NCBI RefSeq assembly: GCF_030373185.1
Contig: NZ_JAUCZH010000006.1
Coordinates: 62,001 to 126,000 of the forward strand
DNA: 64,000 nt
Source of the DNA: Tabrizicola sp.
GTDB taxonomy: Bacteria; Pseudomonadota; Alphaproteobacteria; Rhodobacterales; Rhodobacteraceae
Direction: 5' to 3'
Numbering within the stretch: position 1 is the stretch's first letter; each line of letters begins with the position of its first letter. Shown here piece by piece: positions 1 through 64,000 of this stretch. The notes beneath the pieces were generated by a model. The model ran no database searches and was not told the DNA's origin. It was given only the letters and a program-made list of their open reading frames with translations. The position numbers and the translations under genes were made by a program.

Positions 1-2
1 TT

Positions 3-263
3 GCCTTGCTGGCAGCACTGGCACCAACAATGCCGCTTCTGGCGCTGCCGTTCGCGGCCTGGCTGCTGATCTGCCTGCTGGCCGGGTTGCTGACGGCGGT
101 GCGCGGGCGCAAACTCGCATTTGCATTTTGTGGTCTTCCGGCGGCGGTCATGCAAATGGCGTGGTCAGTCGGATTCTGGGGCCAATTGTTACGTCTTGGC
201 CTGCGCGGCCCTGGCAGAAAGTCCGAAGCCCGCCAGCGGCCGCGGGCGATGACGGGAGAATGA
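3..263 (+). CDS. C-terminal end of an ExoA-like family 2 glycosyltransferase, cut by the window edge
   Basis: The frame is open to the left edge, so only about the last 86 residues are present and no start can be assigned. The fragment is strongly hydrophobic over its first two thirds and carries the tail motif AWSVGFWGQLLR, which I recognise from the membrane-anchoring C-terminus of succinoglycan-type ExoA glycosyltransferases. These add a sugar to the lipid-linked repeat unit at the cytoplasmic face. Its TGA overlaps the ATG of the next gene (ATGA), so the two are probably translationally coupled. The call rests on a short tail plus the neighbours; another GT2 subfamily is possible. Confidence 0.6.
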   Translation, partial: ALLAALAPTMPLLALPFAAWLLICLLAGLLTAVRGRKLAFAFCGLPAAVMQMAWSVGFWGQLLRLGLRGPGRKSEARQRPRAMTGE

Positions 264-2617
264 GAGTGAAGCGGATGCTTGTGCGGTTCAACGACAGCGA
301 CCCGGGAATGATCCCGGCGCCAGCCAGCGGGCCGGTCGCAGAGATGGGGCCGATGCGCAGCGGGCCTCAGATCGACATTGCCGCAATCCTCTCTGCGGTC
401 CGGCGCCAGAAGTATCTGGTGGGCGCTGCTGCTCTTGTCGGGCTGGCCCTGGGCGTGTTGCATGTGCTGACCGCGCCGCGGGTCTACATGGCCTCGACCG
501 AGGTAATGATCGGCGAGGACGTTGCCGGTGTGTCCAACGGATTCAACCGCCCTGCCACCGTGACCCAGAACGAGGTCATGCTTGAAAGCGCGCTTCGGGT
601 CTTGCAGTCGCAGACCCTTGCGCTGGCCGTCGTCAACAAACTCGACCTGCATGAACGTGAAGCTTTTGTCGCCCCCCCCAGATCCTTGCCCGGCGGAGCG
701 GTGCAGTTTCTGCGCGGACTGGCGGGGGCGGTTCTGTCCGGCGGTTCTGGCAGCGAAGCTGAGGCCGACCCTGAAGCGGCCGCGATGAAACAGCGCATCG
801 CAGCGGCTGAGAACCTTCGCGAAAACATTGATGTCCGCCGCGAAGGGCGCAGTTCGGTATTTCTGTTGCGCTATACCTCAAGCGACCCGGAACTGGTGGC
901 CGCAGTCGTGAATGCCTATGGTGAGGCTTTCGTCTCTGACCAGCTGATCGGCAATGTGGAGGCTTCGGCACGGGTGCTGGACTGGCTCCAGAACCGCCTG
1001 TTCGTGATCCAGGAGAATTCCACCCAAGCCGCCTTGCGGGCTGAGGAGTTCCGCGCGCGCAGCGGGCTGGAGACCATCGCCGGTGAACCGATCACCGTGC
1101 AGATGATCGCGCAGCTTAACGCCGACATCGCCGACGCGACTGTCCAACTGGCGCGGACGCGGGCGCTGAGCAGCATCTATGACGAGCTTCGCCAGCTTGA
1201 TCCGCTGCGCTTCATCGAGTCGGGCGCCGCCGGAGCCCGCGTTCCCGATGCCGAGTTTTCTGCCGGGCAAGAGCGTCTCATGGTCTTGCAGCAGCGGCTT
1301 GATGAGGTCGAACTGCGCTACGGCCCGGATCATTCTGAAGTCGTCCAGCTGCGCGAACGGATCGAGGCCGAGGGGCGGGCGCTGCAACGCGAGATGCAGC
1401 GGCTTTACGAGACAACCGCAAACGCTGTCCGCGCACTGGAATCCGAGATCAGCATCCTGCGCAACAGCATTTCCGAGATCTCGGCCGAAAATCTGGACCT
1501 TGCCACCTCGCGTGTCGAACTGCGCGCTTTGGAACGGCAGGCCGAGATTTTCGATGCGCTGAACGAGACCTACCTGCTTCGCCTGAAGGATCTTGAACAG
1601 ACCCAGACATTTCCGGTCACAAATGTGCGGGTGCTGTCCTTTGCAGACATTCCGGAAGATCCCATATCGCCGCGCAAGTCGCTGGCCCTTGGGTTCATGC
1701 TGTTGCTTGGGGCGGCTGCCGGTGGCGGGCTGGCGCTGTGGCGCGAGCGGATCCACAGGTTCATCCGCACCCGGGAGGATCTGCAGGAGGCCAGCGGGTT
1801 GCCCTTCCTCGGCTATATGCCGCTCTTGGCACCGGACGAGATCGAAGGGGCAACCGTTCCCGAGATCGCCGGAAAGAAGGCGGCGACTGCTGGTGAATTG
1901 CGCAAGGGGTTCAAGCATGATTTCGCGGCCCTGAGGCATCCCCGGTCCCAATTCACCGAGACGTTGCGAAATATCCGGGTCACCCTCGAAAGCTCGACAA
2001 AAGGTCAGACGGGCTATGTGCTTGGCGTGGTTTCGATCAGGCCGGGCGAAGGCAAGACGACAACAGCGGAAAACCTCGCGGCTCTTGCTGCGCTGGCAGG
2101 GCGGTCGGTGCTGTTGGTGGATGCGGATGTCCGGACATCTTCGCTAAGCCGAAGGTTGCGTCAGTCGATGGGGGTCGGCTTGCGCGAAGTGCTGATGGGG
2201 CGGGCGGATTGGGAGGCTTCGCTTCGCCGTGAAGTGAACACCGGCCTGCACTTCCTGCCGTCCACATTCTCCGCGAATGATTCCTCTGCCGGGGATCAGG
2301 TCGGTTCGCCAGAGTTCCGCAACCTGATCACCGAAGCGCGTCGACGCTATTCGCTGACGATCATCGACCTTGCCCCGCTGGCCCCGGTATCGGACGCACG
2401 CGCGCTTGTTCCGGTGCTGGACGGTCTGGTCATGGTCCTTGAATGGGGCAAGGTCTCTCGGGAAACACTGCGGGACATCCTGTCGGTGGACCATGTCCTT
2501 TACGAAAAGCTGATAGGCATTGCCCTGAACAAGGCTGACATGAGCGCTTTGGCCAAATACAGCCAAACCGACCCATTTGAAGGATATTATGATGCTCAGG
2601 GCGAGAAGGAGAACTGA
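260..2617 (+). CDS. exoP: ExoP-like polysaccharide co-polymerase fused to a tyrosine autokinase (BY-kinase)
   Basis: 785 residues from the ATG that overlaps the upstream stop; an upstream in-frame start would lie inside the preceding gene. Order: cytoplasmic N-terminus, TM1 (~52-70), periplasmic coiled-coil-rich Wzz region (~75-470), the PEDPISPRK proline motif (466-473), TM2 (~476-494), then a cytoplasmic kinase with Walker A GEGKTT (596-601), Walker A' VLLVDADVR (617-625) and Walker B LTIIDLAPL (699-707). The C-terminal tail has Tyr767, Tyr776 and Tyr777, a small tyrosine cluster of the kind autophosphorylated in this family. It should set chain length and coordinate polymerisation and export of the exopolysaccharide. 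Fusion of both modules in one chain is the usual arrangement in alphaproteobacterial ExoP. Confidence 0.9.
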   Translation: MRVKRMLVRFNDSDPGMIPAPASGPVAEMGPMRSGPQIDIAAILSAVRRQKYLVGAAALVGLALGVLHVLTAPRVYMASTEVMIGEDVAGVSNGFNRPATVTQNEVMLESALRVLQSQTLALAVVNKLDLHEREAFVAPPRSLPGGAVQFLRGLAGAVLSGGSGSEAEADPEAAAMKQRIAAAENLRENIDVRREGRSSVFLLRYTSSDPELVAAVVNAYGEAFVSDQLIGNVEASARVLDWLQNRLFVIQENSTQAALRAEEFRARSGLETIAGEPITVQMIAQLNADIADATVQLARTRALSSIYDELRQLDPLRFIESGAAGARVPDAEFSAGQERLMVLQQRLDEVELRYGPDHSEVVQLRERIEAEGRALQREMQRLYETTANAVRALESEISILRNSISEISAENLDLATSRVELRALERQAEIFDALNETYLLRLKDLEQTQTFPVTNVRVLSFADIPEDPISPRKSLALGFMLLLGAAAGGGLALWRERIHRFIRTREDLQEASGLPFLGYMPLLAPDEIEGATVPEIAGKKAATAGELRKGFKHDFAALRHPRSQFTETLRNIRVTLESSTKGQTGYVLGVVSIRPGEGKTTTAENLAALAALAGRSVLLVDADVRTSSLSRRLRQSMGVGLREVLMGRADWEASLRREVNTGLHFLPSTFSANDSSAGDQVGSPEFRNLITEARRRYSLTIIDLAPLAPVSDARALVPVLDGLVMVLEWGKVSRETLRDILSVDHVLYEKLIGIALNKADMSALAKYSQTDPFEGYYDAQGEKEN

Positions 2618-2618
2618 C

Positions 2619-3425
2619 GTGCATGGTGCCTTGAATCGCAATGGTCTGGCATGCCGGGCCAGAATTGCCGCTTGCGCCATGCTGCTTGCACTGGGCGCAA
2701 CCGGCAGCACGCAGGCCGAGCCGCTTGGGGAGTCATTCCTTGATGATTTCAACGAGTTTGATCTGGAGAAGTGGTACGTCTCCGATGGCTGGAGCAATGG
2801 CGCCCATCAAAATTGCCAATGGTCAAGCACCGCCGTACAGCACATGCCGGGACAGCTTGCGCTACGCTTTCTGGAGGATCCGACACCGACGCATGTTTAC
2901 CGCTGCGGTGAAATCCAGTCGCAACAGCGCTTTGGCTACGGCACCTATGAGGCGCGGATCAAGACCAACGATGGCAGCGGTCTCAACGCGGCCTTCTTCA
3001 CCTACATCGGACCTGTCCACGACGAACGCCACGACGAGATCGACTTCGAAATCCTCACGGCCAATCCTCGAGAGGTGACAGTCAACACATATGTGGACGG
3101 CAAGCCGCATCATGGGGCCGTCCACCCCATGCCGCGTCCGGCCAACGAGGAATTCCACACCTATTCCTTTGTCTGGGAACCCGGGCGGCTGAGCTGGTAT
3201 GTCGATGGCGAGCTGATCCACACTGTCGAGGACGCGATCCTGCCGGAACGGCCGCAAAAGATCTATCTGAGCATCTGGGGGACCGAGACCCTGAACGACT
3301 GGATGGGTCCATTCGTACATCCTGACCAGCCAAAGCAGATGGAAATCGACTGGGTCGCGTTCACAGGTCTTGGCGAAGCCTGCCGGTTTGACGGCTCGGT
3401 GCTTTGCAGGCTTGCGGGAAACTGA
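2619..3425 (+). CDS. Secreted GH16 endo-beta-glycanase (ExoK/ExsH-like)
   Basis: 268 residues from a GTG at 2619. This start was chosen because AAGGAG lies about 7 bases upstream, directly after the ExoP stop; an earlier in-frame start would overlap exoP. Residues ~10-33 form a signal peptide ending near TQA-EP. The GH16 catalytic motif HDEIDFEIL is present: Glu140 nucleophile, Asp142, Glu144 acid/base. GYGTYEARIK and VDGELIHTV match the jelly-roll lectin/glucanase fold. Family knowledge: ExoK-type enzymes cut nascent succinoglycan into lower-mass forms. Position between the co-polymerase and the polymerase points to the locus' own polymer as substrate; the linkage cut cannot be read from sequence. 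Confidence 0.88.
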   Translation: MHGALNRNGLACRARIAACAMLLALGATGSTQAEPLGESFLDDFNEFDLEKWYVSDGWSNGAHQNCQWSSTAVQHMPGQLALRFLEDPTPTHVYRCGEIQSQQRFGYGTYEARIKTNDGSGLNAAFFTYIGPVHDERHDEIDFEILTANPREVTVNTYVDGKPHHGAVHPMPRPANEEFHTYSFVWEPGRLSWYVDGELIHTVEDAILPERPQKIYLSIWGTETLNDWMGPFVHPDQPKQMEIDWVAFTGLGEACRFDGSVLCRLAGN

Positions 3426-3426
3426 C

Positions 3427-4686
3427 TTGAGCGGGGCGGTCCTTCATCGGAAAGGCTTTGCCGGCGCGGCAGGTGGCATTACCGTATGCCCGAACACGGT
3501 GCTGAGCGTGCTGATTCTGACGTCACTGGTCTTTGCCTCTTATCTGGGGCGGAACGGTGTGCTGGTCTTTCTGATCGCCGGGCTGGTGCTCTTGGCTCGG
3601 CGGCCGGATCGGTCCCGGGATGAGTTGCGCGATTACTGGTGGCTGTACCTGCTGCCCTTGTGGTGCGCCCTGAGCATGCTGTGGTCCGACCATCCCGACC
3701 TTTCCCTTCGGCATGGCACCCAGCTTGTAATAACCTTCGTCATCGCGGTGACGCTGGCAAGCCGCCTGTCGCCGCTTGTCTTCTTGCGGGTGCTCTTCCT
3801 GGCGCTTCTGGTTGCTGGCCTGGCAAGCCTCCTGATCGGCAATGTCCGGGAGGATGGGATCTGGATCGGCATCTTCGAAAGCAAGAACTACTACGCATTC
3901 ACCATGGTCGCGCTGGTTCTTTGTTCTTTCGCCCTGCTTGCCGATCGGATTCAGCCCCTTCTGTGGCGTCTTGCCGGGCTGTTCGGTGCGCTTCTGGGAT
4001 TGCCGCAGATCATGATGGCTGAATCGGCGGGTGCTGTCATTGCTTCTGTCTTCGTGCTGGCTGCGGCACTGGTGATGCTTCGTACGCATTCGCTTCCGCC
4101 AGCCCGCAGGACTGCCGGGCTGCTTAAGTTTTGCGGCGCGGCGTTGGCCATGTTGCTGGTGGCGCTTTATTTCGGCGATGCGATCCTTCAGTTTGTGGTG
4201 GAGGTGACCGGCAAGGATCCGTCACTGACAGGACGGACAGATCTGTGGGCCGCCGCCATCGGCGAAATTGGCCATGCGCCGCTGCTTGGCACCGGCTATC
4301 GGGCCTTCTGGGTGGAAGGAAACTCATTGGCCGAACAACTCTGGGCCGATTTCTACATTGCCTCGAAATCCGGCTTCAACTTCCACAATCTCTATCTGTC
4401 CAACGCGGTGGACATCGGCCTGATCGGCGTGTTCCTGCACCTGATGCTGTTGTTGCCGGCATTCCTGCTTTGCACGCGTTGGGTGATGCACGCCGGTGGG
4501 GCGCCGGCGCTGTTCTGCTTCATGGCTGTTGCCTTCGTGCTGGTTCTGTCCATGGTCGAGGTGCCGGTCTTTTTCGAATTCAATGCATTGACGCTTATGG
4601 TGCTGGCATCTCTGGTTTACGGGCTGCGGGCATCCCGCGAACTGCCGCAGCTTCAGCGGCATGGTGGCGCGCGGCGGCGCGTCTGA
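3427..4686 (+). CDS. Wzy/ExoQ-like exopolysaccharide polymerase (O-antigen ligase family)
   Basis: About 419 residues with roughly ten to eleven hydrophobic segments. The long periplasmic loop (~260-330) carries GRTDLW, GTGYRAFW and HNLYLS, the landmarks of the Wzy_C/O-antigen ligase family. It is expected to polymerise lipid-linked repeat units in the periplasm with the ExoP-like protein. The start is uncertain: a TTG at 3427 lies two bases after the GH16 stop behind a weak GGGAAA, while an ATG at 3370 would overlap GH16 by 56 bases. Ligase versus polymerase cannot be separated by sequence alone; the EPS context favours polymerase. Confidence 0.82.
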   Translation: MSGAVLHRKGFAGAAGGITVCPNTVLSVLILTSLVFASYLGRNGVLVFLIAGLVLLARRPDRSRDELRDYWWLYLLPLWCALSMLWSDHPDLSLRHGTQLVITFVIAVTLASRLSPLVFLRVLFLALLVAGLASLLIGNVREDGIWIGIFESKNYYAFTMVALVLCSFALLADRIQPLLWRLAGLFGALLGLPQIMMAESAGAVIASVFVLAAALVMLRTHSLPPARRTAGLLKFCGAALAMLLVALYFGDAILQFVVEVTGKDPSLTGRTDLWAAAIGEIGHAPLLGTGYRAFWVEGNSLAEQLWADFYIASKSGFNFHNLYLSNAVDIGLIGVFLHLMLLLPAFLLCTRWVMHAGGAPALFCFMAVAFVLVLSMVEVPVFFEFNALTLMVLASLVYGLRASRELPQLQRHGGARRRV

Positions 4687-4716
4687 GTTTTCATCACGCA
4701 TAACAGGAGGCGTGCC

Positions 4717-5769
4717 TTGGAATTCAACAGTTTTGGCGACATGGAGGCAGATGTAGTCCGGCTCTTGCCACGCTTGCCGCGGGATCTGGATTTGATCGTG
4801 GCCATCCCACGCAGTGGTCTGGTGCCGGCCAGCATGATTGCGCTGCACCTCAACTTGCCGATCACCGACCTGCAAGGCCTTTACGAGGGGCGTTTCATGG
4901 CCTCGGGTCATCGCAAGGTCCGCAGCCGGACCAGTGATGCCGACGATGCCCCATTGAACGTGCTGATCGTTGACGACAGCGTGGGAACCGGCGCGCAATT
5001 GCGGGAAATCCGCACGGAATTGGGCCGGCGTGCCTTGCCGCACCGGATTTCCTTTGCGGTGGTCTACGCAACGCCGGTGGGCGCGCCCTTGGTGGACTAT
5101 TATAGCCGGAAGGTGCCAACGCTTCGGCATTTCTTTGCCTGGAACGTCATGCATCACGGTGCCATCGGAACATGGTGTGTAGATATCGACGGCGTCCTCT
5201 GCCGCGACTGCACGGAAGAAGAAGACGACGAAGGCAGCAAATATGCACGATTCCTGGAAACCGTTGAACCGCTGTTCCTGCCAACCACGCGCGTTGGCTG
5301 GCTGGTAACCGGTCGGCTTGAACGCCACCGAGCCGCGACCGAGGCATGGTTGCAGCGCCACAATGTCAGCTATGACCACCTTGTGATGCATCCGGCCAGT
5401 TCAAATGCCGAACGCAAGGCGAGCGGCGGTGGCGGAAGCTTCAAGGGGGCTTTCTATCGGACAGCGGAGGCCGGGTTGTTCATCGAAAGCAACGCCTGGG
5501 AGGCAGAGGTCATCGCAAGGATGTCTGGCAAGCATGTCGTGTGCATGGATACCCGGTCGATGGTAAAGCCGAACCCGGCGGCAGTTCTGCGCAAGATCAC
5601 CAGGAAGGGGCCGGGTGCCTATATCCGCTTTGTGCGCAGGATGATCGAAAATTTCGGGCAACAGCGCAAGAATGCCCGCTTCGTTGACCCGGCTGCGAAC
5701 TGTGACAAGCAACCCTCACAATCACCGCTGCAATCCCCCGATAGATCTGAGGCGCAACGCCATGTCTGA
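4717..5769 (+). CDS. Phosphoribosyltransferase-HAD phosphatase fusion in the EPS locus (candidate ribofuranose transferase)
   Basis: 350 residues from a TTG preceded by AGGAGG at the right distance. The N-terminal domain (~1-140) is a type I phosphoribosyltransferase: a PPi-loop-like AIPRSGLVPA (29-38) and the PRPP-binding loop VLIVDDSVGTG (82-92). The C-terminal domain (~150-300) is HAD-like: DIDGVLC (156-162, Asp156/Asp158), Thr198 in LVTGR, Lys243, and IESNAWEAE as the acidic region. The last ~45 residues are polar and basic. Family knowledge: bacterial ribofuranose can be installed on glycans in two steps, phosphoribosyl transfer from PRPP then 5-phosphate removal, by PRT and phosphatase modules. 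Context makes this the leading guess. Alternatives are nucleotide salvage or an unrelated regulatory role. Confidence 0.7.
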   Translation: MEFNSFGDMEADVVRLLPRLPRDLDLIVAIPRSGLVPASMIALHLNLPITDLQGLYEGRFMASGHRKVRSRTSDADDAPLNVLIVDDSVGTGAQLREIRTELGRRALPHRISFAVVYATPVGAPLVDYYSRKVPTLRHFFAWNVMHHGAIGTWCVDIDGVLCRDCTEEEDDEGSKYARFLETVEPLFLPTTRVGWLVTGRLERHRAATEAWLQRHNVSYDHLVMHPASSNAERKASGGGGSFKGAFYRTAEAGLFIESNAWEAEVIARMSGKHVVCMDTRSMVKPNPAAVLRKITRKGPGAYIRFVRRMIENFGQQRKNARFVDPAANCDKQPSQSPLQSPDRSEAQRHV

Positions 5770-5815
5770 CCCTTCAAGGTTCGACATGGCCTCTGCAGGG
5801 TTTGGGGGGCGCTGG

Positions 5816-6097
5816 TCAGCCTTCCCGGCCAGAGGACCGCTTCACCGCGCTTTTGCCAAGATCGGGTTGGCTGACAAGAAGGGCCTGAGCGCCGGCTTCC
5901 GGCCAGGTGGTCCGCTGCCCTTCACCCGGCGTCCGCGCCAGAACCAGCAGCAACGCGATGTAGAGAACCTGTGCAACCACAAGGGTAACGACACCCATCA
6001 CCAGCGCCTGCATCCAGGTCCCGCCAATCGCCAGGGTAGCCACGCCGCACAGGCCTGCCGATCCAAGCATTCCAGTAACAAAGGAAGTCAGCTTCAT
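5816..6097 (-). CDS. ExoX/SyrA-like small membrane protein, putative exopolysaccharide production repressor
   Basis: 93 residues from the ATG at 6097, with GAG about 7-9 bases upstream; upstream in-frame residues look non-coding. Two hydrophobic helices (~5-25 and ~29-54) enclose GGTWMQAL and QVLYIALLLVLAR, the layout of the ExoX/SyrA exopolysaccharide repressor family (small two-helix inner-membrane proteins of ~60-100 residues). Its tail (~60-93) is longer and more polar than in rhizobial ExoX. Family knowledge: ExoX lowers EPS output post-translationally by acting on the priming glycosyltransferase ExoY. It lies inside the EPS locus on the opposite strand, so it can be controlled separately. 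Confidence 0.66.
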   Translation of the reverse strand: MKLTSFVTGMLGSAGLCGVATLAIGGTWMQALVMGVVTLVVAQVLYIALLLVLARTPGEGQRTTWPEAGAQALLVSQPDLGKSAVKRSSGREG

Positions 6098-6200
6098 TGC
6101 CCACTCTCGATCTTGTCCGGCCATCCCGGGTCCGTCACCAGGATCAGTTTCAGTCAAGAACCTGACCATCCGGTTAACGGGTGGGCAAGTCTTTCCTTGA

Positions 6201-6226
6201 ATTTGCCCTGCAATTATGGCGCAAAT
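6201..6226. promoter_or_regulatory. Inverted repeat in the divergent exoX-like / glycosyltransferase promoter interval
   Basis: ATTTGC at 6201-6206 and GCAAAT at 6221-6226 form a perfect 6+6 inverted repeat separated by 14 bases. It sits in an unusually AT-rich patch of the 217-base interval between two divergent EPS genes. The spacing would suit a dimeric regulator. No regulator is identified, and a 6-base match can arise by chance. Confidence 0.3.
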
Positions 6227-6314
6227 GAGCCGAAATGCGCTTATCATCTTGCTCGGCAGGCAGATATTGGCCGGCTGGGCCTGCCCCATGAAGCCAGATC
6301 CCGGGGGGGTGGTC

Positions 6315-7259
6315 ATGCGTGATACGGTCATTCATGGCTCGACATCCGGGGTGCCGCTGGTAGCATTCGGGGCCTGCACCTTCCGGCGGCCGATACTCGC
6401 CCGTACGCTGAATAGCCTCGCCGCGCAGACGCTCGCTCTTCAGGGCAACTGCTGCACAATCATTGCCGACAACGATGATCAGCCGTCGGCCTTGCCGCTG
6501 GCGGAAACGGCCCGGGATGCCCATACGATGCCGTTGCATTATGTGCATGCGCCTGCGCGCAACATCTCGATCGCGCGAAATGCGCTGCTGGAAAAGGCAG
6601 TGGAACTTGGCGCTGATTTCCTTGCCATGATCGATGATGATGAAGTGGCTTCTCCCGACTGGGCAAGGGCGCTTCTGGAGCAGATCACCACCTCGGGTGC
6701 GGATGCGGTGCTGGGGCCGGTGATCGCCAACTATGGGCCGGATGCACCCGGCTGGATGCGCAATGCGAACTTTCATGATGTCGTGCCGGTCGTTCAGCCT
6801 GACGGCCGGATCCTTACCGGCTACACTGGCAATGTCATCCTGCGCCTGAACAGCCCGCACTTGCGCGACCGCCGTTTTGACCTTGCCTATGGGCGGACAG
6901 GTGGCGAGGACGATGCCTATTTTCGTGGTCTGGTGCGCAGCGGCGGTGCCATCGGCTATGCGCCCGCAGCCATCGCCCATGAGGACGTGCCGCCAGAGCG
7001 GGAACGGCTTTCGTTTCTTCTGCGCCGGAACTTCCGGGCCGGGCAGACGCATGGTCGGATCAATGCCCCCGACCAAGGCCTCGGGCGGGCAATCCTGTTC
7101 GCGAAGGCCGCGGCCAAGGTGACAGTGCTGACCGGGTGGGCCGGTCTTTCGGTGCCTTGGCCAGCCCGCCGGACCCGGGCGCTAATGCGGGCATCGCTGC
7201 ATGCCGGCGTGTGTTCGCAACTGCTTGGGGGGAAGATCCTTGAACTCTACCGATCCTGA
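6315..7259 (+). CDS. ExoM-like family 2 glycosyltransferase
   Basis: 314 residues. The start at ATG 6315 follows a G-rich Shine-Dalgarno and leaves the usual short lead before the nucleotide-binding strand VAFGACTFRRP (~16-26); ATG 6288 is an alternative. ADNDDQ (51-56) and the metal-binding MIDDDE (105-110) mark a GT-A fold. The later RTGGEDDAYF carries the acidic residues expected for the acceptor/catalytic base. The match is closest in layout to ExoM-type succinoglycan glucosyltransferases acting on the lipid-linked intermediate at the inner face of the membrane. Sugar donor and linkage are not predictable. The gene is followed 60 bases later by a deacetylase. Confidence 0.8.
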   Translation: MRDTVIHGSTSGVPLVAFGACTFRRPILARTLNSLAAQTLALQGNCCTIIADNDDQPSALPLAETARDAHTMPLHYVHAPARNISIARNALLEKAVELGADFLAMIDDDEVASPDWARALLEQITTSGADAVLGPVIANYGPDAPGWMRNANFHDVVPVVQPDGRILTGYTGNVILRLNSPHLRDRRFDLAYGRTGGEDDAYFRGLVRSGGAIGYAPAAIAHEDVPPERERLSFLLRRNFRAGQTHGRINAPDQGLGRAILFAKAAAKVTVLTGWAGLSVPWPARRTRALMRASLHAGVCSQLLGGKILELYRS

Positions 7260-7318
7260 GCCAAGGCTCCGGGCCGGACGGCCGGGGCAACCTTGCGCGA
7301 CCCTTCAGGGGGCTGCCG

Positions 7319-8110
7319 GTGTTCCCGGCCGGTCTGACCATGGGTGCTGCAATGCGTAGGTCTTCCCTTGCCGGCCGTCTGTCCTTTGCGGCCGCCACAC
7401 GGATGGCATTTCGCCGGGTTCCGGTGCCGCCCGGGCGCGGTTTTCTGAGCCTCAGCTTCGATGATATCCCCCTGTCGGCCTGGACAGAAGGCGGACCCAT
7501 CCTGAGCCGGCACGGACTTCGGGCCTCCTACTATCTGAGCGGCGATCTTTGCGGAAAGGTCTTCGAGAACCGAGAGCAGTATCGACAAGACGATATCGCC
7601 GACATCATCGCCGCCGGACACGAGATCGGGTCGCACCTTTTTCACCATGTCAGCACACTGACCCTGAGCCCGAACCAGATGCGCAGGGAAATCGCGCTGA
7701 ACGATGCCTTCCTGAAGCAGGCCGTCGGTCAGGACTTCATGGCGCGCAGCTTTGCCTATCCCTACGGCGAGATTTCTGTTGCCGCAAAATGGCTGTGCAA
7801 CCGGCGCTTTCTGGCTTCGCGCAGCGTGATGCCCGGGCTGAACAGCAACGGCGCGGATGCAGGACAGCTCCGCATCTTGCCGATCGACAACATCTTTGCC
7901 GCCGAGACAGATATCGGTGCAGGCATAGCGGCTGCCGCGCGCGACGGAGCTTGGGCGATCCTGCTGGCACATGGGGTGGACAACACGGGCCATGCCTTCA
8001 GCTGCCCCCCGTCCCGCCTGGAAGCGGTGATCGAGCGCGCGATGGCCGCAGGCCTGGAGATATTGCCGGTCGCCGAGGTGATGGATCGGCTGACATCCTC
8101 CCGCAGCTAA
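7319..8110 (+). CDS. NodB-homology polysaccharide deacetylase
   Basis: 263 residues from a GTG with AGGGGG 6 bases upstream; later in-frame ATGs at residues 8 and 12 are possible. Motif 1 is SLSFDD (44-49), with Asp48 as base and Asp49 as metal ligand. Motif 2 is GSHLFHH (104-110), supplying His106 and His110, and the YPYGE loop corresponds to motif 3. This is the metal-dependent carbohydrate esterase 4 fold that removes N- or O-acetyl groups. No clear signal peptide is seen, although the basic N-terminus has a weakly hydrophobic stretch. Location at the end of the EPS run suggests it edits acetylation of the polymer or its lipid-linked precursor. Confidence 0.8.
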   Translation: MFPAGLTMGAAMRRSSLAGRLSFAAATRMAFRRVPVPPGRGFLSLSFDDIPLSAWTEGGPILSRHGLRASYYLSGDLCGKVFENREQYRQDDIADIIAAGHEIGSHLFHHVSTLTLSPNQMRREIALNDAFLKQAVGQDFMARSFAYPYGEISVAAKWLCNRRFLASRSVMPGLNSNGADAGQLRILPIDNIFAAETDIGAGIAAAARDGAWAILLAHGVDNTGHAFSCPPSRLEAVIERAMAAGLEILPVAEVMDRLTSSRS

Positions 8111-8271
8111 GCCAGCAGCAAGGATCGTAAGGGCTGGCAACTGCGGAATTGCCCCAAAGGCAGCGCCGCCGCCGGGTGTGCCTGCGCTGCGGCATCGCCG
8201 GGGCTGGCAGGCGGGGCGACAAACCGTCATGATGGGCGTGCCGAGGTTGCTGGCGGTCCGGGGGTGCGGAT

Positions 8272-8928
8272 ATGGATTGGATCGACCGTTTTGCGGGGCT
8301 GAAGTCCTTGCCTGCCGAGGTGGCGCAAAGGCTTGTCGCTGGCAGCAAGGTCGTGCAATTGCCCGCCGGGGCGCGGGTGTTCGAGCCGGGGCAGCATGCC
8401 GACAACCTGCTTTTGCTGCTGTCCGGCACGGTGCGGGTGCAGCAACGGTCCGAAACCGGGCGCGAGGTGTTTCTCTACCGGGTGAACGCGGGCGAAAGCT
8501 GCGTGCTGACAACCGCCTGCATGCTGGCCGACGAAGACTATTCCGCCGAGGGCCTGACCGAGACCGAGGTCGAGGCGGTCGTGATCCCGCGCAAGTTGTT
8601 TGACGAACTGGCTGGCCGGTCCGATATCTTCCGCAGCTTCATTTTCCGCGCCTATTCACGCCGGATTGCGGATCTTTTCAGCCTGATTGATGATATCGTA
8701 TTCCAGCGGGTCGATGTAAGACTGGCGGCCCGTTTGTTGGATCTGGCACAGGATGGTGTGGTGCAGGCGACGCATCAGGTTCTGGCGGTGGAACTTGGCA
8801 CCGCGCGAGAGGTGATCTCGCGCACGCTGGGTGAATTCCAGCGCCGGGGATGGGTTGAACAGGCGCGCGGCGTGATCCGCATCCTTGATCGGGGCGGATT
8901 GGAGCGTCTGGCGCGCTCTGTGACCTAG
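8272..8928 (+). CDS. Crp/Fnr-family transcriptional regulator, likely controls the adjacent sulfur module
   Basis: 218 residues from an ATG behind GGGGGTGCGGAT. The N-terminal cyclic-nucleotide-like beta-barrel spans ~10-115, a dimerisation helix ~118-145, and the winged helix ~150-205 with recognition segment LGTAREVISRTLGEFQ. There is no N-terminal four-cysteine cluster, so it is not an Fe-S FNR. Instead there are two cysteines in the barrel, Cys77 and Cys83 (GESCVLTTACML). The gene leads directly into DUF2892, YeeE/YedE and persulfide dioxygenase genes on the same strand, so a thiol/persulfide-responsive role is attractive but inferred. The 161 bases upstream show no obvious operator. Confidence 0.85.
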   Translation: MDWIDRFAGLKSLPAEVAQRLVAGSKVVQLPAGARVFEPGQHADNLLLLLSGTVRVQQRSETGREVFLYRVNAGESCVLTTACMLADEDYSAEGLTETEVEAVVIPRKLFDELAGRSDIFRSFIFRAYSRRIADLFSLIDDIVFQRVDVRLAARLLDLAQDGVVQATHQVLAVELGTAREVISRTLGEFQRRGWVEQARGVIRILDRGGLERLARSVT

Positions 8929-8994
8929 TCACCGAGGAACCCGCGCCACTTGTGGCAAGGTCGCGACAGCGATGATTCTCGAAAGGAGAACGAC

Positions 8995-9198
8995 ATGACC
9001 AAGAATATGGGAACGATCGACCGGGGCCTGCGTGCGCTTGTGGGCGTGGTGCTGCTTGCCGGGGCCTTCCTTCTGGGCTGGTTCGCCGGCTGGACTTTCT
9101 GGGTGGCGGCGGCTGTCGGTGTAGTGATGTTGGCCACGGCGGCGATGGGCAATTGCCCGGCCTACAGCATCTTTGGAATCAAGACCTGCAAGACCTGA
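8995..9198 (+). CDS. DUF2892 small inner-membrane protein
   Basis: 67 residues from an ATG with AAAGGAG at ideal spacing. It starts TKNMGTIDRGLRA, has two transmembrane helices (~12-30 and ~32-50) and ends GNCPAYSIFGIKTCK, the characteristic DUF2892 pattern with two conserved cysteines. The same domain forms the membrane anchor of YgaP-type rhodanese proteins. Standalone versions recur next to YeeE/YedE and persulfide dioxygenase genes, as here. Its biochemical role is unknown; the paired cysteines suggest sulfane-sulfur handling at the membrane. Confidence 0.85.
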   Translation: MTKNMGTIDRGLRALVGVVLLAGAFLLGWFAGWTFWVAAAVGVVMLATAAMGNCPAYSIFGIKTCKT

Positions 9199-9205
9199 GG
9201 ACGGA

Positions 9206-9637
9206 ATGATAACTGAATTCACACCCCTGCAATCGCTGGGGGGAGGCGCGCTGATCGGCATTGCCGCAGTGCTGTTGATGGCATTTCATGGGCGCATCCT
9301 GGGGGCTACGGGCATCCTGGGTGGGCTTATGCGTTTGAACGACATGGCCGACTGGCGCCTGAAGGCGGCGCTTCTGGTCGGCATGGCGATGGGACCACTG
9401 GCCCTGCTGTGGGCCACCGGCACCGCACCCGCGATGGAGGTTCCGATCTCCAATCTGGCGGTGGTTCTTGGCGGGCTGATTGTGGGCGTGGGCGTCAGCT
9501 ACGGCGGCGGCTGCACGTCGGGGCATGGTGTTTGCGGCAATGCCCGCTTTTCGCGCCGGTCCATCGTGGCGACGATCAGCTTCATGATCACGTCCTTTGC
9601 CACCGTATTTGTCACCCGTCATCTGTTGGGGGCCTGA
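9206..9637 (+). CDS. YeeE/YedE-family transporter, first half
   Basis: 143 residues from ATG 9206, seven bases after the DUF2892 stop, with GAGGACGGA upstream. About four hydrophobic segments, with the signature GGGCTSGHGVCGNARFS near residues 93-110. The two cysteines in this loop correspond to those of the thiosulfate importer family YeeE/YedE (Sulf_transp). This protein is half the length of E. coli YeeE and is followed at once by the complementary half, so the pair probably forms one heterodimeric channel for thiosulfate or another small sulfur species. Confidence 0.85.
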   Translation: MITEFTPLQSLGGGALIGIAAVLLMAFHGRILGATGILGGLMRLNDMADWRLKAALLVGMAMGPLALLWATGTAPAMEVPISNLAVVLGGLIVGVGVSYGGGCTSGHGVCGNARFSRRSIVATISFMITSFATVFVTRHLLGA

Positions 9638-9638
9638 G

Positions 9639-10091
9639 ATGCGCATTCTGTCTGCACTTGTCATCGGCCTGATCTTTGGCGTCGGAATTGCCATCTCTGG
9701 CATGATGAACCCCGCCAAGGTGCTAAACTTCTTCGATCTTGCCCAGATCTGGGATGGAACCTGGGATCCAAGCCTTGCCTTCGTGATGGGCGGCGCGCTT
9801 GCCGTGACCATTCCGGGCTACCGGCTGGTCTTTGGCCGCCCGGCCCCGGTGCTGGAGAACCGGTTCCAGCTTCCCGATACGCGGGTGATCGACCGCCGCC
9901 TTGTGCTTGGCTCTGGCGTCTTCGGCATCGGCTGGGGGATTGCCGGGTTCTGCCCGGGCGGTGCGCTGCCCGCGCTTGGCACCGGCCGGATCGAGCCGTT
10001 CCTGTTCGTGGCCGCCTTGATCGGCGGCCTGCTGATCGCGCGTGTGGTCCAGGCCCGAAGCCTGCCTCCCCGCCCGAAACCTGCCACTTGA
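9639..10091 (+). CDS. YeeE/YedE-family transporter, second half (DUF6691)
   Basis: 150 residues from an ATG one base after the previous stop. Four to five transmembrane helices and the signature GFCPGGALPALGTG (~residues 105-118), which carries the second-half cysteine of the YeeE pore. Together with the preceding gene it reconstitutes a full YeeE-like sulfur transporter split over two chains, a common arrangement in proteobacterial sulfide and thiosulfate gene clusters. The tail is basic and proline-rich. Confidence 0.85.
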   Translation: MRILSALVIGLIFGVGIAISGMMNPAKVLNFFDLAQIWDGTWDPSLAFVMGGALAVTIPGYRLVFGRPAPVLENRFQLPDTRVIDRRLVLGSGVFGIGWGIAGFCPGGALPALGTGRIEPFLFVAALIGGLLIARVVQARSLPPRPKPAT

Positions 10092-10101
10092 GGAGGTTGT
10101 C

Positions 10102-10986
10102 ATGACCATCAAGACCAACTTGTCCATCAAGCCCGAAGTGAAGGGCTTCTTCGACCCCGCCACCAACACCATCAGCTATGTGGTGAAGGATCCGGGTTCT
10201 GACGCCTGCGCCATCGTCGACAGCGTGATGGACATCGACTATGCCGCCGGGCGGATCACTTATGACCACGCCGATGCGATGATCACCTATGTGAAAGAGC
10301 ATGGGCTGAAGCTGGAATGGCTGATCGAAACCCATGTCCACGCCGACCATCTGTCCGCTGCGCCCTATATCCAGCGCGAGTTGGGCGGCAAGATCGGGAT
10401 CGGGCGCAACATCACCGTTGTGCAGGACACCTTCGGCAAGATCTTCAATGAAGGCACCGAGTTTCAGCGCGACGGTTCTCAGTTCGACCGGCTGTTTGAT
10501 GACGGTGACACCTATACCGTCGGCACGATGGACTGTGTGGCAATGCACACCCCCGGCCATACGCCCGCCTGCATGACCCATGTGATGGGCGACGCGGCCT
10601 TCGTGGGCGATACGCTGTTCATGCCCGATGGCGGGTCAGCCCGGGCCGATTTCCCGGGCGGGGAGGCCGGGCAGCTTTATGACAGCATCCAGAAGGTGCT
10701 GGCGCTGCCCGACGAAATGCGCCTGTTCATGTGCCACGACTACGGCCCGAACGGCCGCGACATCAAATGGGAAACCACTGTGGCTGAAGAAAAAGCCCAC
10801 AACATCCATGTGGGTAGCGGCAAGACCCGTGACGAGTTCATCAAGTTCCGCACCGAACGCGACGCGCAACTCGACATGCCGAAACTCATCATCCCGTCGT
10901 TGCAGGTAAACATGCGCGCAGGCTCGCTTCCCGAACCTGACGAGTCCGGCAAACGTTTCCTCAAGGTGCCGGTCAACGGTCTTTGA
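10102..10986 (+). CDS. Persulfide dioxygenase (ETHE1/Blh-type MBL-fold protein)
   Basis: 294 residues from ATG 10102 with GAGGAGG upstream. The metallo-beta-lactamase fold shows HVHADH (78-83), His153 in HTPGHT, Asp170 in VGDTL and His212 in MCHDYGPNG. These include the His-Asp-His residues that bind mononuclear iron in ETHE1-like persulfide dioxygenases. The reaction is glutathione persulfide + O2 to GSH + sulfite. No rhodanese domain is fused. Ten bases from the preceding transporter half, it forms the oxidative step of the module; the next gene, a SulP transporter, could handle the resulting oxyanion. Confidence 0.9.
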   Translation: MTIKTNLSIKPEVKGFFDPATNTISYVVKDPGSDACAIVDSVMDIDYAAGRITYDHADAMITYVKEHGLKLEWLIETHVHADHLSAAPYIQRELGGKIGIGRNITVVQDTFGKIFNEGTEFQRDGSQFDRLFDDGDTYTVGTMDCVAMHTPGHTPACMTHVMGDAAFVGDTLFMPDGGSARADFPGGEAGQLYDSIQKVLALPDEMRLFMCHDYGPNGRDIKWETTVAEEKAHNIHVGSGKTRDEFIKFRTERDAQLDMPKLIIPSLQVNMRAGSLPEPDESGKRFLKVPVNGL

Positions 10987-11000
10987 GTCCACGGCTTGAC

Positions 11001-11058
11001 GCTTTCTTGCGGTCGCTTGTCGCAACGTTCTGTCAGCGATGACTGACCGCAAGGAAGC
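11001..11058 (+). other. Long-arm hairpin between the persulfide dioxygenase and SulP genes
   Basis: Arms of 14 bases at 11001-11014 and 11045-11058 pair with one mismatch (GCTTTCTTGCGGTC against GACCGCAAGGAAGC) around a 30-base loop. There is no U-tract, so it is not a canonical intrinsic terminator. It begins 14 bases after the dioxygenase stop and ends 32 bases before the SulP start, so it could act as an mRNA-processing site, an attenuator or a protein-binding site. Confidence 0.5.
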
Positions 11059-11090
11059 GAAAGGCATCCTGTAGAATACAAGGCTTGACC

Positions 11091-12848
11091 ATGTCCCCGC
11101 TTCTGAAGCGGCTTCCGGTGCTTGACTGGGGCCGCCGCTACAATCGTGCCACCCTTGGCGCCGACCTGATGGCCGCGCTGATCGTCACCATCATGTTGGT
11201 GCCGCAGTCCCTGGCCTATGCGCTTCTGGCGGGCTTGCCACCCGAGGCGGGGATCTATGCCTCGATCCTGCCGATCGTGCTTTACGCGATCTTCGGCACC
11301 AGCCGCGTGCTGGCCGTGGGTCCGGTGGCCGTGGTGTCCCTGATGACCGCCGCCGCCGTGGGGCAGGTGGCCGAGGCGGGAACGGCGGGCTATGCGATGG
11401 CGGCACTGACGCTGGCGCTTTTGTCTGGTGGCATGCTGTTTGCCATGGGGGTGCTGAAGCTGGGGTTTCTTGCAAATTTCCTCAGCCATCCGGTGATTGC
11501 CGGGTTCATCACTGCCTCTGGCATCCTGATCGCTGCGGGGCAGGTGCGTCACATCATGGGCGTGCAGGGCGGGGGGGAAACCTTGCCGGAAATCCTGCAT
11601 GGGCTTTGGTTGCATGTCGCGGACACCAATCTTGCCACGCTGGCCATCGGGGCAGGGGCCGTGGTCTTTCTGTTCTGGGTGCGCAAGGGCATGAAGCCTA
11701 CGCTTCTGGCGCTTGGCACCCCCAAGCGCGCCGCCGACATTCTGACCAAGGCCGGCCCGGTCTTTGCCGTCGCCGCCACCACCGCGCTGGTCTGGGGGCT
11801 GGGGCTGGCCGACAAGGGCGTGCGTATCGTGGGCGAAGTGCCGCAAGGCCTGCCGCCCTTCACCGTGCCGGACCTGTCCTTGTCGCTGGTGTCCGCGCTT
11901 TTGATCCCGGCTGCGCTGATCTCGATCATCGGTTTTGTCGAAAGCGTGTCGGTTGCCCAGACCCTTGCCGCGCGCAAGCGCCAGCGGATCGACCCGGATC
12001 AGGAACTGTTGGGCCTTGGCGCCGCCAATATGGGTGCAGCCTTTACCGGCGGTCTGCCGGTCACCGGGGGTTTTGCGCGGTCAGTCGTCAACGCCGACGC
12101 AGGGGCTGAAACCCCGGCAGCAGGGGCCTTTACCGCCGTGGGCCTTGCCTTTGCCGCCATCGCACTGACGCCGCTTCTGTATTTTCTGCCGCAAGCCACG
12201 CTTGCCGCCACCATCATCGTCGCCGTCCTTGGCCTTGTGGACCTTGGCATCCTGCGCCGCACATGGGCCTATTCACGCCGCGACTTCGCCGCCGTTGCTG
12301 TCACGATCCTTGTCACCCTTGGCCTTGGGATCGAGACCGGGGTTTCTGTTGGTGTGGCACTTTCGGTCCTTCTCCACCTTCTCAACACCGCCCAGCCGCA
12401 TGTGGCCGAAGTTGGTCTTGTTCCGGGGTCCGAACACTTCCGCAATATCCACCGCCATGCGGTGCAGACCTATCCCCATGTCCTGACACTGCGGATCGAT
12501 GAAAGCCTTTACTTCGCCAACGCCCGTTTCCTTGAGACGATGATCCTTGACCGCATCTCCCGGTCCCCCGACCTGCGAGAGGTGATCCTGATGTGTTCGG
12601 CCGTCAACTCCATCGACTATTCGGCGCTGGAAACGCTGGAGGCGCTGCACAACGAACTGGCCGCGCGCAACATCCGCCTGCACCTGTCCGAGGTGAAAGG
12701 CCCGGTGATGGACCGCTTGCAGCAGACCCACTTCCTGCAACATCTCAGCGGCAAGGTATTCAAGTCACAGTATGATGCCTTCCACGCCCTTGCCAAAGCC
12801 GATGGTGCCGAGCGTGGCAATGGGGCTGGTGCGGGGACGGATGCCTGA
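11091..12848 (+). CDS. SulP-family anion transporter with C-terminal STAS domain
   Basis: 585 residues from ATG 11091 (AAGG about 8 bases upstream); a TTG six bases earlier is an alternative. The membrane domain (~20-400) includes the SulP signature DLMAALIVTIMLVPQSLAYA with the following LAGLPPEAGIYAS, and GFVESVSVAQTLA in the second half. The C-terminal ~130 residues form a STAS domain (VILMCSAVNSIDYSALETL). The family carries sulfate, bicarbonate or other anions. The position after the persulfide dioxygenase suggests sulfate or sulfite traffic tied to sulfide oxidation. Substrate and direction are inferred. Confidence 0.88.
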   Translation: MSPLLKRLPVLDWGRRYNRATLGADLMAALIVTIMLVPQSLAYALLAGLPPEAGIYASILPIVLYAIFGTSRVLAVGPVAVVSLMTAAAVGQVAEAGTAGYAMAALTLALLSGGMLFAMGVLKLGFLANFLSHPVIAGFITASGILIAAGQVRHIMGVQGGGETLPEILHGLWLHVADTNLATLAIGAGAVVFLFWVRKGMKPTLLALGTPKRAADILTKAGPVFAVAATTALVWGLGLADKGVRIVGEVPQGLPPFTVPDLSLSLVSALLIPAALISIIGFVESVSVAQTLAARKRQRIDPDQELLGLGAANMGAAFTGGLPVTGGFARSVVNADAGAETPAAGAFTAVGLAFAAIALTPLLYFLPQATLAATIIVAVLGLVDLGILRRTWAYSRRDFAAVAVTILVTLGLGIETGVSVGVALSVLLHLLNTAQPHVAEVGLVPGSEHFRNIHRHAVQTYPHVLTLRIDESLYFANARFLETMILDRISRSPDLREVILMCSAVNSIDYSALETLEALHNELAARNIRLHLSEVKGPVMDRLQQTHFLQHLSGKVFKSQYDAFHALAKADGAERGNGAGAGTDA

Positions 12849-12912
12849 CGATTGCCCGCAAAACCGGCAGGCCATCCATCCTGACGTCGGTTTTCCGGCC
12901 AAAGCGTTTGAC

Positions 12913-12954
12913 TTCCCCCCCGCCCGCGCCAACCTTCGGCTGAACTTGGGGGAA
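12913..12954 (+). promoter_or_regulatory. Possible Shine-Dalgarno-sequestering helix before the creatininase-like gene
   Basis: The Shine-Dalgarno GGGGGAA (12948-12954), six bases before the ATG at 12960, is perfectly complementary to TTCCCCC at 12913-12919. Folding would hide the ribosome binding site. A homopolymeric C/G match is easy to get by chance in such DNA. A TTGACT-like element (12908-12913) adjoins the left arm. Confidence 0.25.
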
Positions 12955-12959
12955 AGCCG

Positions 12960-13772
12960 ATGCAGCACCGCTTCTGGGCGCAGTATACCGCGCTAGATTT
13001 CGCAGCCCTGCCGCGCGACCGGCTGATCGCCGTTCTGCCGGTTGGCGCGGTGGAACAGCACGGGCCGCACCTGCCCTTGTCGGTTGATCAGGCGATCCTT
13101 GACGGGATCATCGCCGCGACCGTGCCGCTGATCCCGGCCGATCTGCCCGCGCTGATCCTGCCAACCCTGCCTGTCGGCAAATCCGATGAACACAGCGCCT
13201 ATCCCGGCACGCTGACCTTTTCCGCCGCGACCTTGATGGCGATGTGGTCCGACATTGGCGACAGCGTCGCCCGTGCGGGGGTGCGCAAGCTGGTGATCCT
13301 CAACTCCCACGGCGGCCAGATTGCCCCGATGGACATCGTCGCGCGCGATCTGCGGCTGCGTCACAAGATGCTGGTCGTGGGCGCGAACTGGTTTGCCATG
13401 GGGATGCCGCCGGGTCTGTTCACGCCAGACGAGGAACGCTTCGGTATCCATGCGGGCGACATGGAAACCTCTGTCATGCGCGCTTTGCACCCTGATCTGG
13501 TGCAGATGGACCATGCCCGCCATTTCCGCCCGCTGGTCGCCGATCTGGCCCAGCACAACCGCCTCCTTGGCCTGACGCCCGCGGGAAAGCTTGCTTGGGC
13601 GGCGCAGGACATGCACCCCGCCGGTGCCTGTGGCAATGCCTCCCTTGCCACCGTGGACAAGGGCCGACAGGTCATCGAACACGCCGCCCAGCAGATCGTG
13701 ACCCTGTTGGAAGAGGTGGACCGGATGACCCTTGATCACCTTGACCACCAGCCGGACCCCGACGCGCGATGA
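12960..13772 (+). CDS. Creatininase-family amidohydrolase (not a classical creatininase)
   Basis: 270 residues from an ATG with GGGGGA at good spacing. Family landmarks: PVGAVEQHGPHLPLSVD (~27-43; Glu32, His34, Asp43), NSHGGQ (115-120; His117) and HAGDMETS (164-171; Glu169). These are the metal-site residues of the creatininase/MftE/FAPy-deformylase superfamily. The position equivalent to the extra metal-binding Glu that follows the NGH motif in Pseudomonas creatininase is Gly here, so hydrolysis of creatinine itself is doubtful. The stop overlaps the next start (ATGA), placing it in an operon with a cytosine-deaminase-like hydrolase and an FAD oxidase. A cyclic amide or amide product of that pathway is the likely substrate. 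Confidence 0.82.
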   Translation: MQHRFWAQYTALDFAALPRDRLIAVLPVGAVEQHGPHLPLSVDQAILDGIIAATVPLIPADLPALILPTLPVGKSDEHSAYPGTLTFSAATLMAMWSDIGDSVARAGVRKLVILNSHGGQIAPMDIVARDLRLRHKMLVVGANWFAMGMPPGLFTPDEERFGIHAGDMETSVMRALHPDLVQMDHARHFRPLVADLAQHNRLLGLTPAGKLAWAAQDMHPAGACGNASLATVDKGRQVIEHAAQQIVTLLEEVDRMTLDHLDHQPDPDAR

Positions 13773-14911
13773 TCCTTGAAGATGTCAACCTTGACGGCCA
13801 GCCGGTCCGCATGACCCTGTCCGGCGGCAAGATCGCCGCCATCGACCCAAGCCCCGGCCCGGCCTCACGGACCATCTTGCCCCTGCCCGTGGAACCCCAT
13901 GTCCACCTTGACAAGGCTGGCACCATTTCCCGATGCCGCCCCGAGGCGCCCGGCCTTTTCGGCGCTATCGACGCGATGGCGCGCGACAAGGCGAACTGGA
14001 CAGCGGAAGACCTTCGGTCGCGGATCGAGGCGGGAATGCAGGAAGCCTGGCAGGCAGGCTGCCGCGCCATTCGAAGCCATATCGACTGGGACGGCCCGGC
14101 CGCACCGCTGGCATGGGACGTGGCATCAGTGGTGGCGCAGGACTGGGCATCCCGCATGCCGCTGATCCGCGCCTCTCTGTCGGCCATCGACGTGGTGGGA
14201 GACCCTGACCTTGGCCCCGCCATCGCGGCCCGCGTGGCGCGCGATGGGCAGGTGCTGGGGGCGTTCATCTACCGCCACCCGGACCTTGCCAACCGGATCC
14301 CCTTTGTCTTCGACCTTGCCGAAAAACATGGCTTGATGCTCGATTTCCACGTCGATGAGGGGCTGGAGGTTGAAGCCACCGGCCTTGACCTGATCATCGC
14401 GGAAGCCACCCGCCGCGGCATGGGTGACCGGGTGCTGTGCGGTCACGCCTGCTCGCTTTCCATCCGTCCCGACGCCGCTCGCGCCATCGACGCGATGGCC
14501 CGGGCCGGAGTGGCGCTGACGGTGATGCCGACGACAAACCTTTACCTGCAAGACATGGCCCCCGGCCGCACCCCCCGGCTGCGCGGCCTTGCCCCGGCGC
14601 AGGAACTGCGGGCGGCGGGCGTCCCGGTCCTGTTCGGCACCGACAATGTGCGCGATCCCTTCTACCCGATGGGGGTCCATGACCCGCTGGAATCGCTCCG
14701 CCTTGCCGCCCTTTCCGCCCACCTTGCCCCCGGCAGTTGGGTGGACGCGATCACCACCACCCCCGCCCGTGCGCTTGGTCTTGCCGACCGGCCCGTCGCG
14801 GTGGGAGAGGTGGCCGATTTCCTTGTCCTGCCCGCGCCCGATGTCCTTGCCGCGCTTGCCCGACCCGGCGTGCCGCGCATGGTGATCCGTGGCGGCGTAC
14901 CCCAACCCTGA
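13769..14911 (+). CDS. Cytosine deaminase-like metal-dependent amidohydrolase
   Basis: 380 residues, ATG overlapping the preceding stop. TIM-barrel amidohydrolase motifs: EPHVHLDKA (42-50; His44, His46), HVDEGLEV for the central ligand and catalytic acid, CGHACSLS, and GTDNVRDPFYPMG for the C-terminal Asp. The FVEPH-HLD, HxDE and D-V-DP-YP pattern is that of CodA (cytosine/isoguanine deaminase and N-isopropylammelide-type hydrolases) rather than dihydroorotase. It likely opens or deaminates an N-heterocycle. No transporter or pyrimidine regulator is adjacent, so the exact substrate is unknown. Confidence 0.82.
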   Translation: MILEDVNLDGQPVRMTLSGGKIAAIDPSPGPASRTILPLPVEPHVHLDKAGTISRCRPEAPGLFGAIDAMARDKANWTAEDLRSRIEAGMQEAWQAGCRAIRSHIDWDGPAAPLAWDVASVVAQDWASRMPLIRASLSAIDVVGDPDLGPAIAARVARDGQVLGAFIYRHPDLANRIPFVFDLAEKHGLMLDFHVDEGLEVEATGLDLIIAEATRRGMGDRVLCGHACSLSIRPDAARAIDAMARAGVALTVMPTTNLYLQDMAPGRTPRLRGLAPAQELRAAGVPVLFGTDNVRDPFYPMGVHDPLESLRLAALSAHLAPGSWVDAITTTPARALGLADRPVAVGEVADFLVLPAPDVLAALARPGVPRMVIRGGVPQP

Positions 14912-14924
14912 AACAGGTGATCAG

Positions 14925-16286
14925 ATGACCGTTTCGATGGAAACACTCACCGCCTTCCGCGCCATGATCGGTGAGGTTCCGGTCAATGATGATCCGAAAT
15001 ACGTCCTCGCCAAATCGCGCGACTACTACTGGTATTCGCCGATCCTGAAGGAACAGCTTGATGCCATGTCCGGCCAGATCGTCGTGCAACCCCGCAGCGA
15101 GGCCGAGGTGATCTCCGTCGCCTCTGCCTGCGCCCGCCTGCGCATCCCCCTGACCCTGCGCGGCGGTGGCACCGGCAACTACGGCCAATGCGTCCCAATG
15201 GAAGGCGGCGTGGTGATGGAGATGACCAAGCTGGACCGCGTGCTGGAAATCACCCCCGGCCGCGTGGTCTGCGAAGCTGGCGCGCGGATCGAACGTGTTG
15301 AACAAGCCGTGGCCGAAACCGGGCAGATGCTGTCGATGTTTCCCTCCACCAAGCGGCTGGCAACGATGGCGGGGTTCGTGTCGGGCGGGTCCGGCGGGAT
15401 CGGGTCGCTGAAGAACGGCATGCTGCGCGACGGCACGAACATCACCTACATCCGCCTTGTGACGGTTGAGGAGACACCCCGCGTGATCGAGCTTCACGGG
15501 CAGGATATCCTCAAGGTCCAGCACGCCTACGGCACCAACGGCATCATCACCGCGCTGGATTACGGCCTGACCCCTACGGTTGATTATCGGCAGGTCGTGG
15601 CACTGTTTGACGGCTATGACACCGCGCTGAAAGTGGCGGTCGAGGCCGAGGAGGCCGGCATCGAAAGCTTTCTCGTCACCATCTGTGAACGCCGTTTTTC
15701 CCGGTTTTACAAGAAGTTCGACGGCATCTCCCCCCCCGACAAGGACGCCATCTTTGCCATGGTCGCCCCCGGCAGCCTTGCGGCATTTCAGGCGCTGACC
15801 GAAGCCCACGGTGGCAAGGTGGTGCTGGTGAAGACCGACGCCGAGATGGACGCGGCTAACCTGCCCCCGGTCTGGGAATGTGGCTGGAACCACACCACGC
15901 TACAGGCGCTGAAGGTGGAACCCGGTGTCTGGACCTACCTGCAAGTCGCCTACGCGCCCCCCCTCGACCCGGCCTTCTGCCAGCGCCAGCTTGACCGCTA
16001 TGGCGAGGAAATCTACTGGCACCACGAAACCGCCCGCATGGGCGGTCAGGTGCATTTCTTCGCCCTGCCGATCGTGCGCTGGACGTCAAGAGACCGGATG
16101 TATCAGATCATCGCCGAACTCGAGGCCGAGGGCTGTGCGATCTACGACCCCCACGCGATCACGATCGAGGATGGGGGGATGAAGGCGATCGACACCGCCC
16201 AGATCGACTTCAAGATGGAGGCTGACCCGCATGGGCTGATGAACCCCGGCAAGACGCGGGGCTGGACGGAAGAGATGGCGCGGTAG
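14925..16286 (+). CDS. FAD-binding oxidoreductase (GlcD/VAO type)
   Basis: 453 residues from ATG 14925, 13 bases after the previous stop. The N-terminal PCMH FAD-binding domain (~50-230) contains PRSEAEVISVASACAR and the pyrophosphate loop RGGGTGNYGQ, then ATMAGFVSGGSGGIGSLKNG. The C-terminal cap ends with the GlcD-family motif DPHGLMNPGK. Such enzymes oxidise hydroxy acids, lactams or aromatic alcohols. As last gene of a tight operon with two amidohydrolases it probably oxidises the primary substrate or a ring-opened product. No Fe-S partner subunit is present. Confidence 0.82.
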   Translation: MTVSMETLTAFRAMIGEVPVNDDPKYVLAKSRDYYWYSPILKEQLDAMSGQIVVQPRSEAEVISVASACARLRIPLTLRGGGTGNYGQCVPMEGGVVMEMTKLDRVLEITPGRVVCEAGARIERVEQAVAETGQMLSMFPSTKRLATMAGFVSGGSGGIGSLKNGMLRDGTNITYIRLVTVEETPRVIELHGQDILKVQHAYGTNGIITALDYGLTPTVDYRQVVALFDGYDTALKVAVEAEEAGIESFLVTICERRFSRFYKKFDGISPPDKDAIFAMVAPGSLAAFQALTEAHGGKVVLVKTDAEMDAANLPPVWECGWNHTTLQALKVEPGVWTYLQVAYAPPLDPAFCQRQLDRYGEEIYWHHETARMGGQVHFFALPIVRWTSRDRMYQIIAELEAEGCAIYDPHAITIEDGGMKAIDTAQIDFKMEADPHGLMNPGKTRGWTEEMAR

Positions 16287-16371
16287 AGGGCTTCGTACGG
16301 AAGGCAACAGACTGTGGATTCGCGCCTGACCGACGGTGCATAGTACCTGCGCACCGCCGATGCAGTTTTGA

Positions 16372-16608
16372 TTACAGGCAGAGGAAAAGGTATTCTGTCT
16401 GATAATTCGGAAGACCGCGTGTCGATGCGTATTCCGAGGTTTTTCCGACCTTGCCGCAAATGCGCTGTGCTTCTGCGACCGTTGCGGGTGTGGGCTTTCT
16501 ACCTCCGAAGTCTTCGACAACTTTCACGCTGGATCCGTTGAAGTCCGAAACCATCGGCTCGACGCAGCCCAGCAGAAATATGGGCAGCAACACAATTGGC
16601 AGTTTCAA
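16372..16608 (-). CDS. Small predicted lipoprotein of unknown function
   Basis: 78 residues starting at TTG 16608, behind GGAAGAGAG at workable distance. The N-terminus MKLPIVLLPIFLLGC is a signal sequence with lipobox LLGC (lipidated Cys15). The mature ~63 residues are soluble and end ICGKVGKTSEYAS...YLFLCL with two further cysteines. It lies convergent to the FAD oxidase gene and downstream of carB on the same strand, 128 bases from its stop. No family recognised. Confidence 0.6.
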   Translation of the reverse strand: MKLPIVLLPIFLLGCVEPMVSDFNGSSVKVVEDFGGRKPTPATVAEAQRICGKVGKTSEYASTRGLPNYQTEYLFLCL

Positions 16609-16736
16609 TTTGGCTCTCTTCCATTCAGGTTACACAACTCTGAATTGTCGGCAACCACGTCGGTTGTTGGGCAGCTTTATGTCGCTGGAAAGAATATGGA
16701 ATGAGGATTGCGGAATGACTGGGGACGCGCCCTGGC

Positions 16737-19700
16737 TTACCCCTGCAACGTCCGCACCCCATACCCCTCGCCCCGGGCCTTCATCGCCGCAACTGCGGCG
16801 ATACTTGCCGCCGCCGTGGTGAAATACGGGATCTTGTCCATCAGGGCCACACGGCGGATGTCGCGGCTGTCGCTTACTGCTTGCGTCCCCTCGGTCGTGT
16901 TCATCACCAGCGCGATATCGTTGTTCTTCAGCCGATCGACGATGTTCGGGCGGCCCTCATAGACCTTTGCCACCGCTTCGGCCTGCACACTCTGCGCGGC
17001 AAGCCAGGCGGCGGTGCCTTTGGTGGCGACGATCACGAAGCCCATCGCCACAAGGTCACGGGCGGCGGCGGCCAGCGCCTCGGTCTTGTCCATGTCCTTG
17101 ACCGACAGGAACACCCGGCCGGTTTCTGGCAGGATCGTGCCGGCTCCCATCTGCGCTTTCAGGAAGGCCAGCGCAAAGGTGCGGTCCCAGCCCATGACTT
17201 CGCCGGTGGAGCGCATTTCCGGGCCAAGCACCGGGTCGACGCCGGGGAAGCGGGCGAAGGGCAGCACCGCCTCCTTGACGCTGAACCATGGGGTGATCGG
17301 ATCGGCAAGGGTATGGGGGTCAGCCAACGGCAGGTCGGTATCCGGGCCAACACCGGCGGGGTAGGGCGCGCGCATCGGGAAGTTGGACAGGGGTTCGCCG
17401 GCCATCAGGCGGGCGGCGATGCTGGCGATGGCAGAGTCCGTGGCCTTGGCGACGAAGGGAACGGTGCGGCTGGCGCGGGGGTTGACCTCCAGCACGAAGA
17501 TCACCCCGTCCTTGATCGCGAATTGCACGTTCATCAGGCCCACGACGTTGAGGGCGACAGCCATCTGGACAGTCTGGCGTTTCAGTTCCTCGATGGTCCC
17601 GGGGGAAAGCGAATGGGGCGGCAGGCAACAAGCCGAATCGCCGGAGTGAACGCCGGCCTCTTCGATATGTTCCATGATTCCAGCGACATGCACGTTCTTT
17701 CCGTCGCTGAGTGCATCGACGTCAACCTCGATCGCACCAGAGAGGTAGCTGTCAAGCAGGACCGGACTGTCACCCGACACCTGCACGGCGGTGCGAATGT
17801 AGCGTTCAAGCTGGGCGTCGTCGCGGATGATCTCCATCGCGCGGCCGCCCAGGACGAAGGAGGGACGGATGACCAGCGGATAGCCGACATCTTCTGCGAC
17901 CTTGAAAGCCTCATCCCGGCTGCGGGCGGTGCCGTTCACCGGCTGCTTCAGGCCAAGCTTGTGCAGAAGGCCCTGAAACCGCTCACGGTCTTCGGCAAGG
18001 TCGATTGCGTCGGGTGTGGTGCCAAGGATCGGGATGCCTTCGTCGTGGAGCGCGTTGGCGAGTTTCAGCGGCGTCTGGCCGCCAAACTGCACGATGACGC
18101 CGTGCAGCGTGCCGTTTTCCTGTTCCACCCGCAGGATTTCAAGGACGTGTTCCAAGGTCAGCGGTTCGAAGTAGAGGCGATCGGAAGTGTCATAGTCGGT
18201 GGAGACGGTCTCAGGGTTGCAGTTGACCATGATGGTCTCGAAGCCCGCCGCAGTCAGCGCATAACAGGCGTGACAGCAGCAATAGTCGAACTCGATCCCC
18301 TGGCCGATCCGGTTGGGGCCTCCGCCAAGGATGACGACCTTCTTCGCCGCAGAGGGGCGGGATTCACATTCCACGTCGCCCATCGCGGGCATCTCGTAGG
18401 TGGAATACATGTAGGGGGTCTGGGCCTCGAACTCTGCCGCGCAGGTGTCGATGCGCTTGAAAACGGCGGTGACTCCAAGACGCTGGCGGGCGCGGCGGAC
18501 CTGGGCTTCGTCGCGTCCGGTGAGTTTGGCAAGGCGGGCGTCGGTAAAGCCCATGATCTTCAGCGCGCGAAGCTCATCAGCATTGACCGGCAGGCCATCC
18601 TTGCGAATGCGGGCCTCGGTGTCGATGATCTCGCGGATGCGGTCAAGAAACCACGGATCGAAGGCGGTGATCTGGTTGATCTCGTCGTTGGTCAGCCCGT
18701 GCCGCATGGCTTGGGCGATGACACGCAGGCGGTCTGGCGTAGCCTGGCTGAGGGCCTTGGAGACAGCCGCCTTGTCCGCCGCACCCGAACTTGCGACCCC
18801 GGGGATGGCAATCTCGTCAAACCCGGTGAGACCGGTTTCAAGGCTGGCGAGCGCCTTCTGTAGAGATTCGTGGATGGTGCGGCCAATGGCCATCGCCTCG
18901 CCCACCGATTTCATCGCGGTGGTCAGGTTCGGTTCCGACCCCGGGAATTTCTCGAAGGCGAACCGCGGGATCTTCGTTACCACATAGTCAATGGACGGCT
19001 CAAACGAAGCGGGCGTGACCTTGGTGATGTCGTTGTCCAACTCGTCCAGCGTATAGCCGACGGCCAGTTTCGCGGCGATTTTCGCAATCGGGAAACCGGT
19101 GGCCTTGGACGCCAACGCGGATGACCGCGACACGCGGGGGTTCATCTCGATCACCACCATGCGGCCATCTGCCGGGTTGATCGCCCATTGCACGTTGGAG
19201 CCGCCGGTTTCGACCCCGATCTCGCGCAGGACGGCGATGCTGCCGTTGCGCATGATCTGGTATTCCTTGTCGGTCAGGGTGAGCGCCGGGGCGACGGTAA
19301 TGCTGTCGCCGGTATGCACTCCCATTGGGTCGACGTTTTCAATCGAGCAGACAATGATGGCGTTATCCGCTTTGTCGCGCACCACCTCCATCTCGTATTC
19401 CTTCCAGCCGAGGAGGGACTCGTCCACCAGCACCTGCGCCACGGGCGAAGCCTCAAGGCCGCTCTTGACGATGGCCTCATAGTCATCGCGATTGTAGGCA
19501 ACGCCGCCCCCGGTGCCGCCAAGCGTGAAGGCCGGGCGGATGATGGCGGGCAGGCCGACATATTGAATGGCGGCAATCGCCTCGGCCACGCCGGCGGCGA
19601 TGTCATACTTCCCCGAGGGCAGTTTCGGCGCGGCGATGATGGTGGCCTTGGGGTTTTCCAGACCGATCCGATCCATCGCTTCGCGGAACAACTTGCGATC

Positions 19701-20081
19701 TTCTGCCATTTCGATGGCTTCACGCTTGGCCCCGATCAGTTCAACCTTGAACTTATCCAACACACCAAGGTCAGCCAGCGCCAGCGCGGTGTTCAGGCCG
19801 GTCTGCCCGCCCATCGTGGGCAGGATCGCGTCAGGGCGTTCTTTTTCGATGATCTTGGCGACAACTTCGGGGGTGATCGGCTCGATGTAGGTTGCATCCG
19901 CAAGGCCTGGATCAGTCATGATCGTCGCTGGGTTGGAGTTCACCAGGATGACGCGGTAGCCTTCCTCACGCAAAGCCTTGCAGGCCTGGGCGCCGGAATA
20001 GTCAAACTCGCAGGCCTGACCGATGACGATAGGCCCCGCGCCGATGATCATGATCGAGTGGATATCTGTCCGCTTCGGCAT
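16737..20081 (-). CDS. carB: Carbamoyl-phosphate synthase large subunit
   Basis: 1114 residues from ATG 20081, behind GGGGA; upstream in-frame sequence is promoter DNA. Two homologous ATP-grasp halves are visible, each with its glycine-rich start ([19 protein letters not shown] and [18 protein letters not shown]) and [13 protein letters not shown] / [13 protein letters not shown] motifs, followed by the MGS-like allosteric domain. It makes carbamoyl phosphate from glutamine-derived ammonia, bicarbonate and 2 ATP for pyrimidine and arginine synthesis, with CarA. carA is not in the window. The ~20-residue insertion before the second half is usual in alphaproteobacteria. Confidence 0.97.
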
Positions 20082-20115
20082 GGTCGGTCCCCATCTATCG
20101 CGCAAAATTGTGCGG

Positions 20116-20143
20116 GTTATAGTCAGAAGCCGGGGGGGCGCAA
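20116..20143 (-). promoter_or_regulatory. Candidate sigma-70-type promoter of carB
   Basis: On the minus strand TTGCGC (20138-20143) is followed after 16 bases by TATAAC (20116-20121), about 35 bases upstream of the carB ATG. This is a good match to alphaproteobacterial housekeeping promoters. No PyrR or ArgR-like operator is evident nearby. Confidence 0.45.
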
Positions 20144-20304
20144 GGGCCAAACCGCCGGGGTTTCGAGGCGCGAAAATCTGGCGCGGCGATCTGGCGCGAG
20201 TGCAGCGGGCGCGTGTCGCAAGCGGGCGATGGCAGGGCCGGAAATGCACTGGCGTGGTCGGCGGGATCGGCCTATCTGGGCCACAGGGGCAACGGGGGCT
20301 TGCG

Positions 20305-21444
20305 GTGATCCTTCTGGAACATGGTCCGGCCGGCGAACCGGCGCTGTTCGCCGCACCCCGCGCGGTGATTGCCGCGTGGCGGCCCGGCGACTTGCGCCCC
20401 GCCCTTGAAAGGGCCGAAGCAGCTCGGGGGAAGGGGGCCTGGATTGCCGGCTACATCGCCTATGAGGCGGGCTATGCGCTGGAACCGAAACTGGGGCATC
20501 TGATGCCGCGCAAACGGCCGGGGCCGCTTCTGGCGCTGGGCGTCTTTGACGGGCCGCTCCCCGCTGGGCCAATCCTTGCACAAGCGGCCAGAGAAGCGCG
20601 CGCGACCACGATGACCGCGCCCGAACCTCTGGTCGGTCGCAGGGCCTATGGCAACGCGGCAAGGAAGGTCTTCGACTGGATCGCAGCTGGTGACTGCTAT
20701 CAGGTGAACCTGACCTTTCCAATGTCCGCGCGGCTGGCCAGCGGCACTGCTCTGGGCCTTTATGGGGCCTTTCGGCGGACCGGCGTTGTCGGGCATGGGG
20801 CCTTTGTCGATTTCGGCACCGGGCCGGTGGTGGTATCGCGCTCGCCCGAACTGTTCTTCCGGCTGGAAGCTGGCGGCAGGATCGTGGCCCGCCCGATGAA
20901 AGGCACCGCCCCGCGCGACCCGGACCCGGAGCGGGATGTGGCGATTGCGGCCGGGTTACAGGCATCGGTCAAGGACAGGGCGGAAAACCTGATGATCGTG
21001 GACCTGCTGCGCAATGACATCAGCCGAATCGCGAAGGTTGGCAGCGTGAAGGTGCCAGCCCTGTTCGCGATGGAGAAATATTCGACCGTCCACCAGATGA
21101 CCTCAACCGTTGAAGGTGTGCTGGACCAAGCGCCAAGCCTGCCCGCCCTGATGGCAGCACTCTTTCCCTGCGGGTCCGTCACCGGCGCGCCGAAAATTCG
21201 CGCGATGGAAATCATCCGCGCGGTGGAACCGATGGCGCGCGGGGTCTATTGCGGCGCGGTGGGCTGGATGGCCCCCGACGGAACCGCAGATTTCAACGTG
21301 GCGATCCGCACGCTTTCAGTCACGGGCGCGGATATCGTGATGAACGTGGGCGGAGGCCTGACGCATGGTTCTACCGCCGCTGGGGAATGGGAGGAGGCGT
21401 TGTGGAAAGCGCGCTTCGTGAATGCGGCCGTGAGCCGGGCCTGA
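20305..21444 (+). CDS. pabB: Aminodeoxychorismate synthase component I
   Basis: 379 residues from GTG 20305, which follows a G-run Shine-Dalgarno and gives the family's short N-terminus ([18 protein letters not shown]); upstream in-frame codons lie in the carB promoter. Chorismate-binding core motifs are present: [24 protein letters not shown] region, [22 protein letters not shown] and YCGAVGW. It aminates chorismate to ADC for p-aminobenzoate and folate. Its last 43 bases overlap the aminotransferase IV gene that follows, indicating tight coupling of the PabB and PabC steps. Confidence 0.9.
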
Positions 21445-22013
21445 AGCTGATCGAGACTCTGCTCTGGGATGGCCGCGCCGCGCCGCGTTGGTCGCTGCAT
21501 CTGGCGCGGCTGCGGCAAAGCGCGGCCCTTCTTGGCTGGACCTGCCCCAAAGTTGCCCCCCCGACCCCGGACCATCCGGCAAGATTGCGCCTGACACTGG
21601 ACGGCGCTGGCGCGGTGGCTTGGGAGGTGGCGCCGCTGCCCCCGGTCAAGCCGGTGTGGCGCGTCGGGTTGGCCGAGGCGCGTCTGTCCTCCTGCGACCC
21701 GTGGCTGCGCGTCAAATCCACCCGGCGCGAGGCATATGACCGGGCGCGCGCCACGCTGCCGGAAGGCCTTGACGAGGTGGTCTTCCTCAACGAGCGCGGC
21801 GAGGTCTGCGATGGCAGCATCACCACCGTTTTCTTCGACCGGGGGCAGGGGATGCGGACGCCGCCCCTTGCCTCGGGTCTCTTGCCGGGGGTGTTGCGGG
21901 CCGAGATGGGTTGCCCCGAGGAGGTGCTGCTGGCCGAAGACCTGCCCAGAATGCGGCTATGGGTCGGCAATGCGCTGCGGGGGCTGATCCCGGCGGATTT
22001 CATCTGTCTTTGA
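21402..22013 (+). CDS. pabC: Class IV aminotransferase, likely aminodeoxychorismate lyase
   Basis: 203 residues from GTG 21402 with GGAGG upstream, inside the 3' end of pab[11 protein letters not shown] opens the fold. LRVKSTRREAYDRAR carries the PLP lysine, and NERGEVCDGSITTVFF plus LASGLLPGVLR match class IV PLP enzymes (PabC/Ilv/D-AAT). It is shorter than E. coli PabC (~269) and looks like the compact form common after pabB in Rhodobacteraceae. Expected reaction: ADC to p-aminobenzoate plus pyruvate. The stop codon falls within the left arm of the strong hairpin that follows. Confidence 0.82.
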   Translation: MESALRECGREPGLKLIETLLWDGRAAPRWSLHLARLRQSAALLGWTCPKVAPPTPDHPARLRLTLDGAGAVAWEVAPLPPVKPVWRVGLAEARLSSCDPWLRVKSTRREAYDRARATLPEGLDEVVFLNERGEVCDGSITTVFFDRGQGMRTPPLASGLLPGVLRAEMGCPEEVLLAEDLPRMRLWVGNALRGLIPADFICL

Positions 22014-22082
22014 AATATCCCCGCCGGAGGCTTCCCCTGCCGGCCGCGGAAGCCTCCGGCGGGGATATTTAGAGACAGATGA
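22001..22082 (+). terminator. Very long near-perfect inverted repeat overlapping the pabC stop
   Basis: Arms 22013-22035 and 22048-22070 are perfectly complementary over 23 bases around a 12-base loop. The pairing resumes outside (CATCTGTCT near 22001-22009 against AGACAGATG near 22074-22082) after a small internal loop. The total stem is over 30 base pairs, and the outer arm includes the last codons of pabC. It ends with AUUU rather than a long U-tract. It probably terminates or protects the pabBC transcript 80 bases before aspS. Confidence 0.75.
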
Positions 22083-22163
22083 ATGTGGGGCGGGCTTGAC
22101 TTGGGGGCCGGGGCAAGGTGTATCGGCGCGATCATCTGAAAAGCCCTCGGAAGGGGAACTGAA

Positions 22164-23960
22164 ATGCACGCCTACCGCAGCCATACTTGCGCAGACCTGA
22201 ACACAGCCCATGTGGGCCAGGAGGTGCGGCTGTCGGGCTGGGTCCACCGGGTGCGCGACCATGGCGGCGTGCTGTTCATTGACCTGCGCGACCATTACGG
22301 GATCACGCAGGTGATTGCCGATGGCGACAGCGCCGCCTTTGCCGAGATCGAGAAGGTGCGCGCCGAATGGGTGGTGCGGATCGATGGCCGGGTGAAGGCG
22401 CGGGATGCAAGCCTTGTGAACCCCAAGCTCCCGACCGGCGCGATCGAGGTTTATGCCACCGGCCTGACGGTGCTGGGCGCGGCGGATGAATTGCCGATGC
22501 CCGTGTTCGGCGAGGTGGATTATCCCGAGGAAACCCGCCTGACCTACCGCTTCCTCGACCTGCGCCGCGAGAAATTGCACCGTAACATGATGCTGCGGTC
22601 AAACGTGGTGCGGTCGATGCGCCAGCGCATGTGGGATCAGGGTTTCACCGAGTTCCAGACGCCGATCATCACCGCCTCCAGCCCCGAAGGCGCGCGGGAT
22701 TTTCTGGTGCCGTCGCGACTGCACCCCGGCAAGTTCTATGCCCTGCCGCAGGCGCCGCAGCAGTTCAAGCAGCTGATCATGGTGGCGGGGTTCGACCGCT
22801 ATTTCCAGATTGCCCCCTGTTTCCGCGATGAAGACCCGCGTGCCGACCGGTCGCCCACAGACTTCTACCAGCTTGATATCGAAATGAGTTTCGTCGAGCA
22901 GGACAATGTCTTTGCTGCCGTCCAGCCGGTGGTGCAGGGGATTTTCGAGGAATTCGCGCCGGGCAAGAAGGTCTATTCCGACTGGACCCGCATCGCCTAT
23001 CGTGATGCGCTGAAATGGTACGGCTCTGACAAGCCCGACCTGCGCAACCCGATCCGGATGCAGGACGTGTCTGATCATTTCCGGGGCAGTGGCTTCGCAA
23101 TCTTCGCCAAACTGCTGGAGCAGGACGGCAACGAGGTCCGCGCCATTCCCGCGCCCAAAGGTCCGTCGGGCGAACCCGTGGGGCGCAAGTTCTGTGACCG
23201 GATGAATGCTTTTGCGCAACAGCAGGGGCTACCGGGGATGGGCTATATCTTCTGGCGCGAGGCCGAGGATGGGTCGGGCATGGAAGCCGCAGGCCCGTTG
23301 GCCAAGAACATCGGGCCGGAGCGGACCGAGGCGATCCGGGTGCAGCTTGGCCTTGAAAAGGGCGATGCAGCCTTCTTCCTTGGCGGCAAGCCCGAGACGT
23401 TCGAGGCCATCGCGGGGCGGGCGCGCAACGTGATCGGCGAGGAATTGGGGCTGACCGAGAAGGACTGCTTCAAGTTCGCCTGGATCGTCGATTTCCCGAT
23501 GTACGAAAAAACCGACGACGGGAAGATCGACTTCAGCCACAACCCCTTCTCGATGCCGCAGGGGGGCCTTGAGGCGTTGAACGGTGACCCGCTCAACGTC
23601 TATGCCTACCAGTATGACCTGGCCTGCAACGGGTATGAGCTGATCTCGGGCGGCATCCGGAACCACAAGCCGGAGATCATGTACAAGGCCTTCGAATTGG
23701 CCGGCTATCCGAACTCCGAGGTCGACAAGCGCTTTGGCGGGATGGTGAAGGCGTTCAAGTATGGCGCGCCGCCCCACGGAGGCTGTGCGGCGGGGATCGA
23801 CCGGATCGTGATGCTTCTGGCAGATGAGCCGAACATCCGCGAGGTCATCATGTTCCCGATGAACCAGCGCGCCGAGGACATGCTGATGAATGCGCCGTCC
23901 GATCCCACGAACGAACAACTGCGCGAATTGCGGTTGCGCGTCGTGCCGAAGGACGCCTGA
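22164..23960 (+). CDS. aspS: Aspartyl-tRNA synthetase
   Basis: 598 residues, the full bacterial length. N-terminal OB-fold anticodon-binding domain ([26 protein letters not shown], split about residues 18-43), then the class II catalytic core with [18 protein letters not shown] (motif 2), [10 protein letters not shown] and, near the C-terminus, [19 protein letters not shown] (motif 3). The bacterial GAD insertion lies between. It charges tRNA-Asp; whether it is discriminating or also charges tRNA-Asn cannot be decided here. Its TGA shares one base with the ATG of the following DUF1993 gene. Confidence 0.96.
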
Positions 23961-24427
23961 TGTATCACGCCTCGGTCCCCGTCTTTCGCCACTACCTCGG
24001 ACGCGTGTCCGGGATGGTGGAGAAGGCGGGGCCGGAGGCCTTGACCGCGCAGCTGGCCGATACTTTTCCGGCGGGCCAGCAGTTTGCCACGGCGGCGGGT
24101 TTTGCCTTGCGCATCACCTGCCCGCTTGCGGGCCGCGAGGTGCCGGACCTGCCCCAGGCGCTTGGCCCCCGGCTTGCCGTGGCCCGGGCGATGCTGGGGG
24201 CAATGGCCCCAGCAGATTTCGACGGGGCGGAAAGCCGGATCATCCGCCACCGCGCGGGCTTTGCCGAACTGGAGCAGACCGGGATGGATTTCCTGTTCCT
24301 TTACGGCCTGCCGAACTTTTTCTTCCATCTGACAATGGGTTACGCCGCTCTTCGTGCGGCTGGGGTAGTTCTTGGCAAGGCGGATTTTGACGGTTTCCAC
24401 AGCTATCCCGAAGACTTCCATTTCTGA
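23960..24427 (+). CDS. DUF1993 family protein (copy 1)
   Basis: 155 residues; start overlaps the aspS stop (TGATG). Features: [23 protein letters not shown] at the start and the family hallmark GLPNFFFHLTMGYAALRAAGVVLGK..DF near the C-terminus. DUF1993 proteins are small helical proteins related to DinB-like four-helix bundles; function unknown. Coupling to aspS suggests co-expression only. A second DUF1993 gene lies at 45351-45845. Confidence 0.82.
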   Translation: MYHASVPVFRHYLGRVSGMVEKAGPEALTAQLADTFPAGQQFATAAGFALRITCPLAGREVPDLPQALGPRLAVARAMLGAMAPADFDGAESRIIRHRAGFAELEQTGMDFLFLYGLPNFFFHLTMGYAALRAAGVVLGKADFDGFHSYPEDFHF

Positions 24428-24490
24428 CGGGCTTGCGGGCGGCACCCAAGGCAGCCTAGCTTCACCGCATTGGGCAAGAGGGAAAGGCCG

Positions 24491-25216
24491 ATGACCGACG
24501 CCAGACTTGGAGACCCGGTTCCCGACTGGACGCCCCCGCCGCGCCCCGATCAGAAGGCCATGATGGGCCGGCATGTCCGGCTGGAGCCGCTGGAGGCCGA
24601 GGCCCATGCCTTTGACCTGCATGCAGCCTTTCAGGGCCATGACGCGCTTTGGGACTACATGCCCTATGGCCCCTTCGCCTCGGCTTCGGCCTATCACCGC
24701 TGGGCGCGCGAACGGGAGACGGGCCAAGACCCGCGCTTTTTCGTGCTGCGGGACATGGCCAGCGGCAAGTGCGGCGGGATAGCCAGCTATCTGCGGATCG
24801 CGCCCGACGCGGGGTCGATCGAGGTGGGGCATATCTGCATCTCGCCCGCCATGCAGCGCGGGATTGCCGCGTCCGAGGCGATGTTCCTGATGATGCGCTG
24901 GGCCTTCGATGCCGGATACCGGCGCTATGAATGGAAGTGCAACGCGCTCAATCTGCCGTCGCGCCGGGCGGCACAGCGGCTGGGGTTCAGCTTTGAGGGC
25001 ATCTTCCGCAATCATCTGGTGGTCAAGGGCCGCAATCGCGACTCGGCGTGGTTTTCGGTGATCGACCGTGAATGGCCGGCCCTGCAAGAGGCCTATGCCG
25101 TCTGGCTGTCGCCGGGGAACTTTGATCCTGCGGGGCGGCAACGCGAACGGCTTTCCGATCTGACGCGGCTGGTGCGTGCCGTGGATGACCCCATGCTGCG
25201 AGAGGCCATCGCGTGA
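24491..25216 (+). CDS. GNAT acetyltransferase, RimJ/RimL type
   Basis: 241 residues from ATG 24491, behind GGGAAAGG. RHVRLEPLEAEAHAFDLHAAF opens the fold (~30-50). IEVGHICISPAMQRGIAASEAM carries the acetyl-CoA pyrophosphate loop (normally Q/RxxGxG/A), and NALNLPSRRAAQRLGFSFEGIFR is the characteristic RimJ/L motif C-terminal to it. Likely acetylates an N-terminal amine or small amine; a C-terminal extension of ~50 residues is helical. Substrate unknown. It lies 88 bases before the sulfatase gene on the same strand. Confidence 0.85.
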   Translation: MTDARLGDPVPDWTPPPRPDQKAMMGRHVRLEPLEAEAHAFDLHAAFQGHDALWDYMPYGPFASASAYHRWARERETGQDPRFFVLRDMASGKCGGIASYLRIAPDAGSIEVGHICISPAMQRGIAASEAMFLMMRWAFDAGYRRYEWKCNALNLPSRRAAQRLGFSFEGIFRNHLVVKGRNRDSAWFSVIDREWPALQEAYAVWLSPGNFDPAGRQRERLSDLTRLVRAVDDPMLREAIA

Positions 25217-25303
25217 CGGAGCAGAAATTGCCCGTGGTCATTGCCGGCCGCTGCCGCTAGCCTGAAGCACCGGTGCAACCGGCCGGAACCGGAAGACAGG
25301 GCG

Positions 25304-26662
25304 ATGGAAAGAAAGAACATTCTTCTGGTCAGCTTCGACGATGCCGTCGCGCCCTGGCCCTACAAGACCGTCTTCAACGAACCGTTGCAGACGCCCAACA
25401 TTGACCGGCTTTGCGCGGTCTCGACCGCCTTTCACGCGGCCTATGCCCAAGCCCCGATCTGCGGGCCGTCGCGCGCCAGCATGATGACGACGATGATGCC
25501 GAACGAGCTGGGCATCGTGGACAACAGTACCTTCGTCTTCGAAAGGGTCACGCCCGAGGCGGTGTGGAGCCACCACCTGAAAGAGGCGGGCTATTTCTGT
25601 TCGTCCGGCGGTAAGGTGCATCACCGCTACAAGCCCCTGCCCCGCGCGCCCCATGCGGCGCTTTACTCGGACGGGCGCAAGCTCTTTTCGGATGACATGG
25701 GCTTGCCGGAAGAGTTGCGCCGGCGCGCACGGGCCTATGGCGGCTTCCGCAAGGGCCTTGGCACACCGGACGGGCCGGATGATGCCCAATACTATGATCA
25801 TCAGGTGGCGGACTCGGCCATAGCCTTTCTGGAAAGCTACTCCGGTCCCCAGCCCTTTTATCGCGAGGTCGGTTTTTTCAGCCCGCATGTGCCGCACATC
25901 ACCCCGGCGCGCTTCAAGGAGATGTATGACGCGCAGAACCTGCGAAAGCCGCCCGACTGGACCGGCTATCTCACCGACAATGCCTTTTCGACCGTCCACC
26001 ATCCCGAGCGCACTGAACTCAGGTCCGAGGATTTCTGGCAAAAGACGGTGCGGAACTACTTTTCCGCCTACAGCCACGGCGATCATCACCTTGGCAGGGT
26101 GCTTGATGTGCTGGCGGCCTCGCCTCATGCGGGCAATACCGTGATCATCCTGGTTGCGGACCACGGCTTCCACCTTGGCAACCGCAATCTCTATCGCAAG
26201 ACGACGATGTGGGAACAGTCGTTGCGGGTGCCTTTCGTGATCTTCGACCCCGCCGATCCGGTGGGCCGCGTGGTCGCCGATCCGGTGGCGCTGGTTGATC
26301 TTGGGCCGACCGTGCTTGATTTCGCGGGGCTCGCCGGCTCCGAACGCCGGCACGGCCGGTCGCTCCGGCCGATGATGACGGGGCTACGCGACCCGGAGCG
26401 GGAGGTTGCGTCCTATTACGGCAAGAATGTCTCGATGCGGCGCGGGCGCTACCGGATCATCCGCTATGCGGACGACAGCTGGCAATTGTTCGACGTCGAG
26501 GAGGACTTCTGGCAACTGCGCGATCTTGGCACCGCGCATCCGGCCTTTGCCGGGCTTCGCGACCGGCTGGCCGCGGTTGCTGCTGGGGATGGCTTTGACA
26601 TCACCGCGCCGGAAAATCTGGTGCCGCTGACAGCGGCGGATGGCGATGATCCGGAAGACTGA
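25304..26662 (+). CDS. Type I (formylglycine-dependent) sulfatase, iduronate-2-sulfatase-like
   Basis: 452 residues from ATG 25304; residues before it are not conserved-looking. Metal site NILLVSFDD (Asp12/Asp13) and the sulfatase signature CGPSR (Cys53 becomes formylglycine, with Arg57), then VADHGFHLGNRN as the second metal-binding segment. Overall layout (FSPHVPHITPARF, late GRYRIIRYADDSWQLFD) resembles iduronate-2-sulfatase-like enzymes acting on sulfated carbohydrates. No signal peptide is visible, so it may act in the cytoplasm on imported oligosaccharides or sulfate esters. It overlaps by 23 bases with a formylglycine-generating enzyme that should activate it. Confidence 0.9.
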   Translation: MERKNILLVSFDDAVAPWPYKTVFNEPLQTPNIDRLCAVSTAFHAAYAQAPICGPSRASMMTTMMPNELGIVDNSTFVFERVTPEAVWSHHLKEAGYFCSSGGKVHHRYKPLPRAPHAALYSDGRKLFSDDMGLPEELRRRARAYGGFRKGLGTPDGPDDAQYYDHQVADSAIAFLESYSGPQPFYREVGFFSPHVPHITPARFKEMYDAQNLRKPPDWTGYLTDNAFSTVHHPERTELRSEDFWQKTVRNYFSAYSHGDHHLGRVLDVLAASPHAGNTVIILVADHGFHLGNRNLYRKTTMWEQSLRVPFVIFDPADPVGRVVADPVALVDLGPTVLDFAGLAGSERRHGRSLRPMMTGLRDPEREVASYYGKNVSMRRGRYRIIRYADDSWQLFDVEEDFWQLRDLGTAHPAFAGLRDRLAAVAAGDGFDITAPENLVPLTAADGDDPED

Positions 26663-27689
26663 TCCGCACCCGGAGGCTGGCGCGGGCGGCTGCGGCTGCC
26701 TGCCGGCAACGCCGGGTGCCAAGGGCCAGGGGGCCGTTTCCCTGCCACACGCTGCGGCCTCGGAAACGCTCCGGTCCGAGGTCATGGCCGGGATGCGCCA
26801 GATCCCGGGCGGGTTTCTGGAAATGGGGGCGGCAAGGTCGCGATATGCCGTCGATCTTGACAGTCCGCGCCGCAGGGTCCGGCTGGACCGGTTCGAGCTG
26901 TCCGAGACAACCGTCACCAATCGTCTTTTTGCGCGTTTTGTGACGGAGAGCGGCTACAAGACAACGGCCGAGCGGGAAGGCTGGTCCTTCGTCTTTGCAG
27001 TATTTTTGGCCGACCCTGCGGCACATCCCAGACATGCGCCCCATACGCCGTGGTGGCGGCAGGTGTTTGGTGCGGACTGGGCGCATCCCGAAGGATCCGG
27101 CAGCACCATCGAGGGGCGAATGGATCACCCGGTTGTGCATGTATCATGGCATGACGCCGCCGCTTTCGCCCGGTTCACCGGCACCCGACTGCCCGGCGAA
27201 GCGGAATGGGAACATGCCGCCCGAGGCGGGCTGAAGGGGATGAAATTTCCGTGGGGCAACGCGCTGGTGCCGGGGGGCGAACACCGCCACAACGTCTGGC
27301 AGGGGGATTTCCCGCATCGGAACACGGCCGAGGATGGCCATGCCGGTGCCGCCCCCGCGCGCAGCTTTCCGCCCAACGGATATGGGCTGTTCAACATGAC
27401 CGGCAATGTCTGGGAATGGGTGGCAGACTGGTTCGGCCCCTTGCCTGCGCCAAGGCTGCCGCCCCTTGCCAACCCTACCGGCCCGGAAACCGGTGACCGG
27501 AAGGTCATGCGGGGCGGGTCGCACCTGTGCCATGCGTCTTACTGTGAGCGATACTTCGTTCACTCGCGCACCCAGAACACGCCCGACAGCAGCACCGGTC
27601 ACATCGGCTTTCGGGTGGCGATGGATGCACCGGCCCTTGATGGAAAGCCCTCCGCAGGCTTTCCCGAGGCATCGCACGTCAGCCGGTAA
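26640..27689 (+). CDS. Formylglycine-generating enzyme (sulfatase maturation, aerobic)
   Basis: 349 residues; start inside the sulfatase 3' end. SUMF1/FGE fold markers: IPGGFLEMGA (~55-64), HPVVHVSWHDAAAFARFTGTRLPGEAEWEHAARGG split over 163-197, MTGNVWEWVADW (253-264). The two active-site cysteines Cys297 and Cys302 in GGSHLCHASYCERY bind Cu(I) and oxidise the sulfatase Cys to formylglycine with O2. Presence of this pair separates true FGEs from EgtB- or PvdO-like relatives. The N-terminus contains GGCGC, a short Cys/Gly stretch of unknown role. It is co-transcribed with its presumed client, Cys53 of the upstream sulfatase. Confidence 0.92.
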   Translation: MAMIRKTDPHPEAGAGGCGCLPATPGAKGQGAVSLPHAAASETLRSEVMAGMRQIPGGFLEMGAARSRYAVDLDSPRRRVRLDRFELSETTVTNRLFARFVTESGYKTTAEREGWSFVFAVFLADPAAHPRHAPHTPWWRQVFGADWAHPEGSGSTIEGRMDHPVVHVSWHDAAAFARFTGTRLPGEAEWEHAARGGLKGMKFPWGNALVPGGEHRHNVWQGDFPHRNTAEDGHAGAAPARSFPPNGYGLFNMTGNVWEWVADWFGPLPAPRLPPLANPTGPETGDRKVMRGGSHLCHASYCERYFVHSRTQNTPDSSTGHIGFRVAMDAPALDGKPSAGFPEASHVSR

Positions 27690-27783
27690 GGCCCCTTGCG
27701 CCACACAGGACAGACACTCACCGTCCCGGTTGTTTTTTTCGGCCTTGCCGGTCGCCATCTGACGGGTGAATCCAGCGGGCCGG

Positions 27784-28461
27784 TCACGCCATCTCACCCA
27801 ATGCGGCAAGGCGGTCGGCCAGCATCAGGCCAAGCGCTTGCCGCCCGGTCCCGGTCATTGCCTGCAAGGCGGTCCGTTCCAGCCCCTGATCCCCTGCCGC
27901 GCGGGCAAGGCTGCGTACGAAGCCCGCTGCATAGGCAATGTCGGCCCCGCGCGCGGCCACAAGTGCCGCCGCGCGCAGAAGATCATCCCGCAAGGCCAGC
28001 GGGTCGGCGGCAGGCACTGTTTCGGGCAGGGGTTCCGCCGTCTGCGTTCCCAAAAGCCCAAGAATCAATTGGTGAAAGTCGGCAATGCTGCCAAGTGGCT
28101 TGTCGATGAACCCCGCCGCACCCGCCGCAAAGGCCGGGGCGCGGCCATCGGGATCACCGCTTATGGCCAGAACCGGCAGGCCCCTTGCGGCCACCTCGGC
28201 AATCAGCGTCTCACCCCGGCCATCGGGCAGACCAAGGTCAACGATCACCACATCCGGCCGATAGCAGGCCAGATGCGCCCGGGCCGAAGTGATGGTTTCC
28301 GCCCGGCGTAACCGCCCGCCCGCGCGCTGGCAGATCAGACGCAGCGCATCACAGGTAAAGCGACTGTCTTCGACCACAAGCAGGGTGATCCCGCGAAAGG
28401 GCAGAACGTCTGGCGTCGATTGGCCCGCTGTCACCAGCGGAGAGTTGGGGGGAAAGGGCAT
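27784..28461 (-). CDS. Orphan response regulator with uncharacterised helical C-terminus
   Basis: 225 residues from ATG 28461, where AGGGAG has 6-base spacing (an ATG six bases earlier is too close). The REC domain spans ~25-140 with acidic pair Glu31/Asp32, phospho-acceptor Asp75 (VIVDLGLPDG), Ser101 and Lys121 (FIDKP). The remaining ~85 residues are alanine-rich and helical with no recognised output domain. No histidine kinase is adjacent, so the partner is unknown. It lies convergent to the FGE gene. Confidence 0.8.
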   Translation of the reverse strand: MPFPPNSPLVTAGQSTPDVLPFRGITLLVVEDSRFTCDALRLICQRAGGRLRRAETITSARAHLACYRPDVVIVDLGLPDGRGETLIAEVAARGLPVLAISGDPDGRAPAFAAGAAGFIDKPLGSIADFHQLILGLLGTQTAEPLPETVPAADPLALRDDLLRAAALVAARGADIAYAAGFVRSLARAAGDQGLERTALQAMTGTGRQALGLMLADRLAALGEMA

Positions 28462-28616
28462 CGTCATCTCCCTGATTGCCTGCGGTCAGCCTGCACCACG
28501 CTAGGTAAACAGGCGGTAAACCCGGCTGCCAAACCCGGCTGCGACCGCCTGACGCTTGCGCCGCCCGCGCCGCGCGCCCATAAACCTGCCAGCACAGCCA
28601 GCAGGGAGCCCAACCG

Positions 28617-29021
28617 ATGATCGGCCGTTTGAACCATGTCGCCATCGCCGTGCCAGACCTTGAGGCCGCCGCCGCGCAATACCGGGGCGCCCTTGGTGCC
28701 AAGGTCGGCGCACCGCAGCCCGAACCGGACCATGGCGTCACGGTGATCTTCATCGAACTGCCCAATACCAAGATCGAACTCTTGCATCCCTTGGGCGAAA
28801 ACTCCCCCATCCTTGGCTTTCTGGAAAAGAACCCTTCGGGCGGCATCCACCACATCTGCTATGAGGTCGATGACATCCTTGCCGCGCGCGACCATCTGAA
28901 AGCCACCGGCGCACGGGTTCTGGGGTCGGGTGAGCCGAAGATCGGCGCGCATGGCAAGCCGGTCCTGTTCCTGCACCCCAAGGACTTCAACGGCTGTCTG
29001 GTGGAGCTTGAACAGGCATGA
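28617..29021 (+). CDS. mce: Methylmalonyl-CoA epimerase
   Basis: 134 residues, AGGGAG upstream of the ATG. Vicinal-oxygen-chelate fold in two beta-alpha-beta-beta-beta halves: LNHVAIAVPDLEAA (metal His), IELLHPLGENSPI, GGIHHICYEVDD and VLFLHPKDFNGCLVELEQ (metal Glu near the end). It interconverts (R)- and (S)-methylmalonyl-CoA, needed for propionyl-CoA assimilation and the ethylmalonyl-CoA pathway. Coupled by ATGA overlap to a DUF1467 gene, a conserved alphaproteobacterial pairing. Confidence 0.93.
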   Translation: MIGRLNHVAIAVPDLEAAAAQYRGALGAKVGAPQPEPDHGVTVIFIELPNTKIELLHPLGENSPILGFLEKNPSGGIHHICYEVDDILAARDHLKATGARVLGSGEPKIGAHGKPVLFLHPKDFNGCLVELEQA

Positions 29022-29287
29022 CAATCACCGCAGCCTTCGTGATGTATGCCGTGACCTGGTTCATGACCTTCTTCGTCGTGCTTCAGGTCCGCACCCGGTC
29101 ACAATCCGACACCGGCCATGTGGAGCCCGGCACCCCGCCCGGCGCCCCGGCCGATGAGATCGTGGGCAGGAAAGCCAAGCTGACCACCCTGATCGCAACG
29201 CCGATCTGGGCAGTGATCTGCGGCGTGATCCTGTCAGGCTGGATCACGCTGCGGGATCTGGACTGGTTCGGCAGGATGGGGCCATAA
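29018..29287 (+). CDS. DUF1467 membrane protein
   Basis: 89 residues with start overlapping the mce stop. Two transmembrane helices (~3-23 and ~57-77) flank a polar segment with PGTPPGAPADEIVGRKAKLTT split around residues 40-58; MYAVTWFMTFF and LSGWITLRDLDW are typical of DUF1467. Function unknown. Conserved position next to mce. Confidence 0.88.
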   Translation: MTITAAFVMYAVTWFMTFFVVLQVRTRSQSDTGHVEPGTPPGAPADEIVGRKAKLTTLIATPIWAVICGVILSGWITLRDLDWFGRMGP

Positions 29288-29329
29288 GGCGAAATCGCGG
29301 GTCGGACCACGGAACTGATCGCCCGGTTT

Positions 29330-30025
29330 TCAGCGGCCAGAGGCGGCAAGCCGGTGGAACAGGTGGGTGAAGGTCGCCACCCCCAGCACCGGGACAACAA
29401 GGTTGATGATCGGCAGCGACAATGGCGCCGCCATCAGCGTCCCCGCCAGCCAAAGCCTCCAGCGGTTGCGGCTGCGCATTGCCTTCACCTCGGGCAAAGG
29501 CAGGCGGCGCAGGGCGACCAGGGTGAAATATTCACGCCCCAGCAGGAACCCGTTCACCGACCAGAACACCAGTGGCGTCGCCGGTCCGACCATTGGATAC
29601 AGAAACAGCGCCACCACATTCACCACCACCACCACCCCGATGAAATTGACCGACTGGCGCAGCGCCTCGACCATCGGCAGGGCGCGGGCCGGGGGCAGGT
29701 GGGGGTAGTGCCGCGTCTCGACCGCCTCGGCCACGTCTTCAAGGAAGAAGCCGGTAAAGGCGGACGCCACGGGAACCATCAGGAATACCGACAGCCCCAG
29801 CATGAGGAAAAGCGAGGCCCAGCCCAGCAGCGTTTCCAGCCCCGTGACCACGCCGACAAACGGCACGTCTACGCTGTCGGGCGTGATCCACCAGACCGCT
29901 TGCAGAAACAGCGCATAAACCGCAACCAAAAGCGCCAGCGCCAATAGAACGCCAACCCCTACCACGCGGCGAAAGCGGCGGTCGCCCAGTTGCGCCAGCG
30001 CCCGCAGGAAGGCGGTGAAGATCAT
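29330..30025 (-). CDS. EI24/CysZ-like inner-membrane protein
   Basis: 231 residues with four to five long hydrophobic segments, PVASAFTGFFLEDVAEAVE after the second helix and FLLGREYFTLVALRRL in the middle, the pattern of the EI24 domain shared with sulfate-permease-associated CysZ. Start overlaps the nitroreductase stop by 4 bases (ATGA), so the two genes are coupled. Role in sulfate uptake is known for enterobacterial CysZ; for this alphaproteobacterial branch it is unproven. Confidence 0.82.
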   Translation of the reverse strand: MIFTAFLRALAQLGDRRFRRVVGVGVLLALALLVAVYALFLQAVWWITPDSVDVPFVGVVTGLETLLGWASLFLMLGLSVFLMVPVASAFTGFFLEDVAEAVETRHYPHLPPARALPMVEALRQSVNFIGVVVVVNVVALFLYPMVGPATPLVFWSVNGFLLGREYFTLVALRRLPLPEVKAMRSRNRWRLWLAGTLMAAPLSLPIINLVVPVLGVATFTHLFHRLAASGR

Positions 30026-30600
30026 GCGTCAAGCCATGTGGTCAGGCGCAGATGGTCGGGGCGCGGGCGGTCGGGGGCATCGGCGGGCGGGGTGGCGATA
30101 TGGACAATGCCCGCCACCGTCTCACCGGGGCCGCAGCCAAAGGCCTGAGCGGCGAATTCTGGGTCATGCGCGGGCCAGCCGGTCAGCCAGCAGGCACCCC
30201 AGCCCGCCGCCTCGGCCGCGTTCACGATGCCAAGGCACAGCGCACCCGCGGACAGGCGCTGTTCGACCTCTGGCACTTTGGGCGCGGGTTTCGGAGACGA
30301 GATCACCACGACGGCCAGCTTGCCCGCATCATATTGCCCGCGTCCCTTGGCCACCTTTTCGGCGTCACCCCCCAGCGCATGCGCCCGCGCCTCGGCCAGA
30401 TCGGCCAGCCGGGCAAAGGCATCGCCTTGCGCCACGACCAGCCGCCACGGTTCCAGCTTGCCATGATCCGGCACGCGCAGGGCTGCGGTCAGGATCTCGG
30501 CCAACTGGTCGCGGTCCGGCACCGGATGAGTGAACAGCTTTGCCGGGCGGGATCGGCGGGACAAAAGGAAATCAAGCGCGGCTTGGTTGCGGGCGGGCAT
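30022..30600 (-). CDS. Nitroreductase-family FMN oxidoreductase (YdjA-like)
   Basis: 192 residues. FLLSRRSRPAKLF near the start supplies the FMN phosphate-binding RRS motif. LRVPDHGKLEPWRLVV, AGALCLGIVNAAEAAGWGACW and FGCGPGETVAGIVHIATP fit the short YdjA-type nitroreductases, which act as homodimers. Reduces nitroaromatics, quinones or enones with NAD(P)H; physiological substrate unknown. The downstream EI24 gene overlaps its stop. Confidence 0.9.
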   Translation of the reverse strand: MPARNQAALDFLLSRRSRPAKLFTHPVPDRDQLAEILTAALRVPDHGKLEPWRLVVAQGDAFARLADLAEARAHALGGDAEKVAKGRGQYDAGKLAVVVISSPKPAPKVPEVEQRLSAGALCLGIVNAAEAAGWGACWLTGWPAHDPEFAAQAFGCGPGETVAGIVHIATPPADAPDRPRPDHLRLTTWLDA

Positions 30601-30665
30601 CGGTCACTCCGGCATGTTGCGCCGCTACCCTAGCCGGGCGGCTGTCGGGTTTCCAGCGCCCGGCG

Positions 30666-31769
30666 TCACAGCCCAAGCCTGCCCGCCGCATCGTCAATCC
30701 AGCCAGCGACAAACGCATCAAACCGCGCATCCGGCTGACGTTTCGCCAGCGTATCGGCCAAGGGATCCGGGGCGCTGACTGGCGCGGCAGAAAGCTGTTC
30801 CAGCACGGCATGGCCGCAAAACGGCACATAAACTTCGGAATAGCCGCCCTCATGCACCAAAACCAGCCGCCCGTCGCAAAGCCGGTCGGCAGCATCCATC
30901 ACCCGGGCGGTCAGCGCCCGGAATGTTTCCGCGGTTGCCAGCATCCGGCCCAGCGGGTCCACCGCTGCGGCATCAAAGCCGCAGGCGACGATGATCACCT
31001 CGGGGCGGAACCGCTCCAACGCGGGCAGCACAACGCGGTCCATTGCGTAAAGATAGCCCGCATGGCCGGTGCCGGGCGGCAGGGGCAGGTTGAGGTTCGC
31101 AGCAAGACCCGCGCCGCCACCCATGGCGTCAAGCCCGCCGGTGTCCATCGGGTAGTTGCGGTCCTGATGCAGGCTGATGGTCAGAACCTCGGGGTCTTCC
31201 CAGAATACCGCCTCGGTCCCGTTGCCGTGGTGGACGTCCCAGTCGATCACGGCCACCCGGCGCACAAGCCCCTCGGCCTGAGCCGCACGAACTGCCACGC
31301 CGATGTTGTTCAAAAGACAAAAGCCGTTCGGGAAATCCGGCAGGCAATGGTGGCCGGGTGGGCGCGACAGGGCGTAGGCGTTCTGCACGTCGCCCGTCAG
31401 CACCGCCCGCAGCGCCGCTGTGGCGAGTCCTGCGGACAGGGCCGCAATTTCATAGCCACCCCGGCCAAAAGGGGTGCGCAGGCCCAATTCACCGCCCCCG
31501 GCATCCGACATGGCCTTGAAACTGGCCAGGTAGCTTTCGGGGTGGACGCGGGCAAGTTCCGCGTCGGTCGCAGCTTCGGCCCCGCGCATCGCAAGGTGGC
31601 GCGACAGGCCCGTCACTTCGATCAGATTGCGCAGCCGCCGCTTGGTTTCCGGGTTTTCCGGCAGACCGGCTGGCATCGGTTGCACAAGCCCGCCGACCGG
31701 CAGGGTGAAGGCATAATTGCCGCCGCCATGCCAAAAGCAGCGTTCGTCGGAATAAAAGGCGGTTGTCAT
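30666..31769 (-). CDS. Class II histone-deacetylase-like amidohydrolase (HDAH/acetylpolyamine type)
   Basis: 367 residues, the usual length of bacterial HDAC-like amidohydrolases. Catalytic set intact: RPPGHH (His140/His141), DWDVHHGNGT (Asp178 and His180 zinc ligands), CGFDAAAVDP (Asp266 zinc ligand) and EGGYSE (Tyr310). Such enzymes deacetylate acetylated lysines, polyamines or small amides. The gene is separated by 65 bases from the nitroreductase and by 74 bases from a small acidic protein gene upstream on the same strand. Confidence 0.9.
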   Translation of the reverse strand: MTTAFYSDERCFWHGGGNYAFTLPVGGLVQPMPAGLPENPETKRRLRNLIEVTGLSRHLAMRGAEAATDAELARVHPESYLASFKAMSDAGGGELGLRTPFGRGGYEIAALSAGLATAALRAVLTGDVQNAYALSRPPGHHCLPDFPNGFCLLNNIGVAVRAAQAEGLVRRVAVIDWDVHHGNGTEAVFWEDPEVLTISLHQDRNYPMDTGGLDAMGGGAGLAANLNLPLPPGTGHAGYLYAMDRVVLPALERFRPEVIIVACGFDAAAVDPLGRMLATAETFRALTARVMDAADRLCDGRLVLVHEGGYSEVYVPFCGHAVLEQLSAAPVSAPDPLADTLAKRQPDARFDAFVAGWIDDAAGRLGL

Positions 31770-31843
31770 GAATGCGCTCTCCCCTTGCGGGCAGATTAGG
31801 CAGCTTCGGTGCGAATGGCCAGAAGGGGAGAGGGGCCGCCCGA

Positions 31844-32086
31844 TCAGTCCGGGTTGCGTTCCAGCCGATAGCTGCCTTCGGGCAGGTTAAGCGCCGCCGC
31901 CAGATCACGCAACTGGCCCAGGGACAGGGTGATCCGCAGCACTTCTTCGCTGCGGGGGTCGACCTGATCTATCGTCACGCAATCTTCGAAAGCGGTGATC
32001 ACCACGTCTTCGACCAAGGGCAGATCCTCCCCCTCGTCGACAAGGGTGATCACGGTGGCGTCGAATTCGTGCTCGATGGTGAACAT
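31844..32086 (-). CDS. Small acidic protein of unknown function
   Basis: 80 residues, no cysteine beyond one, no signal or membrane segment. Starts MFTIEHEFDATVITLVDEGED and is very acidic in the first two thirds, ending LPEGSYRLERNPD. The predicted pattern is beta-rich then one helix (LGQLRDLAAALN). Composition and codon use look like a real gene. It is upstream of and co-oriented with the HDAC-like gene, and divergent from the M48 lipoprotein gene. No family recognised. Confidence 0.6.
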   Translation of the reverse strand: MFTIEHEFDATVITLVDEGEDLPLVEDVVITAFEDCVTIDQVDPRSEEVLRITLSLGQLRDLAAALNLPEGSYRLERNPD

Positions 32087-32221
32087 GTGGAAATCCTAGC
32101 TGCCATGACACCGGATGGCAACGGCAAGGCAATCTTGATCAAAGCCATGACACCTGCGTGAACCACCCTTTCCCCGGCCCCGGGATTTGCTACCCTTGAC
32201 GCCCCGGGTCCGAGGATTCCC

Positions 32222-32932
32222 ATGCGCTTTGCCCTGTTGGCCGCCCTGATCCTGTCGCTTGGCGGTTGCGTGGCCCCGATTTCGGCCCCTCCGGCCCCAG
32301 CGCCCCCCGCCCCGTCATCGGTGGCCCAGACGGCCCGGGCTGCCGCCCTGACCTTTCTTCAGGTCGTCGCCACCGTGGAACCGGTGGCTGAACAGACGTG
32401 CCGCACCCGTGGAATCGCGAGGAACTGCGATTTCCGGATCGTGGTCGATGACCGCCCCGGTCAGCCGCCGAACGCCTTCCAGACGATTGACGGTCAAGGC
32501 CGACCGGTGGTCGGCTTTACCCTTGCGCTGATTCGCGACGCCCGCAACGCGGATGAACTGGCCTTCGTGCTTGGCCACGAGGCAGCGCACCACATCGCGG
32601 GCCATATCCCCCGGCGGCAGGATCAGGCGATGACCGGTGCCGTTCTGGCCGGAGTGATCGCCGAGGCCAACGGGCTGTCCCCCGACCAGATCCGCGCCGC
32701 CCAGAACCTTGGCGCCCAGGTCGCGGCGCGCAGCTACTCGCGTGAGTTCGAACTGGAAGCCGATGCCCTGGGGGCCGAGATCGCGCTGATCGCGGGGTAT
32801 GATCCGATCCTTGGCGCGGGTTTCTTTGACCGCCTGCCCGACCCCGGCGACCGCTTCCTTGGCAGCCACCCGCCAAACGCGCAGCGCAAGGCGCAGGTGG
32901 CCGCGACAGTGCGACGGCTGCAGGGCGGTTGA
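32222..32932 (+). CDS. M48-family metalloprotease lipoprotein
   Basis: 236 residues with signal peptide and lipobox LGGC (lipidated Cys16). A proline/alanine linker (~18-35) precedes the protease domain. Zinc motif HEAAH (119-123, within LGHEAAHHIAGH) and the third-ligand segment SREFELEADALGAEIA are clear. It resembles compact periplasmic M48 proteases (BepA/LoiP class) but lacks TPR repeats. Expected role: outer-membrane or periplasmic protein quality control. An in-frame ATG sits at the end of the TTGACGCCCCGGG patch, so the leader is short. Confidence 0.88.
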   Translation: MRFALLAALILSLGGCVAPISAPPAPAPPAPSSVAQTARAAALTFLQVVATVEPVAEQTCRTRGIARNCDFRIVVDDRPGQPPNAFQTIDGQGRPVVGFTLALIRDARNADELAFVLGHEAAHHIAGHIPRRQDQAMTGAVLAGVIAEANGLSPDQIRAAQNLGAQVAARSYSREFELEADALGAEIALIAGYDPILGAGFFDRLPDPGDRFLGSHPPNAQRKAQVAATVRRLQGG

Positions 32933-32999
32933 TCTGCGTCAAGGCAAGGATATTCGCCAAGGCTCAACATGGGCTGATGATAGCCAAGAGGGTCTGGCA

Positions 33000-33251
33000 A
33001 TGATCGGATATCCAGAAGCACCAAAAGCCTGGTGGCTGACCCGTGGCATGGCGCGGATCAGCGGGGTCAACCTGCCACGCGCCGTGGTCGAGGGCTGGCT
33101 TCAGCGCGAAGAGTTGGAAGACCTCATCATTCGTTGCGCCGCCTGTCGGCGCAAGGCGGATTGCGAGGCATGGCTGATGCGGTCAGGTCCGGCGCGGACA
33201 ATGCCGGAGTTCTGCCCGAACAAGGTGGGTATCGAAGCGCTGGTCGCTTGA
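33000..33251 (+). CDS. DUF6455 cysteine-rich small protein
   Basis: 83 residues from ATG 33000 behind AGAGGG. Four cysteines: CAAC, then C in ADCEAWL and C in EFCPNK, an arrangement that I recognise from the DUF6455 family common in Rhodobacteraceae and which suggests a metal site. WWLTRGMARISGVNLPRAVVEG at the start (22 residues including the lead) is amphipathic. Function unknown. Followed by a strong intrinsic terminator. Confidence 0.75.
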   Translation: MIGYPEAPKAWWLTRGMARISGVNLPRAVVEGWLQREELEDLIIRCAACRRKADCEAWLMRSGPARTMPEFCPNKVGIEALVA

Positions 33252-33304
33252 GTTTTTCCCTGCGCGGTGTCCCGGTTCCTTCCCCCTGGCATCGCGTCTG
33301 ACTA

Positions 33305-33341
33305 GGGCGCCTGACCATTTCCCCGGTCGGGCGCCTTTTTT
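33305..33341 (+). terminator. Intrinsic terminator after the DUF6455 gene
   Basis: GGGCGCCTGACC (33305-33316) pairs with GGTCGGGCGCC (33325-33335) with one mismatch around an 8-base loop, followed by TTTTTT (33336-33341). A textbook rho-independent terminator about 55 bases after the stop. Confidence 0.85.
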
Positions 33342-33401
33342 CCAGATATTTCCGTCCAGTCAGGGGCTGCGCAACTGCCCGGGCTGTGCGAAACTTTCCG
33401 C

Positions 33402-33776
33402 ATGATCATCCTTGAAGACCTGCTGCGCGATCGGGGTTCCCGCTATGCCGCCGCCACCGGGCCAGTGCGGACCCGTGCGGAGATCGACGAATTTCTCAAG
33501 ACCCTCCGCACCCGGCGCAAGTTTGCCAAGGCGACGCATCATAGCTGGGCGGCGGTTCTGTCCGACGGCGGCCCGCTGAAGGGCGATGACGGCGAGGCTG
33601 GCGCCGGGGCCGTGATCCTGAAGATGCTGGAGCGTGAGGGCCTGACCGACCACATCGTCGTGGTGACCCGCTGGTATGGCGGCGTGCATCTGGGCGGTGA
33701 CCGTTTTGCCCATGTCGTGACCTGCACCCGTGCGGCGCTGGCGGCATTGCGCAGAGGGGCGCCAGCGCAATCCTGA
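33402..33776 (+). CDS. YigZ/IMPACT N-terminal-domain protein (UPF0029)
   Basis: 124 residues, only the N-terminal half of the ~205-residue YigZ family. Hallmarks: KATHHSWAAVL, DDGEAGAGAVIL and VVVTRWYGGVHLGGDRF, the UPF0029 signature. The C-terminal DUF1949 domain is absent. The fold resembles ribosomal protein S5 domain 2; YigZ-type proteins are linked to translation control, but no firm activity is known. It is monocistronic, with a terminator before it and repeats after it. Confidence 0.88.
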   Translation: MIILEDLLRDRGSRYAAATGPVRTRAEIDEFLKTLRTRRKFAKATHHSWAAVLSDGGPLKGDDGEAGAGAVILKMLEREGLTDHIVVVTRWYGGVHLGGDRFAHVVTCTRAALAALRRGAPAQS

Positions 33777-33785
33777 TCTTGCCCC

Positions 33786-33817
33786 CGAGTCTTGGCTCCG
33801 ACGAGTCTTGGCTCCGA
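33786..33817 (+). repeat. Two perfect tandem copies of a 16-base unit
   Basis: CGAGTCTTGGCTCCGA occurs at 33786-33801 and again at 33802-33817 with no gap, starting ten bases after the stop of the YigZ-like gene. The unit is not palindromic. It may be a replication-slippage duplication or a paired binding site. Confidence 0.7.
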
Positions 33818-33872
33818 AAGACCAGATCTGAATGACTGAATGGATTATTTTCGGGCAGCGGGAATTGTGGTA

Positions 33873-33887
33873 GCCTAATTCTTAGGC
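33873..33887. promoter_or_regulatory. Palindrome upstream of the mini heme-copper-like gene, possible operator
   Basis: GCCTAATTCTTAGGC is a perfect 6+6 palindrome with a 3-base centre. GGT and ACC flank it symmetrically after one or two unpaired bases. It lies 32 bases before the ATG at 33920, in an AT-rich patch, a position where a bound repressor would block transcription. The regulator is unknown. Confidence 0.45.
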
Positions 33888-33919
33888 GAACCAGCCTGCA
33901 ACTACCGGGGGACACTGAA

Positions 33920-34294
33920 ATGAATCTATCACGGAATTTCCTGACTACCGGTGCGGCCTACCTGATCGTCGGGATCAGCTTTGGTGCCTACATGGGGGCA
34001 AGCGGCGACCACACGCTTGCGCCTGTTCATGCTCACATCAACCTTCTGGGTTTCACGCTCATGACGCTTTTCGGCATCGGCTACCGTCTGATCCCGGGTC
34101 TGGATGAGGGGCTCCTTCCACGCTTGCACTTCTGGCTGCATCAGGTTGGCGCATTCCTTCTGCTTGTGGGCCTTTGGTTGATGATGGCCGGAAAAGTCGC
34201 GCCCGAAACCATCGGCCCGGTCTTCCCGATCCTTGAGGCCGCAATTCTGCTTGGTGCAGTCCTTTGGCTGGTGAATCTGGCTCGGCGGGCCTGA
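33920..34294 (+). CDS. Small four-helix membrane protein related to heme-copper oxidase subunit I
   Basis: 124 residues, four transmembrane helices (~9-27, ~36-57, ~68-90, ~100-120). Histidines sit at helix ends: His31, VHAHINLLG (His37, His39), and LHFWLHQ (His70, His74). The HAHINLLGF motif resembles the heme-ligand helices of NorB and cbb3 oxidases (HGHLALFG type), but the protein is about a quarter of their size and lacks the remaining metal-ligand helices. It could bind heme as an oligomer or be a decayed/minimal relative. Single gene with its own palindrome upstream and terminator downstream. Function unknown. Confidence 0.6.
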   Translation: MNLSRNFLTTGAAYLIVGISFGAYMGASGDHTLAPVHAHINLLGFTLMTLFGIGYRLIPGLDEGLLPRLHFWLHQVGAFLLLVGLWLMMAGKVAPETIGPVFPILEAAILLGAVLWLVNLARRA

Positions 34295-34342
34295 TTTCCG
34301 GGCGAAAAGGGCAACGGGTCAAGGTTTGGCCCACTGTCAGGC

Positions 34343-34364
34343 AAGGGGGGCGACAGCCCCCCTT
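34343..34364. terminator. Bidirectional G/C-rich terminator between convergent genes
   Basis: AAGGGGGGC (34343-34351) and GCCCCCCTT (34356-34364) are perfect 9-base arms around GACA, between the heme-copper-like gene (+) and the DCC gene (-), which converge here. U-tracts are short on both strands. Confidence 0.65.
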
Positions 34365-34403
34365 CAGCCATATGCGGCGCCTTACCCTTGATGGGGCATG
34401 AAC

Positions 34404-34766
34404 TCAGGGACGATGCATGCGCCGCAAATGCGCGCGGTAAAGCAAAGGCGCCAGAATTCGGGCATAGACCCATTCGCTCAGCGGTCGCAAGATCGGCAGG
34501 CCGGTCAGGCTGGCAAGCCAACGCCAGCGCGGCATCGCCAACCAAAGCGCACGAAACGCCGCCAGCCCCGAAAGCACGCGCCCATCCTGCCAGACATGCA
34601 GTTGCCGCGCCGCCTGATCGTTGGTCAGGCCCCATTCGGCTGCACTGTCCAGCGTGTCAAACCGGATCGGCAAGCCATCCGCCAGCGCGCGCCGCCGGTA
34701 GGCGTCGATTTCGAACCGGCAGACCGGGCAGGTTTCATTGTAAAGAACGCGGGTTTCTTCGGCCAT
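34404..34766 (-). CDS. DCC-family thiol-disulfide oxidoreductase-like protein (DUF393)
   Basis: 120 residues. YNETCPVCRFEIDAYR carries the thioredoxin-like CPVC (13-16) of the DCC family, followed by FRALWLAMPRWRWLASL and PLSEWVYARILAPLLYR, a typical basic amphipathic C-terminal half. Probable dithiol/disulfide exchange at the membrane; partner unknown. It lies 71 bases downstream of rimO on the same strand. Confidence 0.88.
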   Translation of the reverse strand: MAEETRVLYNETCPVCRFEIDAYRRRALADGLPIRFDTLDSAAEWGLTNDQAARQLHVWQDGRVLSGLAAFRALWLAMPRWRWLASLTGLPILRPLSEWVYARILAPLLYRAHLRRMHRP

Positions 34767-34837
34767 TTGCCGAACATAGTGCGCCGGACGGACCAGATCA
34801 GGGGGCAGGCTGCCGCAGGGTTGGACGGACCAAGTTG

Positions 34838-36232
34838 TCAGGCCAACCGGCCCCAGAGATCATATTCCCCCGCCTCGTCCACCGTAACCTTGACGATATC
34901 CCCCGGCGCCAGCCCGTCAAAGCCTTCGTCGATGAACAGGTTGCCGTCGATTTCCGGCGCATCGGCCTTGGTGCGGCAGGTGGCGCCTTCATCGTCAACC
35001 TCATCGACGATCACCTCCAGCACTTTTCCAACCTTTGCGGCCAGTTTTGCTTCGGAAATCGCTTGGGCCTTTTCCATAAAGCGATCAAAGCGGTCCTGCT
35101 TGACCTCGGGCGCCACATGGTCTGGCAGCACGTTCGACCGCGCCCCGGCGACGTTTTCGTATTGGAAGCAGCCGACCCGATCCAGCTGAGCCTCGTCCAG
35201 CCAGTCAAGCAGGGTCTGAAACTCCGCCTCGGTCTCGCCGGGGTAGCCGACAATGAAGGTCGACCGCAGCGTCAGATCCGGGGCAATCGCGCGCCATGCG
35301 GCGATTTCGTCCAGCGTCCTGGCCGCCGCCGCCGGGCGGGCCATACGTCGCAGAACATCCGGGTGGGCGTGCTGGAACGGGATGTCGAGATAGGGCAGCA
35401 CCAACCCCTCGGCCATCAGCGGGATCAACTGACGGACATGCGGGTAGGGGTAGACGTAATGCAGCCGCACCCAGGCCCCCAGCTTGCCCATCTCGCGCGC
35501 AAGGTCGGTGAGATGGGCGCGCACCTCGCCGCCCTTCCAGGGGGAAAGGTCGTGCTTGCGGTCCACCCCATAGGCCGAGGTATCCTGGCTGATCACCAGC
35601 AGTTCCTTCACCCCGGCCTCGACCAGCTTTTCCGCCTCACGCAACACGGCATGGGCGGGGCGGCTGACCAGCTTGCCGCGCATGTCAGGGATGATGCAGA
35701 ACTTGCAGGCGTGGTTGCAGCCTTCGGAAATCTTCAGATAGCTGTAGTGGCGCGGGGTCAGGGAAACGCCCGTCGCGGGCAGAAGGTCGATGAACGGGTC
35801 GGGCGCGGGCGGCACCGCAGCGTGGACCGCGTCCAGCACGGCCTCATACTGATGCGGTCCGGTCACGGCCAGCACCTTTGGATGCGCGCCGGTGATGTAT
35901 TCGGGTTCCGCCCCAAGGCAGCCGGTCACGATCACCCGACCGTTTTCGACCAGCGCCTCGCCGATCGCCTCAAGGCTTTCGGCCTTGGCGCTGTCCAGAA
36001 AACCGCAGGTGTTCACGATCACCGCATCGGCGCCCTTGTAGTCTGGGCTGATTGCATAGCCTTCGGCCCGCAGCCGGGTCAGGATGCGTTCGCTGTCGAC
36101 CAAGGCCTTCGGGCAGCCAAGCGACACCATGCCGATGGTCGGCTGGAACGACCCGTCGGATTTGGCCCGACGCGTGTCAGGGACAAGGGCGCGGGCAAGG
36201 TCGGGGCGAAGGATCGGCGGATTTTCTGACAT
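34838..36232 (-). CDS. rimO: Ribosomal protein S12 methylthiotransferase
   Basis: 464 residues from ATG 36232. The UPF0004 domain (~32-140) has Cys40, Cys76 and Cys105 for the auxiliary 4Fe-4S cluster. The radical-SAM domain has CNHACKFC (Cys172, Cys176, Cys179), and the C-terminal TRAM domain ends [11 protein letters not shown]. It beta-methylthiolates Asp89 of ribosomal protein S12. RimO rather than MiaB because of CNHACKFC with [12 protein letters not shown] near the N-terminus. A ~30-residue N-terminal lead is longer than in E. coli. Confidence 0.95.
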
Positions 36233-36374
36233 TCCCGCCCTATACAGGGCCTCCGGGTTGCTGGGAAGACCCAGCCCCTCTCGGCCATTTGATGCCGGAG
36301 GGGGCGGGCTTGCTTGGCAAGCAGGGGGCCGGGGCATAGACTCGGTCGAACGCCATGATTTGCCGGAGGATTGC

Positions 36375-38387
36375 ATGCGCTGGATCATCCGTTTCGGGGT
36401 CGGGTTGGCAGTGGTTGTTCTGCTGGGCCTTGGTTTGCTGGCGATGGTGCCGGCGGACCGTGTGGCCGCAGCCGTGTCGGAAAAGTTCGAAAGCATGACC
36501 GGGCGCGCCCTTGCGCTTCAGGGAGATGTGCGGCCGCGTCTTTGGCCCAGCCTTGGGGTGACAACCGGGCCGGTCAGCATTGCCAACGCCGATTGGGCCA
36601 CCAGCGAAGCGCCGCTGTTCAGGGCCGAAAGCCTGACCGTCGACATCAACCTTGGCGCGCTTCTGGGGGGGGAGGTCAAGATCCTTGGCCTGACCGCAGA
36701 CCAGCCGCAGATCGACCTTGAACGCGCGGGAGACGGGCGGGAAAACTGGATCTTGCTGCCCGATGAGACGGGATCGGTTACGACGGGGTCGGTGCCTGCC
36801 GCCGCCAGTGCCTTTACGCTGGACGCGGGCCAGATCACCAATGGCAGCATCCGCTTCAATGACCGCCAATCCGACCGGGTCATCGCGCTGGAGGCGGTGG
36901 ATGCACGCCTGTCGATCCCCGATTACTCTGGCATGTTCACCCTTGCCGCTACAGGCCGCAGCGGTGGCAGCCTGGTGACGCTTGATCTGACCGGCGGTGT
37001 CTACTCTGCTTTCGCCGCCGGACGGGTGGTGCCGCTGACCGCCAACCTGACCACCGGGGGAAGCAAGCTTGCCTTTGACGGTCGCGGCGGCTTTGCGCCA
37101 TTGGTCGCCGAAGGCACGCTTGCGGCGGACCTGTCCGATCTGCCCGCGCTCGGCGCGCTCTTGGGCGCTGGGCTGGACCAGCCGGCGGCCGGGTTCGGCA
37201 AGGACAGCTTGGCGCTGTCAGGGCAGGTGACGCTTGACGGCGACGGTGCCGCCATCTTGCGCGGCGTGGTGATCGAGGCTGATGGCAACCGGCTGACCGG
37301 TGATCTGAACCTGCGCCCCGGGGATGCGCGTCCCAAGATCCTTGGGCAATTGACGGCGGGGCCGATCCGGGTTGGCACCGGCCCGCAGGGCGATATGGGC
37401 GGCGGCGCGGCTGGCGGCATGCAGGCCGATGGCTGGCCCGACGGGATGATCGACGTTTCAGCCCTTGGGTCCGTTGATGCCGAGATCGAACTGGCCGCGC
37501 CCTCGCTTGATCTTGGCGTCCTGAAACTGGGCGAGACGCGCGCCCTGTTCACGCTGGACCGCGCCCGTGCAGTTACGCAAATTCGCCAGATGGCGGGCTA
37601 TGGCGGCCAGATCGGCGGCGAGTTTGTCGTAAATGGTCGGGGTGGGCTGTCGGTTGGCGGCAAGCTGAGCTTTACCGGCATCGACATGCAATCGCTCTTG
37701 GCAGACCTTGCGGGCTATGACCGTCTGGTCTCGACCGGCAATCTGGAACTTCAATTCCTTGGCGTCGGCAATTCGGTCGCGGCGATCATGCAGGGATTGC
37801 GGGGTGAAGGGGCGCTGGAACTTGGGCAGGGTGAACTCCGCGGGCTCGATATCGCCGGAATGCTGCGTACCCTTGATCCCGGCTTTGTGGGCGAGGGGCA
37901 GAAGACCATCTTTGACGGTCTTGCCGGAACCTTCACCATCGCGGACGGTACCCTGTCAAACCGCGATCTGAAGCTGGTTGCCCCCTATCTGACAGCCTCG
38001 GGTGAGGGTGAGGTCGGTCTTGGCAACCGCACCCTCGACTACCGCCTGCGCCCGACCGCGCTGTCGGCCGAGGATGGCACCGGGGGGGTCATGGTGCCGC
38101 TGCTGATCACCGGGCCATGGGCCGAACCGCGTTTCCGGCTTGATCTGGAAGGCATCGCCCGCGAAAAGATGGAACTGGAAGCGAAGGCCGTGGAAGAACG
38201 CGCCCGCGAGGCGGCAAAGGCCGCCGAAGCCGCAGCCAAGGCCGAACTTGAAGCCCGGCTGCGCGATGAGCTTGGGGTGGTTGCCGGCGAAGACGAAACC
38301 CTTGGCGATGCTGCCCGGCGCGGGGCCGAACAGGTGCTGGAGGAGGAGGCGCGGAAGCTCCTCGAAGACATTCTGGGCGGGGATTGA
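36375..38387 (+). CDS. AsmA-family envelope protein
   Basis: 670 residues from ATG 36375 behind GGAGGA. One N-terminal membrane helix (~5-25), an N-terminal AsmA domain ([25 protein letters not shown] is the family signature, split around residues 38-60) and a C-terminal AsmA_2 region ([21 protein letters not shown]). The last ~75 residues form an alanine/glutamate-rich coiled coil ([18 protein letters not shown]). AsmA-like proteins are repeat-beta-groove bridges that move phospholipid between membranes or affect outer-membrane assembly. Divergent from rimO. Confidence 0.88.
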
Positions 38388-38399
38388 CCCGCCCACGGG

Positions 38400-40598
38400 T
38401 CAGCGCAGGGCCGACAACAGGTTGGCGTGGTCGTCCGTCCAAAGCGATATCCGCGGTTCGGGCAAAGGCTGCCAGCGCGGATCGGTGGCAAGGTCGCCAA
38501 GGGCAGCGCTCGACGATGCAAGCACGACCACCGTTGACGGAATGTCGCCGACGGCCTCTGTCACCGCGTCGCCCGCGCGCTCCTGAACCCGGCCCACAAG
38601 GCCAAGCGCCTTGGCCGCTGCGGCCAGAGGTTGCGACAGGTCGTAGTAGCGGTTCGAGATGTGGAAGACCAAAAGCCCGTCCGCATTCAGGCGGGCGATG
38701 TAAAGCTGGATGGCTTCGACCGTGGCGAGATGCACCGGAATCGCGTCCGAACTGTAGGCGTCGATGACAAGGATATCATAGGACAGGTCGGTCTGGCCCT
38801 GGAGCACGATCCGTGCATCGCCAAGATGCAGGCTGGCCGCCTTGCCGCAGTCCGACATGAAGGTGAACAGGTCAGGATCCTGCGCGATGTCCACGACCTT
38901 CTGGTCGATCTCGTAGAAATGCCAATCCTGTCCCGGGCGCGCATAGCAGGCCAGCGCGCCGATCCCCAGCCCGACGATCCCCACCGATTGCGCACGGCTG
39001 CCGGGGGTGCCGTTAACGATCTGCGCCATCGGCCCGTTCGGATGATAGTAAAGCAGCGGCGTCGGCCGTTCGCCCGCCTCGTTGCGGAACTGCGCGCCGT
39101 GCAAGGTTGTACCGTTGGAGTAGGCCCGGAAATCGGAGCGGTCCACCACCAGATGCGCCCCGAAAAAGCTGCGGTCCTGCAACAGAAGATCGCCACGCTC
39201 TGTTGTGGACCAAAGGCCCAGCACCGCCACGACGGCAGTAACGGCTGCCAGCCGCAGACGGCCAAGAAAGACGATGAATGCTGTAAGAAGCCCGACTGTC
39301 AGCCCGACCTTGATCGTCGCGGAGTCGAATGCAAGGTCGGGAACCGGCAGCAGCATCGGCAAGACCGCCACGAAGGCCATCACCAGCCCAAGCGCGATGT
39401 GGCGCGGCACATTCCGAGCTGACGGCGTCAGCAGCAGAAGTGCAATCACGGCAACGGTCAGTGGAAGCTCGGTCAGCCGGTCAAAGGCAAGCGGGGCGAT
39501 GATCGAATTGAAAACCCCCCCGATCGCCCCGCCGACCGACATGGTCAGGTAGAACACGGTCAGGTGGCGGGCATCGGGCCGGGCATCGAACAGCAGCCTG
39601 TGGGCCAGAAGGCTGATCACCAGAAACGCCAGAAGCAGCGCGGCAAATCCGGCAAGCGAGGCGGACGGCTTCAGGCAATAGAAGATCAAGACCGCCAATG
39701 CTGCCGGTGCGATCGCCCGCAACCGGCCAGCCGTCAAAGGCGAGCGGGCCGAAAAGACCAGCACGAATGTCAACAGATACAGGGCCAGAGGCACCACCCA
39801 GACCAGCGGGAACGACCCAAGATCGGTGCTGATCTTGGACGTCACACTTAGCATCAGAGAGGACGGCAGAAACGCCAGCAACGCCCACCAGCCAAGGGTG
39901 ATCGGACGCAAGGTCTGCACCGCCACGCCCGGCGCACCGGACACCTGCGCCTGGGGTGCTGTCGCTTCGACTGCTCCCCCCCGCGCGGCCAGCCCCGACA
40001 GCAACAGCATCGGTCCCAGCACGACAAACCCCACCGACCAGCCGATCGAGATGGCCGCGACCCCGAACAAGGGCTCGGCGATCAAGGGAAAGGCCAAGAG
40101 CGCGATCAGTGACCCAAGGTTGCTTGCGGCATAAAGGAAATAGGGATCGTTGGCGCTGGGGCCGCCACTTGTCCGATACCATGACTGGATCAGCGGCGCG
40201 TTGGCCGACAGCACCGCAAAGGGCAGGCCGACCCCCAGCGCGTAAAGCCACAGGGTCTGGGTCACGACCGGCGCGCTCGCGTCATAGCGCCAGGTGTCCG
40301 GCACCGCCAGCGGCAGCGCCGTCAGCGCAAGCAGCAACAGTCCGATATGAACCGAAATCTGCATCCCGACAGAAAGGCGCCGGGTGAGCAGATGGGCATA
40401 AAGATAGCCGCCAATCAACACGGTCTGGAAAAACAGCATCGCGGTGGTCCAGACCGCCGCGGCCCCGCCGATCTGTGGCAGGATCATTCGGGTGTAAAGC
40501 GGCTGCACAAAGAACAGGAGCAGAGCGCTGGTAAAGATCGTGACCGTGAACAGGACCGCAATCAGCACCCGTCCGCGCGCCACACCCATGCTTTCCAT
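38400..40598 (-). CDS. Membrane protein with fused spermidine-synthase-like methyltransferase-fold domain
   Basis: 732 residues from ATG 40598 (GGAG 11 bases upstream). The N-terminal two thirds hold about 12-14 transmembrane helices. The C-terminal ~230 residues form a Rossmann domain with GIVGLGIGALACYARPGQ, FYEIDQKVVDIA, a DAR strand and VIDAYSSDAIPVHLATVEA, the spermidine-synthase-type layout. The decarboxy-SAM site is not obviously conserved, so polyamine synthesis is unproven. The architecture recurs in proteobacteria as 'fused MFS/spermidine synthase'. It lies convergent to the AsmA gene and downstream of gcrA. Confidence 0.82.
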   Translation of the reverse strand: MESMGVARGRVLIAVLFTVTIFTSALLLFFVQPLYTRMILPQIGGAAAVWTTAMLFFQTVLIGGYLYAHLLTRRLSVGMQISVHIGLLLLALTALPLAVPDTWRYDASAPVVTQTLWLYALGVGLPFAVLSANAPLIQSWYRTSGGPSANDPYFLYAASNLGSLIALLAFPLIAEPLFGVAAISIGWSVGFVVLGPMLLLSGLAARGGAVEATAPQAQVSGAPGVAVQTLRPITLGWWALLAFLPSSLMLSVTSKISTDLGSFPLVWVVPLALYLLTFVLVFSARSPLTAGRLRAIAPAALAVLIFYCLKPSASLAGFAALLLAFLVISLLAHRLLFDARPDARHLTVFYLTMSVGGAIGGVFNSIIAPLAFDRLTELPLTVAVIALLLLTPSARNVPRHIALGLVMAFVAVLPMLLPVPDLAFDSATIKVGLTVGLLTAFIVFLGRLRLAAVTAVVAVLGLWSTTERGDLLLQDRSFFGAHLVVDRSDFRAYSNGTTLHGAQFRNEAGERPTPLLYYHPNGPMAQIVNGTPGSRAQSVGIVGLGIGALACYARPGQDWHFYEIDQKVVDIAQDPDLFTFMSDCGKAASLHLGDARIVLQGQTDLSYDILVIDAYSSDAIPVHLATVEAIQLYIARLNADGLLVFHISNRYYDLSQPLAAAAKALGLVGRVQERAGDAVTEAVGDIPSTVVVLASSSAALGDLATDPRWQPLPEPRISLWTDDHANLLSALR

Positions 40599-40747
40599 TG
40601 AAACTGACACTCCACCCGCTCCGTGTTGCTTCAAGGCTACGTTGCCTGAAATGCTACAATCACCGGAAATATGGCGAAACTGAGCGCAAACAACGCAAAA
40701 TGCGCGGCCGATGTCGACCGCGCACCCTGTTCTTATCCCAATCAGAC

Positions 40748-41341
40748 TTAACGACGACGGTCGCGTCGGGCGCTCATCGGCTGGAAGGCCACGCCCACAT
40801 GGGCTTCGCAATAGGGCTTGCCGGGAAGGCTGGGCAGACCGCAGAACCAGAAGTCATCCGTCGCCGGGTCGCCGATCGGCCATTTGCAGGTGCGTTCGGT
40901 CAGTTCCATAAGCGTCAGCCGCTTGGCACGCTTTTCCACTTCGCGGACACTGGCAAGGGCTTCGGGGCTGATCTCGTTCAGGCTGGGTTGCGGAGGCAGC
41001 GGCTGGCCCGCGGGGATGATCGCCTTGCGCACCGGCAGCGGCGTCACGTTCGACACCGGGGCGGCGGCTGGTGCCGCCGGGCGCGGCGGCTCGGCGCGCG
41101 GAGCGGCAGGTTCCGGCCGGGGCGCTGGCTCGGGCCGTGCTGCGGCGACCGGGGCAGGTGCCGCGGTGGCCTCCTCTTCTTCCTCCTTGCCGCCGACGCG
41201 GTTCGACAGGCCCAGTCGATGCACCTTGCCGATCACGGCATTGCGCGTCACCCCGCCCAGTTCCTTGGCGATCTGGCTGGCCGACTGGCCCTCGCCCCAC
41301 ATGCGCTTGAGCGTCTCGACCCGCTCGTCCGTCCAGGACAT
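40748..41341 (-). CDS. gcrA: Cell-cycle transcriptional regulator GcrA
   Basis: 197 residues, GGAGAG before the ATG. MSWTDERVETLKRMWGEGQSAS begins the N-terminal helix-turn-helix DNA-binding domain (~1-45, with ELGGVTRNAVIGKVHRLGLS). A long Pro/Ala/Glu linker (~50-110) follows, then the C-terminal sigma-70-binding domain with TCKWPIGDP and FCGLPSLPGKPYCEAH. Family knowledge: GcrA binds RNA polymerase with sigma-70 and activates promoters with CcrM-methylated GANTC. No GANTC was seen in the first ~50 bases upstream. It fixes the alphaproteobacterial origin. Confidence 0.96.
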   Translation of the reverse strand: MSWTDERVETLKRMWGEGQSASQIAKELGGVTRNAVIGKVHRLGLSNRVGGKEEEEEATAAPAPVAAARPEPAPRPEPAAPRAEPPRPAAPAAAPVSNVTPLPVRKAIIPAGQPLPPQPSLNEISPEALASVREVEKRAKRLTLMELTERTCKWPIGDPATDDFWFCGLPSLPGKPYCEAHVGVAFQPMSARRDRRR

Positions 41342-41493
41342 CTTGCTCTCCGCCTGTCTTGATTACACCCCATTGTATCCGGGCAGGGCTGGGGGCCGCA
41401 AGGGTGTGCGGCATCATCCCCGCAAGACCCCGTCAGCCGCTCCGACAAGGACAGCATCCGCGGGCTGTTTCCGCCCCGGTTCGCGCCCGGTTG

Positions 41494-42576
41494 TCAGCCC
41501 GGAAGTTGCAAGGCCCGGGCCTCTGCCATCCGCACAATCGGAAAGGCCGATCGCCGGCGCTCCAGCGCCCCGCCGGGGAACAGGGACGCGATCTCTTCAC
41601 GATGCTTGGGATCCAGCTTGCCCAGACCGCCGCCTCCGGGATGAAAACTCTCCGACAGCGCCCCTTCCGAGACAATCACTTCATGCCGGTCAAACAGCAG
41701 ATGCACATAGGTCACCCCGTGTTCCGGCTGGATTTGCCGGATTGTGCTGCTGTTGACCAGTGCGCGCGCCGGAACCAGAACATTGTCCTCACCGAAATAG
41801 ACTTGGGCGCGCCAGTCGTTCAACAGGATCCGGTGCCGCGGCGCGACGATCAACGGACGGTGGTTGCCGATCATACCGGCGGATATCTCGATGGGGCGCA
41901 GGGCCTCATGCTTGTTCAACTCGGCGGGTGCGACATGCCGGTCCCCGATCCAGCGCAGCGGCTGGGATCCGTTGTCCAGCGTGCTGACCAGATCACCGGG
42001 TGCCAGCTGCTCGACCAGTCTTGGCCCGTCCGGGGTGTCGATCATGGTCCCGAACGTCAGACAGAAGATCGGCTCCCAAGGGCGTTGGTCTGGCGTTGCC
42101 GTGTCCTGTCTTGCCATTTCAATGGCGGCAAATCGGCGCAATGGCACCGTGCGGTCCAGCGGAGCAGAGCGCAAAACGCTATACTGCACTCCCGGGTCCA
42201 GCGCCGCGCTTGTGACCAGCCCGACAACATGACCCCCGACCCGCAGCCCAAGCACCTCGGCCTCGCTGGCGGGAACCGTGTTGGTCCTGAGCGTCGCCCG
42301 CCATGCCAGATCGACCCGTTCTCCGGGGGTTCCAAACCGGCTGCCCGTGCCCACGGTCCTGCGCGGCTCACCGGACAGCACGCCAGTTTCTGCGGTGTCC
42401 TCTTCCTCGATGACAAGGCTGGTCAGATCGGCCGGGGCTTTTTTCATTCGCAGCCGCGTGCCAGCCGGCCCAAGTCCCATGACTGCATCCGCGGACGTCA
42501 GGGTGCCGGTCTGCCCCGACAACGCCTGCACGCTGATCTGGCCAAAGCCAAGGAAGCCAAGTCTGTAGGTCGCCAT
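41494..42576 (-). CDS. Hint (Hedgehog/intein) domain protein
   Basis: 360 residues from ATG 42576. Residues 1-165 form a beta-rich domain of no recognised family. From Cys172 (PIFCLTFGTMIDTPDGP) the Hint module runs to ~305: LVEQLAPGDLVSTLDNG, LRWIGDRHV, and VAPRHRILL with His248, the block corresponding to the Hint catalytic His. There is no C-terminal His-Asn or C-extein, so full splicing is unlikely; N-terminal peptide-bond cleavage is possible. Such proteins are frequent in Rhodobacterales and often secreted, but no signal peptide is seen here. Confidence 0.8.
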   Translation of the reverse strand: MATYRLGFLGFGQISVQALSGQTGTLTSADAVMGLGPAGTRLRMKKAPADLTSLVIEEEDTAETGVLSGEPRRTVGTGSRFGTPGERVDLAWRATLRTNTVPASEAEVLGLRVGGHVVGLVTSAALDPGVQYSVLRSAPLDRTVPLRRFAAIEMARQDTATPDQRPWEPIFCLTFGTMIDTPDGPRLVEQLAPGDLVSTLDNGSQPLRWIGDRHVAPAELNKHEALRPIEISAGMIGNHRPLIVAPRHRILLNDWRAQVYFGEDNVLVPARALVNSSTIRQIQPEHGVTYVHLLFDRHEVIVSEGALSESFHPGGGGLGKLDPKHREEIASLFPGGALERRRSAFPIVRMAEARALQLPG

Positions 42577-43034
42577 CCTTGCCTCCGTCGCGGGCAGCGA
42601 GGACCGGGAACACCGTCGCTTCACGTCTTTGCCAACTGTTCCGGTTCGGGTGCGGAACCCAGCTTGAAGCACAGAACGAATTTCAGAAAAATGTCAACGC
42701 GACGTCAACCGGGATCGAGCAATGTTTGCCGGTGACGCCGGACCATCGGCGATTTTCGGCATGGCACGTCCGGTCAGCGCCGCCCATCGGGCCGGGCTGA
42801 TACCCTCGTCACCTACCCGGCATCGCAAAGTCCCGGGAAAGGGGCTTGCCAATTGCGCCCGCCCCAGTCATGACGGCCCCATGCAAATCCACGTCGCCCT
42901 TTCCGCTGCCCCGATCCGACGCCGCTAAGGCCTCCGGGGCCGTTTGGCCTGCATTTCCCTGTCCTGTCCCCCTCCGCATCGTTGACTTGGCCCCCTGCCT
43001 TTGGCACCAACGGGCCTTCACCCGAGGACCGATC
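42577..43034. other. 458-base divergent intergenic region between the Hint gene and argD
   Basis: Holds regulatory DNA for both sides. On the minus strand a perfect TTGACA (42692-42697) could be the -35 of the Hint gene, although a good -10 is not obvious. On the plus strand TTGAAG (42664-42669), 17 bases, AAAAAT (42687-42692) is a possible promoter reading toward argD. A 15-codon Arg-ended reading frame flanked by complementary segments lies at 42881-42928. TTGACT occurs at 42983-42988 without a clear -10. Confidence 0.5.
42881..42928 (+). CDS. Possible Arg-rich leader peptide upstream of argD
   Basis: ATG to TAA encodes MQIHVALSAAPIRRR, ending in three consecutive Arg codons (CGA CGC CGC) before the stop, 106 bases before argD. 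The segment ACGGCCCC (42873-42880) just before the ATG is perfectly complementary to GGGGCCGT (42936-42943) just after the stop. GGCC at 42929-42932, 42938-42941 and 42946-42949 allow mutually exclusive short hairpins. The weak point is a poor Shine-Dalgarno (GACGG). The frame also extends upstream to an ATG at 42722 (68 residues). Leader-peptide control of an arginine gene is inferred. Confidence 0.3.
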   Translation: MQIHVALSAAPIRRR

Positions 43035-44216
43035 ATGATCCCATCCGTTCTGCCAACCTACAATCGCGCACCGCTTTCCTTTGTCAAAGGCGAAGGCAGC
43101 TGGCTTCTGGCAGAGGATGGGCAGCGATATCTTGACCTTGGTTCGGGCATCGCGGTGAACGCGCTTGGCCATGCCCATCCCGCTTTGGTGCAGGCGCTGA
43201 CCGAACAGGCGGCGAAGCTGTGGCATGTGTCGAACGTCTACACGATCCCCGAACAACAGCGGCTTGCCGACATGCTGGTCGACCGCACCTTCGCCGATAC
43301 GGTCTTCTTCACCAACTCCGGCACTGAAACGGCCGAGCTTGCGATCAAGATGGCCCGCAAGTTCCATTATGAGGCTGGTCAGCCGGAACGGACAGAGATC
43401 ATCACCTTCGAAGGCGCGTTCCATGGCCGCTCTACCGGCGCCATCGCGGCGGCGGGATCTGAAAAGATGGTCAAGGGCTTCGGCCCGCTCATGCCCGGCT
43501 TCAGACACCTCAAATGGGCCGATCATGACGCGATCCGCGCAGCGATCACGACCCGGACCTGCGCCGTGATGATCGAACCGATTCAAGGTGAAGGCGGCAT
43601 CCGGGTGGTGCCGGACCAATGCCTGAAAGGCCTGCGCGATCTGTGCGACAGCACCGGCACCCTGCTCATCTTCGATGAGGTGCAATGTGGCATGGGCCGG
43701 ACCGGCCGTCTCTTCGCGCATGAATGGGCGGGCGTCTCGCCCGACATCATGATGGTCGCAAAAGGCATCGGCGGCGGCTTTCCGTTGGGCGCGATCCTGG
43801 CCACTGAACGCGCCGCGTCCGGTATGACGGCGGGCAGCCACGGATCCACCTACGGCGGCAACCCGCTTGGCTGCGCGGTGGGCGCAAAAGTGACCGAAAT
43901 CGTCTCCGACCCCGCCTTCCTGGCCGAGGTTGCCCGCAAGGGAGCCTTGTTCCGCCAGGGCCTTGAAAGCCTTGTCGCCCGCCACGCCGACGTGTTTGAC
44001 AGCGTGCGCGGCGAGGGCCTGATGCTGGGCCTGAAATGCAAACCTGCCCCGGCGGATCTGGTGAAGGTCGGCTATGCCGCCGGCATCCTGACCGTCGCCG
44101 CCGCTGACAATGTCCTGCGCCTTTTGCCGGCGCTGAACATTTCCGACGAAGACATCGCCGAAGCCCTTGGCCGCCTTGATCAGGCCGCCACCGCGCTCAG
44201 AGCCTCTGCCGCCTGA
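43035..44216 (+). CDS. argD: Acetylornithine aminotransferase
   Basis: 393 residues from ATG 43035 with CGAGGA upstream. Class III PLP aminotransferase: NSGTETAELAIKMARK (94-109), IEPIQGEGG (180-188), IFDEVQCGMGRTG (212-224) and PLP-binding Lys243 in MMVAKGIGGG. STYGGNPLGCAV is present near the C-terminal third. It converts N-acetylglutamate semialdehyde to N-acetylornithine and may serve in succinyldiaminopimelate transamination for lysine. Followed after 86 bases by argF, giving two steps of arginine synthesis. Confidence 0.94.
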   Translation: MIPSVLPTYNRAPLSFVKGEGSWLLAEDGQRYLDLGSGIAVNALGHAHPALVQALTEQAAKLWHVSNVYTIPEQQRLADMLVDRTFADTVFFTNSGTETAELAIKMARKFHYEAGQPERTEIITFEGAFHGRSTGAIAAAGSEKMVKGFGPLMPGFRHLKWADHDAIRAAITTRTCAVMIEPIQGEGGIRVVPDQCLKGLRDLCDSTGTLLIFDEVQCGMGRTGRLFAHEWAGVSPDIMMVAKGIGGGFPLGAILATERAASGMTAGSHGSTYGGNPLGCAVGAKVTEIVSDPAFLAEVARKGALFRQGLESLVARHADVFDSVRGEGLMLGLKCKPAPADLVKVGYAAGILTVAAADNVLRLLPALNISDEDIAEALGRLDQAATALRASAA

Positions 44217-44254
44217 CCCCGGGCCTGCTCTTTTTTCAAATACTCCACGGGGGT

Positions 44255-44275
44255 CCGGGGGTGTGAAACCCCCGG
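44255..44275 (+). terminator. Hairpin between argD and argF
   Basis: CCGGGGGT (44255-44262) and ACCCCCGG (44268-44275) pair perfectly around GTGAA. No U-tract follows; a run TTTTTT lies upstream at 44231-44236. Hairpins of this sequence type are frequent between Rhodobacter genes and may attenuate or stabilise rather than fully stop transcription into argF. Confidence 0.5.
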
Positions 44276-44302
44276 TTCGACCGGTGCAAGAAGCGAAACC
44301 AG

Positions 44303-45229
44303 ATGAACCATTTTCTCGATATCCACAAAACCGACCCCGCCGCCCTTCGCGCGATGATCGACTCGGCTCAGGCGATGAAGACCGCCCGCAACGGCCGCCC
44401 CAAGGGCTCGCCCGATGATGACCAGCCGCTGAAAGGCCATATGGTCGCGTTGATCTTCGAAAAGCCATCGACCCGCACCCGTGTCAGCTTTGATGTCGGC
44501 GTCCGGCAGATGGGCGGCGAAACGATGGTCCTGTCCGGCAAGGAAATGCAGCTTGGCCATGGCGAGACCATCGCCGACACCGCGCGCGTCCTGTCGCGCT
44601 ATGTCGATCTGATCATGATCCGCACCTTTGAAGAGGCGACGCTGCTGGAGATGGCCGAACACGCCACGGTGCCGGTGATCAACGGCCTGACCAACCGCAC
44701 CCATCCCTGCCAGATCATGGCGGACATCATGACCTATGAAGAACATCGCGGCCCGATCGCGGGCAAGAAGGTGGTCTGGTGCGGCGACGGCAACAACGTG
44801 GCGGCCAGCTTCCTGCACGCTGCCGGTCAATTTGGCTTCGATTTCACCTTTACGGGGCCAGAAACACTGGACCCGGAAGAAAAGTTCATCCATTTCGCCC
44901 GCGAAAAGGGGTCAAAGGTTACCATTCAGCGTGACCCGTTCACTGCGGTCGAAGGCGCTGATCTGGTGGTCACCGACACCTGGGTGTCGATGCATGACCC
45001 CGAATCCGCCAAGGAACGCCGCCACAATCAGTTGCGTCCCTATCAGGTGAACGAACAGTTGATGACCCGCGCCAAGCCTGATGCATTGTTCATGCATTGC
45101 CTGCCCGCCCACCGCAATGACGAGGCGACCTCGGCGGTCATGGACGGCCCGCATTCGGTGATCTTCGATGAGGCTGAAAACCGTCTGCACGCGCAAAAGG
45201 CGATCATGCGTTGGTGCCTCGGCCAGTGA
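44303..45229 (+). CDS. argF: Ornithine carbamoyltransferase
   Basis: 308 residues. Carbamoyl-phosphate loop STRTRVSFD, the HPCQ motif (THPCQIMAD), the ornithine loop DTWVSM and the C-terminal HCLPAHR are all intact. Converts ornithine and carbamoyl phosphate to citrulline; carbamoyl phosphate comes from the CarAB enzyme whose large subunit is encoded at 16737-20081. Anabolic form is implied by pairing with argD. The start lies 86 bases after argD, behind GAAGCGAAACC. Confidence 0.95.
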
Positions 45230-45350
45230 ACGGGGCAATGGTGGGGCCACAAATGGACCGGGCAAAGGGGGTCGCCCGAACCTCCTGCTTGGCTGTGCTT
45301 GACTCCATCCCCGGTGCAGCGCCACCGTTGCCGCAATAAGGAGAGCCATC

Positions 45351-45845
45351 ATGCACCGCCGTTCCGTCGCCGTCTTCGACCGCTTCCTGTCCGCCCTCGC
45401 CACCATTCTGGCCCGCGCCGAGGCACATTGCGAAGCAAGGAAGATCAAGCCCGAGGTCATTCTGGCCGCCCGCCTGTTTCCCGACATGTTCCCACTGGTG
45501 AAACAGGTGCAACTGGCCTGCGACTTCGCCGCCCGTGGCAGCGCGCGGCTGGCAGGACAGGATCCGAAGGGCTTTCCCGACACCGAGACCACCTTTGCCG
45601 AACTGCAAGACCGCATCGCCGCGGCTCGCGGCTACATGGCCAGTTTCCAGCCCGAAGATTTCGCCCATGCGCCGGATCGCCAGATCACCTTCAAGGCCGG
45701 GGGTCATGACCTGACCCTCTCAGGTGAGGAATTCCTGTCGTTCTACGCGCTGCCGCAGTTCTTCTTCCACGTGACCACCGCCTACGACATCCTGCGCCAC
45801 AGCGGCGTGGACCTTGGCAAGCGCGATTACATGGGCGCACCATGA
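45351..45845 (+). CDS. DUF1993 family protein (copy 2)
   Basis: 164 residues, AAGGAGAG at ideal spacing. Contains AARLFPDMFPLVKQVQLACDFA and ALPQFFFHVTTAYDILRHSGVDLGKRDY (given here as landmarks, not one block), the canonical DUF1993 pattern. It is closer to the family consensus than copy 1 at 23960-24427. Helical bundle, function unknown; follows argF by 121 bases and is probably separately expressed. Confidence 0.85.
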   Translation: MHRRSVAVFDRFLSALATILARAEAHCEARKIKPEVILAARLFPDMFPLVKQVQLACDFAARGSARLAGQDPKGFPDTETTFAELQDRIAAARGYMASFQPEDFAHAPDRQITFKAGGHDLTLSGEEFLSFYALPQFFFHVTTAYDILRHSGVDLGKRDYMGAP

Positions 45846-45896
45846 GGCGGGCATAAGCCTCCCGCCCGCCCGGCCCTCTGCCTTGCTGGCCGTTGG

Positions 45897-47111
45897 TCAG
45901 GCCGGCAAGGCCTCGCTGCGAGGCAGGCGGCGCAACTCGTCGGCGTCGGCCGCACGGGTCGCCAGCAGCGACACGATCACCAACAGCACCGAAAGCCCGG
46001 CATAGGTCGGCCGGAAGCCCACCGCTTCGGCCAGAAACCCGATCGAGGACGGGGCGACCAGAATCCCGCAATAGCCCACCATGGTGACAATCGAGATCGC
46101 CACCGCCGACGGCAGGCGCGGGTGATTGCCCGCCGCCGAAAACAGGATCGGCACCATATTCGCCACCCCAAGTCCGGCGACAAAGAAGCTGGCAATCGCC
46201 ACCCAGTCATAGGGCGCCAAAGCGCCCCCCATCATGCCGGCAGCCCCAAGCAGACCTGAAAACCGCAAAGTCCGAACCGCGCCAAACCGGTTGCGCACGC
46301 TGTCGCCGGCAAAGCGCATGACCGCCATCGCCCCGGCAAAGAACGCAAAGCCAAGGCCCGAGACAAAGACATCCGACCCGAGTTCCTTTTGCAGATAGAT
46401 CGCCGCCCAATCCAGCACGGCCCCCTCTGGCACCATGGCAAACAACGCAAGGAACCCCAAAAGCCAGACATGGAAATCACGTGGAAAAAGGCGCGGTCCC
46501 TTGGCCCCGCTGCCCTCCGCGCCAACTGCCGCCACGGGCCGTGCCGCAGGTTCGCCCGGCAACAGGAACGGCATTGCTGCGGTCACCAGCACAGCAACCA
46601 CCGCCGCCGTGGCCAGCGATTGCACCTCGGACCCCCAATAGGCGATGACAAAGCTGCCCGCCGACCCGCCGATAAAGCCGCCAAGGCTCCAGAACCCGTG
46701 CGACGACGACATGATCGCCCGGTCAAGCCGGCGCTCGATCTCGACCGCCTGGGCATTCATCGCCACGTCCATGCAGCCAGCCATTGCGCCAAAGACCGCC
46801 ATGAACACCGCCAGCACCCAAAGGTTCGGCGAAAAGACCACCATCGGCAGTACCGGGATCAGCGCTAACGAAAAGACCGAAAGCACCTTGCGGCCGCCAT
46901 AAAGGCTGATCAGCCGCCCGGCGAACAGCATCGCGGTGACAGCGCCAAGCCCCAGCACAAGGATCAAGAGGCCAAGGACGGATTCCGTCACCTGATGGCG
47001 CGGCATCAGAAGCGGGATCTGCGGCGCCCATGCCCCCATGACAAAGCCGTTCGCCATGAACATGGCCGCCACCGCCCACCGCGCCCGCCGCGCCTGCCTG
47101 TCGTCCCGCAT
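45897..47111 (-). CDS. MFS transporter (YbjJ/fucose-permease-like)
   Basis: 404 residues from ATG 47111, where AGGGG has 6-base spacing; an ATG 30 bases upstream lacks one. Twelve transmembrane helices. FMANGFVMGAWAPQIPLLM in helix 1, GRLISLYGGRKVL in loop 2-3 and GCMDVAMNAQAVEIERR after helix 4 match the YbjJ-type branch of the major facilitator superfamily. Substrate unknown. It lies downstream of hrpB on the same strand, separated by a hairpin. Confidence 0.85.
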   Translation of the reverse strand: MRDDRQARRARWAVAAMFMANGFVMGAWAPQIPLLMPRHQVTESVLGLLILVLGLGAVTAMLFAGRLISLYGGRKVLSVFSLALIPVLPMVVFSPNLWVLAVFMAVFGAMAGCMDVAMNAQAVEIERRLDRAIMSSSHGFWSLGGFIGGSAGSFVIAYWGSEVQSLATAAVVAVLVTAAMPFLLPGEPAARPVAAVGAEGSGAKGPRLFPRDFHVWLLGFLALFAMVPEGAVLDWAAIYLQKELGSDVFVSGLGFAFFAGAMAVMRFAGDSVRNRFGAVRTLRFSGLLGAAGMMGGALAPYDWVAIASFFVAGLGVANMVPILFSAAGNHPRLPSAVAISIVTMVGYCGILVAPSSIGFLAEAVGFRPTYAGLSVLLVIVSLLATRAADADELRRLPRSEALPA

Positions 47112-47239
47112 GGTCTGCCCCTGATATGTTAGCGCCGTCATATGCCCGCTGCGGGGCGGGCGAAAGGGGGGTGGAGGTCAACTGCTGTTGCAGGATTGAA
47201 AGATCGGATCGCGGGGCTCAGATTCCTTCGCAGGAACCT

Positions 47240-47263
47240 GCAAAAGTTTTCGAAAACTCTTGC
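47240..47263 (-). terminator. Hairpin immediately downstream of hrpB
   Basis: GCAAAAGTTTT (47240-47250) pairs with AAAACTCTTGC (47253-47263) with one mismatch and only CG as the central bases. It starts eight bases past the hrpB stop on the minus strand. The A/T-rich upper stem with a near-zero loop is a form often seen between Rhodobacteraceae genes; terminator or mRNA-end stabiliser. Confidence 0.5.
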
Positions 47264-47270
47264 GCCCCCC

Positions 47271-49688
47271 TCATGTCCCGCGCGGCTTAGCCCGCAGGGT
47301 GGGTTCGGCTTCGGTCGGGTCTTCGGGCCATGGGTGGCGCGGATAGGCGCCGCGCATGTCTTTCCTGACATCAGCGTAGGACGTGGCCCAGAACCGGGGC
47401 AGGTCGGTTGTCACCTGAACCGGCGCGCGGGCGGGTGACAAAAGGGTGATCCGCAGCGGCATCCGCGCCGCACCCACGACCGGATGCACCGTGACCCCGA
47501 ACATCTCTTGCAGTCGCACCTCGATTGCCGGCACCTCGCCGTCATAATCAATGGCGATCTTGCGGCCCAGCGGGGTTTCGAAACTGGCTGGCACCAGCCG
47601 GTCGAGTTCTGAAAGCCGGTCCCAGCCCAGAAGGCCTTGCAGCGCCGGAACCAGATCGAAGCTCCGCAGATCGGCCTCGGTCTTGAGACCCGCCAGATAG
47701 GGCAAAAGCCAGTCTTCGGCGGTTGCCAGCAGATCGGCATCCTCGACCTCCGGCCAGCCGTCACCGCGTCCCAGCCGGACGCGGGCGCGCAGGCGGCGGG
47801 CGGCCGGGGTCCATGGCAGGCCAAGCTGGCGGATCCCCTCCAGGGCGGCGCGGGCCACCGCTTCGGGCGGAGCGTCCCATGCCCGGTCGTCCAGCACCAG
47901 TGCGCCAAAGCGTTCCTGCCGCCGCGCCAGCACCTTGCCATCACGCCGCGACCAGCTGCACACTTCCTCCCAGCCGATGCGGTCGGCGTAAAGCCCGCGC
48001 AGTTCGACCTCGGAGATCGCCACCGCCTGCCGCACCGTGGCCTCGCGCGTGTCGCCGTCAAGGTCCGTCGCCACGATCAGCCGCGCGCCAGACAAGGGCA
48101 GCCCCGCCGCCATTGCCGCCCCCTTGCCGCCCGACAAGACCCAGCGCGGAGCCTCGCCCTTCCGCCGCAACCCGATCCGGTCGGGATAGGCCAGCGCCGC
48201 CATTTCGGCCAGCGAAAGGCCGCTGCCTGTCTCGGCTCTCCCGGTTCCGATCAAGGCCGCAAGGCGCCGCGCCTCATCCTTGATCCGCTCGATGGTCGGG
48301 CGATGCGCCTCGGGAGGCGGGCGCTTTACCGCCTCCATTCGGCGTGCAAGGTCCGGCGGCGCGCCGCGCAACGGGTCGCGCTCGGCCAGAAGGGCTGCCA
48401 GCGTAGCCGCCTCTGGCCCGGCCACCGCCAGCATATGCCCAAGGCGCGGATGCAGCGGCAGGGCGGCCAGCCTGCGGCCATGGGGGGTGATGTGGCCATT
48501 GTCGTTCAGCGCCCCAAGCCCGTGCAGCAAGGCCCGGGCTTCGGCCATCGGGCCGGGCGGCGGCGGCGTCAGGAAGGGCAGGTCAGCCCCGCCCCAAAGC
48601 GCCAGTTCCAGCGCCAGCCCGGCAAGATCGGCCACCTCGATCTCGGCGGGGGGGAAGGGGGCCAGCCCGCCTTCCTCGCCCTTGGTCCAAAGCCGGTAGC
48701 ATATCCCTTTGGCCACCCGCCCGGCCCGGCCCCGGCGCTGATCGGCCTCGGCCTTGGTCACCCGTTCCGTCACCAGCCGTGACATGCCCGAATTCGCGTC
48801 AAACCGCGCCCGCCGCGCGCGGCCCGCATCGATCACCACCCGGATATCCGGCAAGGTCAGCGAAGTTTCCGCGATGGATGTCGCCAGCACCACCTTACGC
48901 CCCGCCACCGGGGCCAAGGCCGCGCGCTGGGCGGCAAAATCCATCGCGCCGAACAAGGGGCGCAGCACAGAGCCCGGCAGATCGCGCAACATCGCCTCGA
49001 CCCGCCGGATCTCGCCTTCGCCCGGCAGGAAGACCAGAATGCCGCCCTCGGTTTCCGCCACCGCCTGCCGAACCGCGCCTGCCACCACAGCCTCCAGCCG
49101 CAGTCTTGCGCCGGGGGGGCGGGGCAGCCAGCGGGTTTCCACCGGAAAAGCCTGCCCTTCCGAGGTGATGACCGGTGCATCCCCCATCAAGGCCGCCACG
49201 GGGGCTGCATCCAGCGTGGCCGACATGACCAGAAGGTGCAGGTCCGGCCGAAGCGCGCCCCGCACCTCAAGGCAAAGCGCAAGCCCCAGATCGGCATTCA
49301 GGCTGCGTTCGTGAAATTCGTCAAAGATCACCAGCCCCACGCCGGACAGTTCCGCGTCCGACTGGATCATCCGCGTCAGGATGCCTTCGGTCACCACCTC
49401 GATCCGGGTGGCAGCAGAGACCTTCGCTTCGCCCCTGATCCGGTAGCCGACCCTCTGGCCGACCTGTTCGCCCAAGGTCTCGGCCATGCGTTCGGCGGCA
49501 GCGCGGGCGGCAAGACGTCGGGGTTCAAGCATCAGGATACGCCCCGCCGCCACCCCGCGCTCCAGCAGGTCCAAAGGCACAAGCGTCGTCTTGCCTGCGC
49601 CGGGGGGGGCCTGCAACACCGCCACTCCGCGCGCGGCCAGTGCAGCGCCAAGCGCAGGCAGAACAGAGGTGACGGGCAGCGCGTCCAT
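47271..49688 (-). CDS. hrpB: ATP-dependent RNA helicase HrpB
   Basis: 805 residues from ATG 49688. DEAH/RHA-type helicase: Walker A LQAPPGAGKTTLVPL, LEPRRLAARAAAERMAE (motif Ia), DEFHER (motif II), MSATLDA (motif III), TSIAETSLTLPDI and QRRGRAGRV (motif VI). The C-terminal HrpB-specific domain follows, ending with the LPRFWATSYADVRKDMRGAYPRHPWP-type tail (only part quoted per block: RFWATSYADVRKDMRG). Length is typical. RNA targets are unknown. Divergent from meaB. Confidence 0.94.
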   Translation of the reverse strand: MDALPVTSVLPALGAALAARGVAVLQAPPGAGKTTLVPLDLLERGVAAGRILMLEPRRLAARAAAERMAETLGEQVGQRVGYRIRGEAKVSAATRIEVVTEGILTRMIQSDAELSGVGLVIFDEFHERSLNADLGLALCLEVRGALRPDLHLLVMSATLDAAPVAALMGDAPVITSEGQAFPVETRWLPRPPGARLRLEAVVAGAVRQAVAETEGGILVFLPGEGEIRRVEAMLRDLPGSVLRPLFGAMDFAAQRAALAPVAGRKVVLATSIAETSLTLPDIRVVIDAGRARRARFDANSGMSRLVTERVTKAEADQRRGRAGRVAKGICYRLWTKGEEGGLAPFPPAEIEVADLAGLALELALWGGADLPFLTPPPPGPMAEARALLHGLGALNDNGHITPHGRRLAALPLHPRLGHMLAVAGPEAATLAALLAERDPLRGAPPDLARRMEAVKRPPPEAHRPTIERIKDEARRLAALIGTGRAETGSGLSLAEMAALAYPDRIGLRRKGEAPRWVLSGGKGAAMAAGLPLSGARLIVATDLDGDTREATVRQAVAISEVELRGLYADRIGWEEVCSWSRRDGKVLARRQERFGALVLDDRAWDAPPEAVARAALEGIRQLGLPWTPAARRLRARVRLGRGDGWPEVEDADLLATAEDWLLPYLAGLKTEADLRSFDLVPALQGLLGWDRLSELDRLVPASFETPLGRKIAIDYDGEVPAIEVRLQEMFGVTVHPVVGAARMPLRITLLSPARAPVQVTTDLPRFWATSYADVRKDMRGAYPRHPWPEDPTEAEPTLRAKPRGT

Positions 49689-49826
49689 CCCCTGCTTATG
49701 GCCCGGCCGCGGCGGCAAGGCCAGACCCCGGCCCCGCACCTGCGCCTTCACAAAATGGCATCAAAAAATTCGGGGCCTCTCGCCAAGCTCGCCCGCATCC
49801 GGCAGAAAGGCGGCAAGGGAGGCCCG

Positions 49827-50819
49827 ATGGACATCGCAGACCGCGCTCGACTGATCCGCCATGGCGACCGCCGCGCGCTGGCTCGCGCCATCACGCTGGT
49901 CGAAAGCGCACGCCCCGACCACCGGGCCGAGGCGCTTGCCCTGCTGGCAACCCTGCGCCCCGGGCCAGAGGCCTTGCGCATCGGGCTGTCCGGCACCCCC
50001 GGCGTCGGCAAATCCACCTTCATTGAAACCTTCGGCCTGATGCTGACCGGGCAGGGCCTGAAGGTTGCGGTTCTTGCGGTGGATCCGTCTTCGGCCCGGT
50101 CCGGCGGGTCGATCCTTGGCGACAAGACCCGGATGGAACGCCTGTCGCGCGATCCCCGTGCCTTCATACGCCCCTCGCCGAGCCAGACCCAGCTTGGCGG
50201 CGTCGCCCGCCGCACGCGTGAGGCGGTGGCCCTGTGCGAAGCGGCAGGTTTTGACGTGGTGCTGATCGAAACCGTGGGGGTGGGCCAATCCGAAACCGTG
50301 GTGGCCGAGCTTTCCGACCTGTTCCTCCTCCTCCTTGCGCCCGCTGGCGGGGATGAATTGCAAGGTGTGAAACGCGGCATCATGGAGATGGCCGACCTGA
50401 TCCTTGTGAACAAGGCCGATGGTGATCTGAAGCCTGCGGCGCTGCGGACCATGGCGGACTATGCGGGCGCGCTGCAACTTCTGCGCCGCCGCCCGCAGGA
50501 TCCGCCGGGTTTTCCCAAGGCGCTTGCCGTCTCGGCGCTGGCCGACAAGGGGGGGGCGGATGAGGGGTTGGCACAGGCTTGGCAAGAGATGCAGACGCTT
50601 GCCAACTGGCGCAAGGCCAACAGCCACTGGACCCGCATCCGCGCGACGCAAGCCCGCCACTGGTTCGAAGAAGAGGTGCGGCAGGGCCTGCTGGCGGCCC
50701 TGAACCGCGAACCGCAGAAGGGCCTGATGGCAGGCTACGGCGACCGGGTGGCCAAGGGCGAGATCACCGCCGATGTCGCCGCGGCCGAGATGCTGCACCT
50801 TCTCGGGCGGCAGGCTTGA
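49827..50819 (+). CDS. meaB: MeaB/ArgK-type GTPase chaperone of methylmalonyl-CoA mutase
   Basis: 330 residues from ATG 49827 behind AGGGAGG; this matches the family length, and an ATG 70 bases earlier would add 26 unconserved residues. G-domain: GLSGTPGVGKST (53-64), the switch with DPSSARSGGSILGDKTRM split around residues 85-105, ETVGVGQSE (G3), and NKAD (G4). It loads and protects the B12 cofactor of methylmalonyl-CoA or related mutases. It belongs to the same pathway as mce at 28617-29021; the mutase itself is not in the window. Confidence 0.93.
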   Translation: MDIADRARLIRHGDRRALARAITLVESARPDHRAEALALLATLRPGPEALRIGLSGTPGVGKSTFIETFGLMLTGQGLKVAVLAVDPSSARSGGSILGDKTRMERLSRDPRAFIRPSPSQTQLGGVARRTREAVALCEAAGFDVVLIETVGVGQSETVVAELSDLFLLLLAPAGGDELQGVKRGIMEMADLILVNKADGDLKPAALRTMADYAGALQLLRRRPQDPPGFPKALAVSALADKGGADEGLAQAWQEMQTLANWRKANSHWTRIRATQARHWFEEEVRQGLLAALNREPQKGLMAGYGDRVAKGEITADVAAAEMLHLLGRQA

Positions 50820-51631
50820 CCCCGGTTCCTGTCGCAGAACCGGTGTTCGAGGGTGATCTGCTGGATGCCCGGCTTTGGCTGCCAAACAGCGCGGCCAAGA
50901 CGCTTTATGTCACCTTTCGCCAACGGGTTGCCGACCCGGGGCAGTTTTCGGATCAGGGGCCGGGTCAACGGGCCTTGGCGGCTGGCCTTGCGCATCTGCA
51001 CATCCAGACGCGCTGGAACGACTGGTATCTCAACGCCGAAACAGCCGCACTTGAATCGGCCCTTGCCGCGCTGCGCCTGCGGTTCGATACCGCCCGGGCC
51101 GTGGGTTATTCGATGGGTGGCTACGCCGCGCTGCGCTTTTCGGCGGCACTGGCGCTTGATCAGGCGCTGGTCATCTCGCCCCAGTTCACACTGGACAGCC
51201 GCATCATTCCCGAAGAACGCCGCTATCCCGAAGCCCGGCGCTTCGATGCCGTGCTGGGCGACCTTGCCACCTTTGCCAAGCCCGATCTCAACGGGGTCGT
51301 GCTGTTTGATCCGTCCCGCAGGCTGGACCGGCTGAATGCCGAACGGATCGCCACCGTCTTGCCAGGCATGGCCCTCGCCCGCTGCGCCTTTGGCGGCCAT
51401 CCGGCCACGGCGGCCCTGCGCGATGCCGGCGGGTTCCGCCAGCTTCAGGTGTTGGGCCAGAACGCGCCACTGCGGGCCGGGGATGTGATCGGGCTGCACC
51501 GTCGCCTCCGCGCGCGCTCGCTGCACTATTGGCACCACCGCGCCGAGGCTTGCCTCAACCGGGGCAGGCTTGCCGAGGCCGAAGCCGCCCTGAGCCGGGC
51601 CGAGGCGCTTGGCGATGGCGCGGGCGATTAG
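50816..51631 (+). CDS. Alpha/beta-hydrolase-like protein coupled to meaB
   Basis: About 271 residues from a TTG that overlaps the meaB stop (TTGA). GYSMGGYAAL (97-106) gives a nucleophile-elbow serine, Ser99. The expected Asp and His are not firmly placed; GGHPATAALRD is a candidate late His. The last ~40 residues (HRAEACLNRGRLAEAEAALSRAEAL, quoted in two parts by its ends) look like one TPR hairpin. Similar to Rhodobacteraceae proteins of unknown activity encoded near sugar or polymer genes. Start could instead be GTG 50843. Confidence 0.6.
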   Translation: MTPVPVAEPVFEGDLLDARLWLPNSAAKTLYVTFRQRVADPGQFSDQGPGQRALAAGLAHLHIQTRWNDWYLNAETAALESALAALRLRFDTARAVGYSMGGYAALRFSAALALDQALVISPQFTLDSRIIPEERRYPEARRFDAVLGDLATFAKPDLNGVVLFDPSRRLDRLNAERIATVLPGMALARCAFGGHPATAALRDAGGFRQLQVLGQNAPLRAGDVIGLHRRLRARSLHYWHHRAEACLNRGRLAEAEAALSRAEALGDGAGD

Positions 51632-51664
51632 CCCGAAAGCCGCGCCAAGGCTGTCCCTTCCTGC

Positions 51665-51692
51665 TTGACCTCTTCCTGCTTTCACCTTAAAC
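51665..51692 (+). promoter_or_regulatory. Candidate promoter of rpmB
   Basis: TTGACC (51665-51670), a 16-base spacer and TTAAAC (51687-51692), ending about 70 bases before the rpmB ATG. A reasonable housekeeping match with a strong -35 and a moderate -10. Confidence 0.4.
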
Positions 51693-51762
51693 GCCCCCAA
51701 TCTCATTCGAAGGTCGGGGATTCCCCGCCTTTCCGTTTTTGACGAATCGAAGGAACACCGCA

Positions 51763-52050
51763 ATGTCGCGCGTCTGCGAACTCTCCGGCAAAGGCCCGAT
51801 GTCGGGCAATACGGTCAGCCATGCCAACAACAAATCCCGTCGCCGGTTCCTTCCGAACCTGAATGACGTCACGCTGATCTCGGACGTGCTGGGCCAGTCG
51901 TTCAAGCTGCGCGTTTCGGCCGCAGCGCTGCGCTCGGTCGACCATCGTGGCGGCCTTGACGCTTTCCTCGCCAAGGCGAAGGATGATGAGCTGTCGACGG
52001 CAGCCCTGAAGATCAAGAAAGAAATCGCCAAGGCTCAGGCCGCCGCCTGA
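51763..52050 (+). CDS. rpmB: Ribosomal protein bL28
   Basis: 95 residues from ATG 51763 with GAAGGAA upstream. [21 protein letters not shown] and [15 protein letters not shown] are the conserved bL28 start; the extended alphaproteobacterial C-terminus ([17 protein letters not shown]) follows. Large-subunit ribosomal protein. Stands alone, as usual in Rhodobacteraceae, and is closed by a strong terminator. Confidence 0.97.
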
Positions 52051-52068
52051 TCTTTCGCGGTCCACCGA

Positions 52069-52105
52069 AAAAGGCCTCGCCTTCGCAAGGAAGGCGGGGC
52101 CTTTT
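52069..52105 (+). terminator. Intrinsic terminator of rpmB
   Basis: AAAAGGCCTCGCCTT (52069-52083) pairs with AAGGCGGGGCCTTTT (52091-52105) over all 15 positions (one G-T pair) around a 7-base loop. TTTT closes it on the plus strand and AAAA opens it, so it can work in both directions. Confidence 0.88.
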
Positions 52106-52247
52106 CGCTTGTCCGTGGTGCTGATCGGTGCGCGGAGGACAGCGCTGGGGACCAGAAGGCCTCGGACGGCGTGTCATCCGCGCAAGTCGGGTTACAGGCG
52201 GCAACTGTTCGCTGATCCGCGATCGGAAGCGTTCGCCGAAACGGGCT

Positions 52248-52556
52248 TCAACCTGCGCAATACGCCTCGGCCGTGGCGCCAAAGCTCTTGTAACGATCCC
52301 AGAAGGCATCATCGGACTTGCTCTGAGACACCCATGTCGCATGCGCGGCCTCAGGATCCTTGAAGAACTTCGCCGCGCGGCGCTGGTCGGAACCGGTCAG
52401 CGTCGCATCTGCCGCCTGCTGGATGCAGCCGCACAGCGCCCTGTTGCCCGCCGCCCGGTCCGAGGCCATGCAGGCACGCTGGATCGGTCCTGCGGTGGCA
52501 AGGGATGCGGGAAGAAGAACGGCCAAAGCCGCCGCCAGTGCGATAGGTTTCATCAT
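52248..52556 (-). CDS. Small secreted protein of unknown function
   Basis: About 102 residues; three tandem ATGs (52559, 52556, 52553) follow GAGGCAG, and the middle one has the best spacing. Signal peptide KPIALAAALAVLLPASLATA, cleavage near TAGP. The mature ~80 residues have four cysteines (ACMAS, LCGC, AYC) and end WDRYKSFGATAEAYCAG, suggesting two disulfides in the periplasm. No named family recognised, although the pattern looks like a conserved Rhodobacteraceae protein. Confidence 0.7.
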   Translation of the reverse strand: MMKPIALAAALAVLLPASLATAGPIQRACMASDRAAGNRALCGCIQQAADATLTGSDQRRAAKFFKDPEAAHATWVSQSKSDDAFWDRYKSFGATAEAYCAG

Positions 52557-52967
52557 CATCTGCCTCATTGCCGGGCCGGGGGAAGCCAAGGGCAACACCC
52601 CGCGCCGATCATTTTTCTGCCAGGGATCATGCCAATTCCAAGCGATTTTTTCAAGCCTGAGCAGGGGTTTGCCAACAAAGCCCCGCAAATCGCGGATTTT
52701 GCTGCCTCAAGTGGCGCGAACCACCAGATACGGTAGGCTGGATCTTCGCGGCGCAAGCCCATGCCCGAAGCTCGCGGAAACGTGAGCTGTGCGACCCCGC
52801 AACCCATGGCCCCCCCTCGTGGCCCGGCCTACCTTTCCTTTTTTTCCACAGTGGGCAAAGTCGCAATCCCACAGGTATTCCGACAGATCGACCGCCTTGA
52901 AAACGCCCTGCGTTCCGCCTTCGCCAAGGCCCTTTCCGGCACCCTTCCGACAGGCTATATGCGCGCC
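52557..52967. other. 411-base divergent intergenic region before lepA
   Basis: Contains a minus-strand promoter (52626-52654) for the small secreted protein. Toward lepA there is a C/T-rich tract around 52829-52848 followed by CCACAGTGG, a short palindrome. No convincing -35/-10 pair or ORF on the plus strand was found. A small untranslated RNA cannot be excluded. Confidence 0.4.
52626..52654 (-). promoter_or_regulatory. Candidate sigma-70 promoter of the small secreted protein gene
   Basis: On the minus strand TTGAAA (52649-52654), 17-base spacer, CATGAT (52626-52631), about 70 bases upstream of the start. Five of six and four of six consensus positions match. Confidence 0.45.
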
Positions 52968-54767
52968 ATGACCGATCTTGATCTCATCCGCAATTTCTCC
53001 ATCGTGGCTCACATCGACCACGGCAAATCCACCCTTGCTGACCGGCTCATTCAGTTGACCGGCACGGTAGCTGCGCGCGACATGAAGGCGCAGATGCTGG
53101 ACTCGATGGATATCGAGCGGGAACGTGGCATCACGATCAAGGCCAACACGGTGCGGATCGAATATCCCGCCAAGGATGGCAAGACCTACATCCTGAACCT
53201 GATCGACACCCCCGGCCACGTCGACTTTGCCTATGAGGTCTCGCGGTCCATGCGGGCCGTCGAAGGCTCGCTTCTGGTGGTTGACGCAAGCCAGGGGGTC
53301 GAGGCGCAGACGCTGGCCAACGTCTATCAGGCCATCGACGCGGGCCATGACATCGTGCCGGTTCTGAACAAGATCGACCTGCCCGCCGCCGAACCTGACC
53401 GGGTGAAGGCCAACATCGAAGACGTGATCGGCATCGACGCCTCGAACGCCATCCCGATTTCCGCGAAAACCGGCCTTGGCATCCCCGACGTGCTTGAGGC
53501 GATCGTCACCCGCCTTCCCGCCCCGAAGGGTGACCGCAACGCGCCCCTCAAGGCCATGCTGGTCGACAGCTGGTATGACGCCTACCTCGGCGTTGTCGTG
53601 ATGATCCGCATCATCGACGGCGTGGTGAAGAAGGGTGAGCGCATCAAGATGATGCAGACCGGTGCCGTCTACGGCATTGACAAACTCGCCGTCCTGAAGC
53701 CGCAGATGGTCGACATTGACGAACTTGGCCCCGGCGAAATCGGCGTCTTCACCGCAAGCATCAAGCAGGTCCGCGACACGAAGGTCGGCGACACCATCAC
53801 CCATGAACGCAAACCTTGCGAAACCGCGCTGCCGGGCTTCAAACCCTCGGTTCCGGTGGTGTTCTGCGGCCTTTTCCCAGTCGACGCGAATGATTTCGAA
53901 ACCCTCCGCGACGCGATCGAGAAACTGGCGCTGAACGACGCAAGCTTCACCTACGAGATGGAAACCAGCGCGGCCTTGGGCTTTGGCTTCCGCATGGGCT
54001 TCCTTGGCCTTCTGCACCTTGAGGTCATCCGCGACCGTCTGGAACGCGAATACAACCTTGACCTGATCACCACCGCGCCGTCCGTGGTCTTCAAGCTATA
54101 CATGAAGGACGGCGAAGTGCGCGATCTGCACAACCCCGCCGACATGCCTGACCTGACCTATATCGACCACATCGAGGAACCGCGGATCAAGGCGACCATC
54201 ATGGTCCCCGACGAATACCTCGGCGACATCCTGAAACTTTGCCAGGACCGCCGCGGCATCCAGTCAAACCTTACCTACGCCGGCCAACGCGCGATGGTGG
54301 AATATGACCTGCCGCTCGCCGAAGTGGTGTTCGACTTCTACGACCGGCTGAAATCGGTGACCAAGGGCTATGCCAGCTTCGATTACCAGATTTCCGAATA
54401 CCGCGAAGACCATCTGGTCAAGATGTCGATTCTGGTGAACGACGAACCCGTGGATGCGCTGTCGATGATGGTCCATCGCGACCGCGCCGAGGCGCGGGGC
54501 CGTTCCATGGTTGAAAAGCTCAAGGATCTGATCCCGCGCCACATGTTCAAGATCCCGATTCAGGCAGCCATCGGCGGCCGCGTGATCGCCCGTGAAACCC
54601 TGTCGGCCATGCGCAAGGACGTGACCGCCAAATGCTACGGCGGCGACGCGACGCGGAAGAAGAAGCTTTTGGAAAAGCAGAAGGCCGGTAAAAAGAAGAT
54701 GCGCCAGTTCGGGAAAGTGGAGATCCCGCAGGAGGCGTTCATTGCGGCGCTGAAGATGGATGGGTGA
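52968..54767 (+). CDS. lepA: Elongation factor 4 (LepA)
   Basis: 599 residues from ATG 52968, exactly the length of E. coli LepA; a start nine bases earlier is possible. [22 protein letters not shown] gives G1, then RERGITI (switch), DTPGHVDF (G3), NKIDLP (G4). The LepA-specific C-terminal domain ends [21 protein letters not shown] (quoted as its end). Membrane/ribosome GTPase that back-translocates or remodels stalled ribosomes. Long antisense frames across it are G+C artefacts. Confidence 0.97.
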
Positions 54768-54810
54768 ATGTTCTGACTGAAGGCAATCAAATCGTAGGTC
54801 TTCTTCAGGC

Positions 54811-55539
54811 ATGAAACTGGTATACCTTGATGAAACGGAAAGTACTGATCTGAAGCGTTCTTCAGTTGCGGCGTGCATTTTTCGCCCCGACCGCGCGCTT
54901 GAGTATCGAAAGAATCTTTTGTTCCGCCTCCGTGATGTTTTTGAGCGAAACTCGAACGATGCGACCCCCTTTCCGGTCCTGCACGCGACAAAACTTCCGG
55001 AAGATTTGAGCAGAGAGAAGCGCCTCAAGCTTTTTCTTGCCGTCTATAGTAGTATCGGTGATTTTGCTGAGAGCATTGGGCGGGCTGGTTATTCTTGGAA
55101 CCGCCAAATATTCACAAAACATAAATGGATCAGTGCTAGGTTTGACCCGAAAATTCAAGCACGGGGCGCTGCGCTACGCACTGTGGTACTTAGAACTTGG
55201 CATGGTTCCGAGGAAGAGATTCTCTATTTTCTTGAGCAAGGCTTCTCAGGAAGCGAGTACATTGAACTATGTTATGACTTGAACGTTTCTTTGCAAGCTC
55301 ACACTCAGCTTGATATCTTAAGCCCTGATCAAATTGAGGAAGAGCCCCTTATCTCCGGACACAAGAGAATTGCCGGAACATATTTTTCAAGAAAGGGTGA
55401 CTTAATTCAATCCGCAAGCGATTTTGTCGCTTACGGGTTTCATCTTTCAGATAAAACTGAGCGGACATCATTTCAAGAGGAAATATTGAATTCCTTCGAA
55501 ATCGTAAGGAGCCTTGTTCGCTTTGATGAGGTGGATTGA
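54811..55539 (+). CDS. DUF3800 family protein on an AT-rich insertion
   Basis: 242 residues. MKLVYLDETESTDLKRSSV begins with the DUF3800 acidic strand (Asp7, Glu8; usually YxDES). FPVLHATKLPED and the late ASDFVAYGFH correspond to the family's conserved H and the LQ-AD-AY region. The fold is RNase H-like and suspected to be a nuclease; members occur in mobile and defence loci. Three 60-base lines I counted (54901, 55081, 55321) are 43-50% G+C, against roughly two thirds in neighbouring genes, so it was probably acquired horizontally. Shine-Dalgarno weak (CAGG). Confidence 0.75.
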   Translation: MKLVYLDETESTDLKRSSVAACIFRPDRALEYRKNLLFRLRDVFERNSNDATPFPVLHATKLPEDLSREKRLKLFLAVYSSIGDFAESIGRAGYSWNRQIFTKHKWISARFDPKIQARGAALRTVVLRTWHGSEEEILYFLEQGFSGSEYIELCYDLNVSLQAHTQLDILSPDQIEEEPLISGHKRIAGTYFSRKGDLIQSASDFVAYGFHLSDKTERTSFQEEILNSFEIVRSLVRFDEVD

Positions 55540-55560
55540 CTCCAAACAAGCTTCGCCAGC

Positions 55561-55628
55561 GTAGGGTAGACACCAACCCACCTCACCCTGCGCCCCACCC
55601 GCTCAACGGTGGGTTTCACCTACCCTAC
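55561..55628. repeat. REP-like interrupted palindrome
   Basis: Left arm GTAGGGTAG plus AACCCACC (within 55561-55582) pairs with right arm GGTGGGTT plus CTACCCTAC (within 55608-55628); unpaired acacc/tcac and a C-rich loop lie between. Such TAGGGT/GGTGGGT palindromes look like dispersed extragenic elements. It marks the right side of the AT-rich DUF3800 segment. Confidence 0.6.
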
Positions 55629-55829
55629 ACACCCTCACCGAAGCCCCCCCTTTCCCGCCGTGGGTAATGTGCAATCGTTTCGGCCCCCGGATCACCCCTG
55701 ATCAGCCGGGCGTGCATATGCCCTTTCAGCGCATCGTCGGGTCTTCGTCCGGCCCCAGTCGTTGACGCAAACTGATCTCCCCGTGCGTAGGGACGGAAAG
55801 AAGACGGAAGGAACACGCCTGCCAGACGC

Positions 55830-55844
55830 TTAACCCCCCGTTAA
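55830..55844 (+). promoter_or_regulatory. Perfect CtrA-type box upstream of a lipoprotein gene
   Basis: TTAACCCCCCGTTAAC contains TTAA-N7-TTAA with the following C, the full CtrA consensus, centred about 30 bases before the ATG at 55868. In Caulobacter, sites at this distance overlap the promoter and can activate or repress. Confidence 0.6.
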
Positions 55845-55867
55845 CCAACCTCTGCCACCCTCACGTC

Positions 55868-56161
55868 ATGAAAACCCTCATCCCCCTCCTCCTCCTCGCC
55901 GCCTGTGGCGCTTCCCCAGCGCCGGAGTTCATGGGGGCGACCCGCACCGATGTCACCATAAGTGGCCGCGATTACACGGTTTTCCAGAAGGGTGAGCGGG
56001 TGGAGGTGATCCGCCTTGGCTACGCCCGCCGGGGGGAACATCAGGACATCCGCGCCACGATGATCGAACTGATCCCCCGCGTCACGGGCTGCAAGCTGCG
56101 GGAGACAACGTTAACGGGCGACAGCGGCGAAATGCGCGGTTCACTTGACTGCCCGGCTTGA
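55868..56161 (+). CDS. Small lipoprotein, possible CtrA target
   Basis: 97 residues. MKTLIPLLLLAACGAS is a lipoprotein signal with lipobox LAAC (Cys13). The mature part is beta-rich (FMGATRTDVTISGRDYTVFQKG) and has two late cysteines (GCKLRE, LDCPA) that could pair. No family name recognised. Shine-Dalgarno is weak. The CtrA-type box just upstream suggests cell-cycle or motility-linked expression; purC starts 51 bases downstream. Confidence 0.72.
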   Translation: MKTLIPLLLLAACGASPAPEFMGATRTDVTISGRDYTVFQKGERVEVIRLGYARRGEHQDIRATMIELIPRVTGCKLRETTLTGDSGEMRGSLDCPA

Positions 56162-56212
56162 CTCGGACCGCCGGAAGGCCAAGAAGCAGGCACCGAAACG
56201 GGGGGCCAGCCC

Positions 56213-57178
56213 ATGCCGAAGATCGACCTTACCCGCAGCCTGCCCGAGGCCCGGATTCCTGAACTCCCGAACCCCTATTTCGGCAAGGTGCGCGACTGTT
56301 ATGACCTGCCCGACGGCACCAGGCTTCTGATCTCGTCCGACCGGATTTCAGCCTTTGACCAGATCCTTGCGGTGATCCCTTGGAAGGGGCAAGTGCTGAC
56401 CCAGCTTGCCCGCTACTGGTTTGACAACACAGGCGATATCGCCGCCAATCATGTCCTTGGCTACCCCGACCCGAATGTCGTGCATTGCAAGCGCGTCACG
56501 ATCCTTCCGGTTGAAATCGTGGTGCGCGGCTACCTTGCTGGCACCACCTCGACCTCGATCCTGACCCAATACAAGACCGGCGCGCGCCAGATGTATGGCC
56601 ACCACCTGCCCGACGGGTTGCGCGACAATCAGGCCCTGCCAGCGCCAATCATCACGCCCACATCCAAGGCTTTCGACGGCGGCCATGATGAACCCCTGAC
56701 CGCCGACGAGATCGTGCAAACCGGCCTGTTAACGAAGTCGCAATGGGATGAGGTCAGTCAAAAGGCCCTTGCTCTCTTTGCCCGGGGCCAGAAGATGGCA
56801 GCCGAACGCGGTTTGATCCTTGTTGATACGAAATACGAATTCGGCACCGATGCAGATGGCACCATCCTGCTGGCCGATGAGATTCACACCCCGGATTCCA
56901 GCCGCTACTGGATTGCCGATGGCTATGAGGCGGCCTTGCGTGATGGCTCCCGGCCGCCCAGTTTTGACAAGGACGTGATCCGGTCCTGGGTCGTGGCGCG
57001 GTGTGATCCATACAAGGATCCCATCCCCGAAATCCCGCAAGATATGATCGAGAAGACCGCGCAGGTCTATATTCAGGCTTTTGACGCGATCACCGGCCAG
57101 ACGTTCAAGCCCGACACCAGCGGCAAAACCCCGCTGGACCGGGTGCGCGCCAATCTGGCAGGGTTCGCTGCAGGCTGA
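56213..57178 (+). CDS. purC: SAICAR synthetase
   Basis: 321 residues, the longer (fungal/alphaproteobacterial-like) form of Pur[24 protein letters not shown] (landmark ends quoted), [20 protein letters not shown] and [26 protein letters not shown] are the ATP, CAIR and aspartate site motifs. Converts CAIR and aspartate to SAICAR in purine synthesis. In many Rhodobacteraceae a second, short purC sits with purS; here it is alone, so this may be the second PurC type. Confidence 0.92.
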
Positions 57179-57247
57179 AGCGCCCAACTGTTTGCGCTAA
57201 CATGGGCAAATGCGCTATGCTCGCACAGGCATCCGGGGGAGGAACCG

Positions 57248-58171
57248 ATGATTCTCAGTTGTGGCGAAGCGCTGATCGACATGCTGCCGCGCACCTCGAC
57301 CGAGGGTGAGGCCTGCTTTGCCCCCTATGCGGGCGGGGCGGTGTTCAACACAGCCATCGCTTTGGGTCGGCTCGGCGCGCCGTCTGCCTTTTTCTCAGGT
57401 GTTTCCGACGACATGCTGGGGGAAATTCTGGCCGACACCCTGACCGCGTCCAAGGTGGATACCCGCTACCTTGCCCGTTCCGACCGGCCGACCACAGTGG
57501 CTTTTGTCAAATTGGTGAACGGTCAGGCCACCTATGCCTTTTATGATGAGGGGACGGCGGGGCGGATGCTGTCCACCGCCGATCTGCCCGAGCTTCCGGC
57601 CAGCATCGACACCCTGTTCTTCGGTGGCATCAGTCTGGTGAACGACCCTGCCGCCAGCACCTATGAAGCACTTCAGGCCCGGGAATCTGCTGCGCGGGTC
57701 ACGATGATCGACCCCAACATCCGCCCCGGTTTCATCGCCGGGAAAGAGCCCGAATATCGCGCCCGGATCGAACGGATGATCGCGCGGGCCGATATCGTGA
57801 AGCTGTCGGATGAAGACCTGCGCTGGCTGGAAGGTCCGGGTGACCTGACCACCCTGGCGCGCGGCATTCTGGCCAAGGGGCCAAAGGTTGTGTTCATCAC
57901 GGAAGGGGCGGCCGGTGCGCGGGCGGTCATGGCAACCCAGGATCGTTTCGTCGCCGCAACCCCTGTCACCGTGGCCGATACCGTTGGCGCTGGCGATACC
58001 TTCAACGCGGGCGTGCTTGCCGCCCTGCATGACGCCGGTGCGCTGACCAAGGCCGGGGTCGCGGCGCTGTCTGACGCCACGCTGGATGCAGCACTCAGCC
58101 TTGGCACCCGGGCTGCGGCGGTGACCGTAAGCCGCGCCGGCGCCAATCCGCCTTGGGCCGACGAATTGTGA
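57248..58171 (+). CDS. PfkB-family sugar kinase, probable fructokinase
   Basis: 307 residues. [13 protein letters not shown] at the start, [16 protein letters not shown] as the first PfkB motif and [17 protein letters not shown] as the second, with the catalytic Asp in GAGD. The Thr/Ser-rich substrate strands and GEALIDM form are those of fructokinase/ribokinase rather than adenosine kinase. Its TGA overlaps the GTG of dtd. No sugar transporter is adjacent, so the sugar is uncertain. Confidence 0.88.
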
Positions 58172-58611
58172 GAGCCGTCCTTCAGCGTGTCACCCGCGCC
58201 GAAGTGCGCGTTGACGATGAACTGATCGGCGAGACCGGGAAGGGCTTCCTGATCCTTGTCTGCGCCATGGCGGGCGATACCGAGGTGACGGCTGCAAAGC
58301 TGGCAGCAAAGATCGCCAAGCTGCGGATTTTCAAGGACGATCAGGGCAAGATGAACCTTTCGGTGCGTGACATTGGTGGCGGCGCATTGGTCGTCAGCCA
58401 GTTCACCCTTGCGGCTGATCTGCGCGGCAACCGCCCCGGATTTTCCACCGCCGCGGCCCCCGATCTGGGCGAAAGGCTGTATCTGCACTTCAGCCAATGC
58501 CTTGCCGCCGAAGGCATGCCGGTCGCCACCGGTCGCTTCGGCGCGGATATGGCGGTCAGCCTGACGAATGATGGGCCGGTGACCATCTGGATGGACACCG
58601 ATCAGCTTTGA
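58168..58611 (+). CDS. dtd: D-aminoacyl-tRNA deacylase
   Basis: 147 residues from GTG 58168 overlapping the kinase stop; this gives the standard start ([13 protein letters not shown]). SQFT (77-80) and the cross-subunit Gly136-Pro137 in [10 protein letters not shown] are the two DTD signatures. Dimeric enzyme that removes D-amino acids (and glycine from tRNA-Ala) from mischarged tRNA. Translationally coupled to the kinase. Confidence 0.95.
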
Positions 58612-58615
58612 CCGG

Positions 58616-59140
58616 TCATTTGAACGGATTGCCAGGGTTCATCCGGCCAATCACATTGCCACATTCGATCAGCGCGTCGATGGATGCGCGCGACCCCGCA
58701 AGCGAATAATTCTGGACGTCAGACCCATCCACCGACCGCAGATAAAGCCGGTTCCCCCGCGCAACCTCGACGATGAAATCGACCCCGGCCTTGTCGTCTG
58801 GCAGGTTGAACAGCACGGAGTTGCGGTAAAGCTCGGCGTTGTTCAGGTTCCATGGTGCGCGGCGGTCGATCTGCACTTCAAGGTCGGCAGTATCGCCCTC
58901 GCCGAACTCCCAGGCCGTCGAATAGAACTGCAACTGCACCGCTCCATCCGGAAAGGTCCAGATCGAGAAGCTTTCGCCCGGGGAGGAAACCTGGGCGACG
59001 CAGCCGACGGAACCGTCATCCCAGCCGACAATCTCCACTTCCCAATGCTTGTAGGCAAACAACCGCTCCGACTCTTGCGCCGCCGCCAGTCCGGCCGACG
59101 CCACCACCAGAGCAGCCACCATCCCAATCTGCCGGATCAT
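58616..59140 (-). CDS. Secreted protein of unknown function
   Basis: 174 residues from ATG 59140. Signal peptide MIRQIGMVAALVVASAGLAAA, cleavage before QESER. The mature domain is beta-rich and tryptophan-containing (HWEVEIVGWDDGSVGCVAQV, FSIWTFPDGAVQLQFY) with two cysteines (GCVAQ, ECGNV) that could form one disulfide. It resembles small periplasmic 'invasion-associated' type beta proteins in layout but I cannot name the family. Convergent to dtd with only four bases between stops. Confidence 0.7.
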   Translation of the reverse strand: MIRQIGMVAALVVASAGLAAAQESERLFAYKHWEVEIVGWDDGSVGCVAQVSSPGESFSIWTFPDGAVQLQFYSTAWEFGEGDTADLEVQIDRRAPWNLNNAELYRNSVLFNLPDDKAGVDFIVEVARGNRLYLRSVDGSDVQNYSLAGSRASIDALIECGNVIGRMNPGNPFK

Positions 59141-59246
59141 ATTCACTGTCCCGAATAACCTTCTCTCAGACGGTTTTCGCCCCGGCAGGCGATTCAGGCA
59201 AATGAAACTTCCTGTCAGCTGCCAGAAATCCGCGCCAAAGTCCCGG

Positions 59247-61139
59247 TCATGCCGCCCATTCCCAAGGCGTGTTGAACTGGCCCAGAATGCTGGCGACCGC
59301 CGCATCATCTACCGGGGCGGCCTTTTCCAGCCGGGCGACAAGGCCGCGTTTCTTGTCTTCGATGACAGCGGTGACCCGGGCCGGAACCCCTGCCTCGGCC
59401 AGCGCGGCATCATAGGTTCGGGTGATTGCCATGCGCCGCAGATCGGGCTTGAAAACCTTGCCCACCGCGGTTTTCGGCAGTTCCGGCAGCACCTCGATAT
59501 ACTTCGGCAGGGCGGCGCGTTCGTGGATATGCTGGTTGGCATAGGCCATCAGATCATCAACCGAGGTGGCCGAGCCTTTCACCAGTTCGACATAGGCGAT
59601 CGGCAACTCGCCCGCATGGGCATCGGGTTGGCCGATGGCCCCGACAAAGGCCACCGCTTCATGCCCCATCAGCGCTTCTTCGATGATCGCGGGGTCAATG
59701 TTGTGGCCGCCGCGGATGATCAGATCCTTGGCGCGTCCGGTGATGTAAAGATACCCGTCCGCATCAATGCGCCCAAGGTCACCGGTGCGCAGAAAACGGC
59801 CCTCGGCGAAGAGTTCGCGGTTCTTGTCGGCCTCGGTATAGGTCGAGCCCTCGTAAACCCCGGGGTTGGAAATGCAGATTTCGCCCACCTCATCCACCGC
59901 GCATTCGCGAAACCCGATGGCCCCCTGACTGGTCAGGATACGGACATGGGTATAGGGGAAGGGCAGTCCGACCGACCCGATCTTCTTGATCCCTTCGGGG
60001 GGGTTGATCGACACAAGACAGGTGGCCTCGGTCAGCCCGTAACCTTCGACGATGTCGATCCCGGTTTCCCTCTTGAACCGGTTGTAAAGCTCTATCGGCA
60101 AGGGGGATGACCCGGAAAAAGCGTTCTTCAGGCTGGAGATATCGGCATTGACCGGTCGCTGCATCAGGGCCGCCAGCGCGGTGGGGACGGTGATCATGTA
60201 GGTCACCTTCCAGCGTTCGATCAGCTTCCAGAAGTTGTCGAACACCCCTTCGCCCCGATAGCCCTGCGGGGTGGGAAAGACGACATGCGCGCCCGATCCG
60301 ATCATCGACATCAGGATCGGATAGCAGGCAAAGACGTGAAACAGCGGCAAGGGGCAGATCACCACATCGGTCGGCTTGAACAGAAGGCTCGCGCCAAGCC
60401 AGCCATTGTAGGCCATGCCGGAAAACTTGTGCTGCGCGACCTTGGGCATGCCGGTGGTGCCGCCGGTGTGGAAATAGGCCGTCACCCGGTCATCCAGTAC
60501 ATCTTCGAAAGCCAGCCTGTCGGCGGGCATCCGCGCGATCTCGGCCCGGAAATCCTTGACGTTGGCGGTGTGCTGCACCGGGTTCTTCGGCCGGATCCAC
60601 GGCACGATGACCTTCTTCAAGCCCGAGAGATACGGCACAAGGTCCACCTCCAGCACGGTCCTCACGTCGGGGGCAAACTGCACCGCTTCGCTGACTTTCT
60701 GGGGCAGGTCGGTCTTGGGGAAGGCCTTCAGCGTGACCACGACCTTTGCCTTCGTCTCGCGCAGGATGGCGCTGATCTGTTCGGCCTCCAGCAGCGGGTT
60801 GATCGGGTTCACGATTCCGGCCACCGTGCCGCCCAGCAGCGTGATCGCCGTTTCAGGCGCGTTGGGCATGATGAAGGCCACCACGTCCTTTTGCCCAATG
60901 CCAAGCGACCGGAACAAGTTGGCAGTCCGCGTCACTTCGGCATGAAGTTCGGCCCATGTCAGCGTGACCGACTTTGACGTCGGGCCGGACAGGATCTGAT
61001 AGCTGATCGCCGGGCGGCCGCCATGCGCCGCTTTCGCGCGGCTCAGGTATTCGTGCATCGACCGGGCTTCGCCACGATCGGCCCACGCCGCCTTTGACTC
61101 GATGGCCTTGATATCCGCAAGTGTCGCGAACTTGTACAT
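59247..61139 (-). CDS. Acyl-CoA synthetase (AMP-forming)
   Basis: 630 residues. AMP-binding core: YFHTGGTTGMPKVAQH (P-loop), EGYGLTEATC (A5), RTGDLGRIDADGYLYITGRAKDLIIRGGHNI (split landmark; TGD and GRAKD are the key residues) and a C-terminal PKTAVGKVFKPDLR with the catalytic Lys. Adenylates a carboxylic acid and forms its CoA thioester. The ~90-residue N-terminal lead and sequence style match medium/long-chain FadD-like synthetases of Rhodobacteraceae, but chain length cannot be read. Separate transcription unit from the ABC transporter upstream. Confidence 0.9.
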   Translation of the reverse strand: MYKFATLADIKAIESKAAWADRGEARSMHEYLSRAKAAHGGRPAISYQILSGPTSKSVTLTWAELHAEVTRTANLFRSLGIGQKDVVAFIMPNAPETAITLLGGTVAGIVNPINPLLEAEQISAILRETKAKVVVTLKAFPKTDLPQKVSEAVQFAPDVRTVLEVDLVPYLSGLKKVIVPWIRPKNPVQHTANVKDFRAEIARMPADRLAFEDVLDDRVTAYFHTGGTTGMPKVAQHKFSGMAYNGWLGASLLFKPTDVVICPLPLFHVFACYPILMSMIGSGAHVVFPTPQGYRGEGVFDNFWKLIERWKVTYMITVPTALAALMQRPVNADISSLKNAFSGSSPLPIELYNRFKRETGIDIVEGYGLTEATCLVSINPPEGIKKIGSVGLPFPYTHVRILTSQGAIGFRECAVDEVGEICISNPGVYEGSTYTEADKNRELFAEGRFLRTGDLGRIDADGYLYITGRAKDLIIRGGHNIDPAIIEEALMGHEAVAFVGAIGQPDAHAGELPIAYVELVKGSATSVDDLMAYANQHIHERAALPKYIEVLPELPKTAVGKVFKPDLRRMAITRTYDAALAEAGVPARVTAVIEDKKRGLVARLEKAAPVDDAAVASILGQFNTPWEWAA

Positions 61140-61262
61140 CCGATCCTCCCCTATGGTGCCTGCTGTGGCCGCAGACTTCAGGGCAGGATGGAGGGTGGTT
61201 CGGCGTTTGTGAAGTCGGTTTGTCCGGACCGTCGCAAACGGGAACGCAACGTCAGTGCCGGG

Positions 61263-63047
61263 TCAGATGGCCCCATCGGTGAACTGCAACCGCGCCAGCC
61301 GGGCGTAAAGCCCACCTTCGGCCACCAGCGCCTCATGCGTGCCGATGGCCGCGATCTGGCCCTGATCGAAGACGACAATCCGGTCGGCGCGCTTCACCGT
61401 GGCCAGACGGTGCGCCACCACCAGCGTCGTGCGCCCTTGTGACAACCGTTCCACCGCCGCCTGCACCGCCTGTTCGCTTTCGGCGTCAAGGGCGCTGGTT
61501 GCCTCGTCCAGCAAAAGGATCGGCGCGTCGCGCAGAATGGCGCGGGCAATCGCGACCCGCTGTTTCTGCCCGCCCGACAGCATGACCCCGCGTTCGCCCA
61601 GATAGCTGTCGTAGCCCTGTGGCAGCGCCGTCAGGAAATCATGCGCCGCCGCCGCCCGCGCGGCCGCCTCGACCTCGGCGTCCGTGGCGTCGGGCCTGCC
61701 AAAGCGGATGTTTTCCCGCGCTGAAGCGGCAAAGATCACCGGGTCTTGCGGCACCATGGCAATCGCGGCGCGAAAATCGCTGCGCGCCATGCTGGCAAGA
61801 TTGATCCCGTCCAGCGTGATCCGGCCCGATTGCGGGTCATAGAACCGCATCAAGAGTTGCAGGATCGTGGTCTTGCCCGCCCCAGAAGGCCCGACCAGCG
61901 CTACCGTCTCGCCCGGGGCCACGTTCAGTGACACACCGTTCAGCGCACTGGTTTCCGGCCGTGCCGGGTAGCGGAAGGTCACGCCTTCAAACGCGATCTC
62001 GCCGCGCACGGGCCGGGGCAGGGCCACCGGGCGGGCTGGGTCTTGCACGGCGTCTTCCGTGTGCAGCAATTCCACCAGCCGCTCGGTCGCCCCCGCAGCG
62101 CGCTGCAATTCGCCCCAGATTTCCGAAAGCGCCCCCACCGCGCCCGCGACCATCACCGCGTAGATCACGAACTGGATCAGCTCGCCCACCGTCATCACCT
62201 CGGCCCGCACATCCCGCGCGCCGACCCACAGAACGCCGACGATCCCGGCAAAGGTCAGGAAGATCACGATCACCGTCATCACCGCCCGCGTCCTGATCCG
62301 GGTCTTGGCAGAGACGAAACTCTTTTCCGTCACATCGGCAAAGGCCGCCTGCGTGGCACGTTCATGGGTAAAGGCCTGCACCGTCTGAACCGAACTCAGC
62401 GCTTCCGAGGCGGACCCGGAGGACGAGGCGATCCAGTCCTGATTTTCCCGCGACAGCCGCCGCAACCGTCGCCCCAGCACAATGATCGGCACCACGATGG
62501 CCGGCACGATCAAGAGGACCAGCCCGGTCAGTTTGGTCGAGGTCAGGAACAAAAGGATCAGCCCGCCCACCAGCATCAGCAGATTGCGCAGCGCGATCGA
62601 CACCGAAGACCCGATGACCGACAGGATCAGCGTGGTGTCGGTGGTGATCCGGCTCAGGACTTCGCCGGTCATGATCCGCTCGAAAAAGGCGGGCGACATG
62701 CCCAGAACCCGGTCAAACAACGCACGGCGGATATCGGCCACCACCCGTTCGCCCAGCCGGGTGACAAGGTAATAGCGCAGCCCCGTCCCCAGCGCGAGCA
62801 GCGCCGCAATGATCAGGGCGGCGGCAAAATACTGGTCCAGAAGTGCCGCATCGCCGGTGTTGAAGCCATCCACCACCCGGCGCACCGCCAAGGGCAGGAT
62901 CAGGCTGACCGAGGCGGTCAGGACCAGCGCCATCAGCGCAAGGATCACCAGCCCGATGTAGGGCCGCATGAAAGGTGCCAGCCCGCGCAGCGCGCCAACC
63001 TGTTTCGACTTTGGCCGTTCTTCAGCCATCGTGGTCGTATCGGCCAT
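61263..63047 (-). CDS. ABC-type exporter, fused membrane and ATPase domains (MsbA/BmrA-like)
   Basis: 594 residues from ATG 63047. Residues ~30-320 hold six transmembrane helices of an ABC_membrane domain (GEVLSRITTDTTLI coupling region). The ATPase follows with GPSGAGKTT (Walker A), LSGGQKQRVAIARAI (signature) and ILLLDEATSALDAES (Walker B), then H-loop AHRLATV. Half-transporter, works as a homodimer; family members export lipids or drugs. No partner gene or substrate clue is nearby. Divergent from the alpha/beta hydrolase gene. Confidence 0.92.
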   Translation of the reverse strand: MADTTTMAEERPKSKQVGALRGLAPFMRPYIGLVILALMALVLTASVSLILPLAVRRVVDGFNTGDAALLDQYFAAALIIAALLALGTGLRYYLVTRLGERVVADIRRALFDRVLGMSPAFFERIMTGEVLSRITTDTTLILSVIGSSVSIALRNLLMLVGGLILLFLTSTKLTGLVLLIVPAIVVPIIVLGRRLRRLSRENQDWIASSSGSASEALSSVQTVQAFTHERATQAAFADVTEKSFVSAKTRIRTRAVMTVIVIFLTFAGIVGVLWVGARDVRAEVMTVGELIQFVIYAVMVAGAVGALSEIWGELQRAAGATERLVELLHTEDAVQDPARPVALPRPVRGEIAFEGVTFRYPARPETSALNGVSLNVAPGETVALVGPSGAGKTTILQLLMRFYDPQSGRITLDGINLASMARSDFRAAIAMVPQDPVIFAASARENIRFGRPDATDAEVEAAARAAAAHDFLTALPQGYDSYLGERGVMLSGGQKQRVAIARAILRDAPILLLDEATSALDAESEQAVQAAVERLSQGRTTLVVAHRLATVKRADRIVVFDQGQIAAIGTHEALVAEGGLYARLARLQFTDGAI

Positions 63048-63200
63048 GCGCCCCGTCCCCTTCGCCTGCGCGGTCAGGTTTAGTGCGGCGGGGCGAGGGC
63101 CACAAGCACCGCCTGACCGCGCCCGTCGGGCAAAGTGCCGCGCTGCCCCCTTTCCTGCGCCCCTGCCGCATGCCACGGTGCGGGCAAAGGAAGCTTTGCC

Positions 63201-64000
63201 ATGCCCGACGCCCTGCCACCTGACAGTCTGCCAGCCGACGCCCAGCACTTCACCGCCCCTGACGGCTGCCGCATCGCCTATCGTGACCAAGGCACAGGCC
63301 TGCCGCTTCTGTGTCTGGCCGGCCTGACCCGCAGCATGGCCGACTTTGATTATCTGGTCCCGCACCTGCCGCCCCTGCGCCTGATCCGCATGGACTACCG
63401 GGGCAGGGGGGCAAGTGACTGGACCGGGGCCGCGACCTATACCATCGAACAGGAAGCCAAGGACGTGCTGGCGTTGCTTGACCATCTGGGGGTGGAACAG
63501 GCCGCCATCCTTGGCACCTCACGCGGGGGGCTGATCGGGATGGTGCTGGGGGCTGTAGCGCGGGGAAGGGTGCTGGGCCTGTGCCTGAACGATGTTGGCC
63601 CGGAAATCGGGCGCGAGGGTCTGGAGCGTATCTTCGATTATGTCGGGCGCAATCCTGCGGGCAAAACCTACGAAGGCTTTGCCGAACGGCTGGCCAGAAC
63701 CCCCGGCTTTGCCAATGTTCCCGCCTCCCGCTGGCTGGACGAAGCGCGCAAGCTGGCCGTCGAAACCCCTGACGGCCTGCGCACCCGCTATGACCCCGCC
63801 CTGCGCGAGGCGTTCCTTGCCGCCTTCGAAGGCCCCCCGGTGGACCTGTGGCCCCTTTTCGACGCGCTGGCTGGACTGCCATTGGCGCTGATCCGGGGGG
63901 CGAACTCGGACCTGCTGACGCCAGAGACCACCGCGAAGATGCGCGTCCGCCGTCCTGACATGGCGTTTGCCGAAGTGCCGGACCGCGCCCACATCCCGTT
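63201..64000 (+). CDS. Alpha/beta-hydrolase, 3' truncated by the window
   Basis: At least 266 residues from ATG 63201, behind AAGGAAGC; the frame is open to the right edge. DGCRIAYRDQGTGLPLLCLAGLTRS is the usual oxyanion-hole region (ends quoted), DYRGRGASDW follows, GTSRGG has the nucleophile Ser, GANSDLLTPET the acid Asp and the last codons reach DRAHIPF with the catalytic His. Haloperoxidase/3-oxoadipate enol-lactonase-like. Almost complete; only a few codons should be missing. Confidence 0.88.
   Translation, partial: MPDALPPDSLPADAQHFTAPDGCRIAYRDQGTGLPLLCLAGLTRSMADFDYLVPHLPPLRLIRMDYRGRGASDWTGAATYTIEQEAKDVLALLDHLGVEQAAILGTSRGGLIGMVLGAVARGRVLGLCLNDVGPEIGREGLERIFDYVGRNPAGKTYEGFAERLARTPGFANVPASRWLDEARKLAVETPDGLRTRYDPALREAFLAAFEGPPVDLWPLFDALAGLPLALIRGANSDLLTPETTAKMRVRRPDMAFAEVPDRAHIP

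Follow-up and report, generated by a model that had tools for sequence, protein, structure and literature searches.

The exopolysaccharide (EPS) locus of Tabrizicola sp. encodes a protein, P0001, in which a phosphoribosyltransferase (PRT) domain with a PRPP loop and a HAD phosphatase domain share one chain. The account that best fits the evidence is that PRT-HAD is a soluble bifunctional PRPP-dependent ribofuranosyltransferase of the EPS repeat unit, and we consider it probably correct. Its observed basis consists of domains, a model's fold match, residue conservation, gene neighbourhoods, co-occurrence and the published EPS structure of strain R7A; from these we infer every enzymatic step, the acceptor, the order of events and the periplasmic site of oxidation. 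The DNA analysed, called the window below, is a stretch of 64,000 nucleotides of the genome listed as G000, at C6:62001-126000, and L005 is the stretch upstream of it. The relevant features of the window are as follows.

1..263, + strand: 3' terminal part of an ExoA-like GT2 gene whose start lies upstream of the window (L005:17175); the end coordinate is approximate (translation; 53% to the MAFF303099 ExoA position)
128..2617, + strand: ExoP/Wzc-like chain-length tyrosine kinase; the real start codon probably lies further into the frame (Wzz, GNVR; eps_transp_fam below cut-off)
2577..3425, + strand: ExoK-like GH16 endoglycanase (NCBIfam ExoK 342.3 bits, just under the cut-off of 350; 49% to the MAFF303099 ExoK position)
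3370..4686, + strand: Wzy/ExoQ-like polymerase, ending 30 nt before the PRT-HAD gene (Wzy_C; 29% to the MAFF303099 ExoQ position)
4717..5769, + strand: PRT-HAD protein P0001, 350 aa, TTG start (ORF, Pfam PF00156, AF2 model, fold matches)
4717..5157, + strand: PRT domain, residues 1-147, XGPRT-like fold
4960..4992, + strand: PRPP loop VLIVDDSVGTG, residues 82-92
5164..5571, + strand: HAD phosphatase domain, residues 150-285, with motif I DIDGVLC, T198, K243 and E257
5816..6331, - strand: small ORF, weakly ExoX-like (NCBIfam ExoX E 0.051, below cut-off)
6216..7259, + strand: ExoM-like GT2 glycosyltransferase (PF00535; 45% to the MAFF303099 ExoM position)
7319..8110, + strand: polysaccharide deacetylase, HfsH-like (PF01522; NF050820 below cut-off)

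The sequence-only reading had described a PRPP-loop protein fused to a HAD phosphatase inside an EPS locus, and the ORF, the Pfam and NCBIfam scans and the model all bear this out. The two modules are evident from the Pfam PRT match, from a model with both folds and from the motif residues, including all four HAD motifs (motif I DxD, motif II Thr/Ser, motif III Lys and motif IV acid). The AlphaFold2 model used here, built from a 45-row alignment, is a soluble alpha/beta fold with a pLDDT of 87.7; an earlier model from 3 sequences (pLDDT 42.5) was discarded. As for the neighbours then named, the polymerase upstream has a Wzy_C match, and the match of the ExoX-like gene downstream is weak.

From L005 into the window, the gene order is ExoY-, ExoF-, Wzx-, ExoO-, ExoL-, ExoA-, ExoP-, ExoK- and ExoQ-like, PRT-HAD, ExoM-like GT2 and deacetylase. 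Identity to the exo cluster of Mesorhizobium japonicum MAFF303099 is 54% for ExoY, 53% for ExoA, 49% for ExoK, 45% for ExoM, 42% for ExoL and 25-32% for the rest. Pfam, NCBIfam and this comparison place P0001 in a surface polysaccharide locus, one that resembles succinoglycan-type exo clusters in the joint occurrence of ExoY, F, A, L, M, K, P and Q homologues (28.7-54% to MAFF303099) but differs from them in having PRT-HAD. Further along the window, at 8272-12848, a Crp/Fnr-like regulator, two YeeE/YedE-like membrane proteins, a metallo-beta-lactamase fold protein and a SulP-like permease stand in a row by eye, perhaps a sulfur oxidation island.

What might such a protein contribute to an EPS? 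The MAFF303099 genome (G1090) carries a PRT-HAD gene at C1:4199019-4200038 on the minus strand, 42% identical to the window protein over residues 1-286, and a GMC gene at 4195941-4197380 on the plus strand. The strain assignment of G1090 rests on a 2801-bp match to pMLa, 100% identical and at the same coordinates. The order of its cluster is exoQ, F, Y, X, U, K, UDP-glucose dehydrogenase, GMC, small protein, GT4, PRT-HAD, exoT, L, A, M, O, N, P, with the ORFs named by eye after the published order exoQFYXUKTLAMONP (PMC8227245) and exoL placed by sequence match. Strain R7A is likewise M. japonicum and has the cluster in common with MAFF303099 (PMC8227245), and the repeat unit of its LMM EPS contains (OAc)beta-D-RibfA-(1->4)-alpha-D-GlcpA-(1->4)-beta-D-Glcp plus five more residues (PMC7392887). 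The EPS structure used here is that of R7A, and the gene cluster mapped is that of MAFF303099. If ExoY, A, L, M, O and U are the transferases for the first six sugars, as we assume from their succinoglycan roles, then GT4 and PRT-HAD are left for GlcA and RibfA. Every one of the eight sugars would then have a candidate transferase in the cluster, with UDP-glucose dehydrogenase and GMC as candidates for the two oxidations (GlcA and RibfA). The beta anomer of the riburonic acid also fits inversion of alpha-PRPP.

Two observations count against this assignment. According to PMC8227245, the only EPS known to contain riburonic acid before that of R7A came from Sinorhizobium meliloti IFO13336. There the sugar has the alpha configuration, which an inverting PRT-HAD enzyme would leave unexplained. 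Moreover, in S. fredii SMH12 the same GMC, small-protein and PRT-HAD genes follow one another, and this sits poorly with the published rarity of the sugar in EPS. In the open-access literature searched, which did not include the primary R7A EPS papers, no gene is linked to the riburonic acid of M. loti EPS. EPS mutants mlr5265/mlr5266 are named in PMC6144797 and PMC8227245. Inside the MAFF303099 exo cluster, at about 4184192-4191685 (L085/L086), ABC transporter-like, asparagine synthase-like and nucleotidyltransferase-like ORFs were seen by eye, perhaps a peptide-product island.

The association of PRT-HAD with GMC extends across the genus, whose genomes (handle g387) were recognised as Mesorhizobium by plasmid matches of 100% to Mesorhizobium sp. 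B2-1-1 and B2-1-8. Among 81 Mesorhizobium genomes, PRT-HAD was found in 48 and GMC in 46; 45 have both, 3 PRT-HAD only, 1 GMC only and 32 neither (Fisher p 5.6e-18, phylogeny-uncorrected), and in all 45 the pair lies on one contig, 1197-3882 bp apart. Control genes were exoA, present in 76 genomes, and GT4, present in 66. The skew holds in the exoA-positive genomes (45, 3, 1 and 27 in the same order) and in the GT4-positive genomes (44, 3, 1 and 18), in each case phylogeny-uncorrected. GT4 itself tracks PRT-HAD only loosely: PRT-HAD is missing from 19 of the GT4-positive genomes, and G1027 combines PRT-HAD and GMC with no GT4 match. Of the 292 Rhodobacterales genomes, 2 yield a GMC match above 60% identity, and these belong to the 6 with full-length PRT-HAD; two further GMC matches, at 39-40%, are from genomes without PRT-HAD.

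The PRT-HAD-only genomes are G712, G730 and G1021; the site was inspected in the first two, and both retain a 29-residue remnant of the small protein (L067, L071), so the GMC pair was probably lost there. G1081, the sole GMC-only genome, carries its GMC pair in a stretch that by eye appears transposase-rich and has no other module genes. Two genomes without PRT-HAD, G1033 and G1040, carry other genes between the shared GT4 and exoL: a second GT4, 79% alike between the two genomes, a Wzx unlike the usual one and a polysaccharide pyruvyltransferase. In G1034, which lacks both PRT-HAD and GMC, a DDE transposase ORF occupies the site. The proposal from the sequence-only reading that this protein adds ribofuranose to an EPS is therefore supported, as a hypothesis, by the copy in the MAFF303099 exo cluster, the beta-D-RibfA of R7A EPS, the tracking of GMC, and replacement by the GT4/pyruvyltransferase set.

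The GMC protein matches GMC_oxred_C and is weakly similar to pyranose oxidase. Its small partner yielded no Pfam or NCBIfam match for the L066 copy, and an N-terminal RR pair is common to the five small proteins compared, which suggests that the partner may carry GMC to the periplasm by a twin-arginine piggy-back.

Ribose could also reach the polymer less directly, with PRT-HAD using PRPP to make a soluble or lipid-linked ribose donor, such as polyprenyl-phosphate ribose, for another transferase. A route of this kind has been published for alpha-ribofuranose in Citrobacter (PMC11127046); with its UbiA-like PPPRS, MATE flippase and GT136 it shares with our proposal the passage of PRPP-derived ribofuranose into glycans, but relies on features foreign to PRT-HAD, namely a membrane enzyme, a lipid donor and alpha linkages (PMC11127046). 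On Rhizobium etli IE4803 plasmid pRetIE4803c (L043), UbiA, GtrA, FAD oxidoreductase and SDR genes do lie upstream of PRT-HAD; its direct neighbour there encodes a peptidase C14 (caspase family), a large glycosyltransferase is encoded close by, and type VI secretion genes follow on the downstream side. (The gene order in G889, L068, looks similar by eye.) However, P0001 has no match to a UbiA-type membrane domain in Pfam and NCBIfam scans and is modelled as soluble, and the same scans gave no UbiA, GtrA or GT-C match among the window-locus proteins scanned, the MAFF303099 ORFs having been named by eye only. Considering also that the R7A linkage is beta, in agreement with direct inversion, we judge a donor-making role unlikely.

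Some match to P0001 exists in 291 of 292 Rhodobacterales genomes; among the matches listed these are mainly single-domain Gpt-like proteins, and full-length PRT-HAD occurs in 6. At class level (385 genomes) and phylum level (398 genomes), searches at E <= 1e-20 found the full-length form in 5 and 10 genomes respectively, each count including G000. Plasmids are another source, with PRT-HAD in 41 of 72,556 records, 22 of which cover at least 80% of the query. The neighbours of the Paracoccus plasmid copies are lipopolysaccharide-biosynthesis (Wzx-like), glycosyltransferase and nucleotide-sugar dehydrogenase genes; Wzx-like and glycosyltransferase genes adjoin the Bosea copy; and Wzx-like, glycosyltransferase, acyltransferase and GMC genes are near that of Rhodobacter sp. 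CZR27. Second, degenerate copies were seen within the same loci at L039:8738-9622 and L044:14608-15579, with PGGG for PRSG in the PPi loop, the first PRPP aspartate lost and the HAD motifs intact. A tandem pair at L064:9104-10081, the first copy of which has lost the HAD motif, lies by eye among metabolic genes with no obvious polysaccharide locus.

Viral copies exist as well. A tblastn search of INPHARED with P0001 was empty, but the idea that phages lack PRT-HAD had to be abandoned when the A3 profile found 147 relatives in IMG/VR viral contigs, of which 80 were kept, forming 32 clusters at 60% (L090-L169). In L092, PRT-HAD is naturally fused to a group 1 glycosyltransferase domain, and other viral copies adjoin GT2, GT8, GT17, rhamnosyl O-methyltransferase or pyruvyltransferase genes. 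A quick phmmer search found glycosyltransferase-like ORFs near the viral copies in 4 of the 32 clusters, and Pfam later revealed families that those queries had missed. Pfam was run on hand-picked neighbours, 1-4 each, from nine clusters (L090, L091, L092, L093, L100, L106, L119, L135 and L163): a glycosyltransferase family above cut-off is beside or fused to PRT-HAD in five of the nine (L090, L091, L092, L100 and L119), L163 has a pyruvyltransferase, L135 has only a methyltransferase, and no such family was found for L093 (one neighbour scanned) or L106 (two). The few neighbours scanned for L096 gave no glycosyltransferase match.

Might the ribose then go to some other target, nucleic acid or protein? 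The HAD part of P0001 resembles Pnkp-like polynucleotide 3'-phosphatases in profile and fold matches, the viral relatives are many, and some of them lie beside virion-like genes (L106; the scaffold match is below cut-off). Unlike Pnkp-type enzymes, however, PRT-HAD is fused to a PRT and was seen in no kinase or nucleic-acid repair context; in bacteria it sits in polysaccharide loci, and several phage loci have glycosyltransferase or sugar-methyltransferase neighbours. Such a target seems very unlikely to us.

Glycan transfer by PRT-HAD must further be weighed against plain purine or xanthine salvage by a PRT with a fused phosphatase, present in the EPS locus by chance. The best sequence and fold matches of P0001 are indeed the purine-salvage PRTases Gpt/XGPRT. 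Taken literally, this is the salvage match that the sequence-only reading had set against its own proposal; we do not count it as a refutation, because the Gpt base-contact residues are gone and the context is one of glycan synthesis. Residues were compared between 26 PRT-HAD rows (some of them close relatives, and 3 odd copies) and 24 of the 25 single-domain Gpt-like paralogues fetched. Column 90, the Gpt loop Asp, is Asp in 24/24 Gpt and 1/26 PRT-HAD rows, and column 119 is Lys in 24/24 and 0/26; we take these columns to be the base contacts D92 and K115 of E. coli XGPRT. The PRPP pair survives, with [DE] at the first position in 24/26 PRT-HAD rows and D at the second in 26/26, and so do R and S of the PRSG motif (24/26). 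In the HAD part, D156 and D158 are each retained in 25 rows, T198 in 24, and K243 and E257 in all 26. Judged from these residues, PRPP use and phosphatase chemistry would seem to be alive and base recognition not. One position points the other way: column 94, with which the PRPP phosphate loop ends in Thr, is T in 24/24 Gpt and 1/26 PRT-HAD rows, a loss that could alter PRPP binding and counts against ribosyl transfer. Since the Tabrizicola genome has its own single-domain Gpt-like ORF (L002), such matches being common in Rhodobacterales among those listed, and since the glycan context recurs among relatives, salvage deserves only a very small probability. PyrR and PurR are regulators with PRT folds, but that PRT-HAD likewise regulates EPS synthesis or moonlights as its PRPP sensor, with a vestigial HAD part, is the least credible of the alternatives, given that the HAD catalytic residues are retained in 24 to 26 of 26 rows and that oxidoreductase co-occurrence and GT4 replacement point to an enzyme.

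If PRT-HAD is a ribofuranosyltransferase, its PRT domain would bind PRPP and accept a hydroxyl of a lipid-linked oligosaccharide in place of purine, giving beta-linked ribofuranose-5-phosphate, from which the HAD domain would then strip the 5-phosphate. For the window, the proposed acceptor is a succinoglycan-like chain made by the ExoY-, ExoA-, ExoL-, ExoM- and ExoO-like enzymes. Queries with the GMC, small protein, GT4 and UDP-glucose dehydrogenase of Mesorhizobium gave no hit in the window, L005 or L006, and a search of the whole G000 genome for GMC at E <= 1e-100 came back empty. With no close GMC gene detected, the ribofuranose would be left unoxidised here. In Mesorhizobium, alpha-GlcA would be supplied by UDP-glucose dehydrogenase and attached by GT4, and PRT-HAD would place ribofuranose on it. 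GMC, for which the twin-arginine-like partner would provide export, would then oxidise the ribofuranose at C5 and so produce the riburonic acid seen in R7A EPS.

How far does the Mesorhizobium evidence reach? In a 57-row tree, the window protein forms a long branch with L003 and L004 that joins L062 and L064a rather than the Mesorhizobium clade, so that function transfer spans about 42% identity; the bacterial rows require two label changes. The viral and non-EPS relatives, together with the tree, indicate a family wider than EPS, and the Mesorhizobium evidence reaches the window only via homology and locus type.

The closest known parallels are the gPRT plus PRP enzymes (Klebsiella pneumoniae O4/O7, Hib Bcs3 CriT/CrpP, Campylobacter jejuni Cj1432, E. 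coli KrkA), which likewise combine a PRPP transferase and a HAD phosphatase on one chain, belong to surface glycan loci and achieve net addition of beta-ribofuranose, as proposed for PRT-HAD. The HAD part of PRT-HAD is the better conserved (50.7% against 37.0% for the PRT part, window versus Mesorhizobium copy L066), in agreement with the PRP domain as family marker (PMC11127046). The two differ in that the XGPRT-type domain of PRT-HAD is compact and its PRPP DD motif contiguous; in CriT the role of this motif falls to the separate residues E818 and D680 (PMC10299916). Among the 60 of 86 profile matches listed and the 50 rows listed per fold search, none is a solved ribofuranosyltransferase (Bcs3, the T. 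composti enzyme), which is compatible with a kinship lower down those lists. By analogy PRT-HAD may work like these enzymes; the resemblance is one of candidate function, its PRT half looking like a salvage PRTase. With Gpt it shares the PRT-domain fold and the PRPP aspartates, and it departs from Gpt in the missing Asp and Lys columns, the HAD domain and the polysaccharide context.

A broader scenario, to which we give about even weight for and against, is that a purine-salvage-type PRT was recruited separately from gPRT, that it forms an exchangeable exo cassette which with GMC and its twin-arginine-like partner yields riburonic acid, and that a widespread phage type ribosylates virion or host glycans. 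Mesorhizobium EPS with riburonic acid as end sugar is sensed by the Lotus receptor EPR3, and the Mesorhizobium relatives are candidates for making the riburonic acid of that polymer; PRT-HAD and GMC are thus two testable candidate genes within a known cluster. If our reading is true, genes that databases label 'phosphoribosyltransferase family protein' would include a new kind of transferase, and PRT-HAD would mark polymers that carry ribose, in bacteria as in phages.
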